Shown here: positions 1 to 64,000 of the stretch, one piece after another
Position numbering within the stretch: the stretch's first letter is position 1
How the letters are laid out: every line of letters begins with the position of its first letter
From: Bacillota bacterium
GTDB lineage: Bacteria > Bacillota > Limnochordia > Limnochordales > ZCTH02-B6
NCBI GenBank assembly: GCA_017656145.1
Contig: JACDOI010000009.1
Span: forward strand, 1-64,000
Length of the DNA: 64,000 nucleotides
Direction of reading: 5' to 3'
Position numbers and translations under genes: made by a program
Notes under the pieces: generated by a model
Databases searched by the model: none
The model's input: only the letters and a program-made list of their open reading frames with translations
Told to the model about the DNA's origin: nothing

Positions 1-655
1 CATGCCGCCGGTACTTGCCCGAAAGCCACCCCGCGGCCAGGGGGCTCCACGGGATGACGGCGAAGCCGTGAGCCTGGCAAAACGGGAGAAGTTCCCGCTC
101 CACGCTCCGGTTGAGGATGTTGTAGGGCGCCTGCTCGCAGACGAACCGCTCAAGCCCCAAACGGTCCGAGATCCACAAGCTCTCGCACAGTTGCCACGCG
201 GGAAAGGTGGAGGTGCCGATGTAGCGCACCTTGCCTTGCCGGACCAAGTCCGTGAGCGCGCTCAGCGTTTCGTCCAGCGGCGTGTCGGGGTCGGGCCGGT
301 GGACCTGGTACAGGTCGATGTAGTCGGTGCCGAGCCGCCGGAGGCTGCCTTCCACCTCCCGCATGATGTGGTAGCGGCTGTTGCCGCGGTCGTTGGGGCC
401 GTCGCCGACGGGCCGGGAAAACTTTGTGGCGATGATGACCCGATCCCGGCGGCCGGCCACCGCTTTGCCGACGATGGTCTCCGACGCCCCTTGACCGTAC
501 ACATTGGCGGTGTCGAGGAAGTTGATGCCCGCGTCCAGCGCCCGGTGGATCATGCGGATGGACTCGGCCTCATCGGTGGCCCAACCGAAATTCAAGCATC
601 CCAGGCAAAGGCGGGACACTTTCAAGCCGGCCCGCCCGAGCTTGACATACTCCAC
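1..655 (-). CDS. aldo/keto reductase, 3' end truncated by window edge
   Basis: Minus-strand reading from GTG at 655: VEYVKLGRAGLKVSRLCLGCLNFGWATDEAESIRMIHRALDAGINFLDTANVYGQGASETIVGKAV...IIATKF...YIDLYQVHRPDPDTPLDETL; classic AKR motifs. Not listed in the ORF track because it runs off the edge. Confidence 0.88.
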   Translation of the reverse strand, partial: MEYVKLGRAGLKVSRLCLGCLNFGWATDEAESIRMIHRALDAGINFLDTANVYGQGASETIVGKAVAGRRDRVIIATKFSRPVGDGPNDRGNSRYHIMREVEGSLRRLGTDYIDLYQVHRPDPDTPLDETLSALTDLVRQGKVRYIGTSTFPAWQLCESLWISDRLGLERFVCEQAPYNILNRSVERELLPFCQAHGFAVIPWSPLAAGWLSGKYRRH

Positions 656-724
656 CTGCGCTCACCTCCGACGAAATCTGCTGCAGCAAGTGACGCCGGC
701 TGGACGTTCGCCGGGCTGCCGCGA

Positions 725-2167
725 TTACGGCACGTCTTCGGCGATGGCCAGGCCGACCAGCTTCACCTCGACAAATTCGTGGATGCCGTAGGGGCCCCCT
801 TCCCGCCCGATGCCGCTCTCCTTGAACCCGCCGAAGGGAACCTGCGCGGTGGACGGCAAGCCCTCGTTCACCCCGACGATGCCGTACTCAAGCCGCTCCG
901 CGGCCCGGACCGCCCGGCTCACGTTTTCCGTGAACACGTACGCGGCCAGGCCGTAACGGCTGTCGTTGGCGCGCCGGTACGCCTCGGATTCGGTGTCGAA
1001 CGGGATGATGGGCGCGACGGGGCCGAAGGTTTCTTCTTCCATGATGCGCATGCCCTCGCGCACGTTCAAAAGCACCGTGGGCGCGTAGTAGCAGCCGCCG
1101 GAGAACTCGTCGCCTTCCAGAACCCGGCCGCCAGTCAGCACCCGGGCCCCGCGGGATACGGCGTCCTCCACGTGCCGCTGCACCTTCTCAAGCCCCGCCC
1201 GGTCGATGAGGGGGCCCACTTGCACGTCCTCGTTCAGGCCGTTGCCGACCTTTAGGGCCGCGACGGCTTCGGTGAACCGACGGGTGAACTCATCCAAAAT
1301 CCCCTGTTGCACGAAGATGCGGTTGGCGCACACGCACGTTTGGCCCATGTTGCGGAACTTGGAGGCGATGGTTCCCTGAACCGCCTTATCGACGTCCGCA
1401 TCGTCAAACACGATCACCGGAGCGTGCCCGCCCAGCTCCAAGGAAACCCGCTTCACCTGCGCCGCCGCCTCCCGCATGAGGTATTTGCCCACCTCAGTGG
1501 AGCCGGTGAAGGTGATCTTCCGCACAAGGGGATTGGTGAGGAACTCCTGCCCGACGGGCCGGGGATCCTTGGCGGTGACCAGGTTGACCACGCCGGCCGG
1601 CAGACCCGCCTCGGCCAAGAGCACCACGGTGCACCCGGCGGCCAGAGCCGGGCCCAGCTTGCGGGTGACCATGGCCGCGGGAAAGTTCCACGGCGTAATG
1701 GCCGCCACGACGCCGACGGGCTGCTTGATAACCATGTGGCGCTTGCCCGGAACCGAGTTGGGGATGATGTCGCCGTACACCCGTTCGGCCTCGCCGGCGA
1801 ACCAGTCGAAAAACGACGCGGCGTACTCGATCTCGCCGCGGGCTTCCTTGATGGGCTTGCCCATCTCCCGGGTCAGCTGGCGGGCCAGCGTCTCCTGGCG
1901 CTCCCGCATGAGGGCGGCGGCCCGCCGCAGGATGCGGCCCCGGACCAGGGCCGGGGTGCGGGACCAGGCGGAAAACGCCTCGTGGGCCGCTTCCACCGCC
2001 CGGCGGGCGTCTTCGGCCCCCCCATCGGCCACTTCGGCCAACTGCTCGCCGGTAGCCGGATCCGTCACGGGAAACGTGCGGCCGGTGGACGCGGGCACCC
2101 ACTCGCCGCCGATGAACAGCCGGCGCTCCGCAGCAGTGCCGGCAACAGCAGAGACGTTGCTGTTCAT
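725..2167 (-). CDS. gabD: NAD(P)-dependent aldehyde dehydrogenase, succinate-semialdehyde dehydrogenase-like, with apparent internal in-frame deletion
   Basis: VSLELGGHAPVIVFDDADVD, GQTCVCANR, FGGFKESGIGREGGPYGIHEFVEVK motifs; start at MNSNVSAV. The KPAxxTPxSALALAE segment after GCTVVL is absent. Confidence 0.85.
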   Translation of the reverse strand: MNSNVSAVAGTAAERRLFIGGEWVPASTGRTFPVTDPATGEQLAEVADGGAEDARRAVEAAHEAFSAWSRTPALVRGRILRRAAALMRERQETLARQLTREMGKPIKEARGEIEYAASFFDWFAGEAERVYGDIIPNSVPGKRHMVIKQPVGVVAAITPWNFPAAMVTRKLGPALAAGCTVVLLAEAGLPAGVVNLVTAKDPRPVGQEFLTNPLVRKITFTGSTEVGKYLMREAAAQVKRVSLELGGHAPVIVFDDADVDKAVQGTIASKFRNMGQTCVCANRIFVQQGILDEFTRRFTEAVAALKVGNGLNEDVQVGPLIDRAGLEKVQRHVEDAVSRGARVLTGGRVLEGDEFSGGCYYAPTVLLNVREGMRIMEEETFGPVAPIIPFDTESEAYRRANDSRYGLAAYVFTENVSRAVRAAERLEYGIVGVNEGLPSTAQVPFGGFKESGIGREGGPYGIHEFVEVKLVGLAIAEDVP

Positions 2168-2441
2168 GGATGGCTTCCCCCCTCGTTTTGCCGTCATGTC
2201 CGGCCGGGCCTTCGGGCCCATCGGCTCCGGATTCACGGGACACGGTTCCACGGTTGCCCCCCGATTCCTCCCGGTACCCCGGGTCGGCAGGACGGGAAGG
2301 CCCGACGGTTTCGCCGCTGGCCGGGCAGGAACCGGGCCGGGCGAGGGGAAGTTTGATGCGGCGGCGCGCGAACGGAGACGCCGGGACGAATCGGTTTCGG
2401 TATAGGGCCCCTATCCTCGGGGCCAGCGGGGAGGGTGCGGG

Positions 2442-3410
2442 TTGGCGAACGGATATCGCGGGATGCGGGCGCTGGTGACCGGCGGCGCCGGGTTCATCGG
2501 CAGCCACCTGGTCGAGACTCTTCTTGCGCGGGGATGGCAAGTGGCGGTGCTGGACAACTTTGCTACGGGGCGGCGGGAAAACGTGCCGGAGGACGCCGTT
2601 CTGTTTGAGGCCGACGTGCGGGACCAGGACGCGGTCGCGCGGGCGGTAGCCGACTTCCGGCCGACCCACATCTTTCACCAGGCCGCCCAGGCGTCGGTCA
2701 AGGTGTCGGTGGACGACCCGGCCCTCGATGCGGCGATCAACGTGATGGGCGGGCTATCCGTGCTGGAAGCGGCCCGCCGGTCGGGGGTGCGGCGGGTTGT
2801 GGTCGCGTCCACCGGCGGGGCCATCTACGGAGAGGTTCCGGAAGGGCAGCGGGCATCGGAAGAGTGGCCGCTGCGTCCCAAAAGCCCCTACGGGGTTGCC
2901 AAGGCGGCGCTGGAACAGTATCTTGAGGCGTACCGCCAAAACTTCGGGCTTGCTGGCACCGTGCTTCGCTACGCCAACGTCTACGGGCCCCGGCAGGACC
3001 CGCTGGGCGAGGCGGGGGTGGTGGCCATCTTTGCGAACCGGGTGCTGGGCGGCCGGCCGGTGACCCTCTTCGCCCGACGGGAGCCGGGAGACGAGGGATG
3101 CGTCCGGGACTACGTGTGGGTGGGAGACGTGGTGGCCGCCAACCTTTTGGCGGCCGAACGGGAACTGGACGGCTGTTTCAACGTGGGAACCGGCGTCGGC
3201 AGCACCACCCGCCAGGTATTGGCGGCCATCGAGGCTGCGGCGGGCGCCAGGGCCCGGGTGGAGCCGGCGCCCCCGCGGCCGGGTGATTTGGAGCGCAGCG
3301 TCGTCGATGCGTCGCGGCTCGCGGCGTGCGGCTGGTCGCCCCGGGTCGGGCTCGAGGAGGGCATCCGCCGCACGGTGGAATGGTTTCGTCGAACTCAGAA
3401 CGGGAACTGA
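2442..3410 (+). CDS. NAD-dependent epimerase/dehydratase (UDP-glucose 4-epimerase-like SDR)
   Basis: MRALVTGGAGFIGSHLVETLL Rossmann motif; YGVAKAALE YxxxK motif; RYANVYGPRQ. Confidence 0.9.
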   Translation: MANGYRGMRALVTGGAGFIGSHLVETLLARGWQVAVLDNFATGRRENVPEDAVLFEADVRDQDAVARAVADFRPTHIFHQAAQASVKVSVDDPALDAAINVMGGLSVLEAARRSGVRRVVVASTGGAIYGEVPEGQRASEEWPLRPKSPYGVAKAALEQYLEAYRQNFGLAGTVLRYANVYGPRQDPLGEAGVVAIFANRVLGGRPVTLFARREPGDEGCVRDYVWVGDVVAANLLAAERELDGCFNVGTGVGSTTRQVLAAIEAAAGARARVEPAPPRPGDLERSVVDASRLAACGWSPRVGLEEGIRRTVEWFRRTQNGN

Positions 3411-3412
3411 CC

Positions 3413-3778
3413 TTACCCCGCGCGCCCCGCGGCGGCCCGCCGCTCCTGTGCGCCCGCCCGCTCCACAAGGCCGACGCTGATCAGGCCGAGCAACATGTGG
3501 ATCATGACGGCAAAGCGGCCCACAAATACGTCTTGCCAAAGCCCCAGCCCGACGAACAGCGTGATCAGGGGCATGAACCGGGCCAGCACCCGGACGGCGT
3601 CGTTGCCGGCCTTGGGATGGGGTCGCATGGCCAGCAAGGCGAGGACGGCGATCAGCACGCCCAGGGAAATGTGCGTTTCCCAAAGCCGCTGGTTGGCGAT
3701 GAATCCGAAAAATCTCCCAAGCCCGAGCAAGACCTGGATGTACAGGGCGATGCGCAATGCGATGAGCACCGGATTCAC
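3413..3778 (-). CDS. small integral membrane protein (about 4 TM), unknown function
   Basis: GTG start: VNPVLIALRIALYIQVLLGLGRFFGFIANQRLWETHISLGVLIAVLALLAM...; 4 hydrophobic segments. The longer 374-aa ORF upstream extension is not protein-like. Confidence 0.6.
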   Translation of the reverse strand: MNPVLIALRIALYIQVLLGLGRFFGFIANQRLWETHISLGVLIAVLALLAMRPHPKAGNDAVRVLARFMPLITLFVGLGLWQDVFVGRFAVMIHMLLGLISVGLVERAGAQERRAAAGRAG

Positions 3779-4147
3779 CTCCCTTTTGCCTTTCCGACTT
3801 GCGCTTGCGACAAGCGTTCGGCGTGCCGCGACTCTTTCATTCGAACCTGGTTCGCGCTCGCAAGATGACTTGGCCAACCGGCGCCCATAACCCTTCCTGA
3901 CGATGGTGACTAGGTCGCTTTTCCCGCTCAAGGCGGGATATCTCGCTCGCTTGCCGGGCCTGCTCACCGGCGAAACCAAACGTCTTATCTGATTCCGCCT
4001 TTGAGTTGTGAATAAATCAATCAATAATGAAGGAATTGCTTCGCCGAGAAAGAATGATGCAAGCGCGCCGTCAACAGGGGCTCCGCACCCGGGTTCCGGC
4101 GGGAAGCGGTGCCGGCCGCAAGGTGCATGGAGAGGAGTCGTCTTTTG

Positions 4148-5068
4148 ATGGGGCTGTTGGAAAGGTTCCGGGCCGCTCGCCCGCGCTTGAGCGCCAACCA
4201 GCGGTCCATCGCGGAGTTCATCCTGGAGCGTCCGGAAGATTGCGCCTTTCTCACCGCCGGTGAACTTGGGCGGCGGGTGGGCGTAAGCGAGTCCACGGTT
4301 GTGCGTTTTGCCGTCGCGGTAGGCTTTGCCGGCTACCCGGAGCTGCAGCGCACACTTCGGGACGAACTCAAGCGCCGGCTGACGACGGTAGAGCGCCTTC
4401 AAGCCAGGCGGGAGGAGCTTGCCGGTCCTGCCGACAGCCTGCGGGCCGTGTGGGAAAACGACATCAACAACATCCATCGCACCTTCCGCTCGATGCCTCG
4501 GGAAGATTTCGAGCGGGCGGTGAACCTTCTTGCCCAAGCCCGCCGGGTATATGTTATCGGGCTTCGAACGTCGGCGTGCGTTGCCCTCTTGCTCACCACG
4601 GCCCTGCAGTACCTGGGTAAGGAAGCCGTCCGGGTCGACTTAGGAATCGGAGATTTCTGGGATCGGCTGGACATGGCCGGCCCCGGGGACGTCGTCGTCG
4701 GCATCAGCGTCCCCCGCTACACCCGATGGACGACGGAGATGGTCCGGTTCGCCCGCGCGAAAGGGGCCGTTGCCATCGCACTGACCGACAGTCCCGTGTC
4801 GCCCCTGGCCGAGCTGTGCGACGTGTTGTTGCCGGTGGCCACCGACTTCAATTCGGTTGTCGAGTCGTTCGTCGCCCCGCTGAGCGTCGCAAACGCCCTC
4901 ATCCTGGGGGTGGCCATGAGCGACGAGGCTGGGAGCCTCGCGGCGCTTCGCCGCCGGGAGGCTTTGTGGGAGTCGCAACAGCTCTATGAGGAGTCCCGCA
5001 CCGCGGGAAGGGGGGATGGAATCGCGCGCGGCTTTGCGGGTGAGCAACGCCTGATGCCGTCGATGTGA
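4148..5068 (+). CDS. MurR/RpiR family transcriptional regulator (HTH + SIS domain)
   Basis: LSANQRSIAEFILERPEDCAFLTAGELGRRVGVSESTVVRFAVAVGFAGYPELQ; VYVIGLRTSACVALLL...VVVGISVPRYTRWT SIS domain. Confidence 0.92.
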   Translation: MGLLERFRAARPRLSANQRSIAEFILERPEDCAFLTAGELGRRVGVSESTVVRFAVAVGFAGYPELQRTLRDELKRRLTTVERLQARREELAGPADSLRAVWENDINNIHRTFRSMPREDFERAVNLLAQARRVYVIGLRTSACVALLLTTALQYLGKEAVRVDLGIGDFWDRLDMAGPGDVVVGISVPRYTRWTTEMVRFARAKGAVAIALTDSPVSPLAELCDVLLPVATDFNSVVESFVAPLSVANALILGVAMSDEAGSLAALRRREALWESQQLYEESRTAGRGDGIARGFAGEQRLMPSM

Positions 5069-5096
5069 AATCCGATCCGATGGGAGGTCGAGCATC

Positions 5097-6065
5097 ATGG
5101 CAAAACCGGTGTGCGGCCCGTTGCGGGCACTGGTGTTGCTCGCGGGGCTCGTTGCCGGCTTGTTCGTTGCCTTTCCGGCGGCTGCCCAACTCCAGTATCT
5201 CAGCCTCGCCTCGGGCAGCCCAGGAGGGGTCTACTTCCCGCTGGGCGGTGCCATGGCGGACCTTTTGACGGACGTTTTGCCAGGGGTTCAGGTGACCTCG
5301 GAATCGACGGCGGCGTCGGTGGAAAACTCCCGGCTGGTCGGTCTTGGCATGGCCGACATGGGCATGGTACTGGGCAGCGTCGCCTACAAAGCCTACTCCG
5401 GAGAGGCGCCGTTTGATCAGCCGCTTCCACTCCGGGCGCTTTTCCAGATGTACCCGGCACCGCAACACATCGTCGCGTTGAAAGACTCGGGGATCCGGTC
5501 GGTGCACGACTTGCGGGGGCGGCGGGTGTCCACGGAGGCTCCCGGCAGCGGCGCGGAAACTATCGCCTTGACCATCCTGGAAGTGTACGGCATCGATCCC
5601 GATTCGGATTTCCGGCGCGCCCGCTTGTCGCAGACCGAATCCGCCGACGCGCTCAAAGACCGGGTCATCGACGCCGCATTTTACAACTTCGCCTATCCCG
5701 CTTCGGTCGTGGTGGAGTTGGCCACGGTTCGGGACATTGACTTGATTTCCCTGGAACCCGACATGCTGGAGCGGCTTTTGGCCGACCACCCGTACTTTGT
5801 CCGCACCGTCATCCCGGCGGGAACGTACCGGGGTGTCGACCGGGACGTTTTGGCCGTCGGCGACTCGAACCTCATCGTCGTCCACGCCGACATGCCCGAA
5901 GATCTCGCGTACGCGATCACCAAAACGATTTTCGAGCATGCCGAGGCGTTGCACCCGGTCCACCCGGTGGCCCGGCTGCTGGTGCCGGAAAACGGGGTGA
6001 CATCCCCCATCCCCTTGCATCCGGGCGCCGAACGGTATTTCCGTGAGGCAGGGGTGCTGGAGTGA
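5097..6065 (+). CDS. TAXI family TRAP transporter solute-binding subunit
   Basis: Signal peptide then LQYLSLASGSPGGVYFPLGGAMADLLTDVLPGVQVTSESTAASVENSRL; typical TAXI fold. Confidence 0.92.
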   Translation: MAKPVCGPLRALVLLAGLVAGLFVAFPAAAQLQYLSLASGSPGGVYFPLGGAMADLLTDVLPGVQVTSESTAASVENSRLVGLGMADMGMVLGSVAYKAYSGEAPFDQPLPLRALFQMYPAPQHIVALKDSGIRSVHDLRGRRVSTEAPGSGAETIALTILEVYGIDPDSDFRRARLSQTESADALKDRVIDAAFYNFAYPASVVVELATVRDIDLISLEPDMLERLLADHPYFVRTVIPAGTYRGVDRDVLAVGDSNLIVVHADMPEDLAYAITKTIFEHAEALHPVHPVARLLVPENGVTSPIPLHPGAERYFREAGVLE

Positions 6066-6613
6066 GGCCGTCCGGCCATGGGCGGGGGCGATTCGCTCCC
6101 GCCCCCATCGCCGGACGGCCCCGGTTGCTCGGGGTTTGCCGGCTCGGGGTGTTGACCGCCGGCCTTGTCCCTGCGGCCGTCGCGGCGGTTCTGCTTTTGA
6201 CCTGGACCACCACGGGGCAAACGGCGCTTCGACTGGCGCTGATCGATGGGGCGAGCGGGGACGAGGTCTGGGCGGTTCCGGTGAATCCCGGTCAGTGGGT
6301 ACGGCTGCGCTACGTGCATTCCGCGGATCGAACGCCGGTGGAAAGCTGGTTTCGAGTGAGCGGGGATCCTCTGGGGCTTGTGCTGGAGGAGGAACGGTAT
6401 GCCTGGTACGGCGCGGGGCTGGAGTTTTACGGGCCGGATTCCATGGAGTGGGAGACGGGCTGGGTCGTCGTCCGGCCTGACCGGCACTTGTCCCGCCTGC
6501 CCCTGAGGGTAGCCGGGACGGTCGAACAGGAGCTTTGCGCCGGCAAAGCGCGGGTCCGCCTCAATGATCTGGCATCGTTCGGCCAATCCCTCATCGTGGA
6601 GGTGAGGCCGTGA
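6062..6613 (+). CDS. DUF1850 domain protein
   Basis: VRLRYVHSADRTPVESWFRV pattern; position between TAXI SBP and fused permease; ATGA-type overlaps with both neighbours. Confidence 0.75.
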   Translation: MRPSGHGRGRFAPAPIAGRPRLLGVCRLGVLTAGLVPAAVAAVLLLTWTTTGQTALRLALIDGASGDEVWAVPVNPGQWVRLRYVHSADRTPVESWFRVSGDPLGLVLEEERYAWYGAGLEFYGPDSMEWETGWVVVRPDRHLSRLPLRVAGTVEQELCAGKARVRLNDLASFGQSLIVEVRP

Positions 6614-8511
6614 ACGCCGCCGCCGAGCAACGGATTCGCAAGTGGGCCGCAAGGTCCGTTGCGGTCCTGGGTGTGGCCGCGTCGGTGTACCACTTGTACG
6701 CCGCCTATTTCTACCCGCTGTTCGCCCTGCAGCACCGGGCCGTCCACTGGATGTTTATGGCCACCATCCTCTTTCTCGTCTACCCGATCCTTCACGCCCC
6801 AAAGCTGACGTGGCGGCAGGTAGCCTACAGCGGCGCCTTCATCGCCCTGGCCATGGCCAGCGGCATCTACGTGCTGGTCAACTACGCGGCCGTGGGATCC
6901 CGGGCCGGGGCCTACAACGCGTGGGATGTGGCCTTTGGCGTGATGCTGCTCCTTGTCGTCTTCGAGGCCGCCCGGCGGGGAACCGGCTGGCCGGTGGTGC
7001 TGGTGGCTTTGGCGTTTTTGGCATACGCGTTCGCCGGGCCGTACTTGCCGCCCCTCTTGGGCCATCGGGGATTTGCCGTGGAGCGGGTGGTTCCGTACCT
7101 CTACCTGACAACCGACGGCGTGTTCGGCGTTCCTCTCGGGGTGTCAGCCAAATTCGTGCTGCTGTTCATTTTATACGGGGCTATCCTTGAGAAGTCCGGC
7201 GCGGGCAAGTTCTTTCTGGATCTGGCCATGTCAGTGGCCGGCGGAACCCGGGGAGGCCCGGCCAAGGCGGGCGTCATCTCGTCGGCCGTTTTGGGAACAG
7301 TTTCCGGAAGCTCTGTGGCGAACACGACGACGACCGGCACGTTTACCATCCCGCTCATGAAGCGGATCGGGGTCCGAGCGGAGATGGCCGGCGGCATCGA
7401 GGCCGCCGCGTCCACCATGGGCCAAGTGATACCGCCCGTCATGGGTGCCGCGGCGTTTTTGTTGGCCGAATACATCGGCGTGCCGTACGCGCGGGTCGCG
7501 GTGGCCGCCGTCATTCCGGCGCTTTTGGCCATGTGGTCCATGTTTTTGCAGGTGGATTTCTTGGCCGGCCACACCGGCATGCGGGGACTGCCCGCCGCGG
7601 AGCTGCCGGACATCTGGACCGTCTTCCGGCAGGGCGCGCACTTTTTGCTGCCGCTCCTGGCGCTGTTTTATTTCCTGCTGGGCGGTTATTCGCCGGAACG
7701 GGCTGTGTTGTGGACCATTCTCCTGACGGTGGCGGTGGTGCTCATTTCCGGTTGGCGGCAAGGCCGGCTGCGGGAAACCGGACGGGCCTTGGCGGAGGCG
7801 TTCGCCGCCGGCGGCGTCAACACCGTGACGGTGGCCGCGATTTGCGCGGCTGCAGGCGTCATCATCGGCATGACCACCATGACAGGACTAGGCCTGCGCA
7901 TCAGCGGCATCGTCATCGACTTGGCCGGGGGGCGTCTATGGCTGGCGGCGCCCCTGGCCGCCGTCTCGTCGCTCATTCTGGGGATGGGAATCCCGACCAC
8001 GGCCAATTACGTCATTCAGGCGACCCTGGTGGCGCCTGCGCTCATTCAGATGGGTGTCCCGGTGCTGGCCGCCCACATGTTCGTCTTCTACTTCGGCGTC
8101 ATCGCGGACATTACGCCGCCGGTGGCCTTGGCCAGCTACGCCGCGGCGGGCATTGCCCAGTCCAACCCGTTTCGCACCGGCGTTGAGGCGTTCCGGTTCG
8201 GGCTGGCCAAGTACATCGTCCCGTTCCTCTTCTTGTACCAGCCGGCGCTGCTGATGCAAGACTCGTGGCTGGATGTGACAGTCGTCTCGGTCTTGGCCGC
8301 GCTGGGCATCACCGCGCTTTCGGCCATGCTGCAGCGGTACTTTTTCGGCTCCTTGGCCGGGTGGCAGATGATTCTCCTGGCCGCGGCGGCGCTGTTGCTG
8401 TTTTCCATGCGATGGGACGCGGCGCTCTTGGGCGCCGCCTTGATGATCGCCGTGGCGGGCGCGCAAAAGTGGAGCCGGCGGGCTCGCCAGCCGGGCGCGG
8501 CGATGCGGTGA
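6610..8511 (+). CDS. TRAP transporter fused permease subunit (DctQM-type)
   Basis: 633 aa, multi-TM; GTVSGSSVANTTTTGTFTIPLMKRIG...AAASTMGQVIPPVMGAAAF and LGMGIPTTANYV signature stretches. Confidence 0.94.
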   Translation: MNAAAEQRIRKWAARSVAVLGVAASVYHLYAAYFYPLFALQHRAVHWMFMATILFLVYPILHAPKLTWRQVAYSGAFIALAMASGIYVLVNYAAVGSRAGAYNAWDVAFGVMLLLVVFEAARRGTGWPVVLVALAFLAYAFAGPYLPPLLGHRGFAVERVVPYLYLTTDGVFGVPLGVSAKFVLLFILYGAILEKSGAGKFFLDLAMSVAGGTRGGPAKAGVISSAVLGTVSGSSVANTTTTGTFTIPLMKRIGVRAEMAGGIEAAASTMGQVIPPVMGAAAFLLAEYIGVPYARVAVAAVIPALLAMWSMFLQVDFLAGHTGMRGLPAAELPDIWTVFRQGAHFLLPLLALFYFLLGGYSPERAVLWTILLTVAVVLISGWRQGRLRETGRALAEAFAAGGVNTVTVAAICAAAGVIIGMTTMTGLGLRISGIVIDLAGGRLWLAAPLAAVSSLILGMGIPTTANYVIQATLVAPALIQMGVPVLAAHMFVFYFGVIADITPPVALASYAAAGIAQSNPFRTGVEAFRFGLAKYIVPFLFLYQPALLMQDSWLDVTVVSVLAALGITALSAMLQRYFFGSLAGWQMILLAAAALLLFSMRWDAALLGAALMIAVAGAQKWSRRARQPGAAMR

Positions 8512-8597
8512 TGATGATGTGGCGGGCTTCCCGGGCAGCCGGCCCGGACCGACGGGCGCGGGCGGGCTGGGAGCGATGGAAAGTTGAGGGCGAAGGA

Positions 8598-9608
8598 GTG
8601 AACGACAGCGTGAGTCAACTGCGGGTCATCGAAGCCGTGGCGGTGGCCGCCAAGCTCGTCCGGGATCACTTGGCCGTCAAAGCCGGCGAGCAAGTGCTCA
8701 TCGTCTGCGATCCGTCGACCGAGATGGATATGGCGTGGGCTCTTGCAGGGGCGGTGAGCGCGGCGGGAGGCGAGTACACCTTGGCGGTCATGCCCGACCG
8801 GGCCCGGGGCCGGGGAACGGAGCTGACCGCGTGCCTGGATGCCGCGCTGGACCGCGCCGACGTGCTCATCGGGCTGACCGCCGCCTCCGGCGCTCCCACC
8901 TATGCCCGATCGGTGGCCGACCGGTTGCAGAACAAGCGGCTGAGGGCGTTGTCCATGGTCATGCGGACGATGGACAACTGGACCCGGGGCGCGGCGTTGG
9001 CCGACTACGAGGAGCTGGACCGGCTGGGACGCTCCCTGGCGGACATGTGGGCCGCGGGCAGCCAGGTGTCCATTTTCTCGCCGTCCGGCACCCGGTTTTC
9101 CGCGGGCGTTACCAAAGAACCCGTGATGGACCAGATCGTCATTGTAGAGTGCGGCATCGCGCGCGAGCCCGGTCGGGAGGCCGCTTTTTCCGATGGGGAA
9201 ATCTCCCAGCGGCCGCTGCCGGGAACGGCATCGGGAACGCTGGTCGTGGACGGGCCGGTGGCGCTTGCGGGGGCGGGGGACGATCCCATCCGCGTGGAAG
9301 TGAAGAACGGCAAAGTCGTGGAAGTAAGCGGCGGCGCCCGGGCCCGCTGGCTCAAGCAAATTTTGGACGAGGTTCCGGGTGCGGACCACGTGGCCGAGAT
9401 AGGTCTTGGGCTCAATCCCGCCGCGCTGCGCAACGGGGATTTCGAGGAGGAAAAGAAAGCGGCCGGCAACGTCCACGTGGCGCTGGGCGACGACGTGTTC
9501 TACGGCGGCACGCACCGCTGCGCGGTCCATTTGGACATGGTGATCCGGAACGCCACCTTTCTGGTGGACGGCCGACCCCTGGCCCGGGAGGGGCGCATTG
9601 TCGCATGA
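8598..9608 (+). CDS. M29-type aminopeptidase / 2,5-dihydroxypyridine dioxygenase (NicX)-like metalloenzyme
   Basis: GTG start; NDSVSQLRVIEAVAVAAKLVRDHLAVKAGEQVLIVCDPSTEMDMAWAL...; C-terminal GDDVFYGGTHRCAVHLDMV with HxD metal motif. Confidence 0.7.
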   Translation: MNDSVSQLRVIEAVAVAAKLVRDHLAVKAGEQVLIVCDPSTEMDMAWALAGAVSAAGGEYTLAVMPDRARGRGTELTACLDAALDRADVLIGLTAASGAPTYARSVADRLQNKRLRALSMVMRTMDNWTRGAALADYEELDRLGRSLADMWAAGSQVSIFSPSGTRFSAGVTKEPVMDQIVIVECGIAREPGREAAFSDGEISQRPLPGTASGTLVVDGPVALAGAGDDPIRVEVKNGKVVEVSGGARARWLKQILDEVPGADHVAEIGLGLNPAALRNGDFEEEKKAAGNVHVALGDDVFYGGTHRCAVHLDMVIRNATFLVDGRPLAREGRIVA

Positions 9609-10855
9609 GCGGAGCGAAGACAGGATCAACGGCGGAGTCTTCCGGCGCGCTGGCCGGCATCCGGGTGCTGGATATGTCGCGGGTTTTGGCGGGCCCGTTT
9701 GCCACCCAGATCTTGGCGGACCTGGGGGCTGAAGTGATCAAGGTCGAGGATCCCGCCCGGGGCGACGAAACCCGGGCATGGGGGCCCCCCTTCGCGGGAT
9801 CCGAAAGCGCCTATTTCCTTTCCGTGAATCGGGGGAAGCGCAGCGTAGCGGTGAACTTGAAGACCGAAGCGGGGCGGCAAATCGTCCGGGAGCTCGCGGG
9901 CGTGTCTGATGTGCTCATCGAAAACCTCAAGCCCGGGGACATGGCCCGCTACGGTCTGGACTACGAGACGCTGAGCGTAGAAAACCCGCGGCTTGTGTAC
10001 TGTTCCATCACCGGCTTCGGCCAGTCGGGCCCCATGAGCCGCCTGCCCGGATATGACTTCGCGGTGCAGGCCATGTGCGGCATTATGTCGGTTACGGGCG
10101 CACCCGGCGGCCCGCCCACCAAGGTGGGCGTCGCCTGGGTGGACATTTTGTGCGGGCTCTTCGCGGCGGTGGCCATCCAGGCGGCCTTGCGGGCCCGGGA
10201 GCGATCGGGCCGCGGGCAGTACATCGATCTCTCGCTGTGGGACGCCGGGGTGGCCGCCATGGCCAATTTGGCCCAGGCGTACTTGGTCTCCGGGAAAAAC
10301 CCCCGCCGGTTGGGCAACGCCCACGCCCAGATCGTGCCGTACCAGCTGTTTGACACGGCCGACGGGCACTTGGTGGTCGCTGTGGGCAACGACGCCCAAT
10401 TTGCCCGGTTTTGCCAGTGCCTGGGCCGGCCCGAATGGAGCGCGGATCCCCGGTTTGCCACCAATCCCGCCCGGGTGCGACACCGGGACGAGCTCATCCC
10501 GCTTGTCGCGGGCATCTTGCGCGGCAAGCCTACCGCAAAGTGGCTGGATTTGCTGGCCCGAGCGCAGGTGCCGGCCGCTCCGGTATGGGAGCTTTCGGAC
10601 GTCTTCGAGTCCGACCTTGCAGCCCACCGGGGCATGCGCTGGAGCGTGGAACATCCCGCCGCGGGGACCGTGGACCTTGTGGGCAGTCCTCTGCAGCACA
10701 TGAGCGCGACGCCGGCCCAATCCCAAGGCCCGCCGCCGACCCTCGGGCAGCATACCGAGGAAGTCCTCTGCGGGCTTTTGGGCTACACCCCGGAGCAGGT
10801 CCGGGCCCTGGCCCAGGCCGGGGCGATCGGCATCGGCAAGGAACACGCGGCTTGA
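9605..10855 (+). CDS. CaiB/BaiF family III CoA-transferase
   Basis: GIRVLDMSRVLAGPFATQILADLGAEVIKVEDPARGDETRAWGPP; ENLKPGDMARYGLDYETLS; ATGA overlap with upstream gene. Confidence 0.94.
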   Translation: MSGAKTGSTAESSGALAGIRVLDMSRVLAGPFATQILADLGAEVIKVEDPARGDETRAWGPPFAGSESAYFLSVNRGKRSVAVNLKTEAGRQIVRELAGVSDVLIENLKPGDMARYGLDYETLSVENPRLVYCSITGFGQSGPMSRLPGYDFAVQAMCGIMSVTGAPGGPPTKVGVAWVDILCGLFAAVAIQAALRARERSGRGQYIDLSLWDAGVAAMANLAQAYLVSGKNPRRLGNAHAQIVPYQLFDTADGHLVVAVGNDAQFARFCQCLGRPEWSADPRFATNPARVRHRDELIPLVAGILRGKPTAKWLDLLARAQVPAAPVWELSDVFESDLAAHRGMRWSVEHPAAGTVDLVGSPLQHMSATPAQSQGPPPTLGQHTEEVLCGLLGYTPEQVRALAQAGAIGIGKEHAA

Positions 10856-10930
10856 ATCCGGGGACGGAAAAGGAATGAGATCGGGCGCCGGTGCGACGCC
10901 GCAAGCGGGAACGGGTCATGCCGGGACTGT

Positions 10931-12436
10931 TTACACCCCGGGCTGGGCGCGGGGCGCGGCCTCTTGCTCCCGCTCTATGAGCTGGGCCAGAGCCTGGCGC
11001 CGCTCCTCCACGGCTTGCTGCTGTTGCCAGCGGACGGGCGGCGCTGCCCGTTCGCTGCACTCCTCCGGCGCAAGCGGGCACCGCTCGCACGTTTCGTTGA
11101 GCAGCCCTTCGGGGATGTTTGGGTCGTTGGCGAACTTGACGACCCGCAGCAGATCGTCGTCGATGCGCATGCCCAGGATGACGCTGGTTTTCAGATAGGG
11201 CGGCAAGTTGTCCCGGCGGGCAAAACCCAGGCACAAGAACTCCTTTTGGGACTGCAGGAAGCGGGAGCGCTGGATGCCCGGCAGCGCCGTGTCCCGATCG
11301 TGGGGCAGTTCCCGCAACAGCCGAACCGTCAGCCAGCGGCGGCAGTAGTGCTCCCGGAGGTCGAAGCCGGTGGGCAGGGCCAGCTGGCTCATGTTGAGTT
11401 GTTTGTACAGCCGGTAGGCGCCGTTTACCTCGTTGAACCGCAAGAAGTGTACTTTGAGGCCGAACGCCCGCGGGACCAGCTCGCTGAACCGGTACAGGAG
11501 CGTCTCGGGCGTGACGTCGTAATCGTCCAGCATGCGGGCGAGCCGCTGGGGTTGCCAGGTCGGAAGCTCGAACAGCGCGCGGAGATCTTGTACGACCAAG
11601 CGTTCCGGCATGAGCAGGGCGCCGGCGAAGTAGGCGGCCTTAAAGTCGTTGAGCACTTGGGTGAACGAGTCGGCCCGATCGGGCGAGTTGGTCAGCGCCC
11701 GCTCTTCCAGTCCCAGCACCCGGTAGCCGATCTCCCGGGCGAGGACGAACTTCCTCTGGGGCCCAAGCAGCGCCCGGTTCAGCAAAAGCTGGGGCCGGCG
11801 GCCGGGCAAGTAGACGGCCCGGTACGCGGCCAAGCTCGGGTACTGATCCGCCGGGATCGAGCCGATACGGTAGCCAAACCGCTCGTTCAGGATGCGCAAC
11901 AGCGCCTCCTCGACCCTCGGCACCTGCTCGCCCAGGCCCGCTCCGGCCGCGAATTCCCGGGCCTGTTGCTCCAAGTCCGGGAAGTAGTTTTGGTGGAACT
12001 CTTGGTATGAGCGGAGCGCGGCCAGGTAGAAATGCTCTTCGCGGATCGCATAGCCCCTTGCGATGTCTTGGAGCGCCTTGACGAGCGCGCTCATCTCCGC
12101 CGGTGAGCGGGTCAGCACCTCGACGATGGTGCTCGGATCGACGCCGAACAGCTCCAGCGGGAAGTCCTGCAACAGTTGCGAGGTCAGCGGCGTTTCCAGA
12201 AACGACAAGGGCGGTTCCAGCCTCAGCGAAACCAGCTGATCGTACTCGTAGCCCAGCGCCTCGGCCAGGCGCATGATTTTGTCCGCCTTGGGGTACTTGC
12301 GACCCTTTTCGATCTCGGTGACGTAGGAAGCCGACATGCCGGCTCGCTCGGCCAGCTCGGTCACGGACATTCCTTTGCTCAGGCGGGCTTGGCGCAGCTT
12401 GAGGCCGAAGATGATGTGAATCGGATTGAGCGGCAT
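10931..12436 (-). CDS. XRE-family HTH regulator with ImmA/IrrE-like C-terminal region (short-chain fatty-acyl regulator type)
   Basis: FGLKLRQARLSKGMSVTELAERAGMSASYVTEIEKGRKYPKADKIMRLAEALG HTH; long C-terminal domain with IrrE/DUF2083-like character. Confidence 0.82.
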   Translation of the reverse strand: MPLNPIHIIFGLKLRQARLSKGMSVTELAERAGMSASYVTEIEKGRKYPKADKIMRLAEALGYEYDQLVSLRLEPPLSFLETPLTSQLLQDFPLELFGVDPSTIVEVLTRSPAEMSALVKALQDIARGYAIREEHFYLAALRSYQEFHQNYFPDLEQQAREFAAGAGLGEQVPRVEEALLRILNERFGYRIGSIPADQYPSLAAYRAVYLPGRRPQLLLNRALLGPQRKFVLAREIGYRVLGLEERALTNSPDRADSFTQVLNDFKAAYFAGALLMPERLVVQDLRALFELPTWQPQRLARMLDDYDVTPETLLYRFSELVPRAFGLKVHFLRFNEVNGAYRLYKQLNMSQLALPTGFDLREHYCRRWLTVRLLRELPHDRDTALPGIQRSRFLQSQKEFLCLGFARRDNLPPYLKTSVILGMRIDDDLLRVVKFANDPNIPEGLLNETCERCPLAPEECSERAAPPVRWQQQQAVEERRQALAQLIEREQEAAPRAQPGV

Positions 12437-12516
12437 GCGAGCCCTCCTCGGCGCCTGCCTTCCGACCTCCTGTTTATCACAACCGCTCCGGAACGTCAAC
12501 TGAACGTGCGCGGCCA

Positions 12517-12558
12517 GCGAATTTTCGCTTGACATGAGAATTCGCCCCCGCGTATACT
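12517..12558 (+). promoter_or_regulatory. sigma-70-type promoter TTGACA-18-TATACT with inverted repeat GCGAATT...AATTCGC around the -35
   Basis: TTGACA 12529-12534, TATACT 12553-12558 (18-nt spacer); GCGAATT 12517-12523 and AATTCGC 12539-12545. Confidence 0.7.
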
Positions 12559-12607
12559 GGGAACCAATACAGGCAGACCGTTCCAGGCCGTGGCGGGGTG
12601 ACGGCAG

Positions 12608-14458
12608 ATGCCGCTTCATCGGGTGCATCAGGCGGAAAACGTCCGGGCGGGACGTTCGGGCGGCCTTGCCGGGGTGGACGTAGTCTTAGAGATCCTCGGG
12701 GAGGGAGCGGCCGGCGAGGCCGGCGTCGCGGAGTTGCTGGCCCAAGCCTCGGCCCGCATGGGCGACAGCGTTTGGTTGGGCGCGGTGACCGCCGCCGACG
12801 GCCCCGCATGCCGGTTGAGGATCAGTTCCGGGCCGGTGCACTGCAGCGGAGACCGGGCCCACCTCGCGGTCGTCTTCGACCCGCGTCTTTTGCCGGGACG
12901 CCTCGCTAGGGGCGCCCTCGCGCCGGGAAGCTGCGTGCTGGTCGACGGGGGCGGGTCTTGGCGTTCCTGGCGGGCCGGTGAGACCGGCTTTGCCGTCCGG
13001 ATCCAGGCGGTGCCTTTTGGGGCTCTGGCCTCCCGGATTCCGGCGTTCCCCCGCGGCGAGCGCATGGTGGCGCTGGGTGTGCTCGCGTGGATGCTCAAGC
13101 GGGATCCGGATCTCTTGCGCCATCTTGTGACCAACCGCCTAGCGGCCCGCGGCCGGCGGGCGGTCAGCGCCGCCCTGCGCCTGTTTGAGCTGGGATGGCG
13201 GGAGGCTCCCCACCTGGTACCGGGCCCGCTGCCGATCGGGGGAGGCGCCCGCCCCCCGGTTCGGTGGATGCGGGCCGCGCGGGGCTGGGACGTCCTGGAC
13301 GGCCTCCGGGCGGTAGCTCTTGGAGCTCTCAGTGCGGGCATGACCCGGTGCACGGTGGAGACCGACCATCCCCAGGCTGCGCGCGTGGCCCGGGCGTTTG
13401 CGGCGCTCGGCGGGCGCGTCTTGGGCGGAGGCGGTTCGTCGCTCAAGCATTGCGAGCCGAAAGCCGGCTTTCCGGCTCCCCGGTGGACGCTGTCGGCCGC
13501 CGGTTGGGGTGTAGGGGATCCCGCGGGGCCCGGCGTTCTCCCCAGGCATCCGGGGTCTGACCCCCGGGTTAAGGTGTACATCGACCGCCTCGCGAGCAGT
13601 GACGGCGAGCCGAGTCCGTTCGCCGTCCACCCGCTGTCCTTAAGTGCCGGTTGCCCCGGAGGACCCCGGCCCGTACTCCTTTCTCCCGCTAGCATAGAAG
13701 AGTGCTTCGGCTTTATGCATCTGGCCCGCCGCATCGTCCAGGTGCACCGACGAGACTGCGCGCTGCTGGTCGACGGGGCGTTATTGGACGCGGCGGAAAG
13801 CTCTGTCCGGTCTCAAGGCCGCCCGGACCCGGTTTGGACGGATTGGCTGGATCGCGAGGCGGTCAGCGGCCCAGAGCTTGAGGCGGCCGGGTGGGGCCCC
13901 GGGACTCCCGGCGGCAATGCCGCGGCGGGCCAAGGCAGTCTCGCCTGTGACGCGTTTTCGGCGGGCCGATCCGGGCGCGGGGAAGAAGCGGTTCTCGCCG
14001 CCCTCGGCGTGGTCCAGGCTCCCATCGAATCGTTTTTGCGGCTGCCGGAGCCTGTCGGCGGGAGCGAAGGGGACGTGCTTCTTTTGGGCTGGGGCATGAC
14101 CCGCGGGCCGGTGGAGGAGGCGGTGCTCCGCCTGAGGGAGCGGGGAATGCGGGTGTCGGCGCTTCATCTGCGCGTCATTCATCCGTGGCCGCCGGGCTTG
14201 GGCCGGCTTTTGGCCGGGTTTCGCCGGGTCGTGGCGCTGGACGTAGCTGTCGATGGCGCCGGGGCCACCCGTCGCTCGCGGCACTTGCTGCACCTAGCGC
14301 AGGCGGCCGTCGTCACCGAGCCGGCCGGCCGCCTGCGCCGGCCTCAGCTTGCAGCCCACGTGTTCAACGGTACGGAGCCGTTGAGCCCCGCCGCGGTGGA
14401 GGCCTTCGCGGCCGCCGCCGTCCGGGAGGTCTTCGGCTATAGCTCGGTGATCCGGTAG
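12608..14458 (+). CDS. degenerate 2-oxoacid:acceptor oxidoreductase alpha(+gamma)-like protein, orphan
   Basis: CRLRISSGPVHCSGDRAHLAVVFDP (gamma-domain-like), RMVALGVLAWMLKRDPDLL..., VLLSPASIEECFGFMHLARRI, DVLLLGWGMTRGPVEEAVLRLRERGMRVSALHLRVIHPWPPGL (KorA C-terminal pattern). Canonical YPITPSTE and TSGPG stretches not seen. Confidence 0.6.
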   Translation: MPLHRVHQAENVRAGRSGGLAGVDVVLEILGEGAAGEAGVAELLAQASARMGDSVWLGAVTAADGPACRLRISSGPVHCSGDRAHLAVVFDPRLLPGRLARGALAPGSCVLVDGGGSWRSWRAGETGFAVRIQAVPFGALASRIPAFPRGERMVALGVLAWMLKRDPDLLRHLVTNRLAARGRRAVSAALRLFELGWREAPHLVPGPLPIGGGARPPVRWMRAARGWDVLDGLRAVALGALSAGMTRCTVETDHPQAARVARAFAALGGRVLGGGGSSLKHCEPKAGFPAPRWTLSAAGWGVGDPAGPGVLPRHPGSDPRVKVYIDRLASSDGEPSPFAVHPLSLSAGCPGGPRPVLLSPASIEECFGFMHLARRIVQVHRRDCALLVDGALLDAAESSVRSQGRPDPVWTDWLDREAVSGPELEAAGWGPGTPGGNAAAGQGSLACDAFSAGRSGRGEEAVLAALGVVQAPIESFLRLPEPVGGSEGDVLLLGWGMTRGPVEEAVLRLRERGMRVSALHLRVIHPWPPGLGRLLAGFRRVVALDVAVDGAGATRRSRHLLHLAQAAVVTEPAGRLRRPQLAAHVFNGTEPLSPAAVEAFAAAAVREVFGYSSVIR

Positions 14459-15708
14459 ACTACCGTCACTTGCGCCCGCACCGTGAGCTCGTCGGGCGGG
14501 AACACGGGAGCAGCCTCGCCCGCGGCTTGCGCGGTCCTCATCGAAATCGGCACCGGCTGGGTGCCGGTTTGACCTGCCTGCTGGACTTCGACGATGCCCG
14601 CGATGCGCTGCCCCAGGGCTCCCGCCAAAACTTCCGCCCGCCACTGGGCGTCCTCGGCCGCCCGGCGCATGGCTTCGGCCAGCACCTCCCGGGACTCCTT
14701 GATGCCGTAGCGGATCTCGTTCACCTCGGGCACGCCAGCATCCACCAGCGCCTGGATGAGCTCGCCCAGCCGGGGCAGGTCGTCCAAGTCCACCTCCAGC
14801 CGGGTCCGAGCCTCATAACCGATGAGCTGTGGCGTTCCGTCGTTATAGTTCCAGCGAGGATTCAGGGAGAAGTCTCGGGTGCGAACCGCGCCTTCAGGCA
14901 ATCCGAAGGCTTGCAGCGCGTCCAACACCCGGTTCAATTGGAGGTTCATGTCCGCCTGGGCCGCGGGCGCCTCGTCGGCCCGGCCCACAACGGCCAGCCC
15001 GACCGTGGCCCGATCGGGCGCAACGGCAACTTCCCCGGTGCCGGTTACCCGCAGCTCGCCGGGGACCGGCTGTTGGGCCGCGGCTGGGGTCGGTCCCGAC
15101 GGCGCCGGCTGAGGCGTTCCCCTGCCCGGGGATTCGGACGCGGCGCCCGGGCCGGTGGGCGGAGCCGCGACGTGGCGTTCGGCAAGCAACCGGCCGCGAC
15201 CGTCCACGAACCGGACCGTAAAGGGCGGCTGAGGCAAGCGGGCCCGGTCGACGGCGACCAAATCCAGCGGGTATGTGACGGCCATGGTGACGAACTCGCC
15301 CGGGGCAGGACTTCGCCGCTCAACGACGGCGGTGACCACCGAGCCGTACAGCCCCGCGTCGACCCGCACCTGGCGGATGCGGATGCCGTAACCGCCCGTG
15401 GGGGCTTCGCCCAAGTACGCGACGAAGACGGCCTGGGCGCCCTCCAGCCAACCGGCAAGTCGCGGGCCGTGGTTTGCCCATGCCGGCGCCGGGATGGCCA
15501 GCCGCACCAGTTCGAGGTCGGCCGCGTCCATCACCAGCGCCAAGTATTGGTCGGGCAACGGCGCCTCAAGCCGCCACGTCCACGACGGCGCCGGCTCCCC
15601 CTGGTAGACGACGTGGCCGGAGGCCCGGCCGACGATGACGGCCGCCAGGCCGGCCGCGGCCGCCAGCACCAGGGCAAGCAGCCATCGAACGTTCGCTCTT
15701 CGCCTCAT
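14437..15708 (-). CDS. exported protein: PrcB_C-like domain fused to SIMPL (DUF541) domain
   Basis: MRRRANVRWLLALVLAAAAGLA signal/TM; VFVAYLGEAPTGGYGIRIRQVRV...VTYPLDLV (PrcB_C-like); ELRVTGTGEVAVAPDRATVGLAVVG...IRYGIKESREVLAEAMRRAAEDAQWRAEVLA (SIMPL). Confidence 0.78.
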   Translation of the reverse strand: MRRRANVRWLLALVLAAAAGLAAVIVGRASGHVVYQGEPAPSWTWRLEAPLPDQYLALVMDAADLELVRLAIPAPAWANHGPRLAGWLEGAQAVFVAYLGEAPTGGYGIRIRQVRVDAGLYGSVVTAVVERRSPAPGEFVTMAVTYPLDLVAVDRARLPQPPFTVRFVDGRGRLLAERHVAAPPTGPGAASESPGRGTPQPAPSGPTPAAAQQPVPGELRVTGTGEVAVAPDRATVGLAVVGRADEAPAAQADMNLQLNRVLDALQAFGLPEGAVRTRDFSLNPRWNYNDGTPQLIGYEARTRLEVDLDDLPRLGELIQALVDAGVPEVNEIRYGIKESREVLAEAMRRAAEDAQWRAEVLAGALGQRIAGIVEVQQAGQTGTQPVPISMRTAQAAGEAAPVFPPDELTVRAQVTVVYRITEL

Positions 15709-15924
15709 GCTTCGGTCCCACCCTTCGGTTGGTCCGGATGCCCGGCAGTAGGTTGCGCGGAATTCCAAAAGCCGGTTGCGGCCAACTTCGACCCCGCGGG
15801 TCCCGCTTCCTGGCAGATGGAGAACCGGGAACGGATGCCACCGCGCGGCGCTCATGGGCGACGGGCGCCTGGGGATCGACGGGCGCATTCGTTGCGGCCC
15901 GGATCGCACCGGCTTCCGGGCCCG

Positions 15925-16890
15925 TCAGCCGAAGAGGGCGAGCTGCACCGGCGCCGGCGGGGGAGCCGGCCCGGCGGATCGCTTGCGGACAGGCCGGGGG
16001 AAACCGTAGCGGGCTTTGATGCGGGCCACCTCGTCCAGTATTCGCTCCTGGTAGCTCCAAGGCGCGTATGCGGCCGGGTATAGCCGCTCATAGAGAGGAA
16101 GCAAGCCCGGGACTTCGTCCGCCAGAAACTCGCGGTACACGTCCTTGACGCTGCCTTGCAGGCGCAGCACGGCCGCGTGAACGAACGCCGCGCCGTGCTC
16201 CGCAGCGGCCCGGATGACCGCTTCCAAAGACCGCCGGTCGTCGGTGATGCCCGGGAGCACCGGAGCCAGGAGAACCCCGGCCCGCACGCCGGCTTCCGCC
16301 AGCCGCCGCATGACCTCAAGCCGCCGTTTCGGCGGCGGGGTGTCGGGTTCCAGACGCCGGGCAAGAGATGGATCGACCGTCGTCACGCTGAACGACACGG
16401 ACACGCCGGGACCGCGGGAAAGGCGCTCGAGGACGTCGAGGTCCCGCAAGATCATGGAGTTTTTGGTGACGATGGAGCAGGGGGTTTCGTAGTCGGCCAG
16501 CGCCTCGAGGATGCCCCGGGTGAGCCGGTACCGGCCTTCCGCGGGCTGATACGGATCGACCGCGGTGCCGATGGCGACCTCATCCCGGCGCCAGCTGCGG
16601 CGGGAAAGCTCCCGGCGGAGCACTTCCACGGCGTTGACCTTGACGAAGACGATCTGCTCAAAATCCTCACCCGGGCCGAGCTCGAGGTACTCGTGATAGC
16701 GGCGGGCGTAGCAGTAGACGCACGCGTGGGCGCATCCGCGGTACGGGTTGATGGACCACCCGAACGACATGCCGGGGGCGTTTACCCGGTTGAGCAGCGA
16801 TTTGCAGCGAATTTCGACCAGCTTCGGGCCCGCCAAGCCCACCACTCCGGGACCGCATGTATGTTCGGTGTAATGATTGTACCACGGCAT
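15925..16890 (-). CDS. radical SAM protein, SplB/Rv2578c-like
   Basis: NPYRGCAHACVYCYARRYHEYL (CxxxCxxC), AIGTAVDPYQPAEGRYRLTRGILE, TKNSMILRDLD; ATG at MPWYNHY. Confidence 0.9.
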   Translation of the reverse strand: MPWYNHYTEHTCGPGVVGLAGPKLVEIRCKSLLNRVNAPGMSFGWSINPYRGCAHACVYCYARRYHEYLELGPGEDFEQIVFVKVNAVEVLRRELSRRSWRRDEVAIGTAVDPYQPAEGRYRLTRGILEALADYETPCSIVTKNSMILRDLDVLERLSRGPGVSVSFSVTTVDPSLARRLEPDTPPPKRRLEVMRRLAEAGVRAGVLLAPVLPGITDDRRSLEAVIRAAAEHGAAFVHAAVLRLQGSVKDVYREFLADEVPGLLPLYERLYPAAYAPWSYQERILDEVARIKARYGFPRPVRKRSAGPAPPPAPVQLALFG

Positions 16891-16936
16891 CACCCGGAGC
16901 CGCAACCGAACGCGGCGGGACAAAAACTGGAAGTTT

Positions 16937-17611
16937 TCAGGTCGCGCCCATCCCGGGACCGCCGGCCGCTTGGGCCCGCTCCTTGAGCCACTCCGATACG
17001 GTTCGAAGACAGTCGGGATTCACCTGGTGAGCCATCGGGAATTCCTCGTAGCGCACTCGGGCGTTCCTGTCCCGCAAGGTTTCGGCCGCCTCCCGGCCCC
17101 ACTCGACAGGCAGGATGTCGTCGTACGTGCCGTGGGTGACCAGCACCGGCAAGCCCCGGAGGTCGCGGTGGGGCGCTTCCCACCCGTCGGGCCGGGGGAA
17201 GTAGCCGCTCAAGGCGGCTACGCCGCCGATGGAGCCGGGAACGGTCAACGCCGCGGCCAGGGACATGACCGCTCCTTGGCTGAACCCAAGCAGCACGAGC
17301 GCTTCCGGTCGCAAGGCATACCGGCCCTTCACGTCTTCCACCAGAGCCGCCAGGAGATCAAGGCTTTGCCGGAAGCTGGCCGGTTCTGGTTGGCCGGTCT
17401 CGGCAAAGTGGTACCATGCGTACCCGGTAGTCCATCCAAGGGGCAGCGTCAGGGGCCCGCGGGGCGCGATGACCCGCACCGGCAGGCCCAACGACCGGCC
17501 CAGGCCCAGAAGGTCCTCCTCGTTGCTGCCGCGCCCGTGGACGGCGATGACCGTTAGCGCGGGCGATGCGTCCGGCGGTTCCCACGCAGCGACGTGGAGC
17601 GGGTTTGCCAC
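16937..17611 (-). CDS. alpha/beta hydrolase, carboxylesterase/phospholipase type
   Basis: VIAVHGRGSNEEDLLGLGRSL, VLLGFSQGAVMSLAAAL (GFSQG nucleophile elbow), VTHGTYDDILP, EFPMAHQV. Confidence 0.88.
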   Translation of the reverse strand: MANPLHVAAWEPPDASPALTVIAVHGRGSNEEDLLGLGRSLGLPVRVIAPRGPLTLPLGWTTGYAWYHFAETGQPEPASFRQSLDLLAALVEDVKGRYALRPEALVLLGFSQGAVMSLAAALTVPGSIGGVAALSGYFPRPDGWEAPHRDLRGLPVLVTHGTYDDILPVEWGREAAETLRDRNARVRYEEFPMAHQVNPDCLRTVSEWLKERAQAAGGPGMGAT

Positions 17612-17659
17612 CTCGACGATGCCTCCCCGGCGGCCGGGCGCCTGTCGTATCCCGGCCCG

Positions 17660-18262
17660 TCATCGTTCCTTGCTGTTGGCCACCTGCATCTCCAGTTCCC
17701 GCAGTTCCCGGGTGCAGGCTTGCAGCTCTTGCTGGGCCATGCGCTGAAACGCGGCCAGCTCCGCGCGGCGGGCGGGATCGCCGGCCTCCATCATCCGGCG
17801 GCATTCGTTGTATATGTCCAGAGCCCGGTCGATCCGGGCCCGCAGGTCCAAGATGCGCTCTTCCGCGGTCCGGACCCCGGCCGTGCGCCCGGCGACCACG
17901 TCCGCGTACGACTCGACCAGGGACTGCTGGAAGTCCTCGTTCTCCTCGCTGCCGTCGAACGCCAGCTTGACGCAGATCGGGTCATCCCGCTGGGCCAGGG
18001 CCGACGCCAAGGTTAGCGGATCGGGAATCGTCATGCCTCCCACCTTGGCGTGCCAAGCGGGCGCGGGCCATACCCGGGCCCGACCCAGATTGATCTGCAG
18101 CGCGATGGGAGCTCCTTCGAGGTTGCGGACGAAATGCACTCGCTGGACAGCGCCCATCAGCATGCCGAACAGGTATACCAGCATGGCATCGGGGTAGGCG
18201 GCGATGGAAAGCTGCTGCAGCACCCGGACCTTTCGTCGCAGTTCGTCGACCATGCCCTCCAT
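17660..18262 (-). CDS. conserved-looking hypothetical protein, C-terminal coiled coil
   Basis: 200-aa ORF, protein-like composition; C-terminal ILDLRARIDRALDIYNECRRMMEAGDPARRAELAAFQRMAQQELQACTRELRELEMQVAN. Confidence 0.55.
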   Translation of the reverse strand: MEGMVDELRRKVRVLQQLSIAAYPDAMLVYLFGMLMGAVQRVHFVRNLEGAPIALQINLGRARVWPAPAWHAKVGGMTIPDPLTLASALAQRDDPICVKLAFDGSEENEDFQQSLVESYADVVAGRTAGVRTAEERILDLRARIDRALDIYNECRRMMEAGDPARRAELAAFQRMAQQELQACTRELRELEMQVANSKER

Positions 18263-18359
18263 CTCCCGCGGTGCCCGTCGTCGTTCCCGCGTGTTCGCCG
18301 CGGTGTCGTCGCTTGTGCTGCGGCGGGAACACGATCAGCGTATCAATTGGAAGAAGAGC

Positions 18360-18432
18360 TGTCAACGAAGGCAACCGGCTCCGGGGCTGCCAAGCCCTTT
18401 CGTTGACACTGTTCGCGGGCCCGAATTACAAT
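18360..18432 (+). promoter_or_regulatory. promoter TTGACA-18-TACAAT with 10-bp perfect inverted repeat TGTCAACGAA...TTCGTTGACA
   Basis: Left arm 18360-18369, right arm 18399-18408 (contains -35 TTGACA 18403-18408), TACAAT 18427-18432. Confidence 0.7.
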
Positions 18433-18461
18433 GATTGTGCTTATGGTACAGGAGGATTCGA

Positions 18462-20213
18462 GTGCGAACGCTTCGGATCGTTTGGCAATGGGTCAGGCCG
18501 TACCGCGGGCGGCTGGCTTTGTCTTTGATTTTGGTCGCCCTGCAGGCGGTCATCGCGGTGGCCCTTCCCTTGTTGCTGGGCAAGGGATTGGTCGACTACG
18601 TCCTGCTGCAGATGCGGGATCCCGCCATCCTGGCGCTGGCCGCATGCTTGGCGGTGGGGCTTGTGGCCGTCAAAGGGCTCGTCTCCTACGGCCAGGTATA
18701 CTGGATGAACTTCATCGGCCAGCGCCTGGTGACCGAGCTGAGAAGCGCGCTGTACGATCATCTTCTCAAGTTGCCCCTGGACTTTTATTCCCGCCGACGC
18801 AGCGGCGAGCTGGTTTCCCGGATGACCAACGACGTGGCCGCGGTGCAGCAGGCGGTCTCGCTCAGCATCGGCGAGGTGTTCCAATATAGCCTCGTGCTGG
18901 TGGGCACCCTCGCGGCCATTTTCTGGATCCACTGGAAGCTGGCCCTCATTTCCCTGGCGGTGTTGCCCCTTGCAGGCTTGGCCATCAGCCGGTACGGCCA
19001 CCGCATTCGCTCGTTCAGCGCTCGCATGCATGACCGCATCGGCGACATGGCCGCGGTTCTCTCCGAAACCATCGGAGCCATCCGGGTCGTCAAGGCATTC
19101 ACCCTCGAGGGGCTGACCCGCCGCCGGTTTCAGGAGGCCAACGAGCGCAGCTTCACCATGAGCATGAAGTCGGTGCAGGCCCAGGCCACGCTGCGGCCGG
19201 TGGTGGAGCTCATCCTGGTCAGCGGCATGGTCATCGTGTTGTGGATCGGCGGGCGGGAGGTCATCGCCGGGCGACTCACGGTCGGCGAGCTCATGTCGTT
19301 CCTCGCGTACTTGAGCATGCTGAGCCAGCCGGTGGGAGCCCTGACCCACAATTACTCGTTGCTCCAGCAGGCGGCGGCCGCCGGCGAGCGCATCGGCCGG
19401 CTTTTGGCGATGACGCCGGAGCCCCAATACGCGGCCAAGCTCGCGCGGCTTCCGCGCGTGGCGGGCCGGGTGGAGTTTGACCGGGTGTCGTTCGGATACG
19501 ACCCGCAAAAGCCGGTGCTGGAAGACATCAGCCTCGTCATCGAACCGGGCGAAACCGTAGCCCTGGTCGGACCGAGCGGTGCGGGGAAGAGCACTTTGGT
19601 GAATCTGATCGCCCGGTTTTACGATCCGTCGCAGGGGACTGTGCGGGTGGACGGCCACGACTTGCGCACCGTCGATCCCCAGTCGCTGCGGCGCCAGATC
19701 GGACTCGTGCCCCAGGATCCGGTGTTGTTTGGCATTAGCATCGCGGAAAACATCGCCGTCAGCGCGCCCGGGGCCGGCATGGACCAGATCCGGCAGGCGG
19801 CCGAGTTGGCCAACGCGCACGAGTTCATCACCCGGTTGCCGCAAGGATACGATACGGTGGCCGGCGAGCGGGGCACCAACCTTTCCGGCGGGCAGCGACA
19901 GCGCATCGCCATCGCCCGGGCCATCATGGGCGATCCCCGCATCCTGATCCTGGACGAGGCCACCTCCGCCCTGGACAGCGAGTCAGAAGCGGCCATTTAC
20001 GCCGCATTGAGCCGCATCCGCCAGGGCCGCACCGTCATCCTCATCGCCCACCGGGCGTCCACCATCCGGCTTGCCGACCGCGTCATCGTGCTGGACCGGG
20101 GCCGCATTGTCCAGCAAGGCACCCACCAGGAGTTGATCCAGCGCCCGGGCTTGTACCGGCGACTCTATGCAGAGCTTCTGGGTGGAGATTTGGCGATGGG
20201 GGCGGGAGCGTAA
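18462..20213 (+). CDS. ABC transporter, fused permease/ATPase (MsbA/BmrA-type exporter)
   Basis: GTG start after GGAGG; ABC membrane domain; GPSGAGKSTLVNLIARFYDP Walker A, LSGGQRQRIAIARAI signature, ILDEATSALDSESE. Confidence 0.95.
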   Translation: MRTLRIVWQWVRPYRGRLALSLILVALQAVIAVALPLLLGKGLVDYVLLQMRDPAILALAACLAVGLVAVKGLVSYGQVYWMNFIGQRLVTELRSALYDHLLKLPLDFYSRRRSGELVSRMTNDVAAVQQAVSLSIGEVFQYSLVLVGTLAAIFWIHWKLALISLAVLPLAGLAISRYGHRIRSFSARMHDRIGDMAAVLSETIGAIRVVKAFTLEGLTRRRFQEANERSFTMSMKSVQAQATLRPVVELILVSGMVIVLWIGGREVIAGRLTVGELMSFLAYLSMLSQPVGALTHNYSLLQQAAAAGERIGRLLAMTPEPQYAAKLARLPRVAGRVEFDRVSFGYDPQKPVLEDISLVIEPGETVALVGPSGAGKSTLVNLIARFYDPSQGTVRVDGHDLRTVDPQSLRRQIGLVPQDPVLFGISIAENIAVSAPGAGMDQIRQAAELANAHEFITRLPQGYDTVAGERGTNLSGGQRQRIAIARAIMGDPRILILDEATSALDSESEAAIYAALSRIRQGRTVILIAHRASTIRLADRVIVLDRGRIVQQGTHQELIQRPGLYRRLYAELLGGDLAMGAGA

Positions 20214-20474
20214 TCTCTTCGGCAAAGCCGCCTCTTTTTCGCCGGTCACATGTCGCTGTCCTTTCTGCAGAACGGGCGGCCAGCATCATAACCCCGTCGC
20301 AGCCCTGTCCCCCGCGGCCCGATTCGCGGCCAGCTGGCTTGGAACTCCCGCAGGCGTCGCGGGAGAGGAAAACCGGGCTGAAGAAGAAGGAAGAGGCTCA
20401 CAAAAGGATAAAATTACCGATAGCGCTTCCAAGGGTCAAAGGACGCCCGTGGAGGACTTTTGGGGAGATGGGGG

Positions 20475-21161
20475 ATGGGATTGCCGAACCCCGACTGCGC
20501 CCGGGCAGTATCCATTTCGTCCCGCGCCGAGCTCGTCTACAAGTCGTTGCGCGACGACATACTTCGCAACCGGCTGCGGCCTGGCGAGCGATTGTCGGAA
20601 GAGCGCATCGGCCGGCAGCTCCAGGTCAGCCGCACGCCGGTGCGGGAGGCCCTCAAACGGCTGCACGCGGAGGGACTGGTGGAGATTACGCCGCACCGGG
20701 GAGCGGTGGTGCGGGATCCGAGCGGTGAAGATCTGGCGGAACTGTGCGCCGTCCGGGAGGTTTTAGAAGGGCTGAGCGGCCGGCTCGCGGCCAAGGCCAT
20801 CTCCAGCGTGGAGTTGTATACCCTTGAGCAGCTGATCGAGGAAATGGACCGGACCATCGCGGGAGGCAACCTGGATGAACTGATAGAGTTGAATTTCGAG
20901 TTCCACCACACCATTTGGGTGGCCAGCCGAAACCGGTATCTGGTCCAGCAACTGCGGCAGTTGAGGCAGTTTATCTTCCGGCTCCAGGACTCCTCCCTGA
21001 AATATTCCGCCAGAACCAAGGAAGCTCAGGAAGAGCACCGGGCGCTGTTTCAGGCCATTCAGGCGGGCGACCCGGACGAAGCCGAGCGCCTGGCCCGGGA
21101 ACACTTCCGGAAAAGCGAAATGGTTCGCATAATTCTGTGGCATAGAGCCCGCTACAGCTAG
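20475..21161 (+). CDS. GntR family regulator, FCD subfamily (copy 1)
   Basis: LRDDILRNRLRPGERLSEERIGRQLQVSRTPVREALKRLHAEGLVEITPHRGAVV; FCD-type C-terminus. Confidence 0.92.
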   Translation: MGLPNPDCARAVSISSRAELVYKSLRDDILRNRLRPGERLSEERIGRQLQVSRTPVREALKRLHAEGLVEITPHRGAVVRDPSGEDLAELCAVREVLEGLSGRLAAKAISSVELYTLEQLIEEMDRTIAGGNLDELIELNFEFHHTIWVASRNRYLVQQLRQLRQFIFRLQDSSLKYSARTKEAQEEHRALFQAIQAGDPDEAERLAREHFRKSEMVRIILWHRARYS

Positions 21162-21233
21162 CCTTTTCCGGGTTCTCGGCCCGGAAGCGGGCAAGGTGAA
21201 GCCGGGAAACGTTGCCGAAGGAGGTTCGGGGGC

Positions 21234-21692
21234 GTGGCGTGGCCGGCGTACTCTTGCCTCGAGATTGTCCCCGAAGAGCCTGTCGTTGTGGTTCGCATCA
21301 ACCGGCCCGAGGCGGCCAACGCGCTCAACCGGGCCGCCGCCGCTGCGCTCAAGGACGCCGTGGAGCGGGTAAATCGCTCTGAGTCGTTACGGGCCATGGT
21401 GCTGACCGGCAAGGGCGACCGGGCCTTTTGCGCGGGCGCGGATTTGAAGGAGCGGCGGGAATGGCGCGGCCGGGAATACGAAGCCCGGCGGCCGCTTGTG
21501 GAGCTTTGGCGGGTTATGGACGCCTTGAGCAAGCCGCTGGTCATGGCGGTGAACGGCCACGCGGTGGGCGGCGGGTTCGAGATGCTGTTTTTGGCCGACG
21601 CGGTCATTGCCAGCGAGCAGGCCCACATGTGGCTGCCGGAAGTAGGGTGGGGAGGCGGAGCGGCAGGCGCGGCTGGCCAAATTCGTCAATAA
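21234..21692 (+). pseudogene. truncated enoyl-CoA hydratase/isomerase (N-terminal portion only)
   Basis: VVVRINRPEAANALNRAAAAALKDAVERV..., GDRAFCAGADLKER, KPLVMAVNGHAVGGGFEMLFLADAVIASEQAHMWLPEVGWGG then loss of the expected crotonase C-terminus. Confidence 0.8.
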
Positions 21693-21745
21693 GGACAAAG
21701 AGCCGGGACGGCCCCCGGACAGCCAGTGAGGCCGTTCCCGGCGAG

Positions 21746-21770
21746 GGCGCCCGGCTTGGCACCGGGCGCC
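21746..21770. other. 9-bp perfect hairpin GGCGCCCGG-cttggca-CCGGGCGCC
   Basis: Arms 21746-21754 and 21762-21770; no T-tract. Confidence 0.6.
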
Positions 21771-21844
21771 AGCTGCTATACGGCGGTGCGCGCCGCCGGC
21801 CGGAGTGGGTGCCGGGGGGCCCCGCCGCCGCCCCCGGGGCCCGC

Positions 21845-21870
21845 GGGGGGGGGGGGGGGGGGGGGGGGGG
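21845..21870. repeat. 26-nt poly-G homopolymer
   Basis: Uninterrupted G run read directly from the sequence (ccgc + G26 + c). Confidence 0.95.
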
Positions 21871-21922
21871 CGGCCCGGCGCCCGGCGGGGAGGCCGGGGC
21901 GGGTCATCGAAGGAGGGAACGT

Positions 21923-22597
21923 GTGCGGATGGGTCACGACGGCCGGTCCCGCGGGATCATGGTGTACGAACTGGTCCGCGATTGGATTAGCGCCGGAATG
22001 ATACGGCCTGGAGAGCGGCTGTCGGAGGAGGACCTGGCCCGGCGGGCGGGCGTCAGCCGGACGCCGGTCCGGGAGGCGCTGAAACGGTTGGAGGCCGAGG
22101 GATTCGTGCAGATCATCCCGTATCGGGGCGTCATCGTGGCCGAGCCGTCCGAGGACGAGCTGGCGGAACTTGGCGTCGTCCGGGAGTGCTTGGAAGAGCT
22201 TGCGGCCCGCCTGGCCGCCCAGTCCATTACCCATGCGGAAATTTTTGCGCTGGAGGCCATGGAGGAAGAATTCGAGGCAGCGGTGGCGGCGGGGGACGTG
22301 GCCCGCATGACGGAGACAAACCAGAAGCTGCATGAAGCCGTCTGGCGGGCCGGTCGCAACCGCGTCCTGGTGCAGCTTCTGCGTCGGCTCCGGGACCGGA
22401 ACATCCGCCACCAGGCTACCATCTTCTCGCTGCGCTCCCGCCGGGAGGCGTCGTGCGAGGAGCATCGGGCTTTGATTCAGGCGCTGAAGGACGGGGATCC
22501 GGACCGGGCCGCGGCGCTGGCGCGGATTCACTTCCAGCGGGCTGAAGCGGCCCGCTTGCGGCTGCGGCGCGGGCTCGTCGCGGATTCAGCGGGCTGA
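21923..22597 (+). CDS. GntR family regulator, FCD subfamily (copy 2)
   Basis: AAGGAGG upstream of GTG; RDWISAGMIRPGERLSEEDLARRAGVSRTPVREALKRLEAEGFVQIIPYRGVIV. Confidence 0.9.
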   Translation: MRMGHDGRSRGIMVYELVRDWISAGMIRPGERLSEEDLARRAGVSRTPVREALKRLEAEGFVQIIPYRGVIVAEPSEDELAELGVVRECLEELAARLAAQSITHAEIFALEAMEEEFEAAVAAGDVARMTETNQKLHEAVWRAGRNRVLVQLLRRLRDRNIRHQATIFSLRSRREASCEEHRALIQALKDGDPDRAAALARIHFQRAEAARLRLRRGLVADSAG

Positions 22598-22609
22598 CCC
22601 CAGCCCGCC

Positions 22610-23764
22610 TCAAAGCGCGCTCCAACCGGTGATCTCCCGGCCGAGGATCAACGTGTGGATGTCATAGGTGCCTTCGTACGTATCCACCGTTTCGAGGTTG
22701 GCCGCGTGCCGGATGGCCTGATGTCCCAAGGTGATGCCGTACGCGCCGAGAATGGTGCGGGCCTGCCGGGCGATCTGGAGCGCCTGTCGCACGTTGTTGC
22801 GCTTGGCCATGGATACTTGCGTGTAATGGAGCTGTCCTTCATCCTTGAGCCGCCCGAGGCGGTAGGCGACAAGCTGCGCTTTGGTCAGCTCCGTCAACAT
22901 GTCCGCGAGCCGTTCCTGGATGATCTGGCGGGCGGCGATGGGCCGGCCGAACGACTCCCGGCCGAGCGCATACTGCAAGGCTTCCTCGTAACACGCCCGG
23001 GCCGCGCCGACAGCGCCCCAGGCGATGCCGTACCGGGCTTGGGTGAGGCATTCCAGCGGGGCCCGGAGTCCCCGGGCGCCGGGCAGCAGCGCCTCGTCCC
23101 CGACCCGCACGCCGTCGAGAAACAGCTGCGCGGTGTCCGAAAGCCGCATGGACGCTTTGTCCTTAATGGCCGCGGCGCTGAATCCGGGTGCGGACGTTTC
23201 CACGAGAAATCCCCGGATCTCGCCGTCGTCGTCCTTGGCCCAAATGACGGCCACATCCGCGAGAGTGCCGTTGGTAATCCACATTTTGGTGCCTGACAAC
23301 ACCCACCCGCCGTCCTGCCGGCGGGCGCGCGTTTGCATCGCGGCCGGGTCTGAGCCCGCGGTCGTCTCGGTGAGGCCGAAGCAGCCCACCGCCTCGCCCC
23401 GGGCAAGGCGCGGCAACCAGTACCGCCGCTGCTCCTCGCTGCCGAACCGGTAGATGGGATACATGACCAGGGCGCCTTGCACCGACGCGAAGCTGCGCAC
23501 CCCCGAGTCGCCGGCCTCAAGCTCCTGCATGATGAGGCCGTACGCGACGTTGCTCACGCCCGCACCGCCGTACTCCTCAGGCAAGTTGGCGCCGAGCAAG
23601 CCCATTTCGCCGAACCGGCGGGGCCATTCGGCCGGAAACTCCCCCCGCTCCCACAGCTTGCCGGCCCGGGGCGCGATGGTCTCATCCACAAACCGCCGGA
23701 CCGTATCCCGCACCTCCCGTTCTTCAGGCGCCAACAAATCGTCGATTCGGAAAAAATCGGTCAC
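22610..23764 (-). CDS. gcdH: acyl-CoA dehydrogenase, glutaryl-CoA dehydrogenase-like
   Basis: TETTAGSDPAAMQTRARR; ETVDTYEGTYDIHTLILGREITGWSAL (GCDH-type C-terminus with catalytic Glu). Confidence 0.87.
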   Translation of the reverse strand: MTDFFRIDDLLAPEEREVRDTVRRFVDETIAPRAGKLWERGEFPAEWPRRFGEMGLLGANLPEEYGGAGVSNVAYGLIMQELEAGDSGVRSFASVQGALVMYPIYRFGSEEQRRYWLPRLARGEAVGCFGLTETTAGSDPAAMQTRARRQDGGWVLSGTKMWITNGTLADVAVIWAKDDDGEIRGFLVETSAPGFSAAAIKDKASMRLSDTAQLFLDGVRVGDEALLPGARGLRAPLECLTQARYGIAWGAVGAARACYEEALQYALGRESFGRPIAARQIIQERLADMLTELTKAQLVAYRLGRLKDEGQLHYTQVSMAKRNNVRQALQIARQARTILGAYGITLGHQAIRHAANLETVDTYEGTYDIHTLILGREITGWSAL

Positions 23765-23881
23765 GTCCCCGCCTCCTTCCGGAGTGGCCCAAACCTGGCT
23801 CCGGGCCTCCGTACCGGATATACGCCGCTATACGCCGCTCAACTTCCGGGCTCCTGCGCCAAGGCGGCCGGACTGTTCTCC

Positions 23882-24640
23882 TCAGTCCGCCCGCCGGTAG
23901 CGCAAGAACAGCTCGTGCTCGTGGCAGTACGCGCTGACCAGAGCAAGCCGGGGCATCGGCGCGAGTACCCCCGGCCCTTCGACCATCGTCAAATCGCGGC
24001 TTCCGCCCGCAATGCGGGGTGTGAGCGTCCAGAAAATTTCGTCCAGCAATCCCGCGGCCAAGCAATCCTGGTTGAACCGGGGCCCCCCTTCGGATAAGAG
24101 GCGCCGCACGCCGTACGTTTCATAAAGCAGGCGAAACGCCGAGGGAATGTCCACCCGGGGGCCGGAAACGACGTGGACGTCAGCCGCTTTCCGCAAGGCG
24201 GCCAGCTTGTCGAGAGGAACGGTGCTCGCGGCAATGACCAGCGGGCGGCGCGGGGCGCCCTGGAAATAGGGCGAATCCAGCGGCAAGTCGCCGGAGGCGG
24301 TGATGACCACCGCCAGGGGCTGGCGGGCGAGTCCCCGGGCGATGCGCCGGTGCTCGAGCTCGGGAGGGACGCCGGGGTAGTGGGGATCCGCCCGTACCGT
24401 CTCAGCCCCCCGGATGACCGCGTCGAACGCCTGGCGCAAGCGGCCCATGAGCGCCCGGTCCAGACGGCTGCCGATGGGTTCCCGGATGCGGTTTTCGTCC
24501 AAGGTGGTCTTGCCGTCCACGGTGCTGACCATGTTTAAGGCCGTGTACGGGCGCCCGTCGCGGCCTTCGGGCAGCTCCAGGTCGTCGTAGATGGACAGCG
24601 GTTCCACGCGGCCGCCGACCGCGGGAAAGAGGCGTTGCAT
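23882..24640 (-). CDS. RibD C-terminal-domain / DHFR-fold reductase
   Basis: PYTALNMVSTVDGKTTLD, DAVIRGAETVRADPHYPG, LLSEGGPRFNQDCLAAGLLDEIFWTLTPRIAGG. Confidence 0.9.
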   Translation of the reverse strand: MQRLFPAVGGRVEPLSIYDDLELPEGRDGRPYTALNMVSTVDGKTTLDENRIREPIGSRLDRALMGRLRQAFDAVIRGAETVRADPHYPGVPPELEHRRIARGLARQPLAVVITASGDLPLDSPYFQGAPRRPLVIAASTVPLDKLAALRKAADVHVVSGPRVDIPSAFRLLYETYGVRRLLSEGGPRFNQDCLAAGLLDEIFWTLTPRIAGGSRDLTMVEGPGVLAPMPRLALVSAYCHEHELFLRYRRAD

Positions 24641-25464
24641 CAGTCCATCACCTCGATCTGTTCGGGAACCTGCACACTGATTTGGGGCTGGCGTTGAAAT
24701 CGTTCCACAAGCCCCTTGACCCGAACCCGCCGGCCGGCGTACCGGAGCTCCGGGGGTTCCGGAAACAGCGGCCGGAACGGGCGGCGGATGATGACGACGA
24801 AGTCTCGCCGCGGGTCAGGCCCGAAGTTGAGGAACGCAATGCCGCTTTCCGGGTCGAAATGGGCCCGGTGCACGACGCCTTCGACGGTAGCCGGAAGCCC
24901 GATGTACGATCCGGCCCGGTCTGCGGCCACAATCCGGGCGGCCGCTTGCCCCCACAACCCTCGACCCTCGACGACGGCCGCCCGCTGCCCCTCCAGGATG
25001 GATTGCGCCCGGCGGTCGTTGGGCGGCGCGACGAACGCCACGGCCATCCCTTCCCGGACGAGCCGCTCGTTGACGAAGACGTCGCCCGCGTATACGTATG
25101 CCAGGAGGCGGCCGTATTGGTCGCGGGCCTCCGCGTCCAGCTCAAGGCGCACCCTGGCGCCGTCTATCATTTGCCGGTTGGCCTCCCGGGCGGCCCAGCC
25201 GGGTCCTTCCCGGCGGTCCCGCTCCAGTTCCGGCGCGTCGATGCCGATGTAGCGTACGGTTTCCTCCCGGCCGCCGGTGCGCACCACCGCGGTATCGCCG
25301 TCGATTACCCGGACCACCGCTGCCTCAAAGGTCCGGCCCGGACGCTCCGGCGGGGCACCCGGCGGGCCGGGCCACAGCAGGCGGATGGCCAGGGCAGCCG
25401 CCCCAACGAGGACCAACAGGCCAAGAGGCAGTCGCCGTGCCGGCCGCTGACCGGGTCTGTCCAT
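24640..25464 (-). CDS. membrane-anchored thermonuclease (SNase-like) protein
   Basis: VVRVIDGDTAVVRTGG...VRYIGIDAPEL, DQYGRLLAYVYAGDVFVNERLVREGMA; N-terminal TM; extra C-terminal domain after the SNase core. Confidence 0.88.
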   Translation of the reverse strand: MDRPGQRPARRLPLGLLVLVGAAALAIRLLWPGPPGAPPERPGRTFEAAVVRVIDGDTAVVRTGGREETVRYIGIDAPELERDRREGPGWAAREANRQMIDGARVRLELDAEARDQYGRLLAYVYAGDVFVNERLVREGMAVAFVAPPNDRRAQSILEGQRAAVVEGRGLWGQAAARIVAADRAGSYIGLPATVEGVVHRAHFDPESGIAFLNFGPDPRRDFVVIIRRPFRPLFPEPPELRYAGRRVRVKGLVERFQRQPQISVQVPEQIEVMD

Positions 25465-25517
25465 GGCGAACCAGTTCGGCGGGACTAGGGAAAAATTCCT
25501 GCCGGCGCAGGGCCGGT

Positions 25518-26822
25518 TTAGCTTTTCGCTGCTCGGACCAGGCTGCGCTCAAGGATGTCGAGACCTTGAGCCAACTGGTCGTCGGTGATGACAAGGGGCA
25601 TCGGGAAGCGCAGCACGTTGCCGTGAACGCCGGCTGCAAGGACGATTGCGCCGGCTTCCAACGCCGCTTCCGCGATCCGGCGGGTTCGGGCGCCGTCAGG
25701 CTCGAGGCTTTCCTGGTCCCGGACGATCTCCATCGCCACCATGGCCCCCCGGCCCCGGACGTCGCCAACGAACGGAAACTTTGCCTGCCACTTCTTCATG
25801 CGCGCCATCATGGTGCGGCCGATGGCATCGGCCCGGGCCAGCAGATTTTCTTCGGCGATAATGTCCAGCACCGCGAGGGCCGCGGCGCATGCGAGCGGGT
25901 TTCCGGGGAACGTGCCGCCCAGGCCTCCGGGCGGCGGGGCATCCATCAAGTCAGCCTTGCCGACGACGGCGCTGAGCGGAAGCCCCCCGCCCAGTGACTT
26001 GCCGACGGTCAACAGGTCGGCCTCGATGCCCGCGTGCTCTAGAGCGAACATGCGTCCGGTGCGGCCCATGCCCGTCTGGACCTCGTCGACGATCAGGAGG
26101 ATCCCGTGCCGGTCGCACATTTCCCGCAGCCCCGGGAGGAAGTCGTCGGGAGGGACGATGTAGCCGCCCTCGCCCTGGATGGGTTCCACCACCACGGCGG
26201 CCGTGTCCTCCGGCGAGACGCCGGTGCGGAACAGGCGCTCCAGGCTTTCAAAGACATCCCGGGTGGTGATGCCCCGGTACGGATACGGGTAGGGGACCCG
26301 GTACACCTCGGGCATGAACGGCCCGAACCGGGCCTTGTAGGGATGGACGCGGCTGGTGAGGGAGAGGGCCATGTACGTTCGCCCGTGGAACGCACCCTCA
26401 AATGCGATGATGGCTGCTCGGCCGGTGGCGTACCGCGCGATCTTGACGGCGTTTTCGACCGCTTCGGCGCCGGTGTTGAACAACAACGCTTTTTTGGGCG
26501 AGGAGCCCGGTGCGAGCCGGCAAAGCCGCCGGCACACGCTGATGTACGGCTCATAGGGAACCACGGCGTAATCGGTGTGGAGGTAACGGCCGGCTTGCTC
26601 CCGGACAGCCGCCACCACTTTGGGATGACAATGGCCCACATTGAGCGAACCGACGCCGCCGCTGAAGTCGATGTACCGCTTTCCGTCCACATCCCACAGC
26701 ACCGCGCCCTCGGCCCGGGCCGCGGGGCTTGCCGCGTGGGGGGTTGTGGCCCGGGCTACCCAGCGGGCGTGCTCCGACATGATGGCAGCTGAACGAGGGC
26801 GGTCGTTGAACGTGCGATCCAT
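25518..26822 (-). CDS. gabT: class III aminotransferase, 4-aminobutyrate aminotransferase-like
   Basis: DFSGGVGSLNVGHCHPKVV, FNTGAEAVENAVKIARYATGR, FEGAFHGRTYMALSLTS, LIVDEVQTGMGRTGRMFALEHAGIEADLLTVGKSLGGGLPLSAVVG. Confidence 0.9.
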   Translation of the reverse strand: MDRTFNDRPRSAAIMSEHARWVARATTPHAASPAARAEGAVLWDVDGKRYIDFSGGVGSLNVGHCHPKVVAAVREQAGRYLHTDYAVVPYEPYISVCRRLCRLAPGSSPKKALLFNTGAEAVENAVKIARYATGRAAIIAFEGAFHGRTYMALSLTSRVHPYKARFGPFMPEVYRVPYPYPYRGITTRDVFESLERLFRTGVSPEDTAAVVVEPIQGEGGYIVPPDDFLPGLREMCDRHGILLIVDEVQTGMGRTGRMFALEHAGIEADLLTVGKSLGGGLPLSAVVGKADLMDAPPPGGLGGTFPGNPLACAAALAVLDIIAEENLLARADAIGRTMMARMKKWQAKFPFVGDVRGRGAMVAMEIVRDQESLEPDGARTRRIAEAALEAGAIVLAAGVHGNVLRFPMPLVITDDQLAQGLDILERSLVRAAKS

Positions 26823-27039
26823 CGCTCGGTTGCCTCCCTGTATCCACCTTCGCTGGCAAGGCCGGGACCGGCCGGACAGCTCTTCCACCAATATTCGCGA
26901 TCGCCCGGAACTGTCCTGCTGTCGCTCACTGGAAGGCCTGGACGGACCGGTCAGGAGAGGGATCGGCAGGATCCGGCTGCGACAGCCAGCATCCGGGAGC
27001 ATGGACGGGCTGCTCGGAACTGACCAAGGCTCAGCCCGT

Positions 27040-27069
27040 TTGGCCGATCCTTGCGAGTCTTGATATAGT
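27040..27069 (+). promoter_or_regulatory. candidate promoter TTGGCC-18-TATAGT for proVWX
   Basis: Read at 27040-27045 and 27064-27069. Confidence 0.45.
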
Positions 27070-27133
27070 AAACAGACGGTCGGGCTTGGGGAAACTGGTC
27101 TCACTGACCCTTCGGTTGTGGTGACGGACTATC

Positions 27134-28357
27134 ATGAGCAAAATCGTTGTGGAAGGACTAACCAAAATATTCGGCCACAATCCCCGGCGGGGACTGGCTC
27201 GCCTCCGGGAGGGGGCCGGCAAGGAGCAGCTCCGGCGAGAGCTAGGCCTGGTCGTCGGCGTGTGGGACGTATCGTTTTCTGTCGAACCCGGCGAGTTTTT
27301 CGTCATCATGGGCCTGTCAGGCAGCGGCAAGTCCACGTTGCTGCGTTGCCTCAACCGGTTGCACGAGCCGACCGCGGGCAGCATTCGCATCGACGGCCAA
27401 GAGATCACGGCGCTGGACCGGCGGTCCATGGTCGAGCTGCGGCGCCGCCGGTTCGGCATGGTGTTCCAGCGGTTCGCACTGTTGCCGCACCGCACCGTGC
27501 TGAGCAACGTGGAGTTTGGCCTGGAGGTTCAAGGGGTCCCGGCCGCCCGGCGCCGGGAGGCAGCCCGGGAGGCTTTGCGCCTGGTGGGGCTTGGGGGCTG
27601 GGAGGATAGCTTTCCCCACCAGCTCAGCGGGGGAATGCAGCAACGGGTAGGGCTTGCCCGCGCGCTGGCGGTGGACCCGGACATCCTGCTCATGGACGAG
27701 GCGTTCTCCGCCCTGGATCCGCTTATCCGCCGGGAGATGCAAGATGAGCTTTTGGAACTGCAGGCGCGGATGAACAAGACTATCGTGTTCATCACCCACG
27801 ACCTGGACGAAGCGCTCAAACTCGGAGACCGCATCGCGGTTATGCGGGACGGCCGCCTTGTGCAGATCGGGACGCCGGAGCAATTGGTGGCGGAGCCCGC
27901 GGACGACTACGTGGCTGCGTTCACCCAAGGTGTCGATCGGGCCAAGGTATTGTCCGCAGGAGCCATCATGCAACCGGTGAAGGCCGTCATCACCGATCGG
28001 GACGGCCCGAGCACGGCGCTCCACCGCATGCGGCAAAACGGCATCTCCAGCATCTTCGTCTTGGACCGGCAGCGCCGGGTTCAAGGATATCTCACCGTCG
28101 ACGACGTGGTGGACGCGGCCACCCATCGACGGCCGCTTGGGGACTACTTGCGCCGGGACTTCCAGGCGGTAACGCCGGACACCCGGCTTGACCGGGTGAT
28201 CCCCCTTGGAGCGGCCGCATCGGTTCCTATTCCCGTCGTGGATGACGGCGGGCGGCTGCGGGGCGTCATTGTCAAGGGAGCTCTCTTAGGGGCCTTGGCT
28301 GCGAGCGGGGGCGATTCGGAACGAGGGGAGGATCCCGAGCGGGGGGTAGCATCGTGA
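27134..28357 (+). CDS. proV: glycine betaine/proline ABC transporter ATPase with CBS region
   Basis: FVIMGLSGSGKSTLLRCLNRLHEPTAGSI; LSGGMQQRVGLARAL; C-terminal CBS-like repeats (QNGISSIFVLDRQRRVQGYLTVDDVVDA). Confidence 0.93.
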   Translation: MSKIVVEGLTKIFGHNPRRGLARLREGAGKEQLRRELGLVVGVWDVSFSVEPGEFFVIMGLSGSGKSTLLRCLNRLHEPTAGSIRIDGQEITALDRRSMVELRRRRFGMVFQRFALLPHRTVLSNVEFGLEVQGVPAARRREAAREALRLVGLGGWEDSFPHQLSGGMQQRVGLARALAVDPDILLMDEAFSALDPLIRREMQDELLELQARMNKTIVFITHDLDEALKLGDRIAVMRDGRLVQIGTPEQLVAEPADDYVAAFTQGVDRAKVLSAGAIMQPVKAVITDRDGPSTALHRMRQNGISSIFVLDRQRRVQGYLTVDDVVDAATHRRPLGDYLRRDFQAVTPDTRLDRVIPLGAAASVPIPVVDDGGRLRGVIVKGALLGALAASGGDSERGEDPERGVAS

Positions 28358-29220
28358 TCGATCAGATTCTCCATTTGTTTGATGTGTATCGCCTGCCCAT
28401 GGACCGATGGATCCGGGCTCTCGTCGACTGGCTGGTGGGCCATTGGCGGCCGGTATTTCAAGCCGTGCGCTGGCCGGTGGAGCAGTTGTTGAACGCCGTT
28501 CGGGACGGGCTTTTGGCCGTGCCTGCGCCGATCATGCTGATTTTGCTCTTCGTGGTCGGGTGGCGGGCCGCCAACTGGCGGGTCGGACTCTTTGCTGCTT
28601 TCAGTTTCGCCCTGGTGGGGTTTATGGGGCTGTGGGAAGAATTGATGGTCACCTTGGCCATGGTGCTCAGCGCGGTGGCCTTCTGCGTGCTGGTGGGCAT
28701 CCCCGTAGGCATCCTGGCCGCCAAAAGCGATGCGTTTTTCGCGCTGATCCGGCCGGTTCTGGACGCGTTTCAGACGACGCCGGCTTTCGTGTACTTGGTG
28801 CCGGTGGTGATGCTGTTCAGCATCGGCACCGGGCCCGGGGTCATCGCGACCATCGTGTTCGCTTTGCCGCCCATCGTTCGTCTGACCAATCTCGGCTTGC
28901 GCCAGGTTCCCAAGGATGTGGTCGAGGCCGGCAACGCCTTCGGCTGCACCCCGATGCAGCTTTTGTGGAAGGTGGAGTTTCCGCTTGCACTGCCCAGCAT
29001 TATGGCCGGGCTCAACCAGACCATCATGTTGTCGTTGTCCATGGTGGTCATCGCGGCCCTCATCGGGGCCGGGGGATTGGGCGTCGTCGTCTTTAGCGGG
29101 CTGAACCGGCTGCAAGTGGGCACCGCGGCCATCGGCGGCATCGGGATCGTCCTTTTGGCCATGGTCCTTGACCGCATCACCCAATCGCTGGCCCGAAAGA
29201 CCGGGATTCCCGGCGGCTGA
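28354..29220 (+). CDS. proW: glycine betaine/proline ABC transporter permease
   Basis: QTTPAFVYLVPVVMLFSIGTGPGVIATIVFALPPIVRLTNLGLRQVPKDVVEAGNAFGCTPMQLLWKVEFPLALPSIMAGLNQTIMLSLSMVVIAALIGAGGLG. Confidence 0.95.
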   Translation: MIDQILHLFDVYRLPMDRWIRALVDWLVGHWRPVFQAVRWPVEQLLNAVRDGLLAVPAPIMLILLFVVGWRAANWRVGLFAAFSFALVGFMGLWEELMVTLAMVLSAVAFCVLVGIPVGILAAKSDAFFALIRPVLDAFQTTPAFVYLVPVVMLFSIGTGPGVIATIVFALPPIVRLTNLGLRQVPKDVVEAGNAFGCTPMQLLWKVEFPLALPSIMAGLNQTIMLSLSMVVIAALIGAGGLGVVVFSGLNRLQVGTAAIGGIGIVLLAMVLDRITQSLARKTGIPGG

Positions 29221-29311
29221 CGAGGGATTGGCCGTTTCCGGCCCAGCCGCCTTGACCGCGGGAAACCGCGGGGGAGCAATAATCCATCCGTCAACGGAGG
29301 TGCGCAGATCT

Positions 29312-30367
29312 ATGAGCAGTCGAGTGTCGATACACCGCCGCTGGTGGGCTGGGCTCGCCATGGTCTTGACGGTGGCGGCCGTGTATGCCGGAGCGGCCGC
29401 GGCCCAGGAGCTTCCGGGCCTAGGGGTCACGCTCCGGGCCGGCAAAGCCAGCTGGACGTCGGCCGAGCCTGTGAGCGCGGTGTTCGTCGAACTTTTGGAA
29501 GAGCTAGGGTATGAGGTGGAAGTCTCCACGTTCGCTTCCAACCCCATCGCGTATCTTGCCATCTTCAACGGCGATCTGGATTACTGGCCCCACGGGTGGT
29601 TCCCCGTCCACCGGCCCCAGCTGCCCGCGGGCTTTGAGTCGCAGGCTTCGATCATCGGCGAGCTGTGCCGGGGGTGCGGGCTTGAAGGGTACCTGGTGGA
29701 CATCCCGTCCATCGAGAAGTACGGCATTCGCACGCTGGAGGACTTCAAGCGACCCGAAGTGCGGGAGGCATTCGATGCCAACGGCGACGGCCGGGCCGAT
29801 TTGTTCGGTTGCCCGCCGGGCTGGGGGTGCTATGAGACCATCGAATTTCACATGGATGCATACGGCTTGCGGCCGTACGTGAACCATGTGAGCGCCGATT
29901 ACACGGCCACGTTTGCCGACGCCTTGGCCCGCATCCGGGCGGGTCAGCCTACTCTCTATTACACGTGGACGCCCAACGACACGATTTTGCTGGCGGTACC
30001 GGGCGAGCACGTCATGTGGATCGGCGTGCCGGAGTTGCGCCTTGCACCGGCCCACGAAGGGTTTTCGCCCGAGGCGCTGGTGGCCCACGGGTTGGCTGCC
30101 GCGGTGGAGGATCCGCTGCCGATGGGGTTTGTGCCCAACGACATCAACGTCGTGGCCAACAACCGGTTTTTGGATCGGCATCCGGCGGCGGCCCGGCTGC
30201 TGGAATCGGTGCGGTTGCCCCTGGAATGGATCAGCGAGGCGACGCTGCGCATCAGCCAGGGCGAGGACACCGACGAGGATATCCGCGCTATCGCCCGGGA
30301 GTGGATTGAGGCCAACCGGGAACAGGTCGATGCGTGGCTTGAGGAGGCCCGGGCCGCGGCCCGCTAG
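29312..30367 (+). CDS. proX: glycine betaine/proline ABC transporter substrate-binding protein
   Basis: FDANGDGRADLFGCPPGWGCYE and PTLYYTWTPND as in ProX; signal peptide. Confidence 0.92.
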   Translation: MSSRVSIHRRWWAGLAMVLTVAAVYAGAAAAQELPGLGVTLRAGKASWTSAEPVSAVFVELLEELGYEVEVSTFASNPIAYLAIFNGDLDYWPHGWFPVHRPQLPAGFESQASIIGELCRGCGLEGYLVDIPSIEKYGIRTLEDFKRPEVREAFDANGDGRADLFGCPPGWGCYETIEFHMDAYGLRPYVNHVSADYTATFADALARIRAGQPTLYYTWTPNDTILLAVPGEHVMWIGVPELRLAPAHEGFSPEALVAHGLAAAVEDPLPMGFVPNDINVVANNRFLDRHPAAARLLESVRLPLEWISEATLRISQGEDTDEDIRAIAREWIEANREQVDAWLEEARAAAR

Positions 30368-30402
30368 TCCCGGAGCTTTCAGCCCGCGGTGAACGAAGGC
30401 AA

Positions 30403-30428
30403 GAGGGCTGCCCGCTCAGGCAGCCCTC
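30403..30428. other. 10-bp perfect hairpin GAGGGCTGCC-cgctca-GGCAGCCCTC downstream of proX
   Basis: Perfect palindromic arms; no T-tract follows. Confidence 0.75.
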
Positions 30429-30462
30429 CTGCGCGCGGGGATTTCGCGATTGCCGAAGGGAT

Positions 30463-30518
30463 GCGGCGAACAGGGGTCCGGGGGTCGGGGAGTATCCTGG
30501 GGTAATCCCTGTCGCCGC
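30463..30518. other. long hairpin enclosing four G-tracts (G-quadruplex-compatible)
   Basis: GCGGCGaACAGGG (30463-30475) pairs with CCCTGTCGCCGC (30507-30518), one bulged A; GGGGtccGGGGGtcGGGGagtatcctGGGG spans 30473-30502. Confidence 0.6.
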
Positions 30519-30768
30519 CGGTGGGTGGACGATCACCTCCTGCAGTAGGATGGCCCTCGCTGGGCGAGAGCCTCAAATGGGCCAATCGGCCCTTGGACCC
30601 GCTGGCTCAAGTGTACCGTGCGAAAAGGCGCCGGGCCATTCCATTCCCATGCCTTCCGGGTTCCGGTTTGGTGGAAATGAGAGGGAAACCCGGTCAACCG
30701 CCCGGTGACGGGAGGAAGCCGGCCTCTTGGGCAGAGAAGTTCCCGGAAACGGCTAGGGCCGTTGCCGC

Positions 30769-32265
30769 ATGACGGGGGGCGGTGGCATGGGAACCGGGCG
30801 GCTGCCCAAGCCGCTGAAGTCCACCTTCATCCTGGCCATGGTGGCCTTTAGCGGCCTGTTGTCGTTGACTTTGGCCGCGGTGTCCACGTATCGTTCCACG
30901 GTTGCATTGCGGGAACAGGTGGTGAGCCGCGGCGAGCAGATCGTGGCGGAGCTCGCGAGCGAAGCGGTGCGGCTTGTGGGCATTCAGGATCCCCTGGAGC
31001 GGGAACTGAGCCTCAGCATGCTCACCCACCGCGTCGTCATCGGGGACGTGGTGTACTCCCAGGTGGTGCACGGGGGCCGGGTGCTTTCGGAGTCGGCCCT
31101 TGTGCCGGAGCTGTTGCCCCCGGTGCAGGCGAACCCGGCGGAACTGCCGGCCCGCCGGGAAACCATCACCGGCCGCATGCATCATCTGGATTTGGTCCAA
31201 ATGCTGCCCGGCGAATCCGGCCCGAGTTACGTTCGGCTAGGCGTGTCCCTGGAAGTGGTCCAGGAAAAGGTGCGCCAAAACTGGGGCATTATGCTGGGGC
31301 TGGCGGCACTGTTCACCCTGGTGGGCGCGGCGCTGGCCTTCGGCCTGTACTCAGCCATCTTGAAGCCGCTCGAGCAAGTGATGGCGTCCATCCGGCGCCT
31401 GGGCGCGGGCGATTTGCAAGCGCGGGTCCGGGTGCAAGGCTCTCAGGAGCTGCAGGAATTGGCCCGCGCGTTCAACCGGATGGCCGAGGAGATGGCCCGG
31501 CGCAACGAGGAGCTGCACCAGGTCAACGCCGAGCTGTCCGCGGCGTACCGGGCCAAGTCCGACTTTCTGGCTATGATCGGCCATGAATTGAAGACGCCGT
31601 TGCACAGCGTGCGCGGATACTGCCAGCTATTGCTGGAAGGGTTGGACGGACCCCTTACCCCAGAGCAGCGGGCGGACATTCACGCGGTGCTGGCCGCAGG
31701 AAACCATTTGCTTTCGCTCATCGACAACATTTTGAACTTCAACGCGTCGGGAACCGACCGGGTGCATCGCACCCGGGTGGCGTTGCGGGCGCTGCTTTCC
31801 CAAGCCGTCGACTACGTCCGTCCGCTGGCCCAGCGCAAGGGGCTGGAGCTGACCGTGGATCCGGGGGATGTCGACACGGTGCATGTCGATGAGACGAAGG
31901 TCAAACAAATACTGATCAACATCCTTCACAACGCGGTGAAGTACACGCCGTCCGGCCGGATCGAAGTCGTCGTTCGCCGGGACGTCGCGGGAGGCGTCCG
32001 CGTCGAGGTCATCGACAGCGGGCCCGGAATTCCGCCCCAAGACCGGGAGCGCATCTTCGAACCGTTCGAGCGGCTGGTGCCCCATGAGGCCGGCGAGCAA
32101 AAGGGGCTGGGGTTGGGCCTTTCGGTGGCCCGCCTCTACGCCCGAGCCCATGGCGGAGACGTATCGGTCACCGGCGGGCCCGAAGGCGGCAGCCGGTTTG
32201 TCGTCACCTTGCCCGCGGGGCCGCCGGCGGCGATTCCGGCCGGCAAAGGAGGGGCTGTGGCATGA
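30769..32265 (+). CDS. sensor histidine kinase (TM, HAMP, HisKA, HATPase)
   Basis: FLAMIGHELKTPLHSVRGYCQLL H-box; QILINILHNAVKYTPSGRIEV N-box; DSGPGIPPQDRERIFEPFERL; GLGLGLSVARLYARAHGGDV. Confidence 0.95.
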   Translation: MTGGGGMGTGRLPKPLKSTFILAMVAFSGLLSLTLAAVSTYRSTVALREQVVSRGEQIVAELASEAVRLVGIQDPLERELSLSMLTHRVVIGDVVYSQVVHGGRVLSESALVPELLPPVQANPAELPARRETITGRMHHLDLVQMLPGESGPSYVRLGVSLEVVQEKVRQNWGIMLGLAALFTLVGAALAFGLYSAILKPLEQVMASIRRLGAGDLQARVRVQGSQELQELARAFNRMAEEMARRNEELHQVNAELSAAYRAKSDFLAMIGHELKTPLHSVRGYCQLLLEGLDGPLTPEQRADIHAVLAAGNHLLSLIDNILNFNASGTDRVHRTRVALRALLSQAVDYVRPLAQRKGLELTVDPGDVDTVHVDETKVKQILINILHNAVKYTPSGRIEVVVRRDVAGGVRVEVIDSGPGIPPQDRERIFEPFERLVPHEAGEQKGLGLGLSVARLYARAHGGDVSVTGGPEGGSRFVVTLPAGPPAAIPAGKGGAVA

Positions 32266-32942
32266 CGACCATTCTCGTCGCGGAAGACGATCCGTCGGCT
32301 CAGCGGCTTTTGACCAAGTTTCTCACCGCCAAGGGCTACCGGGCGCTGGCGGCTGCGGACGGGCGGGAAGCCATCCATGCGTTTTTCGCCCACGATCCTG
32401 ATCTGGTGCTGTTGGACGTCAACATGCCGGCCATCGATGGATGGGGGGTTTTGCGGGAGATCCGGGCGGTAAGTTCGGTCCCGGTCATCATGCTCACCAT
32501 TCGCAACAGCACCGACGATAAAGTACGGGGGCTGACCGAAGGGGCGGACGACTACGTCACGAAGCCGTTCGACCTGAAAGAGATCGACGCGCGCATCCGG
32601 GCCGTCCTGCGCCGGGCGCGAGGGCGCAAAGAACAGGCGGTCTTGTCGGCAGGCCCGCTGGTGGTTGACGATGAGGCCAAAGAGGTGCGATTGAGAGGAC
32701 GGCTCATCGTCTTGTCGCCAAAAGAGTACGAGCTGTTGCGGCTGCTCGCCTCCCGGCCGGGGCGGGTGTTTTCGACCCAGGAAATTTTGCAGGCCGTCTG
32801 GCCCGAGCGGGCGTACGAGGGTTCCGCCGAGGACGTGAAAAAATACATCTACTTTTTGCGCAACAAGTTGGAGTCGGACGGCGAGGGACCCGGACTGATT
32901 CAAACGGTACGGGGCTTCGGCTACAAGTTGGTCGCGGACTGA
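32262..32942 (+). CDS. OmpR/PhoB-family response regulator
   Basis: TTILVAEDDPSAQRLL, DLVLLDVNMPAIDGWGVL, DDYVTKPFDLKEIDARIRAVLRR, winged-helix LSPKEYELLRLLASRPGRVFS; ATGA overlap with the kinase. Confidence 0.96.
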   Translation: MTTILVAEDDPSAQRLLTKFLTAKGYRALAAADGREAIHAFFAHDPDLVLLDVNMPAIDGWGVLREIRAVSSVPVIMLTIRNSTDDKVRGLTEGADDYVTKPFDLKEIDARIRAVLRRARGRKEQAVLSAGPLVVDDEAKEVRLRGRLIVLSPKEYELLRLLASRPGRVFSTQEILQAVWPERAYEGSAEDVKKYIYFLRNKLESDGEGPGLIQTVRGFGYKLVAD

Positions 32943-33793
32943 GGGTCCGGGCTCGCGCTGCCCGCGGCCAAAAGGCCCACGTCCACCCGGGTCCACCCTT
33001 CGGACCGGTAGGCGCTGAAGGTGATGCGCCCCAGCTCGACGCTTGCGTTGCGGACGGTGATGCCGTCCAGCGGCCGGGCCGGATCGAGGGTTACGTCAAA
33101 GCCGCGCTCCCGCAAGCGTTGCGCGAGTTCCTCCGCCAGCCGGTCGGCTGCCGCGAAGGAGACATCGACGAAGTACGACCCGAGAAATCGATCGGGAAGC
33201 ACTTGAATGCGCAAGACGCGAAAGTCGGCCGGAACGGGGAAGTCCACCGGGATGATCAGCTGGTGGCCGGCGTAAATCCGGTCCACGGCGGTGATGGACG
33301 GATTGAATCGCAAGATGCGGGGAATGGGCACCCCAAACCGGGCAGCCAGGCTGGACAAGGTGTCGCCCGCCCGAACGGTGTACAAAAAGCGGGGCATCCG
33401 TTCCAGCTCCGTCGCGGGACCGCCGAGCAATGCCCACGTCTCAGAATCCAGCACCCCGGTGGGAGACAGCCCGTAGCGGCGCTGGAGCCGTTCCAACGCC
33501 TCGCGGGTGGCCGAGTCGAACGCGCCCGACAGGGACCGCTCGTAATATCCCAGGGCCGACAGAACCGCCTGGACCTGCCAGATGTCCTCCACCGTAGGCA
33601 CCGAGGCGAGCGGGGCCTGTTCCGTCGCTATGGCGTCGCCTTGCGGCGAAACCGCGTTCAGCGCGGCCGTCGCCGCAGGCTGCTTGGCGGTGCCGGGAAG
33701 GGCGGTCTGCGGCGCGGCCCATCCCGGGCCCGCGGCCAGCATGGCCAGGATAACGCATGTGAACATCACCAACAGCACACCCGCGCGCGCCAT
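32921..33793 (-). CDS. secreted peptidoglycan-binding_1 + LysM protein with uncharacterised C-terminal domain
   Basis: Signal peptide MARAGVLLVMFTCVILAMLAAGPGWA; VQAVLSALGYYERSLSGAFDSATREALERLQRRYGL; YTVRAGDTLSSLAARFGVPIPRILRFNPSI. Confidence 0.88.
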   Translation of the reverse strand: MARAGVLLVMFTCVILAMLAAGPGWAAPQTALPGTAKQPAATAALNAVSPQGDAIATEQAPLASVPTVEDIWQVQAVLSALGYYERSLSGAFDSATREALERLQRRYGLSPTGVLDSETWALLGGPATELERMPRFLYTVRAGDTLSSLAARFGVPIPRILRFNPSITAVDRIYAGHQLIIPVDFPVPADFRVLRIQVLPDRFLGSYFVDVSFAAADRLAEELAQRLRERGFDVTLDPARPLDGITVRNASVELGRITFSAYRSEGWTRVDVGLLAAGSASPDPQSATNL

Positions 33794-33946
33794 CCCGTCC
33801 CCGCACGGCCTCCTCTCCGGTCTATACAACGAGTTCGCAGCGGAAGGGGCGTTTCCTGCCGCGACGGCGCGCCGCGGCCCAGGGGCGTCCGGCATCCCGG
33901 GCCCCGGCGAGCGCCCATTGCCCGTACCGCCGTCATCCCGCCGCGG

Positions 33947-34022
33947 TTGACAGGTTAGACCTCCGGTTTCTAAAATGAAATCACGAACCATTATACTTGG
34001 TTTTTTCTGGTATAAGTGTAAT
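33947..34022 (+). promoter_or_regulatory. promoter TTGACA-18-TAAAAT plus imperfect inverted repeat ATTATACTT...AAGTGTAAT in the leader
   Basis: TTGACA 33947-33952, TAAAAT 33971-33976; arms 33990-33998 and 34014-34022 (one mismatch). Confidence 0.6.
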
Positions 34023-34044
34023 TGATGGAAGGAGGGATCCAACG

Positions 34045-35136
34045 ATGATGCTGAAACTCGTGGCCGGCGGACTGACGGGTGTCCTGTTCGGATTTATGGC
34101 GCAACGGGGACGGTTCTGCATGACATCGGCTTTCCGGGACCTTTACCTGACCCGGGATGCGACGTTGTTCAAGGCGTACATTCTCGTGTTGGCCATCCAG
34201 TCGGCCGCCATCTTCGCGCTCCACGGGGCGGGCGTCATCACGTTCGGAAACGACCCGTTCCGGTGGCTGGGAGCCGTGGCTGGTGGGCTCATCTTTGGAC
34301 TCTCCATGGTCCTGGCCGGCGGATGCGCAGCGGGCACCTTGTTCCGGGTCGGCGAAGGGCTGGTGGGCGCCCTCATCACCGCGGTGTTTTTTGCCATCGG
34401 CGCCCTGGCCTCCCGGGGGCAGGGGTTGCTGGCGCTCCTCGTTCAGCGGATCCAGGGGCCGTCCATTACCGTGAACGGAGCCACGAGCCTTTACGGCGCT
34501 CTGGGGATCAGCCCGTGGCTGCTGGTGGCCGCCCTGTGGGCGGTGGCGCTGGCTTTCCTTTGGCGATCCCGCCGGGAGCCGGCCCAGGCCTGGCAGTTGC
34601 CGACGGAGGAGGGCCGCTCGTCCCTGTGGCGCGCCGTCTTCGGGCAGGGGTGGTCGTGGCCGGTGACCGGAGTTGCCGTGGGGCTGATCTGCGTCGTGGG
34701 CTGGCTGACCTCCATCTCCACCGGCCGCATGGGCGGGCTTTCCATTGCCGGCGGCACGGCTAACCTCCTTCGGTTTTTCACGGTCACGGGCGATGGGGCA
34801 TTGCTCAACTGGGGCGAATGGCTGGTGCTGGGCATCCCGGTGGGCGGGTTCATCGCCTCCTGGGCGGCCGGCGAATTCCGGTTGCGCAGCCCCGGTGCCG
34901 CCCGGTTGTTGCAGCACATGGTAGGGGGACTCGGAATGGGGTTTGGGGCCACGCTAGCCCGGGGCTGCAACATCGGCAACGGTCTGGTGGCCGTCTCGCA
35001 GTTTTCCCTCAACGGGTGGACGGCGACGCTGTTTACGATTTTCGGCGTCTGGCTCGGGTCTTACCTGTTCCTCGTTCTGCCCAGCCGGCGGGCGGCGACG
35101 GCAGTGGGGGTCGTGCAGGAGGCCCCCAGCAGCTGA
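34045..35136 (+). CDS. YeeE/YedE family sulfur (thiosulfate) transporter, TsuA-like
   Basis: FGFMAQRGRFCMTSAFRD, VLAGGCAAGTLFRVGEG, GATLARGCNIGNGL conserved Cys motifs; 10 or so TM; strong GGAAGGAGGG SD. Confidence 0.9.
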   Translation: MMLKLVAGGLTGVLFGFMAQRGRFCMTSAFRDLYLTRDATLFKAYILVLAIQSAAIFALHGAGVITFGNDPFRWLGAVAGGLIFGLSMVLAGGCAAGTLFRVGEGLVGALITAVFFAIGALASRGQGLLALLVQRIQGPSITVNGATSLYGALGISPWLLVAALWAVALAFLWRSRREPAQAWQLPTEEGRSSLWRAVFGQGWSWPVTGVAVGLICVVGWLTSISTGRMGGLSIAGGTANLLRFFTVTGDGALLNWGEWLVLGIPVGGFIASWAAGEFRLRSPGAARLLQHMVGGLGMGFGATLARGCNIGNGLVAVSQFSLNGWTATLFTIFGVWLGSYLFLVLPSRRAATAVGVVQEAPSS

Positions 35137-35177
35137 GGGCTGCCTCCAGCGGCGAAGGAGTGAAGGAGCGATGAGTG

Positions 35178-35420
35178 ATGGTGAAGGAGCTGCATCTGGA
35201 CGTCCGGGGCGAGCCGTGCCCTTATCCGCTCATCCAGGCTCAGCAGAAGATCGGTGAGGTGTTGCCCGGCGGGAGGCTCATCATCGACTTCGACTGCCCG
35301 CAGGCTACCGACAACTTGCCCCGGTGGGCCACCAGCGCCGGGTACGTCATCGAGTCCTTTGCCAAGACTAGCCCTGGTCAATGGCGCATCGTCATCCGAA
35401 AGGAACAGGAGGCTTCGTAA
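35178..35420 (+). CDS. tusA: TusA/SirA-like sulfurtransferase (TsuB-like)
   Basis: ELHLDVRGEPCPYPLIQAQQKIGEVLPGGRLIIDFDCPQATDNLPRWA; CPxP motif. Confidence 0.9.
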   Translation: MVKELHLDVRGEPCPYPLIQAQQKIGEVLPGGRLIIDFDCPQATDNLPRWATSAGYVIESFAKTSPGQWRIVIRKEQEAS

Positions 35421-35540
35421 GGCCGGGAGTTCATGTGAACAGGACGGCGGCCCGGCTATGCAGGGCCCCGCTCCCGTCTGGCGTGGTCGGAGGGGTGGCG
35501 GGCCGGGGGAAAGCGGCCGGCCCGCCAGCTTTCCCCCGGG

Positions 35541-38093
35541 TCACTCCCCGGCTGCGTCCAGCGCTTCGGCCAGGCCGTCGATCTCTTCCGCACCCACCGG
35601 TACGGTGATGGACGAGCCGGCGAAGTCGGCGCCGAAGGGCTCTAGGCGTCCCCCCAGCGTTTGATGGAAAAACGCCTCCTGAACCGCGTAGAACGAGATC
35701 CGGTTTTCCGGGCGAACGAACCCGTGGCCCTCATCGGGATACACCACGTAAGTGACCGGGATGTTCGCCGCCTGCATGGCTGAAACGATTTGCTCCGACT
35801 CCGCGGGCTTCACCCGGGGGTCGTTTTGTCCCTGGCCGATGAGCAGTGGCCGCCGGATCCGGTCCGCGTACGAAAGCGGCGACCGCTCGGCCAAAAACGC
35901 CCGGCCTTCCGGCGTCCGGTGGTCGCCCACCCGGGTGGCGAACATTTCCACTTGGGGCTCCCAATAGGGCGGGATCGATTCCAACAGCGTCACCAGGTTG
36001 GATGGCCCGACGATGGACACGCCGCAGGCGAACACGTCGGGCGTGAACGTCAACCCCACCAGGGCCGCGTACCCGCCGTAGCTGCCGCCGCTGATGCAGA
36101 TCTTGTCCGGAGCGGCGATGCCCTGATCAATAGCCCACCGGACCGCGTCTACCAGGTCGTCGTGCATGCGGCCGCCCCACTCGCGGTTGCCGGCGTTGAG
36201 AAACGCCTTGCCGAACCCGAGGGAACCCCGGAAGTTGACGCTCAGCACCGCATACCCCCGATTGGCCAGCCACTGGTGGATGGGGTTGTAGCCCCACATG
36301 TCCCGGCTCCACGGTCCACCGTGGACTTCCAAAACGAGCGGCAACGGCGTTCCGGGCACGTATCCTTCCGCCGGCTCATGCCACGGCGGGAGGGTCAGGT
36401 AGCTGACCAGCGAAAGCCCGTCCCGGGACGGGATGATCACCGGGTGCATCCGCGCGAGGGTGTACTGCTCCAGGGCCGACCGGTTGGTGAACAAAAACGC
36501 GGCCTCTCCGCGGTCCCGGTCATAGAGGTAGTAGCGAACGGGCCCGTTGTCCATTATGTATGCCACGACCCACCGGCGGTTGTCCAGCGTCTGGCTGACG
36601 ACGTCCCATTCCCCATCGGCCAGCTCCGAGAGGTACGCCATGTCCTGGGCGACGGCCGGATCCAGCGCCCGCCACTTCCGCCGCTCGTAGGTGGACGCGG
36701 CCGCCAGGATGGTCCGGTCCGCCGGATCGACGATGGCGTGGCTGACGTCCGCCCGGGGATCGGCAAACAGCACTTCGGCAGCGCCGGTTTCCAGGTCGAC
36801 GACGGTGAGGGCTGCGGTGTTGCGCCCCCGGCTGTCGATCATGTACAGCTTCGTGCCGGTCGCATCAAGGCCCACCGGCGCGGTGGTCATCGCGTCCTCC
36901 ATGGAGACCTGGACAAACGGTCGCCAGCCTTCCGGGGCGGCCGCGAAGATGGACAGGCCGCCGTCGGGGGCCGGCGCAATGCCGAATCGCACGTTGTAAT
37001 CGTCGTCAAGCAAGTAGCCCAGCATGCCTTCGTTCTGATGCAGCAACTGCCGTTGGCCGCTGACGAGGTTGATCAGGTATAAGTCGTGCAGCTGCGGGAT
37101 CCGGTCGTTGAGCCCCACCACGATTTCCTCGGGACGGCGAGGGCTTGTGGCGACGAGCGTCGCCTGCACGCCGGCCTCGGGCGTCAGCAGCTTGGTTTCA
37201 CCCGTCTTGACGTTGACGCTGTACAGCTTCCAGTTTTCATCGCCGTCGGTGTCCTGTACGTAGACGATATGGGTGTTGAGGTACGTCCACCCGTAGTTCA
37301 ACACGCCCCGGCCCCGATCGCTGGTGACGGGACGGGCCGCGGACAGATCGTCAACGGGGGCTACCCAGACATTGAGCACCCCCTCGTAGGGGGCCAGGTA
37401 GCTGATTCGGGTCCCGTCGGGGCTGAGCCGAACCGCCGCCCTGTCCGGGTCGCCGAACAGCACTTGCCGCGGGATCAGCGGCACCGGTTCGCTCGCCCCA
37501 TACGCCGGCCCGGTCCCGGCGACGGCGGCGAGCCAAGCCGCTGCCAGGCATACAAACAGCGTGTGGGATGTGTTGCGCGACCCGGTCGTGCCGCGCACTG
37601 CGACCCGTACGGCGTACAGCAGCGCGGTTGCGCCGGCCACGCCCATGGCTCCCTGGAAGATGTTGAGAGGGATGCCGGCGAAAGCCGCGGCCAGGTTTCC
37701 GGCCAGCGCGGCGCCGGATGCGAAATAGCCGGCCACCATCCACAGCGCGGCCAGCGCAAATCCTCCCAGCACCGGACCGCTTACGCCCCGCTCCTTGAAT
37801 GCCCCATGGACCAGACGCCCCGCGAGCCACCCTTCGACCCCTTTGATGATGAGGGTAAACGGGGCCCAGACGCCGTAGCCGCTTATCAGATCCGCCAGGG
37901 CGGAACCGATGCCCCCCGCCGCGGCGCCCACCAGGGGGCCGAACAAGGCGGCCAGGGCGAAAATGGCTGCATCGCCCACGTTGGCATACCCTTGCCCGGC
38001 GGGCATCGGGATCTGGATCAACATAGTGGCCACCGCCACCAGGGCGGCCCCCACGGCCGAAAACGCCAACCTGTGGGCAGGCTTGGTGTTCAT
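35541..38093 (-). CDS. ECF transporter S-component-like membrane domain fused to S9 (prolyl oligopeptidase/acylaminoacyl-peptidase) peptidase
   Basis: N-term YANVGDAAIFALAALFGPLVGAAAGGIGSALADLISGYGVWAPFTLIIKGVEG (ECF-S); signal-peptide-like HTLFVCLAAAWLAAVAGTGPAYGA; C-term ISGGSYGGYAAL, GQNDPRVKPAES, DEGHGFVRPEN (S9 triad). One open frame. Confidence 0.85.
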   Translation of the reverse strand: MNTKPAHRLAFSAVGAALVAVATMLIQIPMPAGQGYANVGDAAIFALAALFGPLVGAAAGGIGSALADLISGYGVWAPFTLIIKGVEGWLAGRLVHGAFKERGVSGPVLGGFALAALWMVAGYFASGAALAGNLAAAFAGIPLNIFQGAMGVAGATALLYAVRVAVRGTTGSRNTSHTLFVCLAAAWLAAVAGTGPAYGASEPVPLIPRQVLFGDPDRAAVRLSPDGTRISYLAPYEGVLNVWVAPVDDLSAARPVTSDRGRGVLNYGWTYLNTHIVYVQDTDGDENWKLYSVNVKTGETKLLTPEAGVQATLVATSPRRPEEIVVGLNDRIPQLHDLYLINLVSGQRQLLHQNEGMLGYLLDDDYNVRFGIAPAPDGGLSIFAAAPEGWRPFVQVSMEDAMTTAPVGLDATGTKLYMIDSRGRNTAALTVVDLETGAAEVLFADPRADVSHAIVDPADRTILAAASTYERRKWRALDPAVAQDMAYLSELADGEWDVVSQTLDNRRWVVAYIMDNGPVRYYLYDRDRGEAAFLFTNRSALEQYTLARMHPVIIPSRDGLSLVSYLTLPPWHEPAEGYVPGTPLPLVLEVHGGPWSRDMWGYNPIHQWLANRGYAVLSVNFRGSLGFGKAFLNAGNREWGGRMHDDLVDAVRWAIDQGIAAPDKICISGGSYGGYAALVGLTFTPDVFACGVSIVGPSNLVTLLESIPPYWEPQVEMFATRVGDHRTPEGRAFLAERSPLSYADRIRRPLLIGQGQNDPRVKPAESEQIVSAMQAANIPVTYVVYPDEGHGFVRPENRISFYAVQEAFFHQTLGGRLEPFGADFAGSSITVPVGAEEIDGLAEALDAAGE

Positions 38094-38360
38094 GACGGTC
38101 TTGACTCCTTTCCGTTTTCCCGGCCGCTTCGTTACCAACCGACTTCCGCTTATCAGTTCGCATGTGCGGGCCCGGTTCCTTTGGAAGTGCCGACCAGTTG
38201 CCCGCAGGCCCGCCCGGCGCAGACGCCGGGACATTTGTCCCAGGTTTCCGGGGAAAACGCACCTGCCTGGCCCCTGCGGCGTCTGCTAGACTCCCGCTGG
38301 GGTTTTGTGGTTCGAACGTTGCCCGTTCCCGCCCGGGAACAATGGGAAGGGGGCGACACC

Positions 38361-38849
38361 TTGGCTCTCCAGCGCAAATCCCGGTGGCTCATCGGCTTTG
38401 TTTTGGGACTGGCTGCCATGGCCGGCGGTTGCCTCCGCGCGGCGGACAACGGGCCCGCGGACCGGCCTTCCGGCCTGGCAGCGAGCATCGGCGTGCCCGG
38501 AGGGGAATCCTCCGAAGCCCAAGATGCCGCGGCGAGGGCCGCGGCAACGGTACCCGAGGGTGCGGTCGTCGTCGAGATCCGCAATTGGCGCTACCATCCC
38601 GACGACATCCGGGTGCGGCCGGGAACGCCCATCGTCTTCGTCAACCGGGACGAGGAATCGCACAACGTCGTCCACGGAACGTCCCAACGGGTCGGCACGC
38701 AGCCGCCCGCGTTCGAATCGCCCCTCATGGAGCCGGGCACGCAGTGGACTCTTGTGCTGGAGGAGCCGGGGGAGTACCCGTTTTTGTGCACCGTCAGCGC
38801 CCATCAGCTCATGGGCATGGTGGGCCGCATCACCGTCGTGCAAGAATAG
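38361..38849 (+). CDS. cupredoxin-domain lipoprotein
   Basis: TTG start with upstream GGAAGGGG; lipobox LAAMAGGC; type-1 Cu ligands ESHNVVH and CTVSAHQLM. Confidence 0.82.
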   Translation: MALQRKSRWLIGFVLGLAAMAGGCLRAADNGPADRPSGLAASIGVPGGESSEAQDAAARAAATVPEGAVVVEIRNWRYHPDDIRVRPGTPIVFVNRDEESHNVVHGTSQRVGTQPPAFESPLMEPGTQWTLVLEEPGEYPFLCTVSAHQLMGMVGRITVVQE

Positions 38850-38951
38850 CGCCGGCCGGAGCGGGACCGCCGCCCCGCATCCCGGCCGGCCGTTCAGTCA
38901 AACGACCGGCGCTGATCTCGCCGGTAGAACTTCCCGCGCACTGGGCGGCCT

Positions 38952-40217
38952 CTAAATCCATCCCCGTGCCCGCAAGGCGGCTGCCACCCGTTCGAGGGCG
39001 GCCATGTAGGCTGCCTCCCGCAAGTTGACCCCGTGCTGACGGCCGATGTCCAGCACCCGCCGGCACGCCCGCACGATGGACTGCTCTAAGCGTTGGTTCA
39101 CTTCATCCTCGGTCCAGTACGTCCGGGTGAGGTTTTGCACCCACTCGAAGTACGACACCGTGACGCCGCCTGCGTTGGCCAGGATGTCGGGGACGACCGT
39201 TACGCCTCGTTCAAAGAGGATCGGATCGGCGTCGGGCGTCGTCGGCCCGTTCGCAGCCTCGACGATGAGGCGGGCCCGGATGTCCCGGGCGTTGTCAGCC
39301 GTGATCTGATTCTCCAGCGCCGCGGGCAGAAGGATGTCACACTCAAGGGTCAGGAACTCCGAATCGGGCACTTCCTCGCTGCCCGGAAACCCGCGCACAC
39401 TCCCGGTGCGCCGCTTGTGCTCGGCGATTGCCCCAGGGTCCATACCCTGGGGGTTGTACGCGTTGCCCGTCGAGTCGCTCACCGCGATGATCCGGACGCC
39501 CATCTCGTGCAACAGCCGCGCGCCGATGCTGCCCGCGTTGCCGAATCCTTGAATGACGGCCGTGGCGCCGCGCAAGTCCCATCCTTGGTAGCGGGCCGTT
39601 TCGCGGGCGGCGATCGCACAGCCCCGGGCCGTGGCTTCATGCCGGCCAGCGGATCCGCCCAGCACCAAGGGCTTGCCGGTGATGACCCCGGGGGCGTCGG
39701 CACCCACGAGCTGGCAGTACTCATCCATCATCCACGCCATCACCTGGGCGTCGGTGTAGACATCGGGCGCGGGGATGTCCCGTTCCGGGCCGATGATAGG
39801 AGCGATGGCCCGGACGTAGCCCCGGCTGAGCCGCTCCAGTTCCCCCCGGGACAACGCTTTCGGGTTGCAGACGACGCCGCCCTTGCCGCCGCCGAAGGGT
39901 AGCTCCATCACCGCGCACTTGAACGTCATCCACATGGAGAGCGCCTTGACTTCGTCCAACGTCACGCCGGGATGAAAGCGGATGCCGCCCTTGGCTGGGC
40001 CCGTCGCCACGGTGTGCTGGGAGCGGTAGCCCGTGAATACCTTTACGGAACCGTCGTCCATCCGGACGGGGATGGAGACGACCGCGACCCGAGCGGGCTC
40101 CTTCAAGATTTCGTACACCGCTTCGTCAAGACCGAGACGGTCGACGGCGTTCCGCAGCTGGCGCTGCGCGCTGATGAATGGGTTCGACGACTGTTTGACA
40201 ACTGCATCGACGTTCAT
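38952..40217 (-). CDS. Glu/Leu/Phe/Val dehydrogenase (glutamate dehydrogenase type)
   Basis: VFTGYRSQHTVATGPAKGGIRFHPGVTLDEVKALSMWMTFKCAVMELPFGGGKGGV; VIQGFGNAGSIGARLLHEMG; MNVDAVV start. Confidence 0.94.
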   Translation of the reverse strand: MNVDAVVKQSSNPFISAQRQLRNAVDRLGLDEAVYEILKEPARVAVVSIPVRMDDGSVKVFTGYRSQHTVATGPAKGGIRFHPGVTLDEVKALSMWMTFKCAVMELPFGGGKGGVVCNPKALSRGELERLSRGYVRAIAPIIGPERDIPAPDVYTDAQVMAWMMDEYCQLVGADAPGVITGKPLVLGGSAGRHEATARGCAIAARETARYQGWDLRGATAVIQGFGNAGSIGARLLHEMGVRIIAVSDSTGNAYNPQGMDPGAIAEHKRRTGSVRGFPGSEEVPDSEFLTLECDILLPAALENQITADNARDIRARLIVEAANGPTTPDADPILFERGVTVVPDILANAGGVTVSYFEWVQNLTRTYWTEDEVNQRLEQSIVRACRRVLDIGRQHGVNLREAAYMAALERVAAALRARGWI

Positions 40218-40391
40218 GGTACAGCCTCCTGCGCCGGCGCTGGTGAAGCGGCACGGCAAACCTGTTGTTGAGAAACTTTACACCGAAATGTCGCTTTTGA
40301 TTCGCTGCTTCTTTCGGCCCGTCCTGCATTCAGCACCAGGTATGGTGTATACTTGTAATCCTTAAGACCGCGCCCGCCCGGCCAGGGCGCG

Positions 40392-40832
40392 TCACGGACC
40401 CGGGCGGAACAGCTGGACGAGGAGCGTCCCGATCGCCGCCAGCACCAGGCCCGCAAAAACCCATCCGTTCGCGGGCCGGGTCTCCACGCCGAGCAGGCCG
40501 AAGTGGTCGATGATGACGGAAACCGCCAGCTGGGTCAAGACTACGACGGTGAACAGGCGCGCGGCGCCCAGCGACCCGATGGCCACCACCGACAGCACAA
40601 CGATGGCAGCGCCCAAAAGACCGCCCATCAGCTGCCAGGGGCGGGCTCCCGCGATGGCCGCCCAATCGCCCCGGCCGGCCGCGGCCGACACCGCCAGTAC
40701 GCAGGCGAGTCCTACCGTAAAGTTGACGACGCCCGCCTCCACCTGGCCGATATGCCGTCCCAGGGCGGCGTTGATGGGCACGACCAGCACCATGCACGCC
40801 CCGATGACGATCGCCAGAAGATACATCGCCAT
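40392..40832 (-). CDS. small DMT-family membrane protein (DUF606/YdcZ-like)
   Basis: 146 aa, about 5 TM; VVPINAALGRHIGQVEAGVVNFTVGL; FTVVVLTQLAVSVIIDHFGLLG. Confidence 0.8.
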   Translation of the reverse strand: MAMYLLAIVIGACMVLVVPINAALGRHIGQVEAGVVNFTVGLACVLAVSAAAGRGDWAAIAGARPWQLMGGLLGAAIVVLSVVAIGSLGAARLFTVVVLTQLAVSVIIDHFGLLGVETRPANGWVFAGLVLAAIGTLLVQLFRPGP

Positions 40833-41040
40833 CCGATCGCCCCCTTGCGCCGGGGCCAGCCCGCGCCCGGCCGGGCGCGGCGTGGCCCGGCAGCCACGCC
40901 GGCACCGTTTGGTGCCTAGTCTATGAGGCCCGCGGGGCAGCTGGCAGCTGCAAGCATGGCGGGTCGTCTAAAATCGGGGCCTCCGAAAGCCGGCGGCGCT
41001 GGAGCGGCGGGTCGCGGCCGGCGCCGGTACGGCGGCCCGT

Positions 41041-41098
41041 TGACCGCAACGGTACGGTGGGTTATGCTGGAAGGGAATCAGACCGACGCGTCGGTCTA
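41041..41098 (+). promoter_or_regulatory. promoter TTGACC-17-TATGCT followed by perfect 18-bp palindromic operator AGACCGACGCGTCGGTCT
   Basis: TTGACC 41041-41046; TATGCT 41064-41069; palindrome 41081-41098. Confidence 0.82.
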
Positions 41099-41167
41099 GT
41101 CCCGCGCGGTGGTCCCGGCAAACGCTCGGGCGAAGGCATCCGGGCGAAGAAAGGATGTTTTGGACAA

Positions 41168-41818
41168 ATGGAAGGCACGCCGGCCGCGGGGTGGGTGGAG
41201 GCGCCGCACGAGCCGGCCACGAAGCGGCGCATTCTCCGAGCCGCCGCGGACGTGTTTGCCGATAAGGGGTATTACGCGGCGGCGGTAGACGACATCGTCC
41301 GCGCCTCGGACACGTCGAAAGGTTCCTTTTACCATTTCTTTCCGAACAAGCAGGGCGTCTTTTTGTCACTGGTGGACCACATGTACGCCGTTCTGCTGGG
41401 CCGGGTGGAGGCGGCCATCGAGCGGGAGCGGGGCGCCCTCAACAAGGTGGACGCCGCCCTGCGCGCGGTAGTGGCCGAGTTCTCCCGCCATCGCCGGCTG
41501 TCCCGCATCTTGCTCATCGAGGCCAAAGGTCTCGGCCATGCGTTTAACGACAAGCTGTTTCAGCTTCATTCGGGGTTCGCGGGGCTGATTCGCCGCTACC
41601 TGGACCGGGCGGTGGCCGAGGGCTCCATCGCCCCCGTGGACACCGAGCTCGCGGCCTACGCGTGGCTCGGCGCCATTAACGAAGTGGTGATCCGCTGGCT
41701 CCACACGGGCCAGCCGGACCCTCTGGAGCGGGCGTTGCCCGAGCTGCGGGCCATGTTGTTGCGCAGCATCGGCGCCTCGCCCGAGCGCGAGCCCGGAGAA
41801 GGGGGGCCGTCGGCATGA
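41168..41818 (+). CDS. TetR/AcrR family transcriptional regulator
   Basis: TKRRILRAAADVFADKGYYAAAVDDIVRASDTSKGSFYHFFPNKQGVFLSLVDHM; stop overlaps start of menF. Confidence 0.94.
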   Translation: MEGTPAAGWVEAPHEPATKRRILRAAADVFADKGYYAAAVDDIVRASDTSKGSFYHFFPNKQGVFLSLVDHMYAVLLGRVEAAIERERGALNKVDAALRAVVAEFSRHRRLSRILLIEAKGLGHAFNDKLFQLHSGFAGLIRRYLDRAVAEGSIAPVDTELAAYAWLGAINEVVIRWLHTGQPDPLERALPELRAMLLRSIGASPEREPGEGGPSA

Positions 41819-43227
41819 CGCCCCAGCCGGCCGCGGTCGTCCGGCCAGGATCGGGTGCGAGCAGCGGAACGGCCGCGCCGCGGGCCCGCATCGTCACCGC
41901 CTGGGCCCCTTCGTCCCCGGCGGATCCGGTCGCCGTCTTCGAAGCGGCTCGCCGGCGCGGCAAGGACGCGATGCTATGGTATTTGCCCGCGGAAGGCTTC
42001 GCGCTGGTCGGCATCGGCGCAACGCTCGTCCTTGAAGCCCAAGGCCCCAACCGGTTCGCCGACGTGGCCCGGCGCTGGAAGGAGATCGCCGGGGGCGCCG
42101 CATCCCGGGGCGCCAGCCCGTCGGGAGCGGCCGGCCCGGTGCTCATGGGCGGGTTTGCCTTTTCGCCCGGGTCCAATGGCGCGATATGGCAAGGCTTCGG
42201 CGATGCCCGGCTCGTCGTTCCCGAGACAGTGTTCGTGATGGAAACCGGAAACGCGCGGATCCAGGTCCACCGGATGGGGCACAGCGGCGGGGACGGCTCC
42301 CCAGGGTCGCCGGAAATCGAGGCGGCCCTTGACGAGGGCCTGCGGGTGGTGCAGGACGCCCGGCCCGTCGATGCGGGACCGTCCGGCCCGGCCCGGGAAC
42401 TCGTCGTGGAGGACGTGCCGCCTAAGGACCGCTGGGAAGCAGCGGTGCGCCAAGCGGCCGCGGCCGTGCGGCAAGGGCGGCTGGCCAAGGCAGTCCTCGC
42501 CCGCAGCGCCCGGGTGAGCGGCGAGGGCGGGTTTGTGCCCGGGGCGGCCCTGAACCAGTTGCGGGCCCGCTATCCGGACTGCTGCATTTTTGCCGTCGCC
42601 CGGGACGGGGCGTGCTTCCTCGGCGCCACGCCGGAGCGGCTTGTGCGCCTCAAGGACGGGTTCGTGGACGTCGACTGCCTGGCTGGATCGATCGGTCGGG
42701 GCGCCACGCCCGCCGACGACCGGCGATTGGCCCGGGCCCTGCTTGAGAGCGCCAAAGACCGGGAGGAGCACCGGGTAGTGCTGCGGCGGATTGTGGAAGT
42801 TCTCGATTCCCTTTGCTCGTCCCTCGACGCGCCGGGTGAGCCGGCCATCCGGAAGCTGGCCAACGTGCAGCACCTGTTCACCCCCGTTCGAGGCCGCCTC
42901 AAGGAACCGGCAGGCGTCCTCGAGCTTGCGGCTCGTCTCCATCCGACGCCTGCCATGGGCGGATATCCCGCCCGGGCTGCTCTGGAGCTGATCCGGGACC
43001 TGGAGGAAATCGGTCGGGGATGGTACGCCGGGCCCATCGGATGGACCGGCGCCGGGGGCGACGGCGAATTCGCGGTGGCCATCCGCTCGGCCTTGCTTGT
43101 GGGCGATGAGGCGTGGCTCTTCAGCGGGTGCGGCATCATGGGCGACTCGGATCCGCAAGCCGAGTACCGGGAGTCGTGCCTGAAACTGCGGCCCATGTTG
43201 GCCGCGCTGGAGGCAGCCCAGCGGTGA
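41815..43227 (+). CDS. menF: isochorismate synthase
   Basis: Chorismate-binding signatures: FLGATPERLVRLKDGFVDVDCLAGSIGRG, EEHRVVLRRIVEVL, LHPTPAMGGYPARAALELI, RGWYAGPIGW. Confidence 0.94.
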   Translation: MTPQPAAVVRPGSGASSGTAAPRARIVTAWAPSSPADPVAVFEAARRRGKDAMLWYLPAEGFALVGIGATLVLEAQGPNRFADVARRWKEIAGGAASRGASPSGAAGPVLMGGFAFSPGSNGAIWQGFGDARLVVPETVFVMETGNARIQVHRMGHSGGDGSPGSPEIEAALDEGLRVVQDARPVDAGPSGPARELVVEDVPPKDRWEAAVRQAAAAVRQGRLAKAVLARSARVSGEGGFVPGAALNQLRARYPDCCIFAVARDGACFLGATPERLVRLKDGFVDVDCLAGSIGRGATPADDRRLARALLESAKDREEHRVVLRRIVEVLDSLCSSLDAPGEPAIRKLANVQHLFTPVRGRLKEPAGVLELAARLHPTPAMGGYPARAALELIRDLEEIGRGWYAGPIGWTGAGGDGEFAVAIRSALLVGDEAWLFSGCGIMGDSDPQAEYRESCLKLRPMLAALEAAQR

Positions 43228-45116
43228 ACCGCGGGGCGCCGAACGTCCAGCAAGCCGCACACGCCTGTGCCGGCGCGTTCGCGGACGAGCTGGCCCGCTC
43301 GGGCGTTGAGCACGTCTGCCTGTGCCCCGGGTCCCGTTCCACGCCGCTGGCCATGATGTTCGCGGCGCACCCGGGCCTTACGGTATGGACCCACATCGAT
43401 GAGCGGTCCGCGGGGTTTTTCGCCCTTGGGATGGCCAAGGCGCTCGGCAAACCGGTCGCCCTCGTGTGCACATCAGGCACCGCAGCGGCCAATTTCCTGC
43501 CCGCGGTGGTCGAGGCGTTCTACGGGCGGGTGCCGCTCCTTGTTCTGACGGCCGACCGGCCCCGGGAGCTTCGGGATGCAGGCGCCCCGCAGACCATCGA
43601 CCAGGTGCGGCTGTTCGGCGGCCACGTCAAATGGTTCGTCGACATGCCCGTTCCCGAAGCGGACACGTTCCTTTTGCGTCACGCCCGAACGGTGGCCTGC
43701 CGGGCGGTGGCCGCGGCCCGGTCCGCGCCGGCGGGCCCTGTGCACATCAACTTCCCGTTCCGGGAACCCCTGGTGCCCTTGCCGCCGGCGGATCCGCATC
43801 CGGGCGGCTCCGGGGCGGCGGCCGCGTGGCGGGGCAGGGACGAAGGAAACCCCTACGCCGAGCTGTGGGATGCCGCCGGGATCGATGAGAACGGCCTCAA
43901 ACAGCTCCTTAGGATGATCCGGGATGCCCGCCGGGGGCTTTTCGTGTGCGGGCCGGACGTTTCTGCGGACCTTTCGGATCCGCTCTTTGAACTTTCGGGG
44001 CGGCTCGGATGGCCTGTGCTGGCGGACCCGTTGTCTGGGTTGCGGGCGGCCGCGGGCGCGCCGGGTGCGGTCGTCGACGCGTACGACGCGTTTTTGCGCC
44101 ACGCCCCGCTCCGGGAACGGCTCGTGCCGGACCTGGTCGTGCGATTCGGCGCGATGCCGGTGTCCAAGCCGTTGACGGAGTATCTGGACGCCCATGCGGC
44201 CGTGCCGCAGGTGGTGATCGACGCGGGGGCCGGATGGCCCGGATCCGGTTGGCGCGATCCGATCTTGAACGCTTGCGCCATGGTCCGGGTCGAGCCCAAG
44301 GAGCTTTGCCGACGGCTCCTGTCGTTGTTGGAGCAGGCCGACAATCGCAGCGACGGATCGCTCGACGGTGGGCCGGAGAATCGGGGCGTTGCCGGCCCCG
44401 GGTCCAAGAGCGGCCCGCGCGGCTCGTGGCGGTCCGCGTGGCTGGCCGTCAACGAGACGACCCGGCGATTGTTGCGCAGCGCGGTCGACGCGTTGGCCGA
44501 ACCGTTCGAAGGCCGGGTGTTTCAAGAGTTGGCGGACCTTTTGCCGGCCGGATCGGCGTTGTATGTGGGCAACAGCATGCCTGTGCGGGACATGGACGCG
44601 TTCTTCCCGGCCGTCGCCCGCCCGGTGCGGGTGTTCGGCAACCGGGGCGCGAGCGGCATCGACGGCGTAGTTTCAAGCGCTTTGGGCGTGAGCGCCGCAT
44701 GGCCCGGGCCGGTGGTGCTGGTGGTGGGCGATCTTTCCTTTTACCACGATTTGAACGGTCTTCTGGCGGCCAAGCGCCACGGCTTGAGCTTGACCATCGT
44801 CGTCATCAACAACGACGGCGGCGGCATTTTTTCGTTCTTGCCCCAGGCCAGCTATCCCGAGCACTTCGAGGAGCTGTTCGGCACCCCCATCGGCCTCGAT
44901 TTTCGGCCCGCGGTGGAGATGTACGGCGGGACGTTCACCCGGGTCCCGGACTGGGAGGGTTTCCGGGAGGCGGTGCGAACAGGGATCGCAGGAACCGGGC
45001 TCCACGTGGTGGAGCTGGTGACCCGGCGGGATGCCAACGCCCGGCAGCACCGCTTGGTGTGGGACGCGGTGGCCGCAGGGCTTTCCGACTGGCCGGACCG
45101 TTTGGGGAGCGTATGA
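43224..45116 (+). CDS. menD: SEPHCHC synthase
   Basis: GVEHVCLCPGSRSTPLAMMF, HIDERSAGFFALGMAKALGKPVALVCTSGTAAANFLPAVVEA, LTADRPRELRDAGAPQTIDQVRLFG; GTGA overlap with menF. Confidence 0.96.
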   Translation: MNRGAPNVQQAAHACAGAFADELARSGVEHVCLCPGSRSTPLAMMFAAHPGLTVWTHIDERSAGFFALGMAKALGKPVALVCTSGTAAANFLPAVVEAFYGRVPLLVLTADRPRELRDAGAPQTIDQVRLFGGHVKWFVDMPVPEADTFLLRHARTVACRAVAAARSAPAGPVHINFPFREPLVPLPPADPHPGGSGAAAAWRGRDEGNPYAELWDAAGIDENGLKQLLRMIRDARRGLFVCGPDVSADLSDPLFELSGRLGWPVLADPLSGLRAAAGAPGAVVDAYDAFLRHAPLRERLVPDLVVRFGAMPVSKPLTEYLDAHAAVPQVVIDAGAGWPGSGWRDPILNACAMVRVEPKELCRRLLSLLEQADNRSDGSLDGGPENRGVAGPGSKSGPRGSWRSAWLAVNETTRRLLRSAVDALAEPFEGRVFQELADLLPAGSALYVGNSMPVRDMDAFFPAVARPVRVFGNRGASGIDGVVSSALGVSAAWPGPVVLVVGDLSFYHDLNGLLAAKRHGLSLTIVVINNDGGGIFSFLPQASYPEHFEELFGTPIGLDFRPAVEMYGGTFTRVPDWEGFREAVRTGIAGTGLHVVELVTRRDANARQHRLVWDAVAAGLSDWPDRLGSV

Positions 45117-45120
45117 CCCG

Positions 45121-45957
45121 ATGCTGATGCGGGTGCCGGTGGACGGCGTCGAGTACCGGGTCCGGGTGGAAGGCCGGGGAACCCCGGTTCTGCTGTTGCA
45201 CGGGTTCACCGGGAGCCTTGAGACTTGGGACCCGTTTGTGCCGGCTTGGGCCCGCAGGTTTCAGGTCATCGCGGTCGATCTTTTGGGCCACGGCGAAACC
45301 CGCGGGCCGCTGGACGCGGCCAGGTACCGGATGGAGCGGTGCGCGGCGGACCTCGCGGCGCTGATTGAGCGCCTGGCGGCGGCGCCAGCCCACGTCCTTG
45401 GGTACTCGATGGGCGGCCGGGCGGCGCTGCACCTGGCGCTGCTGGAACCCCGCCGCATCCGCACGCTCGTCCTGGAGAGCGCATCGGCGGGCATCGCGGA
45501 CCCGGCGGAGCGGGGGGCGCGAGTGCGTCATGACGAGGAGCTGGCCCGGTCGATCGAGCGGGAGGGCGTGGCGGCTTTCGTCGAGCGGTGGGAGCGGTTG
45601 CCGCTGTTTGCCAGCCAAGCGGGGTTGCCCGCTCCGGTTCGGGAAGCGGTGCGGGCCCAGCGATTGCGCCAGCGACCCGAGGGGCTGGCCTATTCGCTGC
45701 GGGGTATGGGCGCGGGAGCCCAGCAGCCGCTCTTTCACCGGCTGGCCGAACTTGCAGTTCCTGCGCTGCTCATCGCGGGCGAGCTCGATGAGAAATACCG
45801 GGTCCTCATGAGCCAGATGGCCGCGTCCATGCCCAACGCCCGGGCGGTTGTCGTGGCCGGCGCCGGCCACGCGGTTCACCTGGAGCGGCCCGAAGAGTTT
45901 GCTTGCTTGGCGGAGGAATTCTGGCGCGAGCAGGAGGCTGCCGCGGCCGGCCGCTGA
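45121..45957 (+). CDS. menH: SHCHC synthase (alpha/beta hydrolase)
   Basis: [36 protein letters not shown]; position in men operon. Confidence 0.9.
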
Positions 45958-46021
45958 TCTGAGCGGCGGGCGGACGTCGAACAGCGCCGCGGAGCCGGAG
46001 AAAGGAGGAACGGTCGGTCGA

Positions 46022-46840
46022 ATGAGCATCGAGTGGAAGACCGCCAAGACCTACACGGATATTTTGTATGAAAAGGCCCAAGGAATGGCCCGGATCACGA
46101 TCAACCGGCCCCATGTCCGCAACGCGTTCCGGCCGCTTACGGTCATGGAGATGATGGACGCCTTTGCGGATGCCCGGGACGACCGGGACATCGGCGTCGT
46201 GTTGCTCACCGGCGCGGGGAAGGAGGCGTTTTGCTCCGGCGGCGATCAGAAAGTGCGGGGTGAGGGGGGCTATGTGGGCGATGACAACATCCCTCGCCTC
46301 AACGTGCTCGACCTGCAAAAGCAGATCCGCTACTTGCCCAAGCCGGTCATCGCGGTGGTGGCCGGCTACGCGATCGGCGGGGGGCACGTGCTGCATTTGG
46401 TCTGCGATTTGACCATCGCTGCGGACAACGCGATCTTCGGGCAAACCGGCCCCAAGGTGGGCAGCTTCGACGCGGGGTACGGGGCGGCGCTTTTGGCCCG
46501 GGTGGTGGGCCACAAGAAAGCTCGGGAGATCTGGTACTTGTGCCGCCAGTACACGGCCCAGGAGGCTTTGGCCATGGGCCTGGTCAACGCCGTGGTGCCC
46601 CTCGACAAGCTGGAAGAGGAAGCGGTCCGCTGGGCCCAGGAGATCTTGGAAAAAAGCCCGACTGCCATCCGGTTTCTCAAAGCGGCGTTCAACGCCGACA
46701 CCGACGGCCTGGCCGGTCTGCAGCAGCTGGCCGGCGACGCCACGCTGCTGTTTTACCTGACCGAGGAGGCCAAAGAAGGGAAGAATGCGTTCCTTGAGAA
46801 GCGCAAGCCCGACTTCTCCCGGTTTCCCCGCTTCCCGTGA
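46022..46840 (+). CDS. menB: 1,4-dihydroxy-2-naphthoyl-CoA synthase
   Basis: [82 protein letters not shown]. Confidence 0.96.
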
Positions 46841-47756
46841 GCCGGGGCCCCACCCGGCCACCGGCGCCCGTCCCGGCAGCCTGAGGGCGTGGGTGATGGC
46901 GGCCCGGGTGCCGACGCTTTCGGCCGCGGTGGTGCCCGTTCTGGTCGGCAGCGGCACCGCGGTCGCACTGGACCGCCCGGTTCACCTGGGGGCGTTCGGA
47001 GCGGCGTTGATCGCGTCGCTGTTGATCCAGATCGGGTCGCACTTGGCCAATGTCTTGTACGACGTCCGGCGGGGGGCGGATACCGAAGAGCGCATGGGGC
47101 CGGTGCGGGTCACCCACGCGGGGCTGCTCTCTCCGGAGCAAGTCGCCCGGGGCATGCTGATTTGCTTCGGACTGGCGGTGGCGGTGGGGATGTACCTTGT
47201 TTGGCTGCGGGGATGGCCCATTTTGCTCATCGGCCTTTCGGCCATCGCATGCGGCGTCTTGTACACCGCGGGCCCGTGGCCCCTGGCCTACCACGGGTTG
47301 GGCGACGTCTTCACATTCATTTACTTTGGCTTCGTGGCGGTGGTCGGCACCCACTACCTCCACGCGGGCGCCCTGGACGGGCTGGCTTTCGCCGCGGCGC
47401 TGCCGGTGGGCATGCTCGTCACAGCCATCCTCACGGTCAACAATTTGCGGGATATCCCCACCGACCGGGAAACGGGCAAGCGGACGCTGGCGGTGCGCCT
47501 GGGAGACCGGGGGACCCGGGTGCAGTACGCGCTGCTGGTGGCGGGGGCGTTTCTCATTTCTCCGGCTCTGTATTGGTCGTACACGGCCGGCCCGTCCGTT
47601 TGGCTGCCGTGGCTGACCCTCATTTTCGCAGCGCGGCTCATCCGGACGGTGCTGGGCGGCGCCTCGGGGCCGGATCTGAACCCGGTCTTGAAAGACACCG
47701 GCCGGCTTCACCTTCTGTTTGGGCTGCTTTTTGCAGCCGGTCTTGGATGGTCATGA
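46785..47756 (+). CDS. menA: 1,4-dihydroxy-2-naphthoate polyprenyltransferase
   Basis: [75 protein letters not shown]; start uncertain (56-bp overlap with menB). Confidence 0.93.
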
Positions 47757-49327
47757 CCGCCGCGAACGTCGTTCCCGAATGGCTTTCCCGCCGGGCCCAG
47801 CATTCACCGCAAACCCCGGCCTTGTTGTTCGGGGGGTCGACCTGGACGTTTGCCGAGCTCGACGCGGCCGCCTGGAACGTGGCGGGCAAGCTCGCCGCCC
47901 TCGGCGCCCGCGACGGCGCCCGCATCGCCCTTTTGGCCTCGGCCGGCCCCGACTACGTCGCACTTGTGCACGGCGTCCCGCGGGCCGGATGCATCCTCGT
48001 GCCCCTCAACACCCGCCTGGCGCCGGATGAAATCGCCTGGCAGCTCAAGGACGCGGGCGCGTCGCTGCTCGTCTACGACGCGGGGTCAGCCGAAAAGGCC
48101 CGGGCGGCTCTGGCCCAAGTGCCCGGTGTAACGCCGGTTAGCCTGGCGGGACCGGAGCCCGGCGCCGTAGCGTGGACCGGCGTTTCGCCGGAACCGCTGG
48201 CCGGCCGGGACACGATCGCCCTGGACTCAGTCCACAGCATCATCTACACCTCGGGCACCACCGGGCGGCCCAAGGGCGCGATGATCACGTTCGGCAACCA
48301 CTTTTGGAGCGCAGCCGGCACGTGGATGCACTTGGGAGCGCGACCCGACGACCGGTGGCTGGCGGCCATGCCGCTGTTTCACGTGGGCGGCATGGCCATC
48401 TTGATCCGCAGCGCCATCGCCGGCGTTCCTGTCATCTTGCACCCCCGGTTTGACCCCGCGGCGGCAAACCGGGCCATCGACGAGGACGGAGCAACGATCG
48501 TGTCTGTGGTCGCGACGATGCTGGACCGGATGATTGCCGAGCGGGGCGATGAGCCGTACCCGGGAACGTTGCGGGCGGTGCTGCTCGGCGGAGGGCCCGC
48601 GCCGCCCGCCCTGGTGGCCCGGGCGGAGGCGCTAGGCGTTCCCATCTTGCCGACATACGGCCTCACCGAGACCGCTTCGCAAGTCGCATGCATGGCGCCG
48701 GGCGAAGCGCTGGGCAAGCCCGGGGCTGCGGGCAAGCCGCTGTTTCCTGCTCGAATCCGCATCGTGCGGGACGGCCGCCCAGCGGCCCCGGGGGAGATCG
48801 GGGAGATTGCGGTGGCCGGTCCCAACGTCACGCCAGGCTACTGGAACCGGCCCGAGGCGACCGCGGCCGCCTTGCGGGACGGCTGGCTGCACACAGGAGA
48901 TCTGGGATACCTCGACGCGGAAGGGTACCTGTACGTGGCAGACCGGCGGGAGGATCTGATCATCTCCGGCGGCGAGAACATCTACCCGGCGGAAGTGGAG
49001 GCGGCGCTGGCCGCCCACCCGGCGGTGGCCGAAGCCGCGGTGGTGGGCGCGCCCGACGACCACTGGGGTCAGGTGCCGGTAGCCTACATCGCCACCCGGC
49101 CGGGGTGTGCCGTTTCCGACGAGGAGCTGTTGGCCTTCTTGCGCCGGCGGCTGGCCGGCTACAAGATCCCGCGCCGCATCGTGCGGCGGGAGGAATTGCC
49201 CAAGGGTCCTTCCGGCAAGATCTTGCGCCGGTCGCTGCGAGAAGGGCTGGCGGATGAGCCGGCGGCCCAACCGGCGGAAGGCCCATCATCCGAAGGACGG
49301 GCGGCCGGCGAAAGAGAACAGGTATAA
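47753..49327 (+). CDS. menE: o-succinylbenzoate-CoA ligase (AMP-forming)
   Basis: IIYTSGTTGRPKGAMITFGNHFWSA, PTYGLTETASQVACM, GWLHTGDLGYLDAEGYLYVADRREDLIISGGENIYPAEVEAAL; men context. Confidence 0.93.
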   Translation: MTAANVVPEWLSRRAQHSPQTPALLFGGSTWTFAELDAAAWNVAGKLAALGARDGARIALLASAGPDYVALVHGVPRAGCILVPLNTRLAPDEIAWQLKDAGASLLVYDAGSAEKARAALAQVPGVTPVSLAGPEPGAVAWTGVSPEPLAGRDTIALDSVHSIIYTSGTTGRPKGAMITFGNHFWSAAGTWMHLGARPDDRWLAAMPLFHVGGMAILIRSAIAGVPVILHPRFDPAAANRAIDEDGATIVSVVATMLDRMIAERGDEPYPGTLRAVLLGGGPAPPALVARAEALGVPILPTYGLTETASQVACMAPGEALGKPGAAGKPLFPARIRIVRDGRPAAPGEIGEIAVAGPNVTPGYWNRPEATAAALRDGWLHTGDLGYLDAEGYLYVADRREDLIISGGENIYPAEVEAALAAHPAVAEAAVVGAPDDHWGQVPVAYIATRPGCAVSDEELLAFLRRRLAGYKIPRRIVRREELPKGPSGKILRRSLREGLADEPAAQPAEGPSSEGRAAGEREQV

Positions 49328-49375
49328 GGATATAGGGAATTGCACCCTGATCCGGGCAAACGGGGGGGTGGGGCG

Positions 49376-50944
49376 ATGACGGAGCCGTTGACCCCGGTAG
49401 CGGCCCGTCCGGCGGCTTCGGTCGTCCTGCTGCGGCGACCGGACGAGGTGTACATGACCCGCCGGTCCGACACGCTGCGGATGTTCGCGGGGTTCCACGT
49501 GTTCCCGGGCGGTTCGGTAGACCCGGCCGACCAAGGGCTTGCGGCCCGGCGCCGGGAGGAACTGCGATCGCCGGGATTGCCCGCGGGGGAGGAAGCCTAT
49601 GCGGCTGCGGCGGTGCGGGAAACGTTCGAGGAAGTGGGCGTGCTGTTCGCCCTGGACGAAAACGGCCGGCCTCTTTGGCGTCCCGAAGGAGCCGCCGCGC
49701 ACAGCAAGGCGCTGGCGGAAGCCCGCGGGCTGCTTCGGGCGGGCGCCGCAAGCCTGGAGGACGCGCTAAACCGCTACGGCTGGCGGCTCGCGGGGGACCG
49801 GCTCATTTACCTTGCCCGCTGGATGACGCCGCCTGCGGCCCCCCGGCGGTTCGATACCCGGTTTTTCCTGGCCGACCTCACCGGCGGCGTCGAGCCGGAT
49901 CCTTCACCGGACGAGATAGCCACCGGCGAGTGGCTGTCGCCGGCCGGGGTCCTTGAGCGCGCAAGCCGGGGTCAGGTGAGGCTCATGCGCCCCACCCGGG
50001 CCATTCTGGCCGATTTGGCGGCGGAGGGTGCTTTTGCGGCGGCGGACCGGCTCGTTGATCCCGCGGCGCCCCGGCAGGAAGTGGTGGAGGAGTCGACTCC
50101 CGAGGTGCTGCGGTCGGTGCTGGCGGGACTGGGCGTGTGGCTCGCGCCGGTGCCGATAACGGGCGGGACCTTTGTGACCGAGGTCAACGCATACGTCATC
50201 GCCCGGGCCGGCGAGGGGCTGGTGGTGGACTCGGGCGGCGGGGAGGAGGCGTTGGACCCGGTGCGGAAGGCGTGGCGCGCAGCCGGAAGCCCGCGGATCC
50301 GGGCGGTCGTCTTGACCCACACGCATCGGGATCACGCCGGCGGCGCGCCGCACTTGGCCCGGCTGTTCGGTTGCCCGGTGTGGCTGCACCCGGCCGGGCA
50401 AAGGGCTGGCGCTCCGTTGGCGGATGTTGAGGCGGCGGCCCTCGCGGACGGGAACGAGATCTCCCTTGGGGATTGGCGCCTTCAGGTGTTGCACACGCCG
50501 GGCCACGCGCCGGATCATCTGAGCCTGTTCGTGCCGGCCACCGGCGTGCTGTTCAGCGGCGACAACGTGCTGGGCGACGGCTCGCCGTGGGTGGGTCCGC
50601 CTGGGGGCGATATGGCGGCGTACCTTCGCTCCCTGGAGCGGCTGGAGCGGCTTCCAGCCCGGATCATCGCCCCGGGCCACGGGCCCCCGGTCGACGAACC
50701 GCCCAGCCGGGTTCGGTCCCTCATCCGCCACCGGCTTGCCCGGGAAGAGCAGATCCTCGCCCTCCTGACGGAAAGGCCGCAGACCGTCCGGTCGCTTGCG
50801 GATGCCATTTACCGGGACCGCGCGCGCGGCGCAGTCATGGACATGGCCCGCCGCACGGTGCTGGGGCATTTGATGAAGCTCGAAGGGGAGGGGCGGGTGA
50901 AGCGGCTTGCGGGCGATCCCGAGCGCTTCGCCCGGATCCGGTGA
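49376..50944 (+). CDS. Nudix hydrolase fused to MBL-fold (LACTB2-like) hydrolase and C-terminal winged helix
   Basis: AGFHVFPGGSVDP...AAVRETFEEVGVLFA (Nudix); VLTHTHRDHAGGAP (HxHxDH), LHTPGHAPDHLSLFV; C-term VLGHLMKLEGEGRVKRL. Confidence 0.88.
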   Translation: MTEPLTPVAARPAASVVLLRRPDEVYMTRRSDTLRMFAGFHVFPGGSVDPADQGLAARRREELRSPGLPAGEEAYAAAAVRETFEEVGVLFALDENGRPLWRPEGAAAHSKALAEARGLLRAGAASLEDALNRYGWRLAGDRLIYLARWMTPPAAPRRFDTRFFLADLTGGVEPDPSPDEIATGEWLSPAGVLERASRGQVRLMRPTRAILADLAAEGAFAAADRLVDPAAPRQEVVEESTPEVLRSVLAGLGVWLAPVPITGGTFVTEVNAYVIARAGEGLVVDSGGGEEALDPVRKAWRAAGSPRIRAVVLTHTHRDHAGGAPHLARLFGCPVWLHPAGQRAGAPLADVEAAALADGNEISLGDWRLQVLHTPGHAPDHLSLFVPATGVLFSGDNVLGDGSPWVGPPGGDMAAYLRSLERLERLPARIIAPGHGPPVDEPPSRVRSLIRHRLAREEQILALLTERPQTVRSLADAIYRDRARGAVMDMARRTVLGHLMKLEGEGRVKRLAGDPERFARIR

Positions 50945-52212
50945 CGGGCGCTGCCGGAAAGCGAATGGGCCCCGCAGCGGCCCGGGCGGTCTTGGCCGTA
51001 TCGTTTTTGAACCTGGCGGTCAGCCAGGGCATCCACCAGTCGTTTCCGCTGTTTTACGTATCGATGCTCGATGACTTGGGCTGGAGCCGGGCAGCCACCG
51101 CGGGCGTCTTTTCCCTCAGCATGCTGATCATCGGATCAAGCGGGCCGCTCGTCGGCTACGGCCTCCAAGCGCTTGGCGCCCGCCGCTGGTTGGCCGCAGG
51201 GGTGCTAGCGCTGGCCGCGGGGCTGGCAGCCACCGCCCGCATCGCGAGCGGCCCGGGCTTGTATTGGACCTATGGGGTCCTGGCCGCGGTGGGGCTCGCG
51301 GCCTTGGGCTGGTCGGTTCACGGCGCGGTGTTGACCAGTTGGTTTCGCCATCACCGGGGAACCGTAACGGCCGTCGCGTTTTCCGGTCAGGGCTTGGGCG
51401 CGATGGCCATGGCTCCTGTCGTCCAATGGCTGATCCAATCGCTGGGATGGCGAGGCGCGCTCATGGCGTTGAGCGGCCTGGTGGCCGCGTTGATCGTGCC
51501 GAACGTCGGGCTCATGAGGGATCCCCCCCGATCTCAGGCCGCGCCGGAGCCGGGCCAGCCTGCCACGGGCCCGTGGCAGGCGCTCAAGCACGCTCTGGGG
51601 ACGGGGGCGTTCTGGTACGGGTTCAGCGCGTTCTTTTTTGTGGCGCTCGGGATGTTTTCCATGGTTCCTCACCAGGCCGCGTTCTTGGTCGATTCGGGCT
51701 TCAGCCCGGCGGTGGCCGCCACGGCGGTGGCGGCGGTCGGGTTTTTGAGCTTTTCCGGCCGGCTGCTGTTCGGCTGGGTATCCGACCGGTGGGGGCATGT
51801 GACCTCGGCCGCGGCCAGCTCGGTCTTATCGGCTCTCGGCGCGGCCGCGATGCTCGTCATGACGTTCCGCCCCCACGGGGCGCTGGTCGCGCTGTACGCC
51901 TTGTGCTTCGGGCTCGGCTTCGGGTCCCGGGCCCCGGTGCTGGCGTCCCTGGCGGCGGAGAAATTTTCCGGGCCCAACTTCGGCGTCATATTCGGCGCGA
52001 TGACGCTCGGCCACGGCATGGGCGGTTCCGTGGGCCCCTGGATTGCCGGTTGGCTGTTTGATGTGACCGGTACCTATCGCTGGGTGTTCGCCTACGCGGT
52101 GTTCACGGCGTTGTTCAGCATCCGGCTCATCTCGGCGGCCGAACGAAGCCCGGGGTTTGCGGGCCTGAGGGTGGCTGGCCTGGATCCGGCCCAGGATGGG
52201 CCCGGGCGATGA
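50941..52212 (+). CDS. MFS transporter
   Basis: 12-TM hydrophobicity; GRLLFGWVSDRWG loop motif; GTG overlaps upstream stop (ATG alternative at 50965). Confidence 0.88.
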   Translation: MTGAAGKRMGPAAARAVLAVSFLNLAVSQGIHQSFPLFYVSMLDDLGWSRAATAGVFSLSMLIIGSSGPLVGYGLQALGARRWLAAGVLALAAGLAATARIASGPGLYWTYGVLAAVGLAALGWSVHGAVLTSWFRHHRGTVTAVAFSGQGLGAMAMAPVVQWLIQSLGWRGALMALSGLVAALIVPNVGLMRDPPRSQAAPEPGQPATGPWQALKHALGTGAFWYGFSAFFFVALGMFSMVPHQAAFLVDSGFSPAVAATAVAAVGFLSFSGRLLFGWVSDRWGHVTSAAASSVLSALGAAAMLVMTFRPHGALVALYALCFGLGFGSRAPVLASLAAEKFSGPNFGVIFGAMTLGHGMGGSVGPWIAGWLFDVTGTYRWVFAYAVFTALFSIRLISAAERSPGFAGLRVAGLDPAQDGPGR

Positions 52213-52225
52213 AGGGAGCGTTCCG

Positions 52226-53425
52226 ATGGAGTATCTGGTGTGCACCGGGTGTGGAAAGCGGCGGGACATCGACGTGTTCTGCGCCCGCTGTCCCGCGTGC
52301 GGCGAGCCCCTGGAAGTGAGCCCGCCGCCGGGCGGCGCCGTCCGTTCCGATGCCCCGTTGCTTGAACGGTACGCCGCCTTCTTGCCGGCCGGGGCCCTCG
52401 GGCTTGGCCGGTCTCCCGCGCTGACCTTGGGCGAGGGCAACACGCCTTTGCTGCACCTGGAGCGGCTTGGGGAGCAGATCGGCGTTCCGAGGCTTTTGGT
52501 CAAGGTGGAGGGGGCCAATCCGACGGGGTCGTTCAAGGACCGGGGATCCGCGGCTGGGGTTCAGCGGGCCCGGGTGCTGGGGTTTTCCCGGGTGGGAACG
52601 GTGTCCACCGGCAACATGGCCGCCTCCGTCGCCGCGTATGCCGCCCGGGCGGGAATGCAGGCTGTGGTGCTCGTACCGGCGGACATTCCCAGGGCGAAGC
52701 TCGCTCCGATCGTCGCGTACAGCCCGCGCCTTGTCGGGGTCGAGGGCGATTACGGGACCCTGTACGGGCGGAGCCTGGAGCTTGGCGCGCGGTTGGGGAT
52801 CGCGTTTATCAACTCCGATGATCCGTTCCGGGTTGAGGGGCAGAAGACGCTGGCGCTGGAGTTGTGGCAACAGCTCGGGGGTCAAGTGCCCGACGCGGTG
52901 GTGGTGCCGGTCAGCTCCGGCGGGCACATGGCCGCTCTGCTCAAAGGTTTTGAGGAACTGCACGGGCTTGGGCTCACCGGGCGGGTGCCCCTCCTCATCG
53001 GCGTGCAGGCCGCGGGATGCGCGCCGATCGTCGAAGCGTACCGGCACGGCCGGCAGGCCGTGGAGCGGTGGGAGAATCCCGCCACCATCGCCCGCGCCAT
53101 CAGCAACCCATTGCCTCCGAGCGGCAACCGCCTGCTGCGGGCTCATCGCCGGGGCGCGCCGCTCCAGTTCATCACCGTCACCGATGAGGAGATTTTGGCC
53201 GCCTACCGGCTCCTTGCGGCCGAAGCCGGCGTTTTCGCCCAGCCCGATGCGGCCGCGTCGTTGGCCGCGGTCATCGCCCGGCAGAAAGACGGTTCCTTGG
53301 AAGATAAGACCGTGGTGGCCGTTTTGACCGGCCACGGCACCAAAGACTTGACACCCCTTGAGACGGCGGGGATCGAACTCCCCACCTGCCCCTTGGACAA
53401 GCTTGCCGAGGCGCTGGCCGGTTGA
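52226..53425 (+). CDS. thrC: threonine synthase
   Basis: CTGCGKRRDIDVFCARCPACGEPL Zn-finger-like N-term; LVKVEGANPTGSFKDRGSAAGVQRA PLP Lys motif; VSTGNMAASVAAYAARAG. Confidence 0.93.
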   Translation: MEYLVCTGCGKRRDIDVFCARCPACGEPLEVSPPPGGAVRSDAPLLERYAAFLPAGALGLGRSPALTLGEGNTPLLHLERLGEQIGVPRLLVKVEGANPTGSFKDRGSAAGVQRARVLGFSRVGTVSTGNMAASVAAYAARAGMQAVVLVPADIPRAKLAPIVAYSPRLVGVEGDYGTLYGRSLELGARLGIAFINSDDPFRVEGQKTLALELWQQLGGQVPDAVVVPVSSGGHMAALLKGFEELHGLGLTGRVPLLIGVQAAGCAPIVEAYRHGRQAVERWENPATIARAISNPLPPSGNRLLRAHRRGAPLQFITVTDEEILAAYRLLAAEAGVFAQPDAAASLAAVIARQKDGSLEDKTVVAVLTGHGTKDLTPLETAGIELPTCPLDKLAEALAG

Positions 53426-53453
53426 CGGGGCGGGCCACGACGGCTGGCGACTA

Positions 53454-53483
53454 TTGACAGGAATTCAGAAGCAGGGCTAAACT
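53454..53483 (+). promoter_or_regulatory. candidate promoter TTGACA-18-TAAACT upstream of pckA
   Basis: TTGACA 53454-53459; TAAACT 53478-53483. Confidence 0.5.
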
Positions 53484-53628
53484 TGCTGTATACAGGATGC
53501 CGACGGGCGGGCGGCCCTGGCATCTCCCTCCAGCGGTTTCTGTTCCCGGCGTGGCGCCCTTGCCGCGAACGCCGCGCCCGGAGCCGAATCCGGCGTTCAG
53601 CCCTTTTCCGGAGAGACGATGCGAAAGG

Positions 53629-55215
53629 ATGACCGACGTGACAGCAAAGGCGGACACCGTCGTGCAGGCGATCCTCGCCGGGGCAGGTGAACTGCATCAC
53701 AATCTTTCTCCGGCGCAGCTGGTCGAGAAGGCGCTTTTGCGGGGAGAGGTGCGGCTCGCCTCCAACGGGGCCGCGGTGGCCGCTACGGGGAAGTACACCG
53801 GCCGGTCTCCGAAGGACAAGTACGTGGTCCGGGACGCCTGGACTGCGGAGCGCGTGGCCTGGGGAAGCGTCAACCAACCCATGGAGCCGGAGGTGGCGGG
53901 CGCTCTCTTAGATCGGGTGGCCGCCTACTTGCAGGGAAAGGAACTGTTCGTCTTTGACGGCGCGGCGGGGGCCCTTGAGCGCCACCAGATCCGGGTGCGG
54001 GTGATCACGGAGTTCGCATGGCACAACTTGTTCGCCCGCAATTTGCTGTTGCGCGACCCGGCCGGGGAAGGGCCGTTTGCCCATTGGAACTTGATCTACG
54101 CCCCCGGCTTCCAAGCGGTGCCCGAGCGGGACGGCACCCGTTCGGAAGCCTTCATTGTGCTGGACTTTTCCCGGCAACTGGTGCTCATCGGCGGCACCCG
54201 GTACGCCGGTGAGCTGAAGAAAGCGGTATTTACCGTCATGAACGGGCTGTTGCCCGATCGCGGCGTCATGCCGATGCACTGCGGCGCCAACGTCGGGGAG
54301 CAAGGGGATGTGGCGCTGTTTTTCGGGCTTTCGGGCACCGGCAAGACGACTCTGTCCGCGGACGGCAACCGGCGGCTTTTGGGCGACGACGAGCACGGCT
54401 GGGCGGACGAAGGCGTGTTCAACTTCGAAGGCGGCTGCTACGCCAAAACCATCGGCCTTTCCCAGGAAAAGGAACCGCAGATCTGGAACGCCATCCGGTT
54501 CGGCAGCGTGCTGGAAAACGTTGTCGTCAACCCGCAGTCTCGCGTCCCCGATTACGCGGACGGGTCGCTGACGGAAAACACCCGGGCAGCGTATCCGTTG
54601 GAACACATTCCCGGAGCCCTGGCCGGCGGCGTCGCCGGCCATCCCCGGACCATCTTCTTCCTGAGCGCGGACGCGTTCGGCGTGTTGCCGCCCATCGCCC
54701 GGCTCGATGCGGAGCAGGCCATGTACTACTTCTTGTCGGGCTACACGAGCAAGCTGGCCGGCACCGAGCGGGGCGTCACGTCACCCGAAGCCACCTTTTC
54801 CACCGCGTTCGGAGAGCCGTTTTTGCCGTTGCCCCCGCAAGTGTACGCCCGGATGCTGGGCGAGCGCATTACCCGCCACGGCGTGCGGGTGTTTTTGGTG
54901 AACACCGGCTGGATCGGCGGCCCGTACGGCGTCGGCCGGCGCATCGACCTGGCCTACACCCGGACCCTGGTGCGGGCGGCCCTGGCGGGGGAGCTGGAAG
55001 ACGTGCCGTGGCATCGGGAACCCCATTTCGGACTGCTCATCCCAGAACGGTGCCCCGGCGTGCCGGACTCGATCCTGAATCCTAAGGGGATGTGGGACGA
55101 CGGTTCGGCCTACGACGCCAAGGCGGCCGAGCTGGCCCGGAAGTTCGCCGACAACTACCGGCGATTCGGCGAGGGCGCCCGGGAGCCCGCGGCCGCGGCT
55201 GGACGGGATGCGTGA
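53629..55215 (+). CDS. pckA: phosphoenolpyruvate carboxykinase (ATP)
   Basis: [60 protein letters not shown]. Confidence 0.97.
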
Positions 55216-55220
55216 GCGCG

Positions 55221-55652
55221 ATGGGTGAGGTCATGGGTGTCCAACGGTTTCGGGTCCGCTACAACGAAGCGGACCCGATGGGCATCACCTACTATGCCAC
55301 GTACTTCGACTGGTTTACCCTGGGCCGGACGGAGCTATTGCGGGACGCCGGCCTGCCGTACGCGGAACTGGAGCGGCAGGGGCTTCTGTTGCCGGTACTG
55401 GAAGCCCGCTGCCGCTATGTTTCCCCAACCCGCTACGACGACCTGATCCGGCTTGAAACCGCACTCACCGCCTGCACCCGCACCCGGATGAGCTTTCGAT
55501 ACCGGGTCGTTCGGGAAGGTTCCCCCGAGCGGCTCGCGGTCGAGGGCGAGACGCACCACGCGTTCATTGACTCCAAGTACAAACCGATCGACGTGATGAA
55601 GCGTTACCCGCAAGTATGGGAGCGGCTTCACAAGCTGTTGATGACGTCGTAG
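55221..55652 (+). CDS. hotdog-fold acyl-CoA thioesterase (YbgC/4-HBT family)
   Basis: RFRVRYNEADPMGITYYATYFDWFTLGRTELLRDAGLPY; RYVSPTRYDDLI. Confidence 0.88.
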   Translation: MGEVMGVQRFRVRYNEADPMGITYYATYFDWFTLGRTELLRDAGLPYAELERQGLLLPVLEARCRYVSPTRYDDLIRLETALTACTRTRMSFRYRVVREGSPERLAVEGETHHAFIDSKYKPIDVMKRYPQVWERLHKLLMTS

Positions 55653-56002
55653 CCCAGCGCCCGCAGTCGGTACGTCCATCGATGGCGGCATGCCCGCTTG
55701 AGCTGCACTTCTTGTTCGGCGAAAAACCGGTGGAGCGCGCCCCAATCCTCCTCTTGGAGCGGGCCCGGTTGCCGGGCCATCCAGATCGCGTGGACCGGCG
55801 GGTACGCGTCCAGGGGGAACGCCCCTTCTTCGAAGACGAATTCCAGGGTGGTGGGCTCGCCCGCGGGGCTGTACCCGATGACGTACGCCTCATATCGGAT
55901 CAGGCCGTCCACCTGGTCGAGGTACATCCAGGCGAATACGTCGTCCTCGTACGAGACGACGTCCTTTTTTTGCGATGGCAACAACAGCGACCGCTCTCTC
56001 AT
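55628..56002 (-). CDS. hypothetical protein
   Basis: MRERSLLLPSQKKDVVSYEDDVFAWMYLDQVDGLIRYEAYVIGYSPAGEPTTLEFVFEEG...; protein-like composition; converges on and overlaps the thioesterase 3' end. Confidence 0.55.
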   Translation of the reverse strand: MRERSLLLPSQKKDVVSYEDDVFAWMYLDQVDGLIRYEAYVIGYSPAGEPTTLEFVFEEGAFPLDAYPPVHAIWMARQPGPLQEEDWGALHRFFAEQEVQLKRACRHRWTYRLRALGYDVINSL

Positions 56003-56194
56003 GGGTTCCCCACCCGTCCCCGGTTTCATGACCCCGGCTCGTGTGCCGGGCGTCACCGCTAGTATTGGTTACCAACGGCCCTTCATCCTCATGATACGGA
56101 GGGATTCACCGCCAAGGCCCCCGATCCTTCGCCGGAGTGCCGGGACCGGCAGACATCGTCGTTTTGCTGCGGCGGGGCGAGTAGCAGGAGCTAT

Positions 56195-57460
56195 TTGCCA
56201 GGCGTCGAAGACAAGCCCGGGCGCGGGACGCCCCGGCGGTCGGAGTTGGGAGGCCTTTCACGGTTGGCTTCGTTTCAGCCACGCACAAGGGCGGATCAGG
56301 AGGAGTGGGACGCAGCCCGGCTGTACCCGTACGGCACACCGGCAGCCCACAGCCGCGGGCGGCGGTGGCCCGAGTTGGCAGACGATCCGCGAACGGCGTT
56401 CCAGCGCGACCGGGATCGGATCTTGCATTCGGCTGCCTTCCGGCGGCTGCAGTACAAGACCCAGGTCTTCGTTTTCCACGAAGGGGATTTTTACCGAACC
56501 CGCCTGACCCACTCCCTGGAAGTGGCGCAGATCGGAGCGGCGCTGGCCCGCATGGTGGGCGCCAATCCCGACCTGGTGGAGGCGATTTCTCTGGCCCACG
56601 ATCTGGGCCATCCGCCTTTCGGCCACGGCGGCGAGGAAGAACTCAACCGCCTGATGGAACCGGCCGGCGGCTTTGACCACAACCTTCAGGCGCTCCGCAT
56701 CGTCGATGAGCTGGAACTCCGCTATCCGTCCCATCCGGGGCTCAACCTGACATGGGAGGTCCGGGAGGGCATTGCCCGCCATGAGACGTTTTTCGACCGT
56801 CCTCCGGTTCCCGACGAGTTTGCCGGCTTCCCCCAACCGGGGCTTGAGGCACAGCTCTCCAGTCTGGCCGACATGATCGCTTACTGTACCCACGATTTGG
56901 AAGATGCGCTGGCCATCGGTTTTGTGCGCGAGGAGGAACTGGAGCGTCAAGTCGAATTGTGGCAAGAGTTGCCGCCGGTGGACGACATTCACCCGTACCC
57001 GCCCTTGGCCCGTCAGGCGATGACCCGCAGCTTTCGGGTGCGCAGCCTCATCGACCGGCTGGTGCGGGCCGCGGCCCAGGAGACGCTCCGGCGGCTTTCG
57101 CAACTGGGAATTCGAGAACCCGACGACGTGCGGCGGCATCCGGATCCCGCGGCCGGGTTTCCGCCCGAGGTCGAGGCTGGGCTCGCCGCGCTCAAAGATT
57201 TCTTGACCGAACGGGTGTACAGCGACCCGCGCACGGTGCGCATGATGTACAAGGGGCGGATGATCCTAAACCGCCTCTTCGAAGCGTTCTACGGGCGCCC
57301 GGAGCTCCTGCCCCGCGTCGCCCAGGAGCGGCTTTGGGCGGGAGAAAGCCGGTTTCGGGTCGTGTGCGATTATATCAGTTCGATGACGGACCGGCATGCC
57401 ATGGACTTGTACGATACGCTGTTTCATCCGTACGAAAGATCGTTGCAGGGTCCGGCGTGA
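56195..57460 (+). CDS. dgt: deoxyguanosinetriphosphate triphosphohydrolase-like HD protein
   Basis: RTAFQRDRDRILHSAAFRRLQYKTQVFVFHEGDFYRTRLTHSLEVAQIG, ISLAHDLGHPPFGHGGEE; start uncertain. Confidence 0.93.
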   Translation: MPGVEDKPGRGTPRRSELGGLSRLASFQPRTRADQEEWDAARLYPYGTPAAHSRGRRWPELADDPRTAFQRDRDRILHSAAFRRLQYKTQVFVFHEGDFYRTRLTHSLEVAQIGAALARMVGANPDLVEAISLAHDLGHPPFGHGGEEELNRLMEPAGGFDHNLQALRIVDELELRYPSHPGLNLTWEVREGIARHETFFDRPPVPDEFAGFPQPGLEAQLSSLADMIAYCTHDLEDALAIGFVREEELERQVELWQELPPVDDIHPYPPLARQAMTRSFRVRSLIDRLVRAAAQETLRRLSQLGIREPDDVRRHPDPAAGFPPEVEAGLAALKDFLTERVYSDPRTVRMMYKGRMILNRLFEAFYGRPELLPRVAQERLWAGESRFRVVCDYISSMTDRHAMDLYDTLFHPYERSLQGPA

Positions 57461-57464
57461 GTAT

Positions 57465-57492
57465 GGGACAAGCCCGCAAGAAGTGATATAAT
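57465..57492 (+). promoter_or_regulatory. candidate extended -10 promoter GGGACA-16-TGATATAAT region
   Basis: TATAAT 57487-57492 preceded by TGA, directly after dgt. Confidence 0.5.
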
Positions 57493-57564
57493 GGGATGGA
57501 GTTTGCGGGCGGCCCAGCACGCCCCAACGGCAGCTACCGGTCGAGTCCGAACAGGAGGATACCG

Positions 57565-58563
57565 ATGCACAAAGTCCGAGTGGGCGTCATTGGGGTCGGC
57601 ACGATGGGCCGCCATCATGCCCGGGCGTACGCCCATTTTAAGTATCTGTGTGAATTCGTGGGCGTTCATGACGTGAATCCGGTCAACATGGCGACGGTGG
57701 CTGAGAAATATGAGGTCACGGCCTTTCCCCGGGTCGAAGACCTGTTGTCGGAGGTGGACGCGGTCACCATCGCCGCACCGACCGGCTACCACTACGAGCT
57801 GGCAGAGAAGGCCCTCACAGCCGGGGTCCACGTCCTGGTGGAAAAGCCGGTCTGCCGGACGGTAACCGAGGCCCGGCGGCTGGAGCGGCTCGCCCAGGAT
57901 CGGGGTTGCGTTGTGCAGGTGGGCCACATCGAGCGGTTCAACCCGGCCGTGCAGGAGCTGGCCAAGCTGTTGCAGCGATATCCGGTCGTGGCCGTCGACG
58001 TGAAGCGGATGGGGCCGTTCGACCCCCGGGTCCGGGATCTGGACGTCATCCAGGACATGATGGTGCACGACATCGATATCCTCCGCTACTTGTTGCAGGC
58101 CGAGATCGTCGACGTTCACGCGGAAGCCCGCAAGGTCAAGTCTTCCACCTTCGCCGATCATGCGGTCTGCACGGCCAGGCTTTCCAACGGCGTCATCGCC
58201 AGCCTCACCGCGAGCCGGGTCACCGAACAGCGGATCCGGGTCATGAACGTGACGTGCCAAGGCGCCTACATCGAGATGGACTATATCGACCGGCGCCTCA
58301 CCCTCTCCCGGGACAGCCGGCTGCACTACGGGAACAACGGCAAGCAGACATGTACTCTGGAAAACGTCGGGGAACGCATCTATGTGCCCGACGAGGAGCC
58401 GTTGCTTGCGCAAACGCAGCACTTCCTGGAATGCGTTTTGTACGGTCGCCAGCCGCTGATCGGGGTTCCCGACGGCAGGGCGGCCCTCGAAGTGGTTGAG
58501 CGGATTCAAGAACAAGTGTACGACGAACGGGCCGTGCCGTCGCTGGACGGCGTGGCCGTTTAG
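57565..58563 (+). CDS. Gfo/Idh/MocA family oxidoreductase
   Basis: VRVGVIGVGTMGRHHARAYAHF; HVLVEKPVCRTVTEARRL; VGHIERFNPAV. Confidence 0.94.
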   Translation: MHKVRVGVIGVGTMGRHHARAYAHFKYLCEFVGVHDVNPVNMATVAEKYEVTAFPRVEDLLSEVDAVTIAAPTGYHYELAEKALTAGVHVLVEKPVCRTVTEARRLERLAQDRGCVVQVGHIERFNPAVQELAKLLQRYPVVAVDVKRMGPFDPRVRDLDVIQDMMVHDIDILRYLLQAEIVDVHAEARKVKSSTFADHAVCTARLSNGVIASLTASRVTEQRIRVMNVTCQGAYIEMDYIDRRLTLSRDSRLHYGNNGKQTCTLENVGERIYVPDEEPLLAQTQHFLECVLYGRQPLIGVPDGRAALEVVERIQEQVYDERAVPSLDGVAV

Positions 58564-58575
58564 GGGGCGCGCCCA

Positions 58576-59694
58576 TTGATCCGGCTGGCCCAGCCTCACC
58601 TGGGGGAGGAAGAGATCGCCGCCGTACAGGAAGTGCTCCGCTCGGGCCGTGTGGCCGCAGGGCCGCAGGTCCGCCGGTTTGAAGAGGCGTTCGCGGCCTA
58701 TGTGGGCGTCCGGCACGCGATCGCCACCGCGAACGGAACCGCGGCGCTGCACGCGGCCCTCGCCGCCGCGGGCGTAGGCCCGGGGGATCGGGTCGTCACG
58801 ACCCCGTTCACGTTTGTGGCCACCGCCAACGCCATCCTGCATTGCGGCGCCATCCCGGTGTTTGCCGACATCGATCCGGTAACGTTTAACCTATCGCCCA
58901 CATCGCTGGCGGAAGTGCTGGGGCAGTTGGCCGCGGCGGGCACGCCGGCCCGGGCGGTGCTGGCAGTGCACCTGTTCGGCCTCGCATGCGACATGGCGGC
59001 CATCGCGGCCATCGCGGCCGAGCACGGCGCGGCGGTCATCGAGGACTGCGCCCAGGCCCACGGCGCCGCGTATTCCGGGCGCCGGGTGGGCACGTTTGGC
59101 GTATGCGGGACGTTCAGCTTCTACGCGACCAAGAACATGACCACCGGCGAGGGCGGCATGGTCGTCACCAACTCCGACGAGGTGGCCGAACGGGTCCGGC
59201 AGTTCATCAACCACGGCCGGGTCGACCGGTACGAACATGCGGTGCTCGGCTACAACTACCGGATGACGGACGTTTCGGCAGCCATCGGTCTTGTGCAGCT
59301 CCGCAAGCTGGAGACGCTGAACTTGCGGCGGCGGGCCAACGCGGTGCGGCTCAGCCGCCTGCTCGGCAAGACGCCGGATCTCGTGCTGCCCGCGGAGCCC
59401 GCGGGGTATCGCCACGTGTACCACCAGTACACCGTCCGCCATCCCCACCGGGACGAGCTGGCCGCGTGGCTGCGGGAGCGGGACGTGGAGACCGCCGTCA
59501 TCTATCCGATTCCTTTGCACCAGCAACCGCTTTACCGGGAGCTGGGGTACGGCCGCCAGTCGCTGCCCGCAGCGGAGGAAGCCGCCCGGCAAGTGCTGTC
59601 GTTGCCGGTCCATCCCGGTCTCTCCGACGACGACATCCAGGCGGTGGCCGAAGCCATCCGGTCGTTTGCCGCCCGGCGGGTGCGGGCCCGGTAG
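58576..59694 (+). CDS. DegT/DnrJ/EryC1/StrS family aminotransferase
   Basis: TTG start; AIATANGTAALHAALAAAGVGPGDRVVTTPFTFVATANAIL; VIEDCAQAHGAAYSG; GTFSFYATKNMTTGEGGMVVTN. Confidence 0.95.
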   Translation: MIRLAQPHLGEEEIAAVQEVLRSGRVAAGPQVRRFEEAFAAYVGVRHAIATANGTAALHAALAAAGVGPGDRVVTTPFTFVATANAILHCGAIPVFADIDPVTFNLSPTSLAEVLGQLAAAGTPARAVLAVHLFGLACDMAAIAAIAAEHGAAVIEDCAQAHGAAYSGRRVGTFGVCGTFSFYATKNMTTGEGGMVVTNSDEVAERVRQFINHGRVDRYEHAVLGYNYRMTDVSAAIGLVQLRKLETLNLRRRANAVRLSRLLGKTPDLVLPAEPAGYRHVYHQYTVRHPHRDELAAWLRERDVETAVIYPIPLHQQPLYRELGYGRQSLPAAEEAARQVLSLPVHPGLSDDDIQAVAEAIRSFAARRVRAR

Positions 59695-59794
59695 CGGGCC
59701 CGGTGGCCTGTCCTTCAAGCGCCTGCCCGTTGCCCGGACCGGGCAGGAAGGCGCGGGGCGCTGTGGAAAACGGGCGGCAAAGGGGGGCATAGCT

Positions 59795-60118
59795 TTGGCG
59801 GCTGTCGAGCGGGTGGACGTCGTGGATATCGATGAGTACACCGAGCCGGCATCGGAACCCGGCTATTACGCGATTTACCTGCGGCTATCCAGGGAGCCGT
59901 CGCCCCGGTGGCGGGAGCTGTTTGAGCGGGAGTGGCAAAGCATCCCTACCGGGTTCAAGCGGCGGGCCCAGGTGGTCGGGGACCGGGTGCGCATCGAAAT
60001 TCACGGGGACGATCTCGTGCGGGAACAGGTGAACTTCGCCGCGGCGCTGGTGGAGAGGACCAACGCGGCGGCCGCACATTCGCCCGCGTCCGGGCAGGAG
60101 AACGGGAACCGGGGGTGA
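59795..60118 (+). CDS. small hypothetical protein
   Basis: TTG start after AGGGGGG; AAVERVDVVDIDEYTEPASEPGYYAIYLRLSREPSPRWRELFEREW... Confidence 0.6.
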   Translation: MAAVERVDVVDIDEYTEPASEPGYYAIYLRLSREPSPRWRELFEREWQSIPTGFKRRAQVVGDRVRIEIHGDDLVREQVNFAAALVERTNAAAAHSPASGQENGNRG

Positions 60119-60175
60119 ATGTCAAGGGACGCCGGCCGTGCCCACAGGGGCGATTGGCGGAGGTGCGTCATCACG

Positions 60176-60880
60176 ATGACGACGGTCGGTGTCGGTCTTG
60201 TCCTGCCGCACCCGCTTCCCCGCTCGCCGTTGCTTTCGGCGTTGCGGCGGGATCCCCGGGTGCGGGTCGTCTTCGAAGTCCACGATTTGGCAGATTTGTC
60301 CGCGGCGGTTTCCGGACCGCGCCCGGCGGTCATCCTGGCCGACGCGGATGTGGCCGGCGGGGTCCGGCCGCTCATGCGGGCGCTCAAGGCGCGGTTTGCC
60401 GGGGTGCCGGTGGTGCTGTTCGACCGGACGGCCGATCCCGCCCGAGCCCAGCGGGCCCGGAACTTGGGCGCGGCCGCGGTGCTGACCTTCCGGAGCCGTC
60501 CCGAACGATTTGTTGCCCGGGTGCTGGACGTGGCGGAAACCGCTGGCGGTGCCCGCCCGTTGCCGCCGCGGCTTTTCGACCGGTTGACGCCCCGGGAATG
60601 GGACATCTTGTGCTTCTTGGCCCAACGGTACAGCGCCCGGGAGATCGCGGCCGAGCTGACATTGTCCTACGCCACCGTCAGAACTCATATCCGGAACATA
60701 TACGCAAAGTGCGGCGTCGGCTCCCGCGAGGCCGCGGCCCGGGTAGCGGAGCATCTTTTGCGGGAGCGGCCGGCAAGCGACAAGGAGGTATCACGGGATG
60801 AGCGGACCGGTGGACGTGATGGCCGAGCCGACTCCCAATCCCAACGCGTACAAGTTCACCCTGGATCGGGCGGTAACTGA
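60176..60880 (+). CDS. LuxR/NarL-type HTH protein with degenerate receiver-like N-terminus
   Basis: LTPREWDILCFLAQRYSAREIAAELTLSYATVRTHIRNIYAKCGVGSREAAARVAEHLL; receiver-like N-terminus lacking usual acidic pair and Lys. Confidence 0.8.
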   Translation: MTTVGVGLVLPHPLPRSPLLSALRRDPRVRVVFEVHDLADLSAAVSGPRPAVILADADVAGGVRPLMRALKARFAGVPVVLFDRTADPARAQRARNLGAAAVLTFRSRPERFVARVLDVAETAGGARPLPPRLFDRLTPREWDILCFLAQRYSAREIAAELTLSYATVRTHIRNIYAKCGVGSREAAARVAEHLLRERPASDKEVSRDERTGGRDGRADSQSQRVQVHPGSGGN

Positions 60881-61082
60881 GGGCGGCAGCCGCTCGTTTG
60901 TGAGCCCGGAGCAGGCGGCCGCCGATCCGCTGGCTTCCCGCCTGTTCACGGTGGACGGCGTGCGATCGCTGTTTTTCCTCAACAACTTCATCACCGTCAC
61001 CCGGGACCCGGCGCGCCCGTGGGAAGAGTTGGTGCCGGCAGTCGTCGAGGTCATCCGGGACCATTTTGACGTCAGCCCATGA
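60798..61082 (+). CDS. NifU/Nfu N-terminal-domain scaffold-like protein
   Basis: MAEPTPNPNAYKFTLDRAV...SPEQAAADPLASRLFTVDGVRSLFFLNNFITVTRDP. Confidence 0.88.
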   Translation: MSGPVDVMAEPTPNPNAYKFTLDRAVTEGGSRSFVSPEQAAADPLASRLFTVDGVRSLFFLNNFITVTRDPARPWEELVPAVVEVIRDHFDVSP

Positions 61083-61273
61083 GCCGGTACCGGATTCGAT
61101 ACCGCGATGGCGTCCAGGAACGGGTGCGGGGCTTCGACTCGAAGGCCGAGGCGTTCCGCTGGTTCAACGACGAGTGCCCAGCGGCTGAGGCGACGTTCGA
61201 GGAAACCAGGGCCGACGGCACCACGGGAAAGCCGAAAATCCTGCGGCGCCGCCGGCGGGAACGGGACAGTTGA
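61079..61273 (+). CDS. small basic hypothetical protein (64 aa)
   Basis: ATGA overlap with the Nfu gene; SRYRIRYRDGVQERVRGFDSKAEAFRWFNDECPAAEATFEETRADG. Confidence 0.55.
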   Translation: MSRYRIRYRDGVQERVRGFDSKAEAFRWFNDECPAAEATFEETRADGTTGKPKILRRRRRERDS

Positions 61274-61350
61274 CGCGCCCCGGCGTTGCCGGGGCGCGCG
61301 GTCATCAGGCGGGAGTCGCGGCGGGGGCCACTCCGGGCTGGCCCCGGGCG

Positions 61351-62370
61351 TTACGCGCCGGGCGCCGAGGAAGTTCCGGCGCGGCGCGGCACCGCTTGCC
61401 GCAGCGGGGCGTCGTCGGGCCAGTCCCGGATCCAGTCCCGGATCTGGCCGACGGTGACGTCAGGAGGCAGCTTGATCCCGTTGGTGGCCGAATTGTAGAA
61501 CGACAAAAGGCGCGGCAGGCTGTGCGGGAACACCGGTTCGACCAGCTTGCGCACGGCCCGGGCGTACTGGCGGATTTCCCACATGGCCAGCTCGCCGTGG
61601 GGGTTAGGGGCCGGCGTTTCTTCGGGGGCGCCGGGTTCCTTGCCGTCGTCCCGCTGGTGCAAAAACCAGGCGACGGCCTGGATGCTGGCGGTCCACCGCC
61701 AGACGGTGTACAGGCCGTACGCGTGCAGAAACAGCCGGGCCTGCTCCGCCGCGATGCCGTCGGCCAGCGCCTCCTCGAAATCTCGCAGCGACTGCTCTTG
61801 CCGTTCGACCCAGCGGGCGGCCCACTTGCGCTGGAGTTCTTCCGCCACCGGGCCGGACGAGCCCTGCTTGCCCTTGGCCGGTTTGGCCCGCCACCAGGAC
61901 GGGGTGTAGTACTCGGGCGGCAGTGTCACGTAGCGCCGGGACGCTTCGTTGCGGCTTTGCATCGGATCGGCCATCATGCCGTGGCCGCCGTCGTCGCCTT
62001 GGCCGGTCCAGAAAAACTCCTCGGGAATTTCCACTCCCAAAAATTGGGCGGTGTCCACCGTGTGGTGGGAGCCGATGCGGTACTTGAACCACTCCCGGGC
62101 CACCATGAGCGGCGCCTTGATTTCCAGCTTCACCAGGCCGCCGCGAAAGGGCGATGTGTGCTCGTTTTCGGCCAAAAAGTCCAAAAGCCGTATGTCCCGA
62201 TCCTTTAGCGTTTCGGAGCGCTTCATGTACGACGCCCGGGCGTCGTTGACCGGGGTCAGATCGGTTCCCATCACGTCCTCGAGGCGGACGTAGCCCCGGT
62301 CCAGCACTGGGATCTCGCGCGGTTCGGGCTGGGGCGCGGTGCGGGGTTCGTTGGTCTGTCGGCTAGACAA
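61351..62370 (-). CDS. thyX: FAD-dependent thymidylate synthase, divergent, with inserted segments
   Basis: LLDFLAENEHTSPFRGGLVKLEIKAPLMVAREWFKYRIGS...NEASRRYVTLPPEYYTPS; WEIRQYARAV. Confidence 0.87.
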   Translation of the reverse strand: MSSRQTNEPRTAPQPEPREIPVLDRGYVRLEDVMGTDLTPVNDARASYMKRSETLKDRDIRLLDFLAENEHTSPFRGGLVKLEIKAPLMVAREWFKYRIGSHHTVDTAQFLGVEIPEEFFWTGQGDDGGHGMMADPMQSRNEASRRYVTLPPEYYTPSWWRAKPAKGKQGSSGPVAEELQRKWAARWVERQEQSLRDFEEALADGIAAEQARLFLHAYGLYTVWRWTASIQAVAWFLHQRDDGKEPGAPEETPAPNPHGELAMWEIRQYARAVRKLVEPVFPHSLPRLLSFYNSATNGIKLPPDVTVGQIRDWIRDWPDDAPLRQAVPRRAGTSSAPGA

Positions 62371-62424
62371 CGGCTATTCCTCCTCCGCGGGACATGCCCG
62401 CTTTCATCCTAGTTCGCTAGCCGC

Positions 62425-62458
62425 AAAAAAAACCTTCCCCCAACTCCACGGGGGAAGG
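62425..62458 (-). terminator. rho-independent terminator downstream of aspA
   Basis: CCTTCCCCC (62433-62441) / GGGGGAAGG (62450-62458) stem followed on the minus strand by T8 (A8 at 62425-62432). Confidence 0.88.
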
Positions 62459-62492
62459 CGCCGGATCGTCTCAAAGCGGGGGCGCGGGCGGA

Positions 62493-63992
62493 TCAGGCCC
62501 CCCGCGACGCTGCTGCAGAGGTTCCGGCCGGTTCCGCTCCGGTTTGGGCGCCCTCGAGCGGGCTTTCCCCGCAGCGTGCGGGAACACCGGCGGCGACGGG
62601 AACACGCCGTGAGACCGCTGCCGGCCTTCCCGTGAGATTGGCCGGATCCAGGACAGCGTCCAGCACGTCATCGGGCACTAGGGCCTGCTCCTGGACGACT
62701 TCCCGCAAAGGCCGGCCGGAGTTCAAGGTCTCCTTGGCGATGCGGGCCGCGGCTTCGTAGCCGATGTACGGGTTCAAGGCGGTGACGGCGCTGATCGACC
62801 GCTCAAGGTTCTGGCGGATGCGGTCGCGGTCGGCCTCGATCCCTTCGATGCACCGCTCGGCGAACGCTCGCGCCGCCCGGGCCAGCATGCGAGCTGAACC
62901 GAAGAGGTTGTGCATGAGGACCGGCTGCATGACGTTCAGCTCCAGCTGGCCGTTTTGGGCAGCCAGGACCACCGCCAGGTCGTTGCCTTGAACCTGAAAT
63001 GCCACCTGGTTGATGAGCTCCGGGATGACGGGATTGACCTTCCCCGGCATGATCGACGATCCCGGCTGCACCGGCGGCAGGCGAAGTTCCGCCAGGCCCG
63101 CGCGGGGGCCGGAGGCCAAAAGGCGCAGGTCGCTGGCGATCTTGCTGAGGGACACCGCGGCGGATCTGAGCGCGGCGGAAACGTGCACGAGGACGTCAAC
63201 GTTTTGGGTCGCGTCCACCAAGTTCGCGGCCTGCCGGATGTTTCGCCCGCTCCACCAGCCAAGCAGCTCCACCACTCGCTCGCCGTATCCCGCCGGCGCG
63301 TTGAGGCCGGTGCCGACCGCGGTGCCGCCGATGTTGACGACGAGCAGTCCAAAGGACGCGTCCCGGATGCGGGAAGCCTCTCGCCCAACGAGCGCGGCGT
63401 ACGCCTCAAACTCCTGGTCCAGGCCGATGGGCACGCCGTCCTGGAGGTGCGTGCGCCCCACTTTGACCACGCCGGCAAACGCCTTTGCCCGCCTGGCCAG
63501 GGCGAGGGCCAGCCCGTCCAGCGCGGCCGTGGTGTCGTCCAAGATCCGGAGCAGGGCAAGGCGGAACGCGGTGGGCACGACGTCGTTGGTCGATTGGGAC
63601 ATGTTGACGTGGGTGTTGGGATGGACGGTGCTGTAGTCGCCTTTGGGCCGGCCCAGCAGTTCCAGCGCCCGGTTGGCGATGACCTCGTTGGCGTTCATAT
63701 TGATGGACGTTCCGGCACCGCCTTGGATCGGATCGACCGGAAACTGATCGTCCCACACGCCCTGGGCCACTTCGCCGGCCGCGGCTTCGATGGGATCCGC
63801 CAGCGTCGCCGGCAAGCATCCGGCCTCCCGGTTGGCGCGGGCGCACGCCCGCTTGACCAACCCCAGCGCGTGAATGAGCTCGGGATCGATCCGCAGCCCG
63901 GTCACCGGGAAGTTGCGCACCGCCCGGAGCGTTTGGATGCCGTAGTACACGTCGTCGGGGACTTCCAGGGTTCCCAGCGAATCTTGCTCCAC
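62493..63992 (-). CDS. aspA: aspartate ammonia-lyase (class II fumarase/aspartase family); 5' end may extend past window
   Basis: VEQDSLGTLEVPDDVYYGIQTLRAVRNFPVTG; GAGTSINMNANEVIANRALELLG; GSSIMPGKVNPVIPE. Confidence 0.93.
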   Translation of the reverse strand: MEQDSLGTLEVPDDVYYGIQTLRAVRNFPVTGLRIDPELIHALGLVKRACARANREAGCLPATLADPIEAAAGEVAQGVWDDQFPVDPIQGGAGTSINMNANEVIANRALELLGRPKGDYSTVHPNTHVNMSQSTNDVVPTAFRLALLRILDDTTAALDGLALALARRAKAFAGVVKVGRTHLQDGVPIGLDQEFEAYAALVGREASRIRDASFGLLVVNIGGTAVGTGLNAPAGYGERVVELLGWWSGRNIRQAANLVDATQNVDVLVHVSAALRSAAVSLSKIASDLRLLASGPRAGLAELRLPPVQPGSSIMPGKVNPVIPELINQVAFQVQGNDLAVVLAAQNGQLELNVMQPVLMHNLFGSARMLARAARAFAERCIEGIEADRDRIRQNLERSISAVTALNPYIGYEAAARIAKETLNSGRPLREVVQEQALVPDDVLDAVLDPANLTGRPAAVSRRVPVAAGVPARCGESPLEGAQTGAEPAGTSAAASRGA

Positions 63993-64000
63993 CCTCGCCA

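Follow-up and report, generated by a model that had tools for sequence, protein, structure and literature searches.

An open reading frame joining an ECF S-component to an S9 peptidase in a member of the Limnochordales: probably a recent, single-lineage fusion

A single uninterrupted reading frame on the minus strand, encoding 850 amino acids plus a stop codon, joins an ECF S-component to an S9 peptidase in the draft genome of a bacterium of the order Limnochordales (2.57 Mb, 116 contigs). The fused frame, open from 38093 to 35541 as the first-pass annotation of this DNA had described it, is confirmed as a real observation. The fusion occurs in a single lineage, and the account that it arose recently by a short deletion between two neighboring genes is, taken as a whole, considered fairly probable. 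It combines domains of two well-known families in a new way and, though real, is probably a minor, lineage-specific curiosity. The features discussed here are listed in Table 1, with positions given for the window, which is the whole 64-kb stretch of DNA analyzed and lies on contig 9.

Table 1 Features of the fused S-component/S9 peptidase frame in the window
Feature	Position	Strand	Basis or remark
Ribosome-binding site AAAGGAG before ATG 38093	38105..38111	-	-8.5 kcal/mol
Fused ORF, 850 aa plus stop codon	35541..38093	-	Frame and Pfam matches
ECF S-component domain PF07155, residues 7-162	37608..38075	-	Pfam and alignment
Seam, residues 163-200	37494..37607	-	Arg-rich cytosolic tail, then former signal peptide
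Internal GTG	37596..37598	-	Sole in-frame ATG/GTG/TTG directly before the signal-like segment
S9 peptidase part, residues 201-850	35544..37493	-	Beta-rich N-terminal region, then alpha/beta hydrolase
PF00326 catalytic domain, residues 605-815	35649..36281	-	Pfam
Ser671	36081-36083	-	Motif alignment
Asp758	35820-35822	-	Motif alignment
His790	35724-35726	-	Motif alignment

The frame ends at a stop codon at 35541-35543 and extends upstream without a stop to ATG 38234, which would give a product of 897 aa. The start is probably ATG 38093, since the AAAGGAG just upstream has a strong duplex energy, which is equalled at just 4 % of random positions. Third-position GC stays level through the seam (0.80, compared with 0.78-0.92 elsewhere).

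The N-terminal part was identified by Pfam profile search as an ECF S-component (PF07155; E 5e-34, 118 bits against a cut-off of 26.7), far above chance and in agreement with the first-pass annotation. Its hydropathy is compatible with six membrane helices, and AlphaFold2 confidence is below 50 in the same half. The AXXXA motif, which docks an S-component to EcfT (PMC11109136), is present in helix 1 (A13/A17), and among six aligned S-component sequences A17 is invariant and A13 is found in five, while K84, E87, Y123, N144 and Q147 are invariant in all six. S-components normally terminate after helix 6 (PMC11109136), with both termini cytosolic (PMC4860826); this usual, not strictly defining, end is not kept in the fused protein, where the frame runs about 690 aa past the S-component. 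A search for ecfA and ecfT elsewhere in the genome, as the first-pass annotation had proposed, recovered an EcfT gene (G000:C24:22436-23101) with two adjacent ABC ATPase genes, the module being located, as read from the sequence, between rpoA and truA. A second S-component gene of the same genome (G000:C52, L050 2573-3286), immediately following a BirA-like gene, was read as BioY.

Binding and import of a micronutrient by the S-component half are predicted from family membership, and several routes to a substrate were followed. The sole solved relative of this half by sequence is HmpT (PDB 4HZU chain S; PF07155 / TIGR04002-like; E 6e-13), for which a binding pocket and the ligand pyridoxamine are described (PMC4860826). 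The pocket Tyr, Asn and Gln of HmpT are matched by Y123, N144 and Q147, whereas its Glu41, His84 and Gln87 correspond to Asp41, Lys84 and Glu87 in the fused protein. Transfer of pyridoxamine from HmpT was rejected and this substrate should not be assumed, because three of the six pocket residues differ. Riboflavin, taken from the Pfam name, was not settled as the substrate, the NCBIfam riboflavin and TIGR04002 models both scoring below cut-off. The neighbors of standalone S-components vary between families and offer no consistent clue, and no riboswitch was found within the 64-kb window.

The C-terminal part is an S9 peptidase, as first annotated, with a Pfam match to the S9 catalytic domain (PF00326; E 7e-47, 160 bits against a cut-off of 22.6) and Ser, Asp and His residues that are identical in five standalone orthologues; peptidase activity of this half is predicted from the catalytic domain and the triad. 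An AlphaFold2 model of the fusion, run with three sequences, has a pLDDT of 52.6 overall and below 50 for residues 1-272, and in this low-confidence model, which was set aside, strands are predicted at residues 221-567, the region of the expected N-terminal beta-propeller. No named S9 subfamily, and no substrate, was accepted from NCBIfam, because all named equivalogs score far below cut-off; Dpp5 (93.5 against a cut-off of 900) and the lasso-peptide isopeptidase (77.5 against 400) are distant matches. Parts for both predicted activities are thus encoded in the genome, since the key residues of the S-component and the peptidase are kept and an ECF module is present.

Between the two halves, the tail that follows helix 6 contains Arg163, Arg167 and Arg173, fitting a cytosolic loop, and leads into a seventh hydrophobic segment at residues 178-195 (hydropathy 1.5-1.6). 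The suggestion that this segment is a former signal peptide is borne out by the orthologues, which have a signal-peptide-like segment exactly at the join. A candidate signal-peptidase site, AYG|A (residues 197-199, PAYG|AS), satisfies the -3/-1 rule with A197 and G199. The segment could alternatively be the start of a separate peptidase within a frame that is merely open, translation beginning a second time at GTG 37598, from which a textbook signal peptide (MRGTTGSRNTSHTLFVCLAAAWLAAVAGTGPAYG) would be made, or at ATG 37646 or GTG 37640 inside helix 6, where an AGGGAG stretch lies upstream (-7.2 kcal/mol at GTG 37640). GTG 37598 was first annotated as having no ribosome-binding site, and its duplex energy of -3.7 kcal/mol, matched by 37 % of random positions, agrees with this. 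The AGGGAG stretch encodes part of the Asn..Gln-Gly region of helix 6 that is kept in relatives, and the upstream gene has no stop codon, so that a read-through product would have to be made anyway. Two products from two starts are accordingly regarded as quite unlikely.

The origin of the frame is best seen at the same locus in relatives. In G002, a genome of the same family, the S-component and the S9 peptidase are two genes in the same order and on the same strand as in the window, with identities to the fused protein of about 59 % for the S-component and 72 % for the peptidase. The S-component of G002 ends ...HPRRPPAQ followed by TAA, with its stop at 980, and the peptidase starts near 1161, about 180 bp past that stop; it has a ribosome-binding site of its own (CAGAAAGGATGTG), and its N-terminus is signal-peptide-like. 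The stretch between the last S-component residue and the first S9 residue that could be matched is 306 bp long in G002 and 78 bp long in the window. The 228 bp by which they differ are a multiple of three, and the window has neither the stop and spacer nor the second gene's ribosome-binding site and start. G004, of the same family, likewise has a separate S9 gene with the ribosome-binding site CAGAAAGGATGTG, next to a truncated S-component and with order and strand unchanged. A two-gene arrangement with a stop codon at the matching place, which the first-pass annotation had named as telling against its reading, is thus largely what the close relatives have, and the unbroken frame stands for the present genome. 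The truncated gene of G004 (L035 2040-2336, G004:C178) lacks the N-terminal half of the domain, its start MSAQNR.. being out of frame with the surviving second half, and it is probably, from its sequence, a pseudogene or an assembly fault. The locus is syntenic: one flank has glutamate dehydrogenase and cupredoxin genes (window and G004), and in the window, G002 and G004 alike the opposite flank encodes a response regulator and a LysM/peptidoglycan-binding protein. In the window, the fusion and the LysM gene are separated by a Sulf_transp gene (PF04143, YeeE/YedE-type; 33997-35136), and a DUF5698/DUF2179 gene takes its place in G002 and G004, a local gene replacement.

Such a difference could also come from an assembly or sequencing artifact, in which the spacer was lost from a genome that really has two genes; the assembly is a draft in 116 contigs, and no further genome of the genus was among the relatives searched. 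A single-base error would not account for the seam, where 228 bp are missing in frame relative to G002. Both conserved domains and the signal-like segment came through this loss undamaged, the seam is in the interior of a 69.5-kb contig with normal third-position GC across it, and no repeats that could explain a deletion or favor a collapse were found there. An artifact is therefore held to be improbable.

Relatives of the S-component were found in 51 of 73 genomes of the class and in 65 of 200 sampled genomes of the phylum. The open frame around the S-component does not exceed 255 aa in the class or 313 aa in the phylum sample, compared with 914 aa here, and no second S-component/S9 fusion was found in any of the 51 class or 65 phylum-sample genomes with an S-component; the same fusion, sought in related genomes as the first-pass annotation had suggested, is absent from every other one searched. 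The fusion is known from one genome, and hence from a single lineage, and is probably recent, since among the genomes searched this one alone has a frame beyond about 313 aa. A literature search for S-component/peptidase fusions, or for internal signal peptides in fusions, found no papers in the collection covered. Compared with G002, the S-component has a pN/pS of 0.45 and the peptidase one of 0.35, averages that include the time before the fusion, and neither half looks abandoned by this measure.

Orthologues of the peptidase are standalone, with a signal-peptide-like N-terminus, in G001, G015, G020 and L032 (57-72 % identity). The S9 frame of G001 is broken: it matches as two pieces (L038 1255-2192, G001:C303; query residues 189-362 and 706-848), and this copy with a missing middle is a broken gene or an assembly collapse. 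The orthologues L036 and L037 of G015 and G020, which belong to another family of the class, are about 72 % similar, as close as the orthologues from within the family. A horizontal transfer involving the peptidase of G015 and G020 is possible, because the cross-family sequences are as similar and a genome search found no S-component relative in G015 or G020.

The fusion by short deletion would have started from an S-component gene directly followed by a gene whose product, an S9 peptidase, was exported. Deletion of about 228 bp, in frame, would have removed the first gene's end and stop codon together with the spacer and the second gene's ribosome-binding site and start. A single frame would then run from ATG 38093 to 35541, with translation beginning at the S-component. 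The direction of change, loss in the window and not gain in G002, is suggested by the fact that all other orthologues are separate. We infer the topology, cleavage and function of the fused protein as follows. The sixth helix would end on the cytosolic side and the short Arg-containing tail would stay inside; the former signal peptide (178-195) would then insert as a seventh membrane segment, its C-terminal end on the outside, and so export the peptidase. Signal peptidase could then cut at or near AYG|A, giving two proteins like the ancestral pair, and this outcome is considered more probable than a lasting tether. In an uncut protein the peptidase would remain anchored on the outside next to the S-component, and toppling of the S-component might be hindered, as proposed for extended receptors.

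The first-pass annotation had read the frame as a peptidase tethered to an uptake subunit. Under this reading the uncut fusion would have been favored by selection: close to the importer, the peptidase would free the S-component's substrate from a peptide or conjugate. The one frame, the placement of the seventh segment so as to put the peptidase outside, and the adjacency of the two genes in G002 and G004 agree with it. The adjacency is restricted to three genomes of one family, the fused genome included; the peptidase has no neighboring S-component in G001, G015, G020 and L032, no neighboring S9 gene was found in the inspected S-component relatives outside the family, and in G004 the S-component is truncated and the peptidase is intact. 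Transport also involves toppling of the S-component within the membrane (PMC4820897), and in related receptors with this fold a C-terminal extension has been proposed to restrict that movement (PMC11109136). With the fusion seen in a single genome and the genes not seen as neighbors outside the family, the proposed selected partnership of peptidase and importer was not upheld and is judged unlikely, while the tethering itself is uncertain because the signal-peptidase site seems to survive. Release of the ligand by the peptidase, also proposed at first, is unlikely to very unlikely, since nothing beyond gene adjacency links the peptidase to the S-component substrate, and an uncut seven-segment importer whose external peptidase makes or trims its own ligand is very unlikely.

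The fusion by short deletion is of modest interest unless the protein is made and kept as one chain. If one chain is made, it is a naturally occurring case in which to ask whether an S-component that carries a large C-terminal domain can still topple and transport, and whether an internal signal peptide is cut after a polytopic domain; if the chain is uncut and functional, it would be the first case of an extracellular enzyme attached to an S-component. Otherwise it is a clear example of a short deletion between neighbors that yields a new domain combination of little functional meaning.

Compared with known systems, the fused protein differs from the separate S-component and S9 genes of G002 and G004, which have the stop, spacer and second ribosome-binding site that it lacks, and from HmpT, which stops after helix 6 where the fused protein runs on into the peptidase. 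The 5TMR sensor histidine kinases (PMC11109136) have the same membrane fold and are likewise extended C-terminally by a soluble part, but their extensions are cytosolic signaling domains and they lack the AXXXA motif that is present here. The peptidase half has its catalytic domain and Ser/Asp/His motifs in common with the acylaminoacyl-peptidase / DPP-type S9 enzymes (PDB 5L8S), and is preceded by a predicted six-helix membrane domain in place of a plain signal peptide. If uncut, the fused peptidase would be anchored outside by the one helix preceding it, as in the S9 peptidases of the DPP4/FAP type. DPP4 has a single anchor, whereas the peptidase of the fused protein is preceded by a transporter subunit of six predicted helices.
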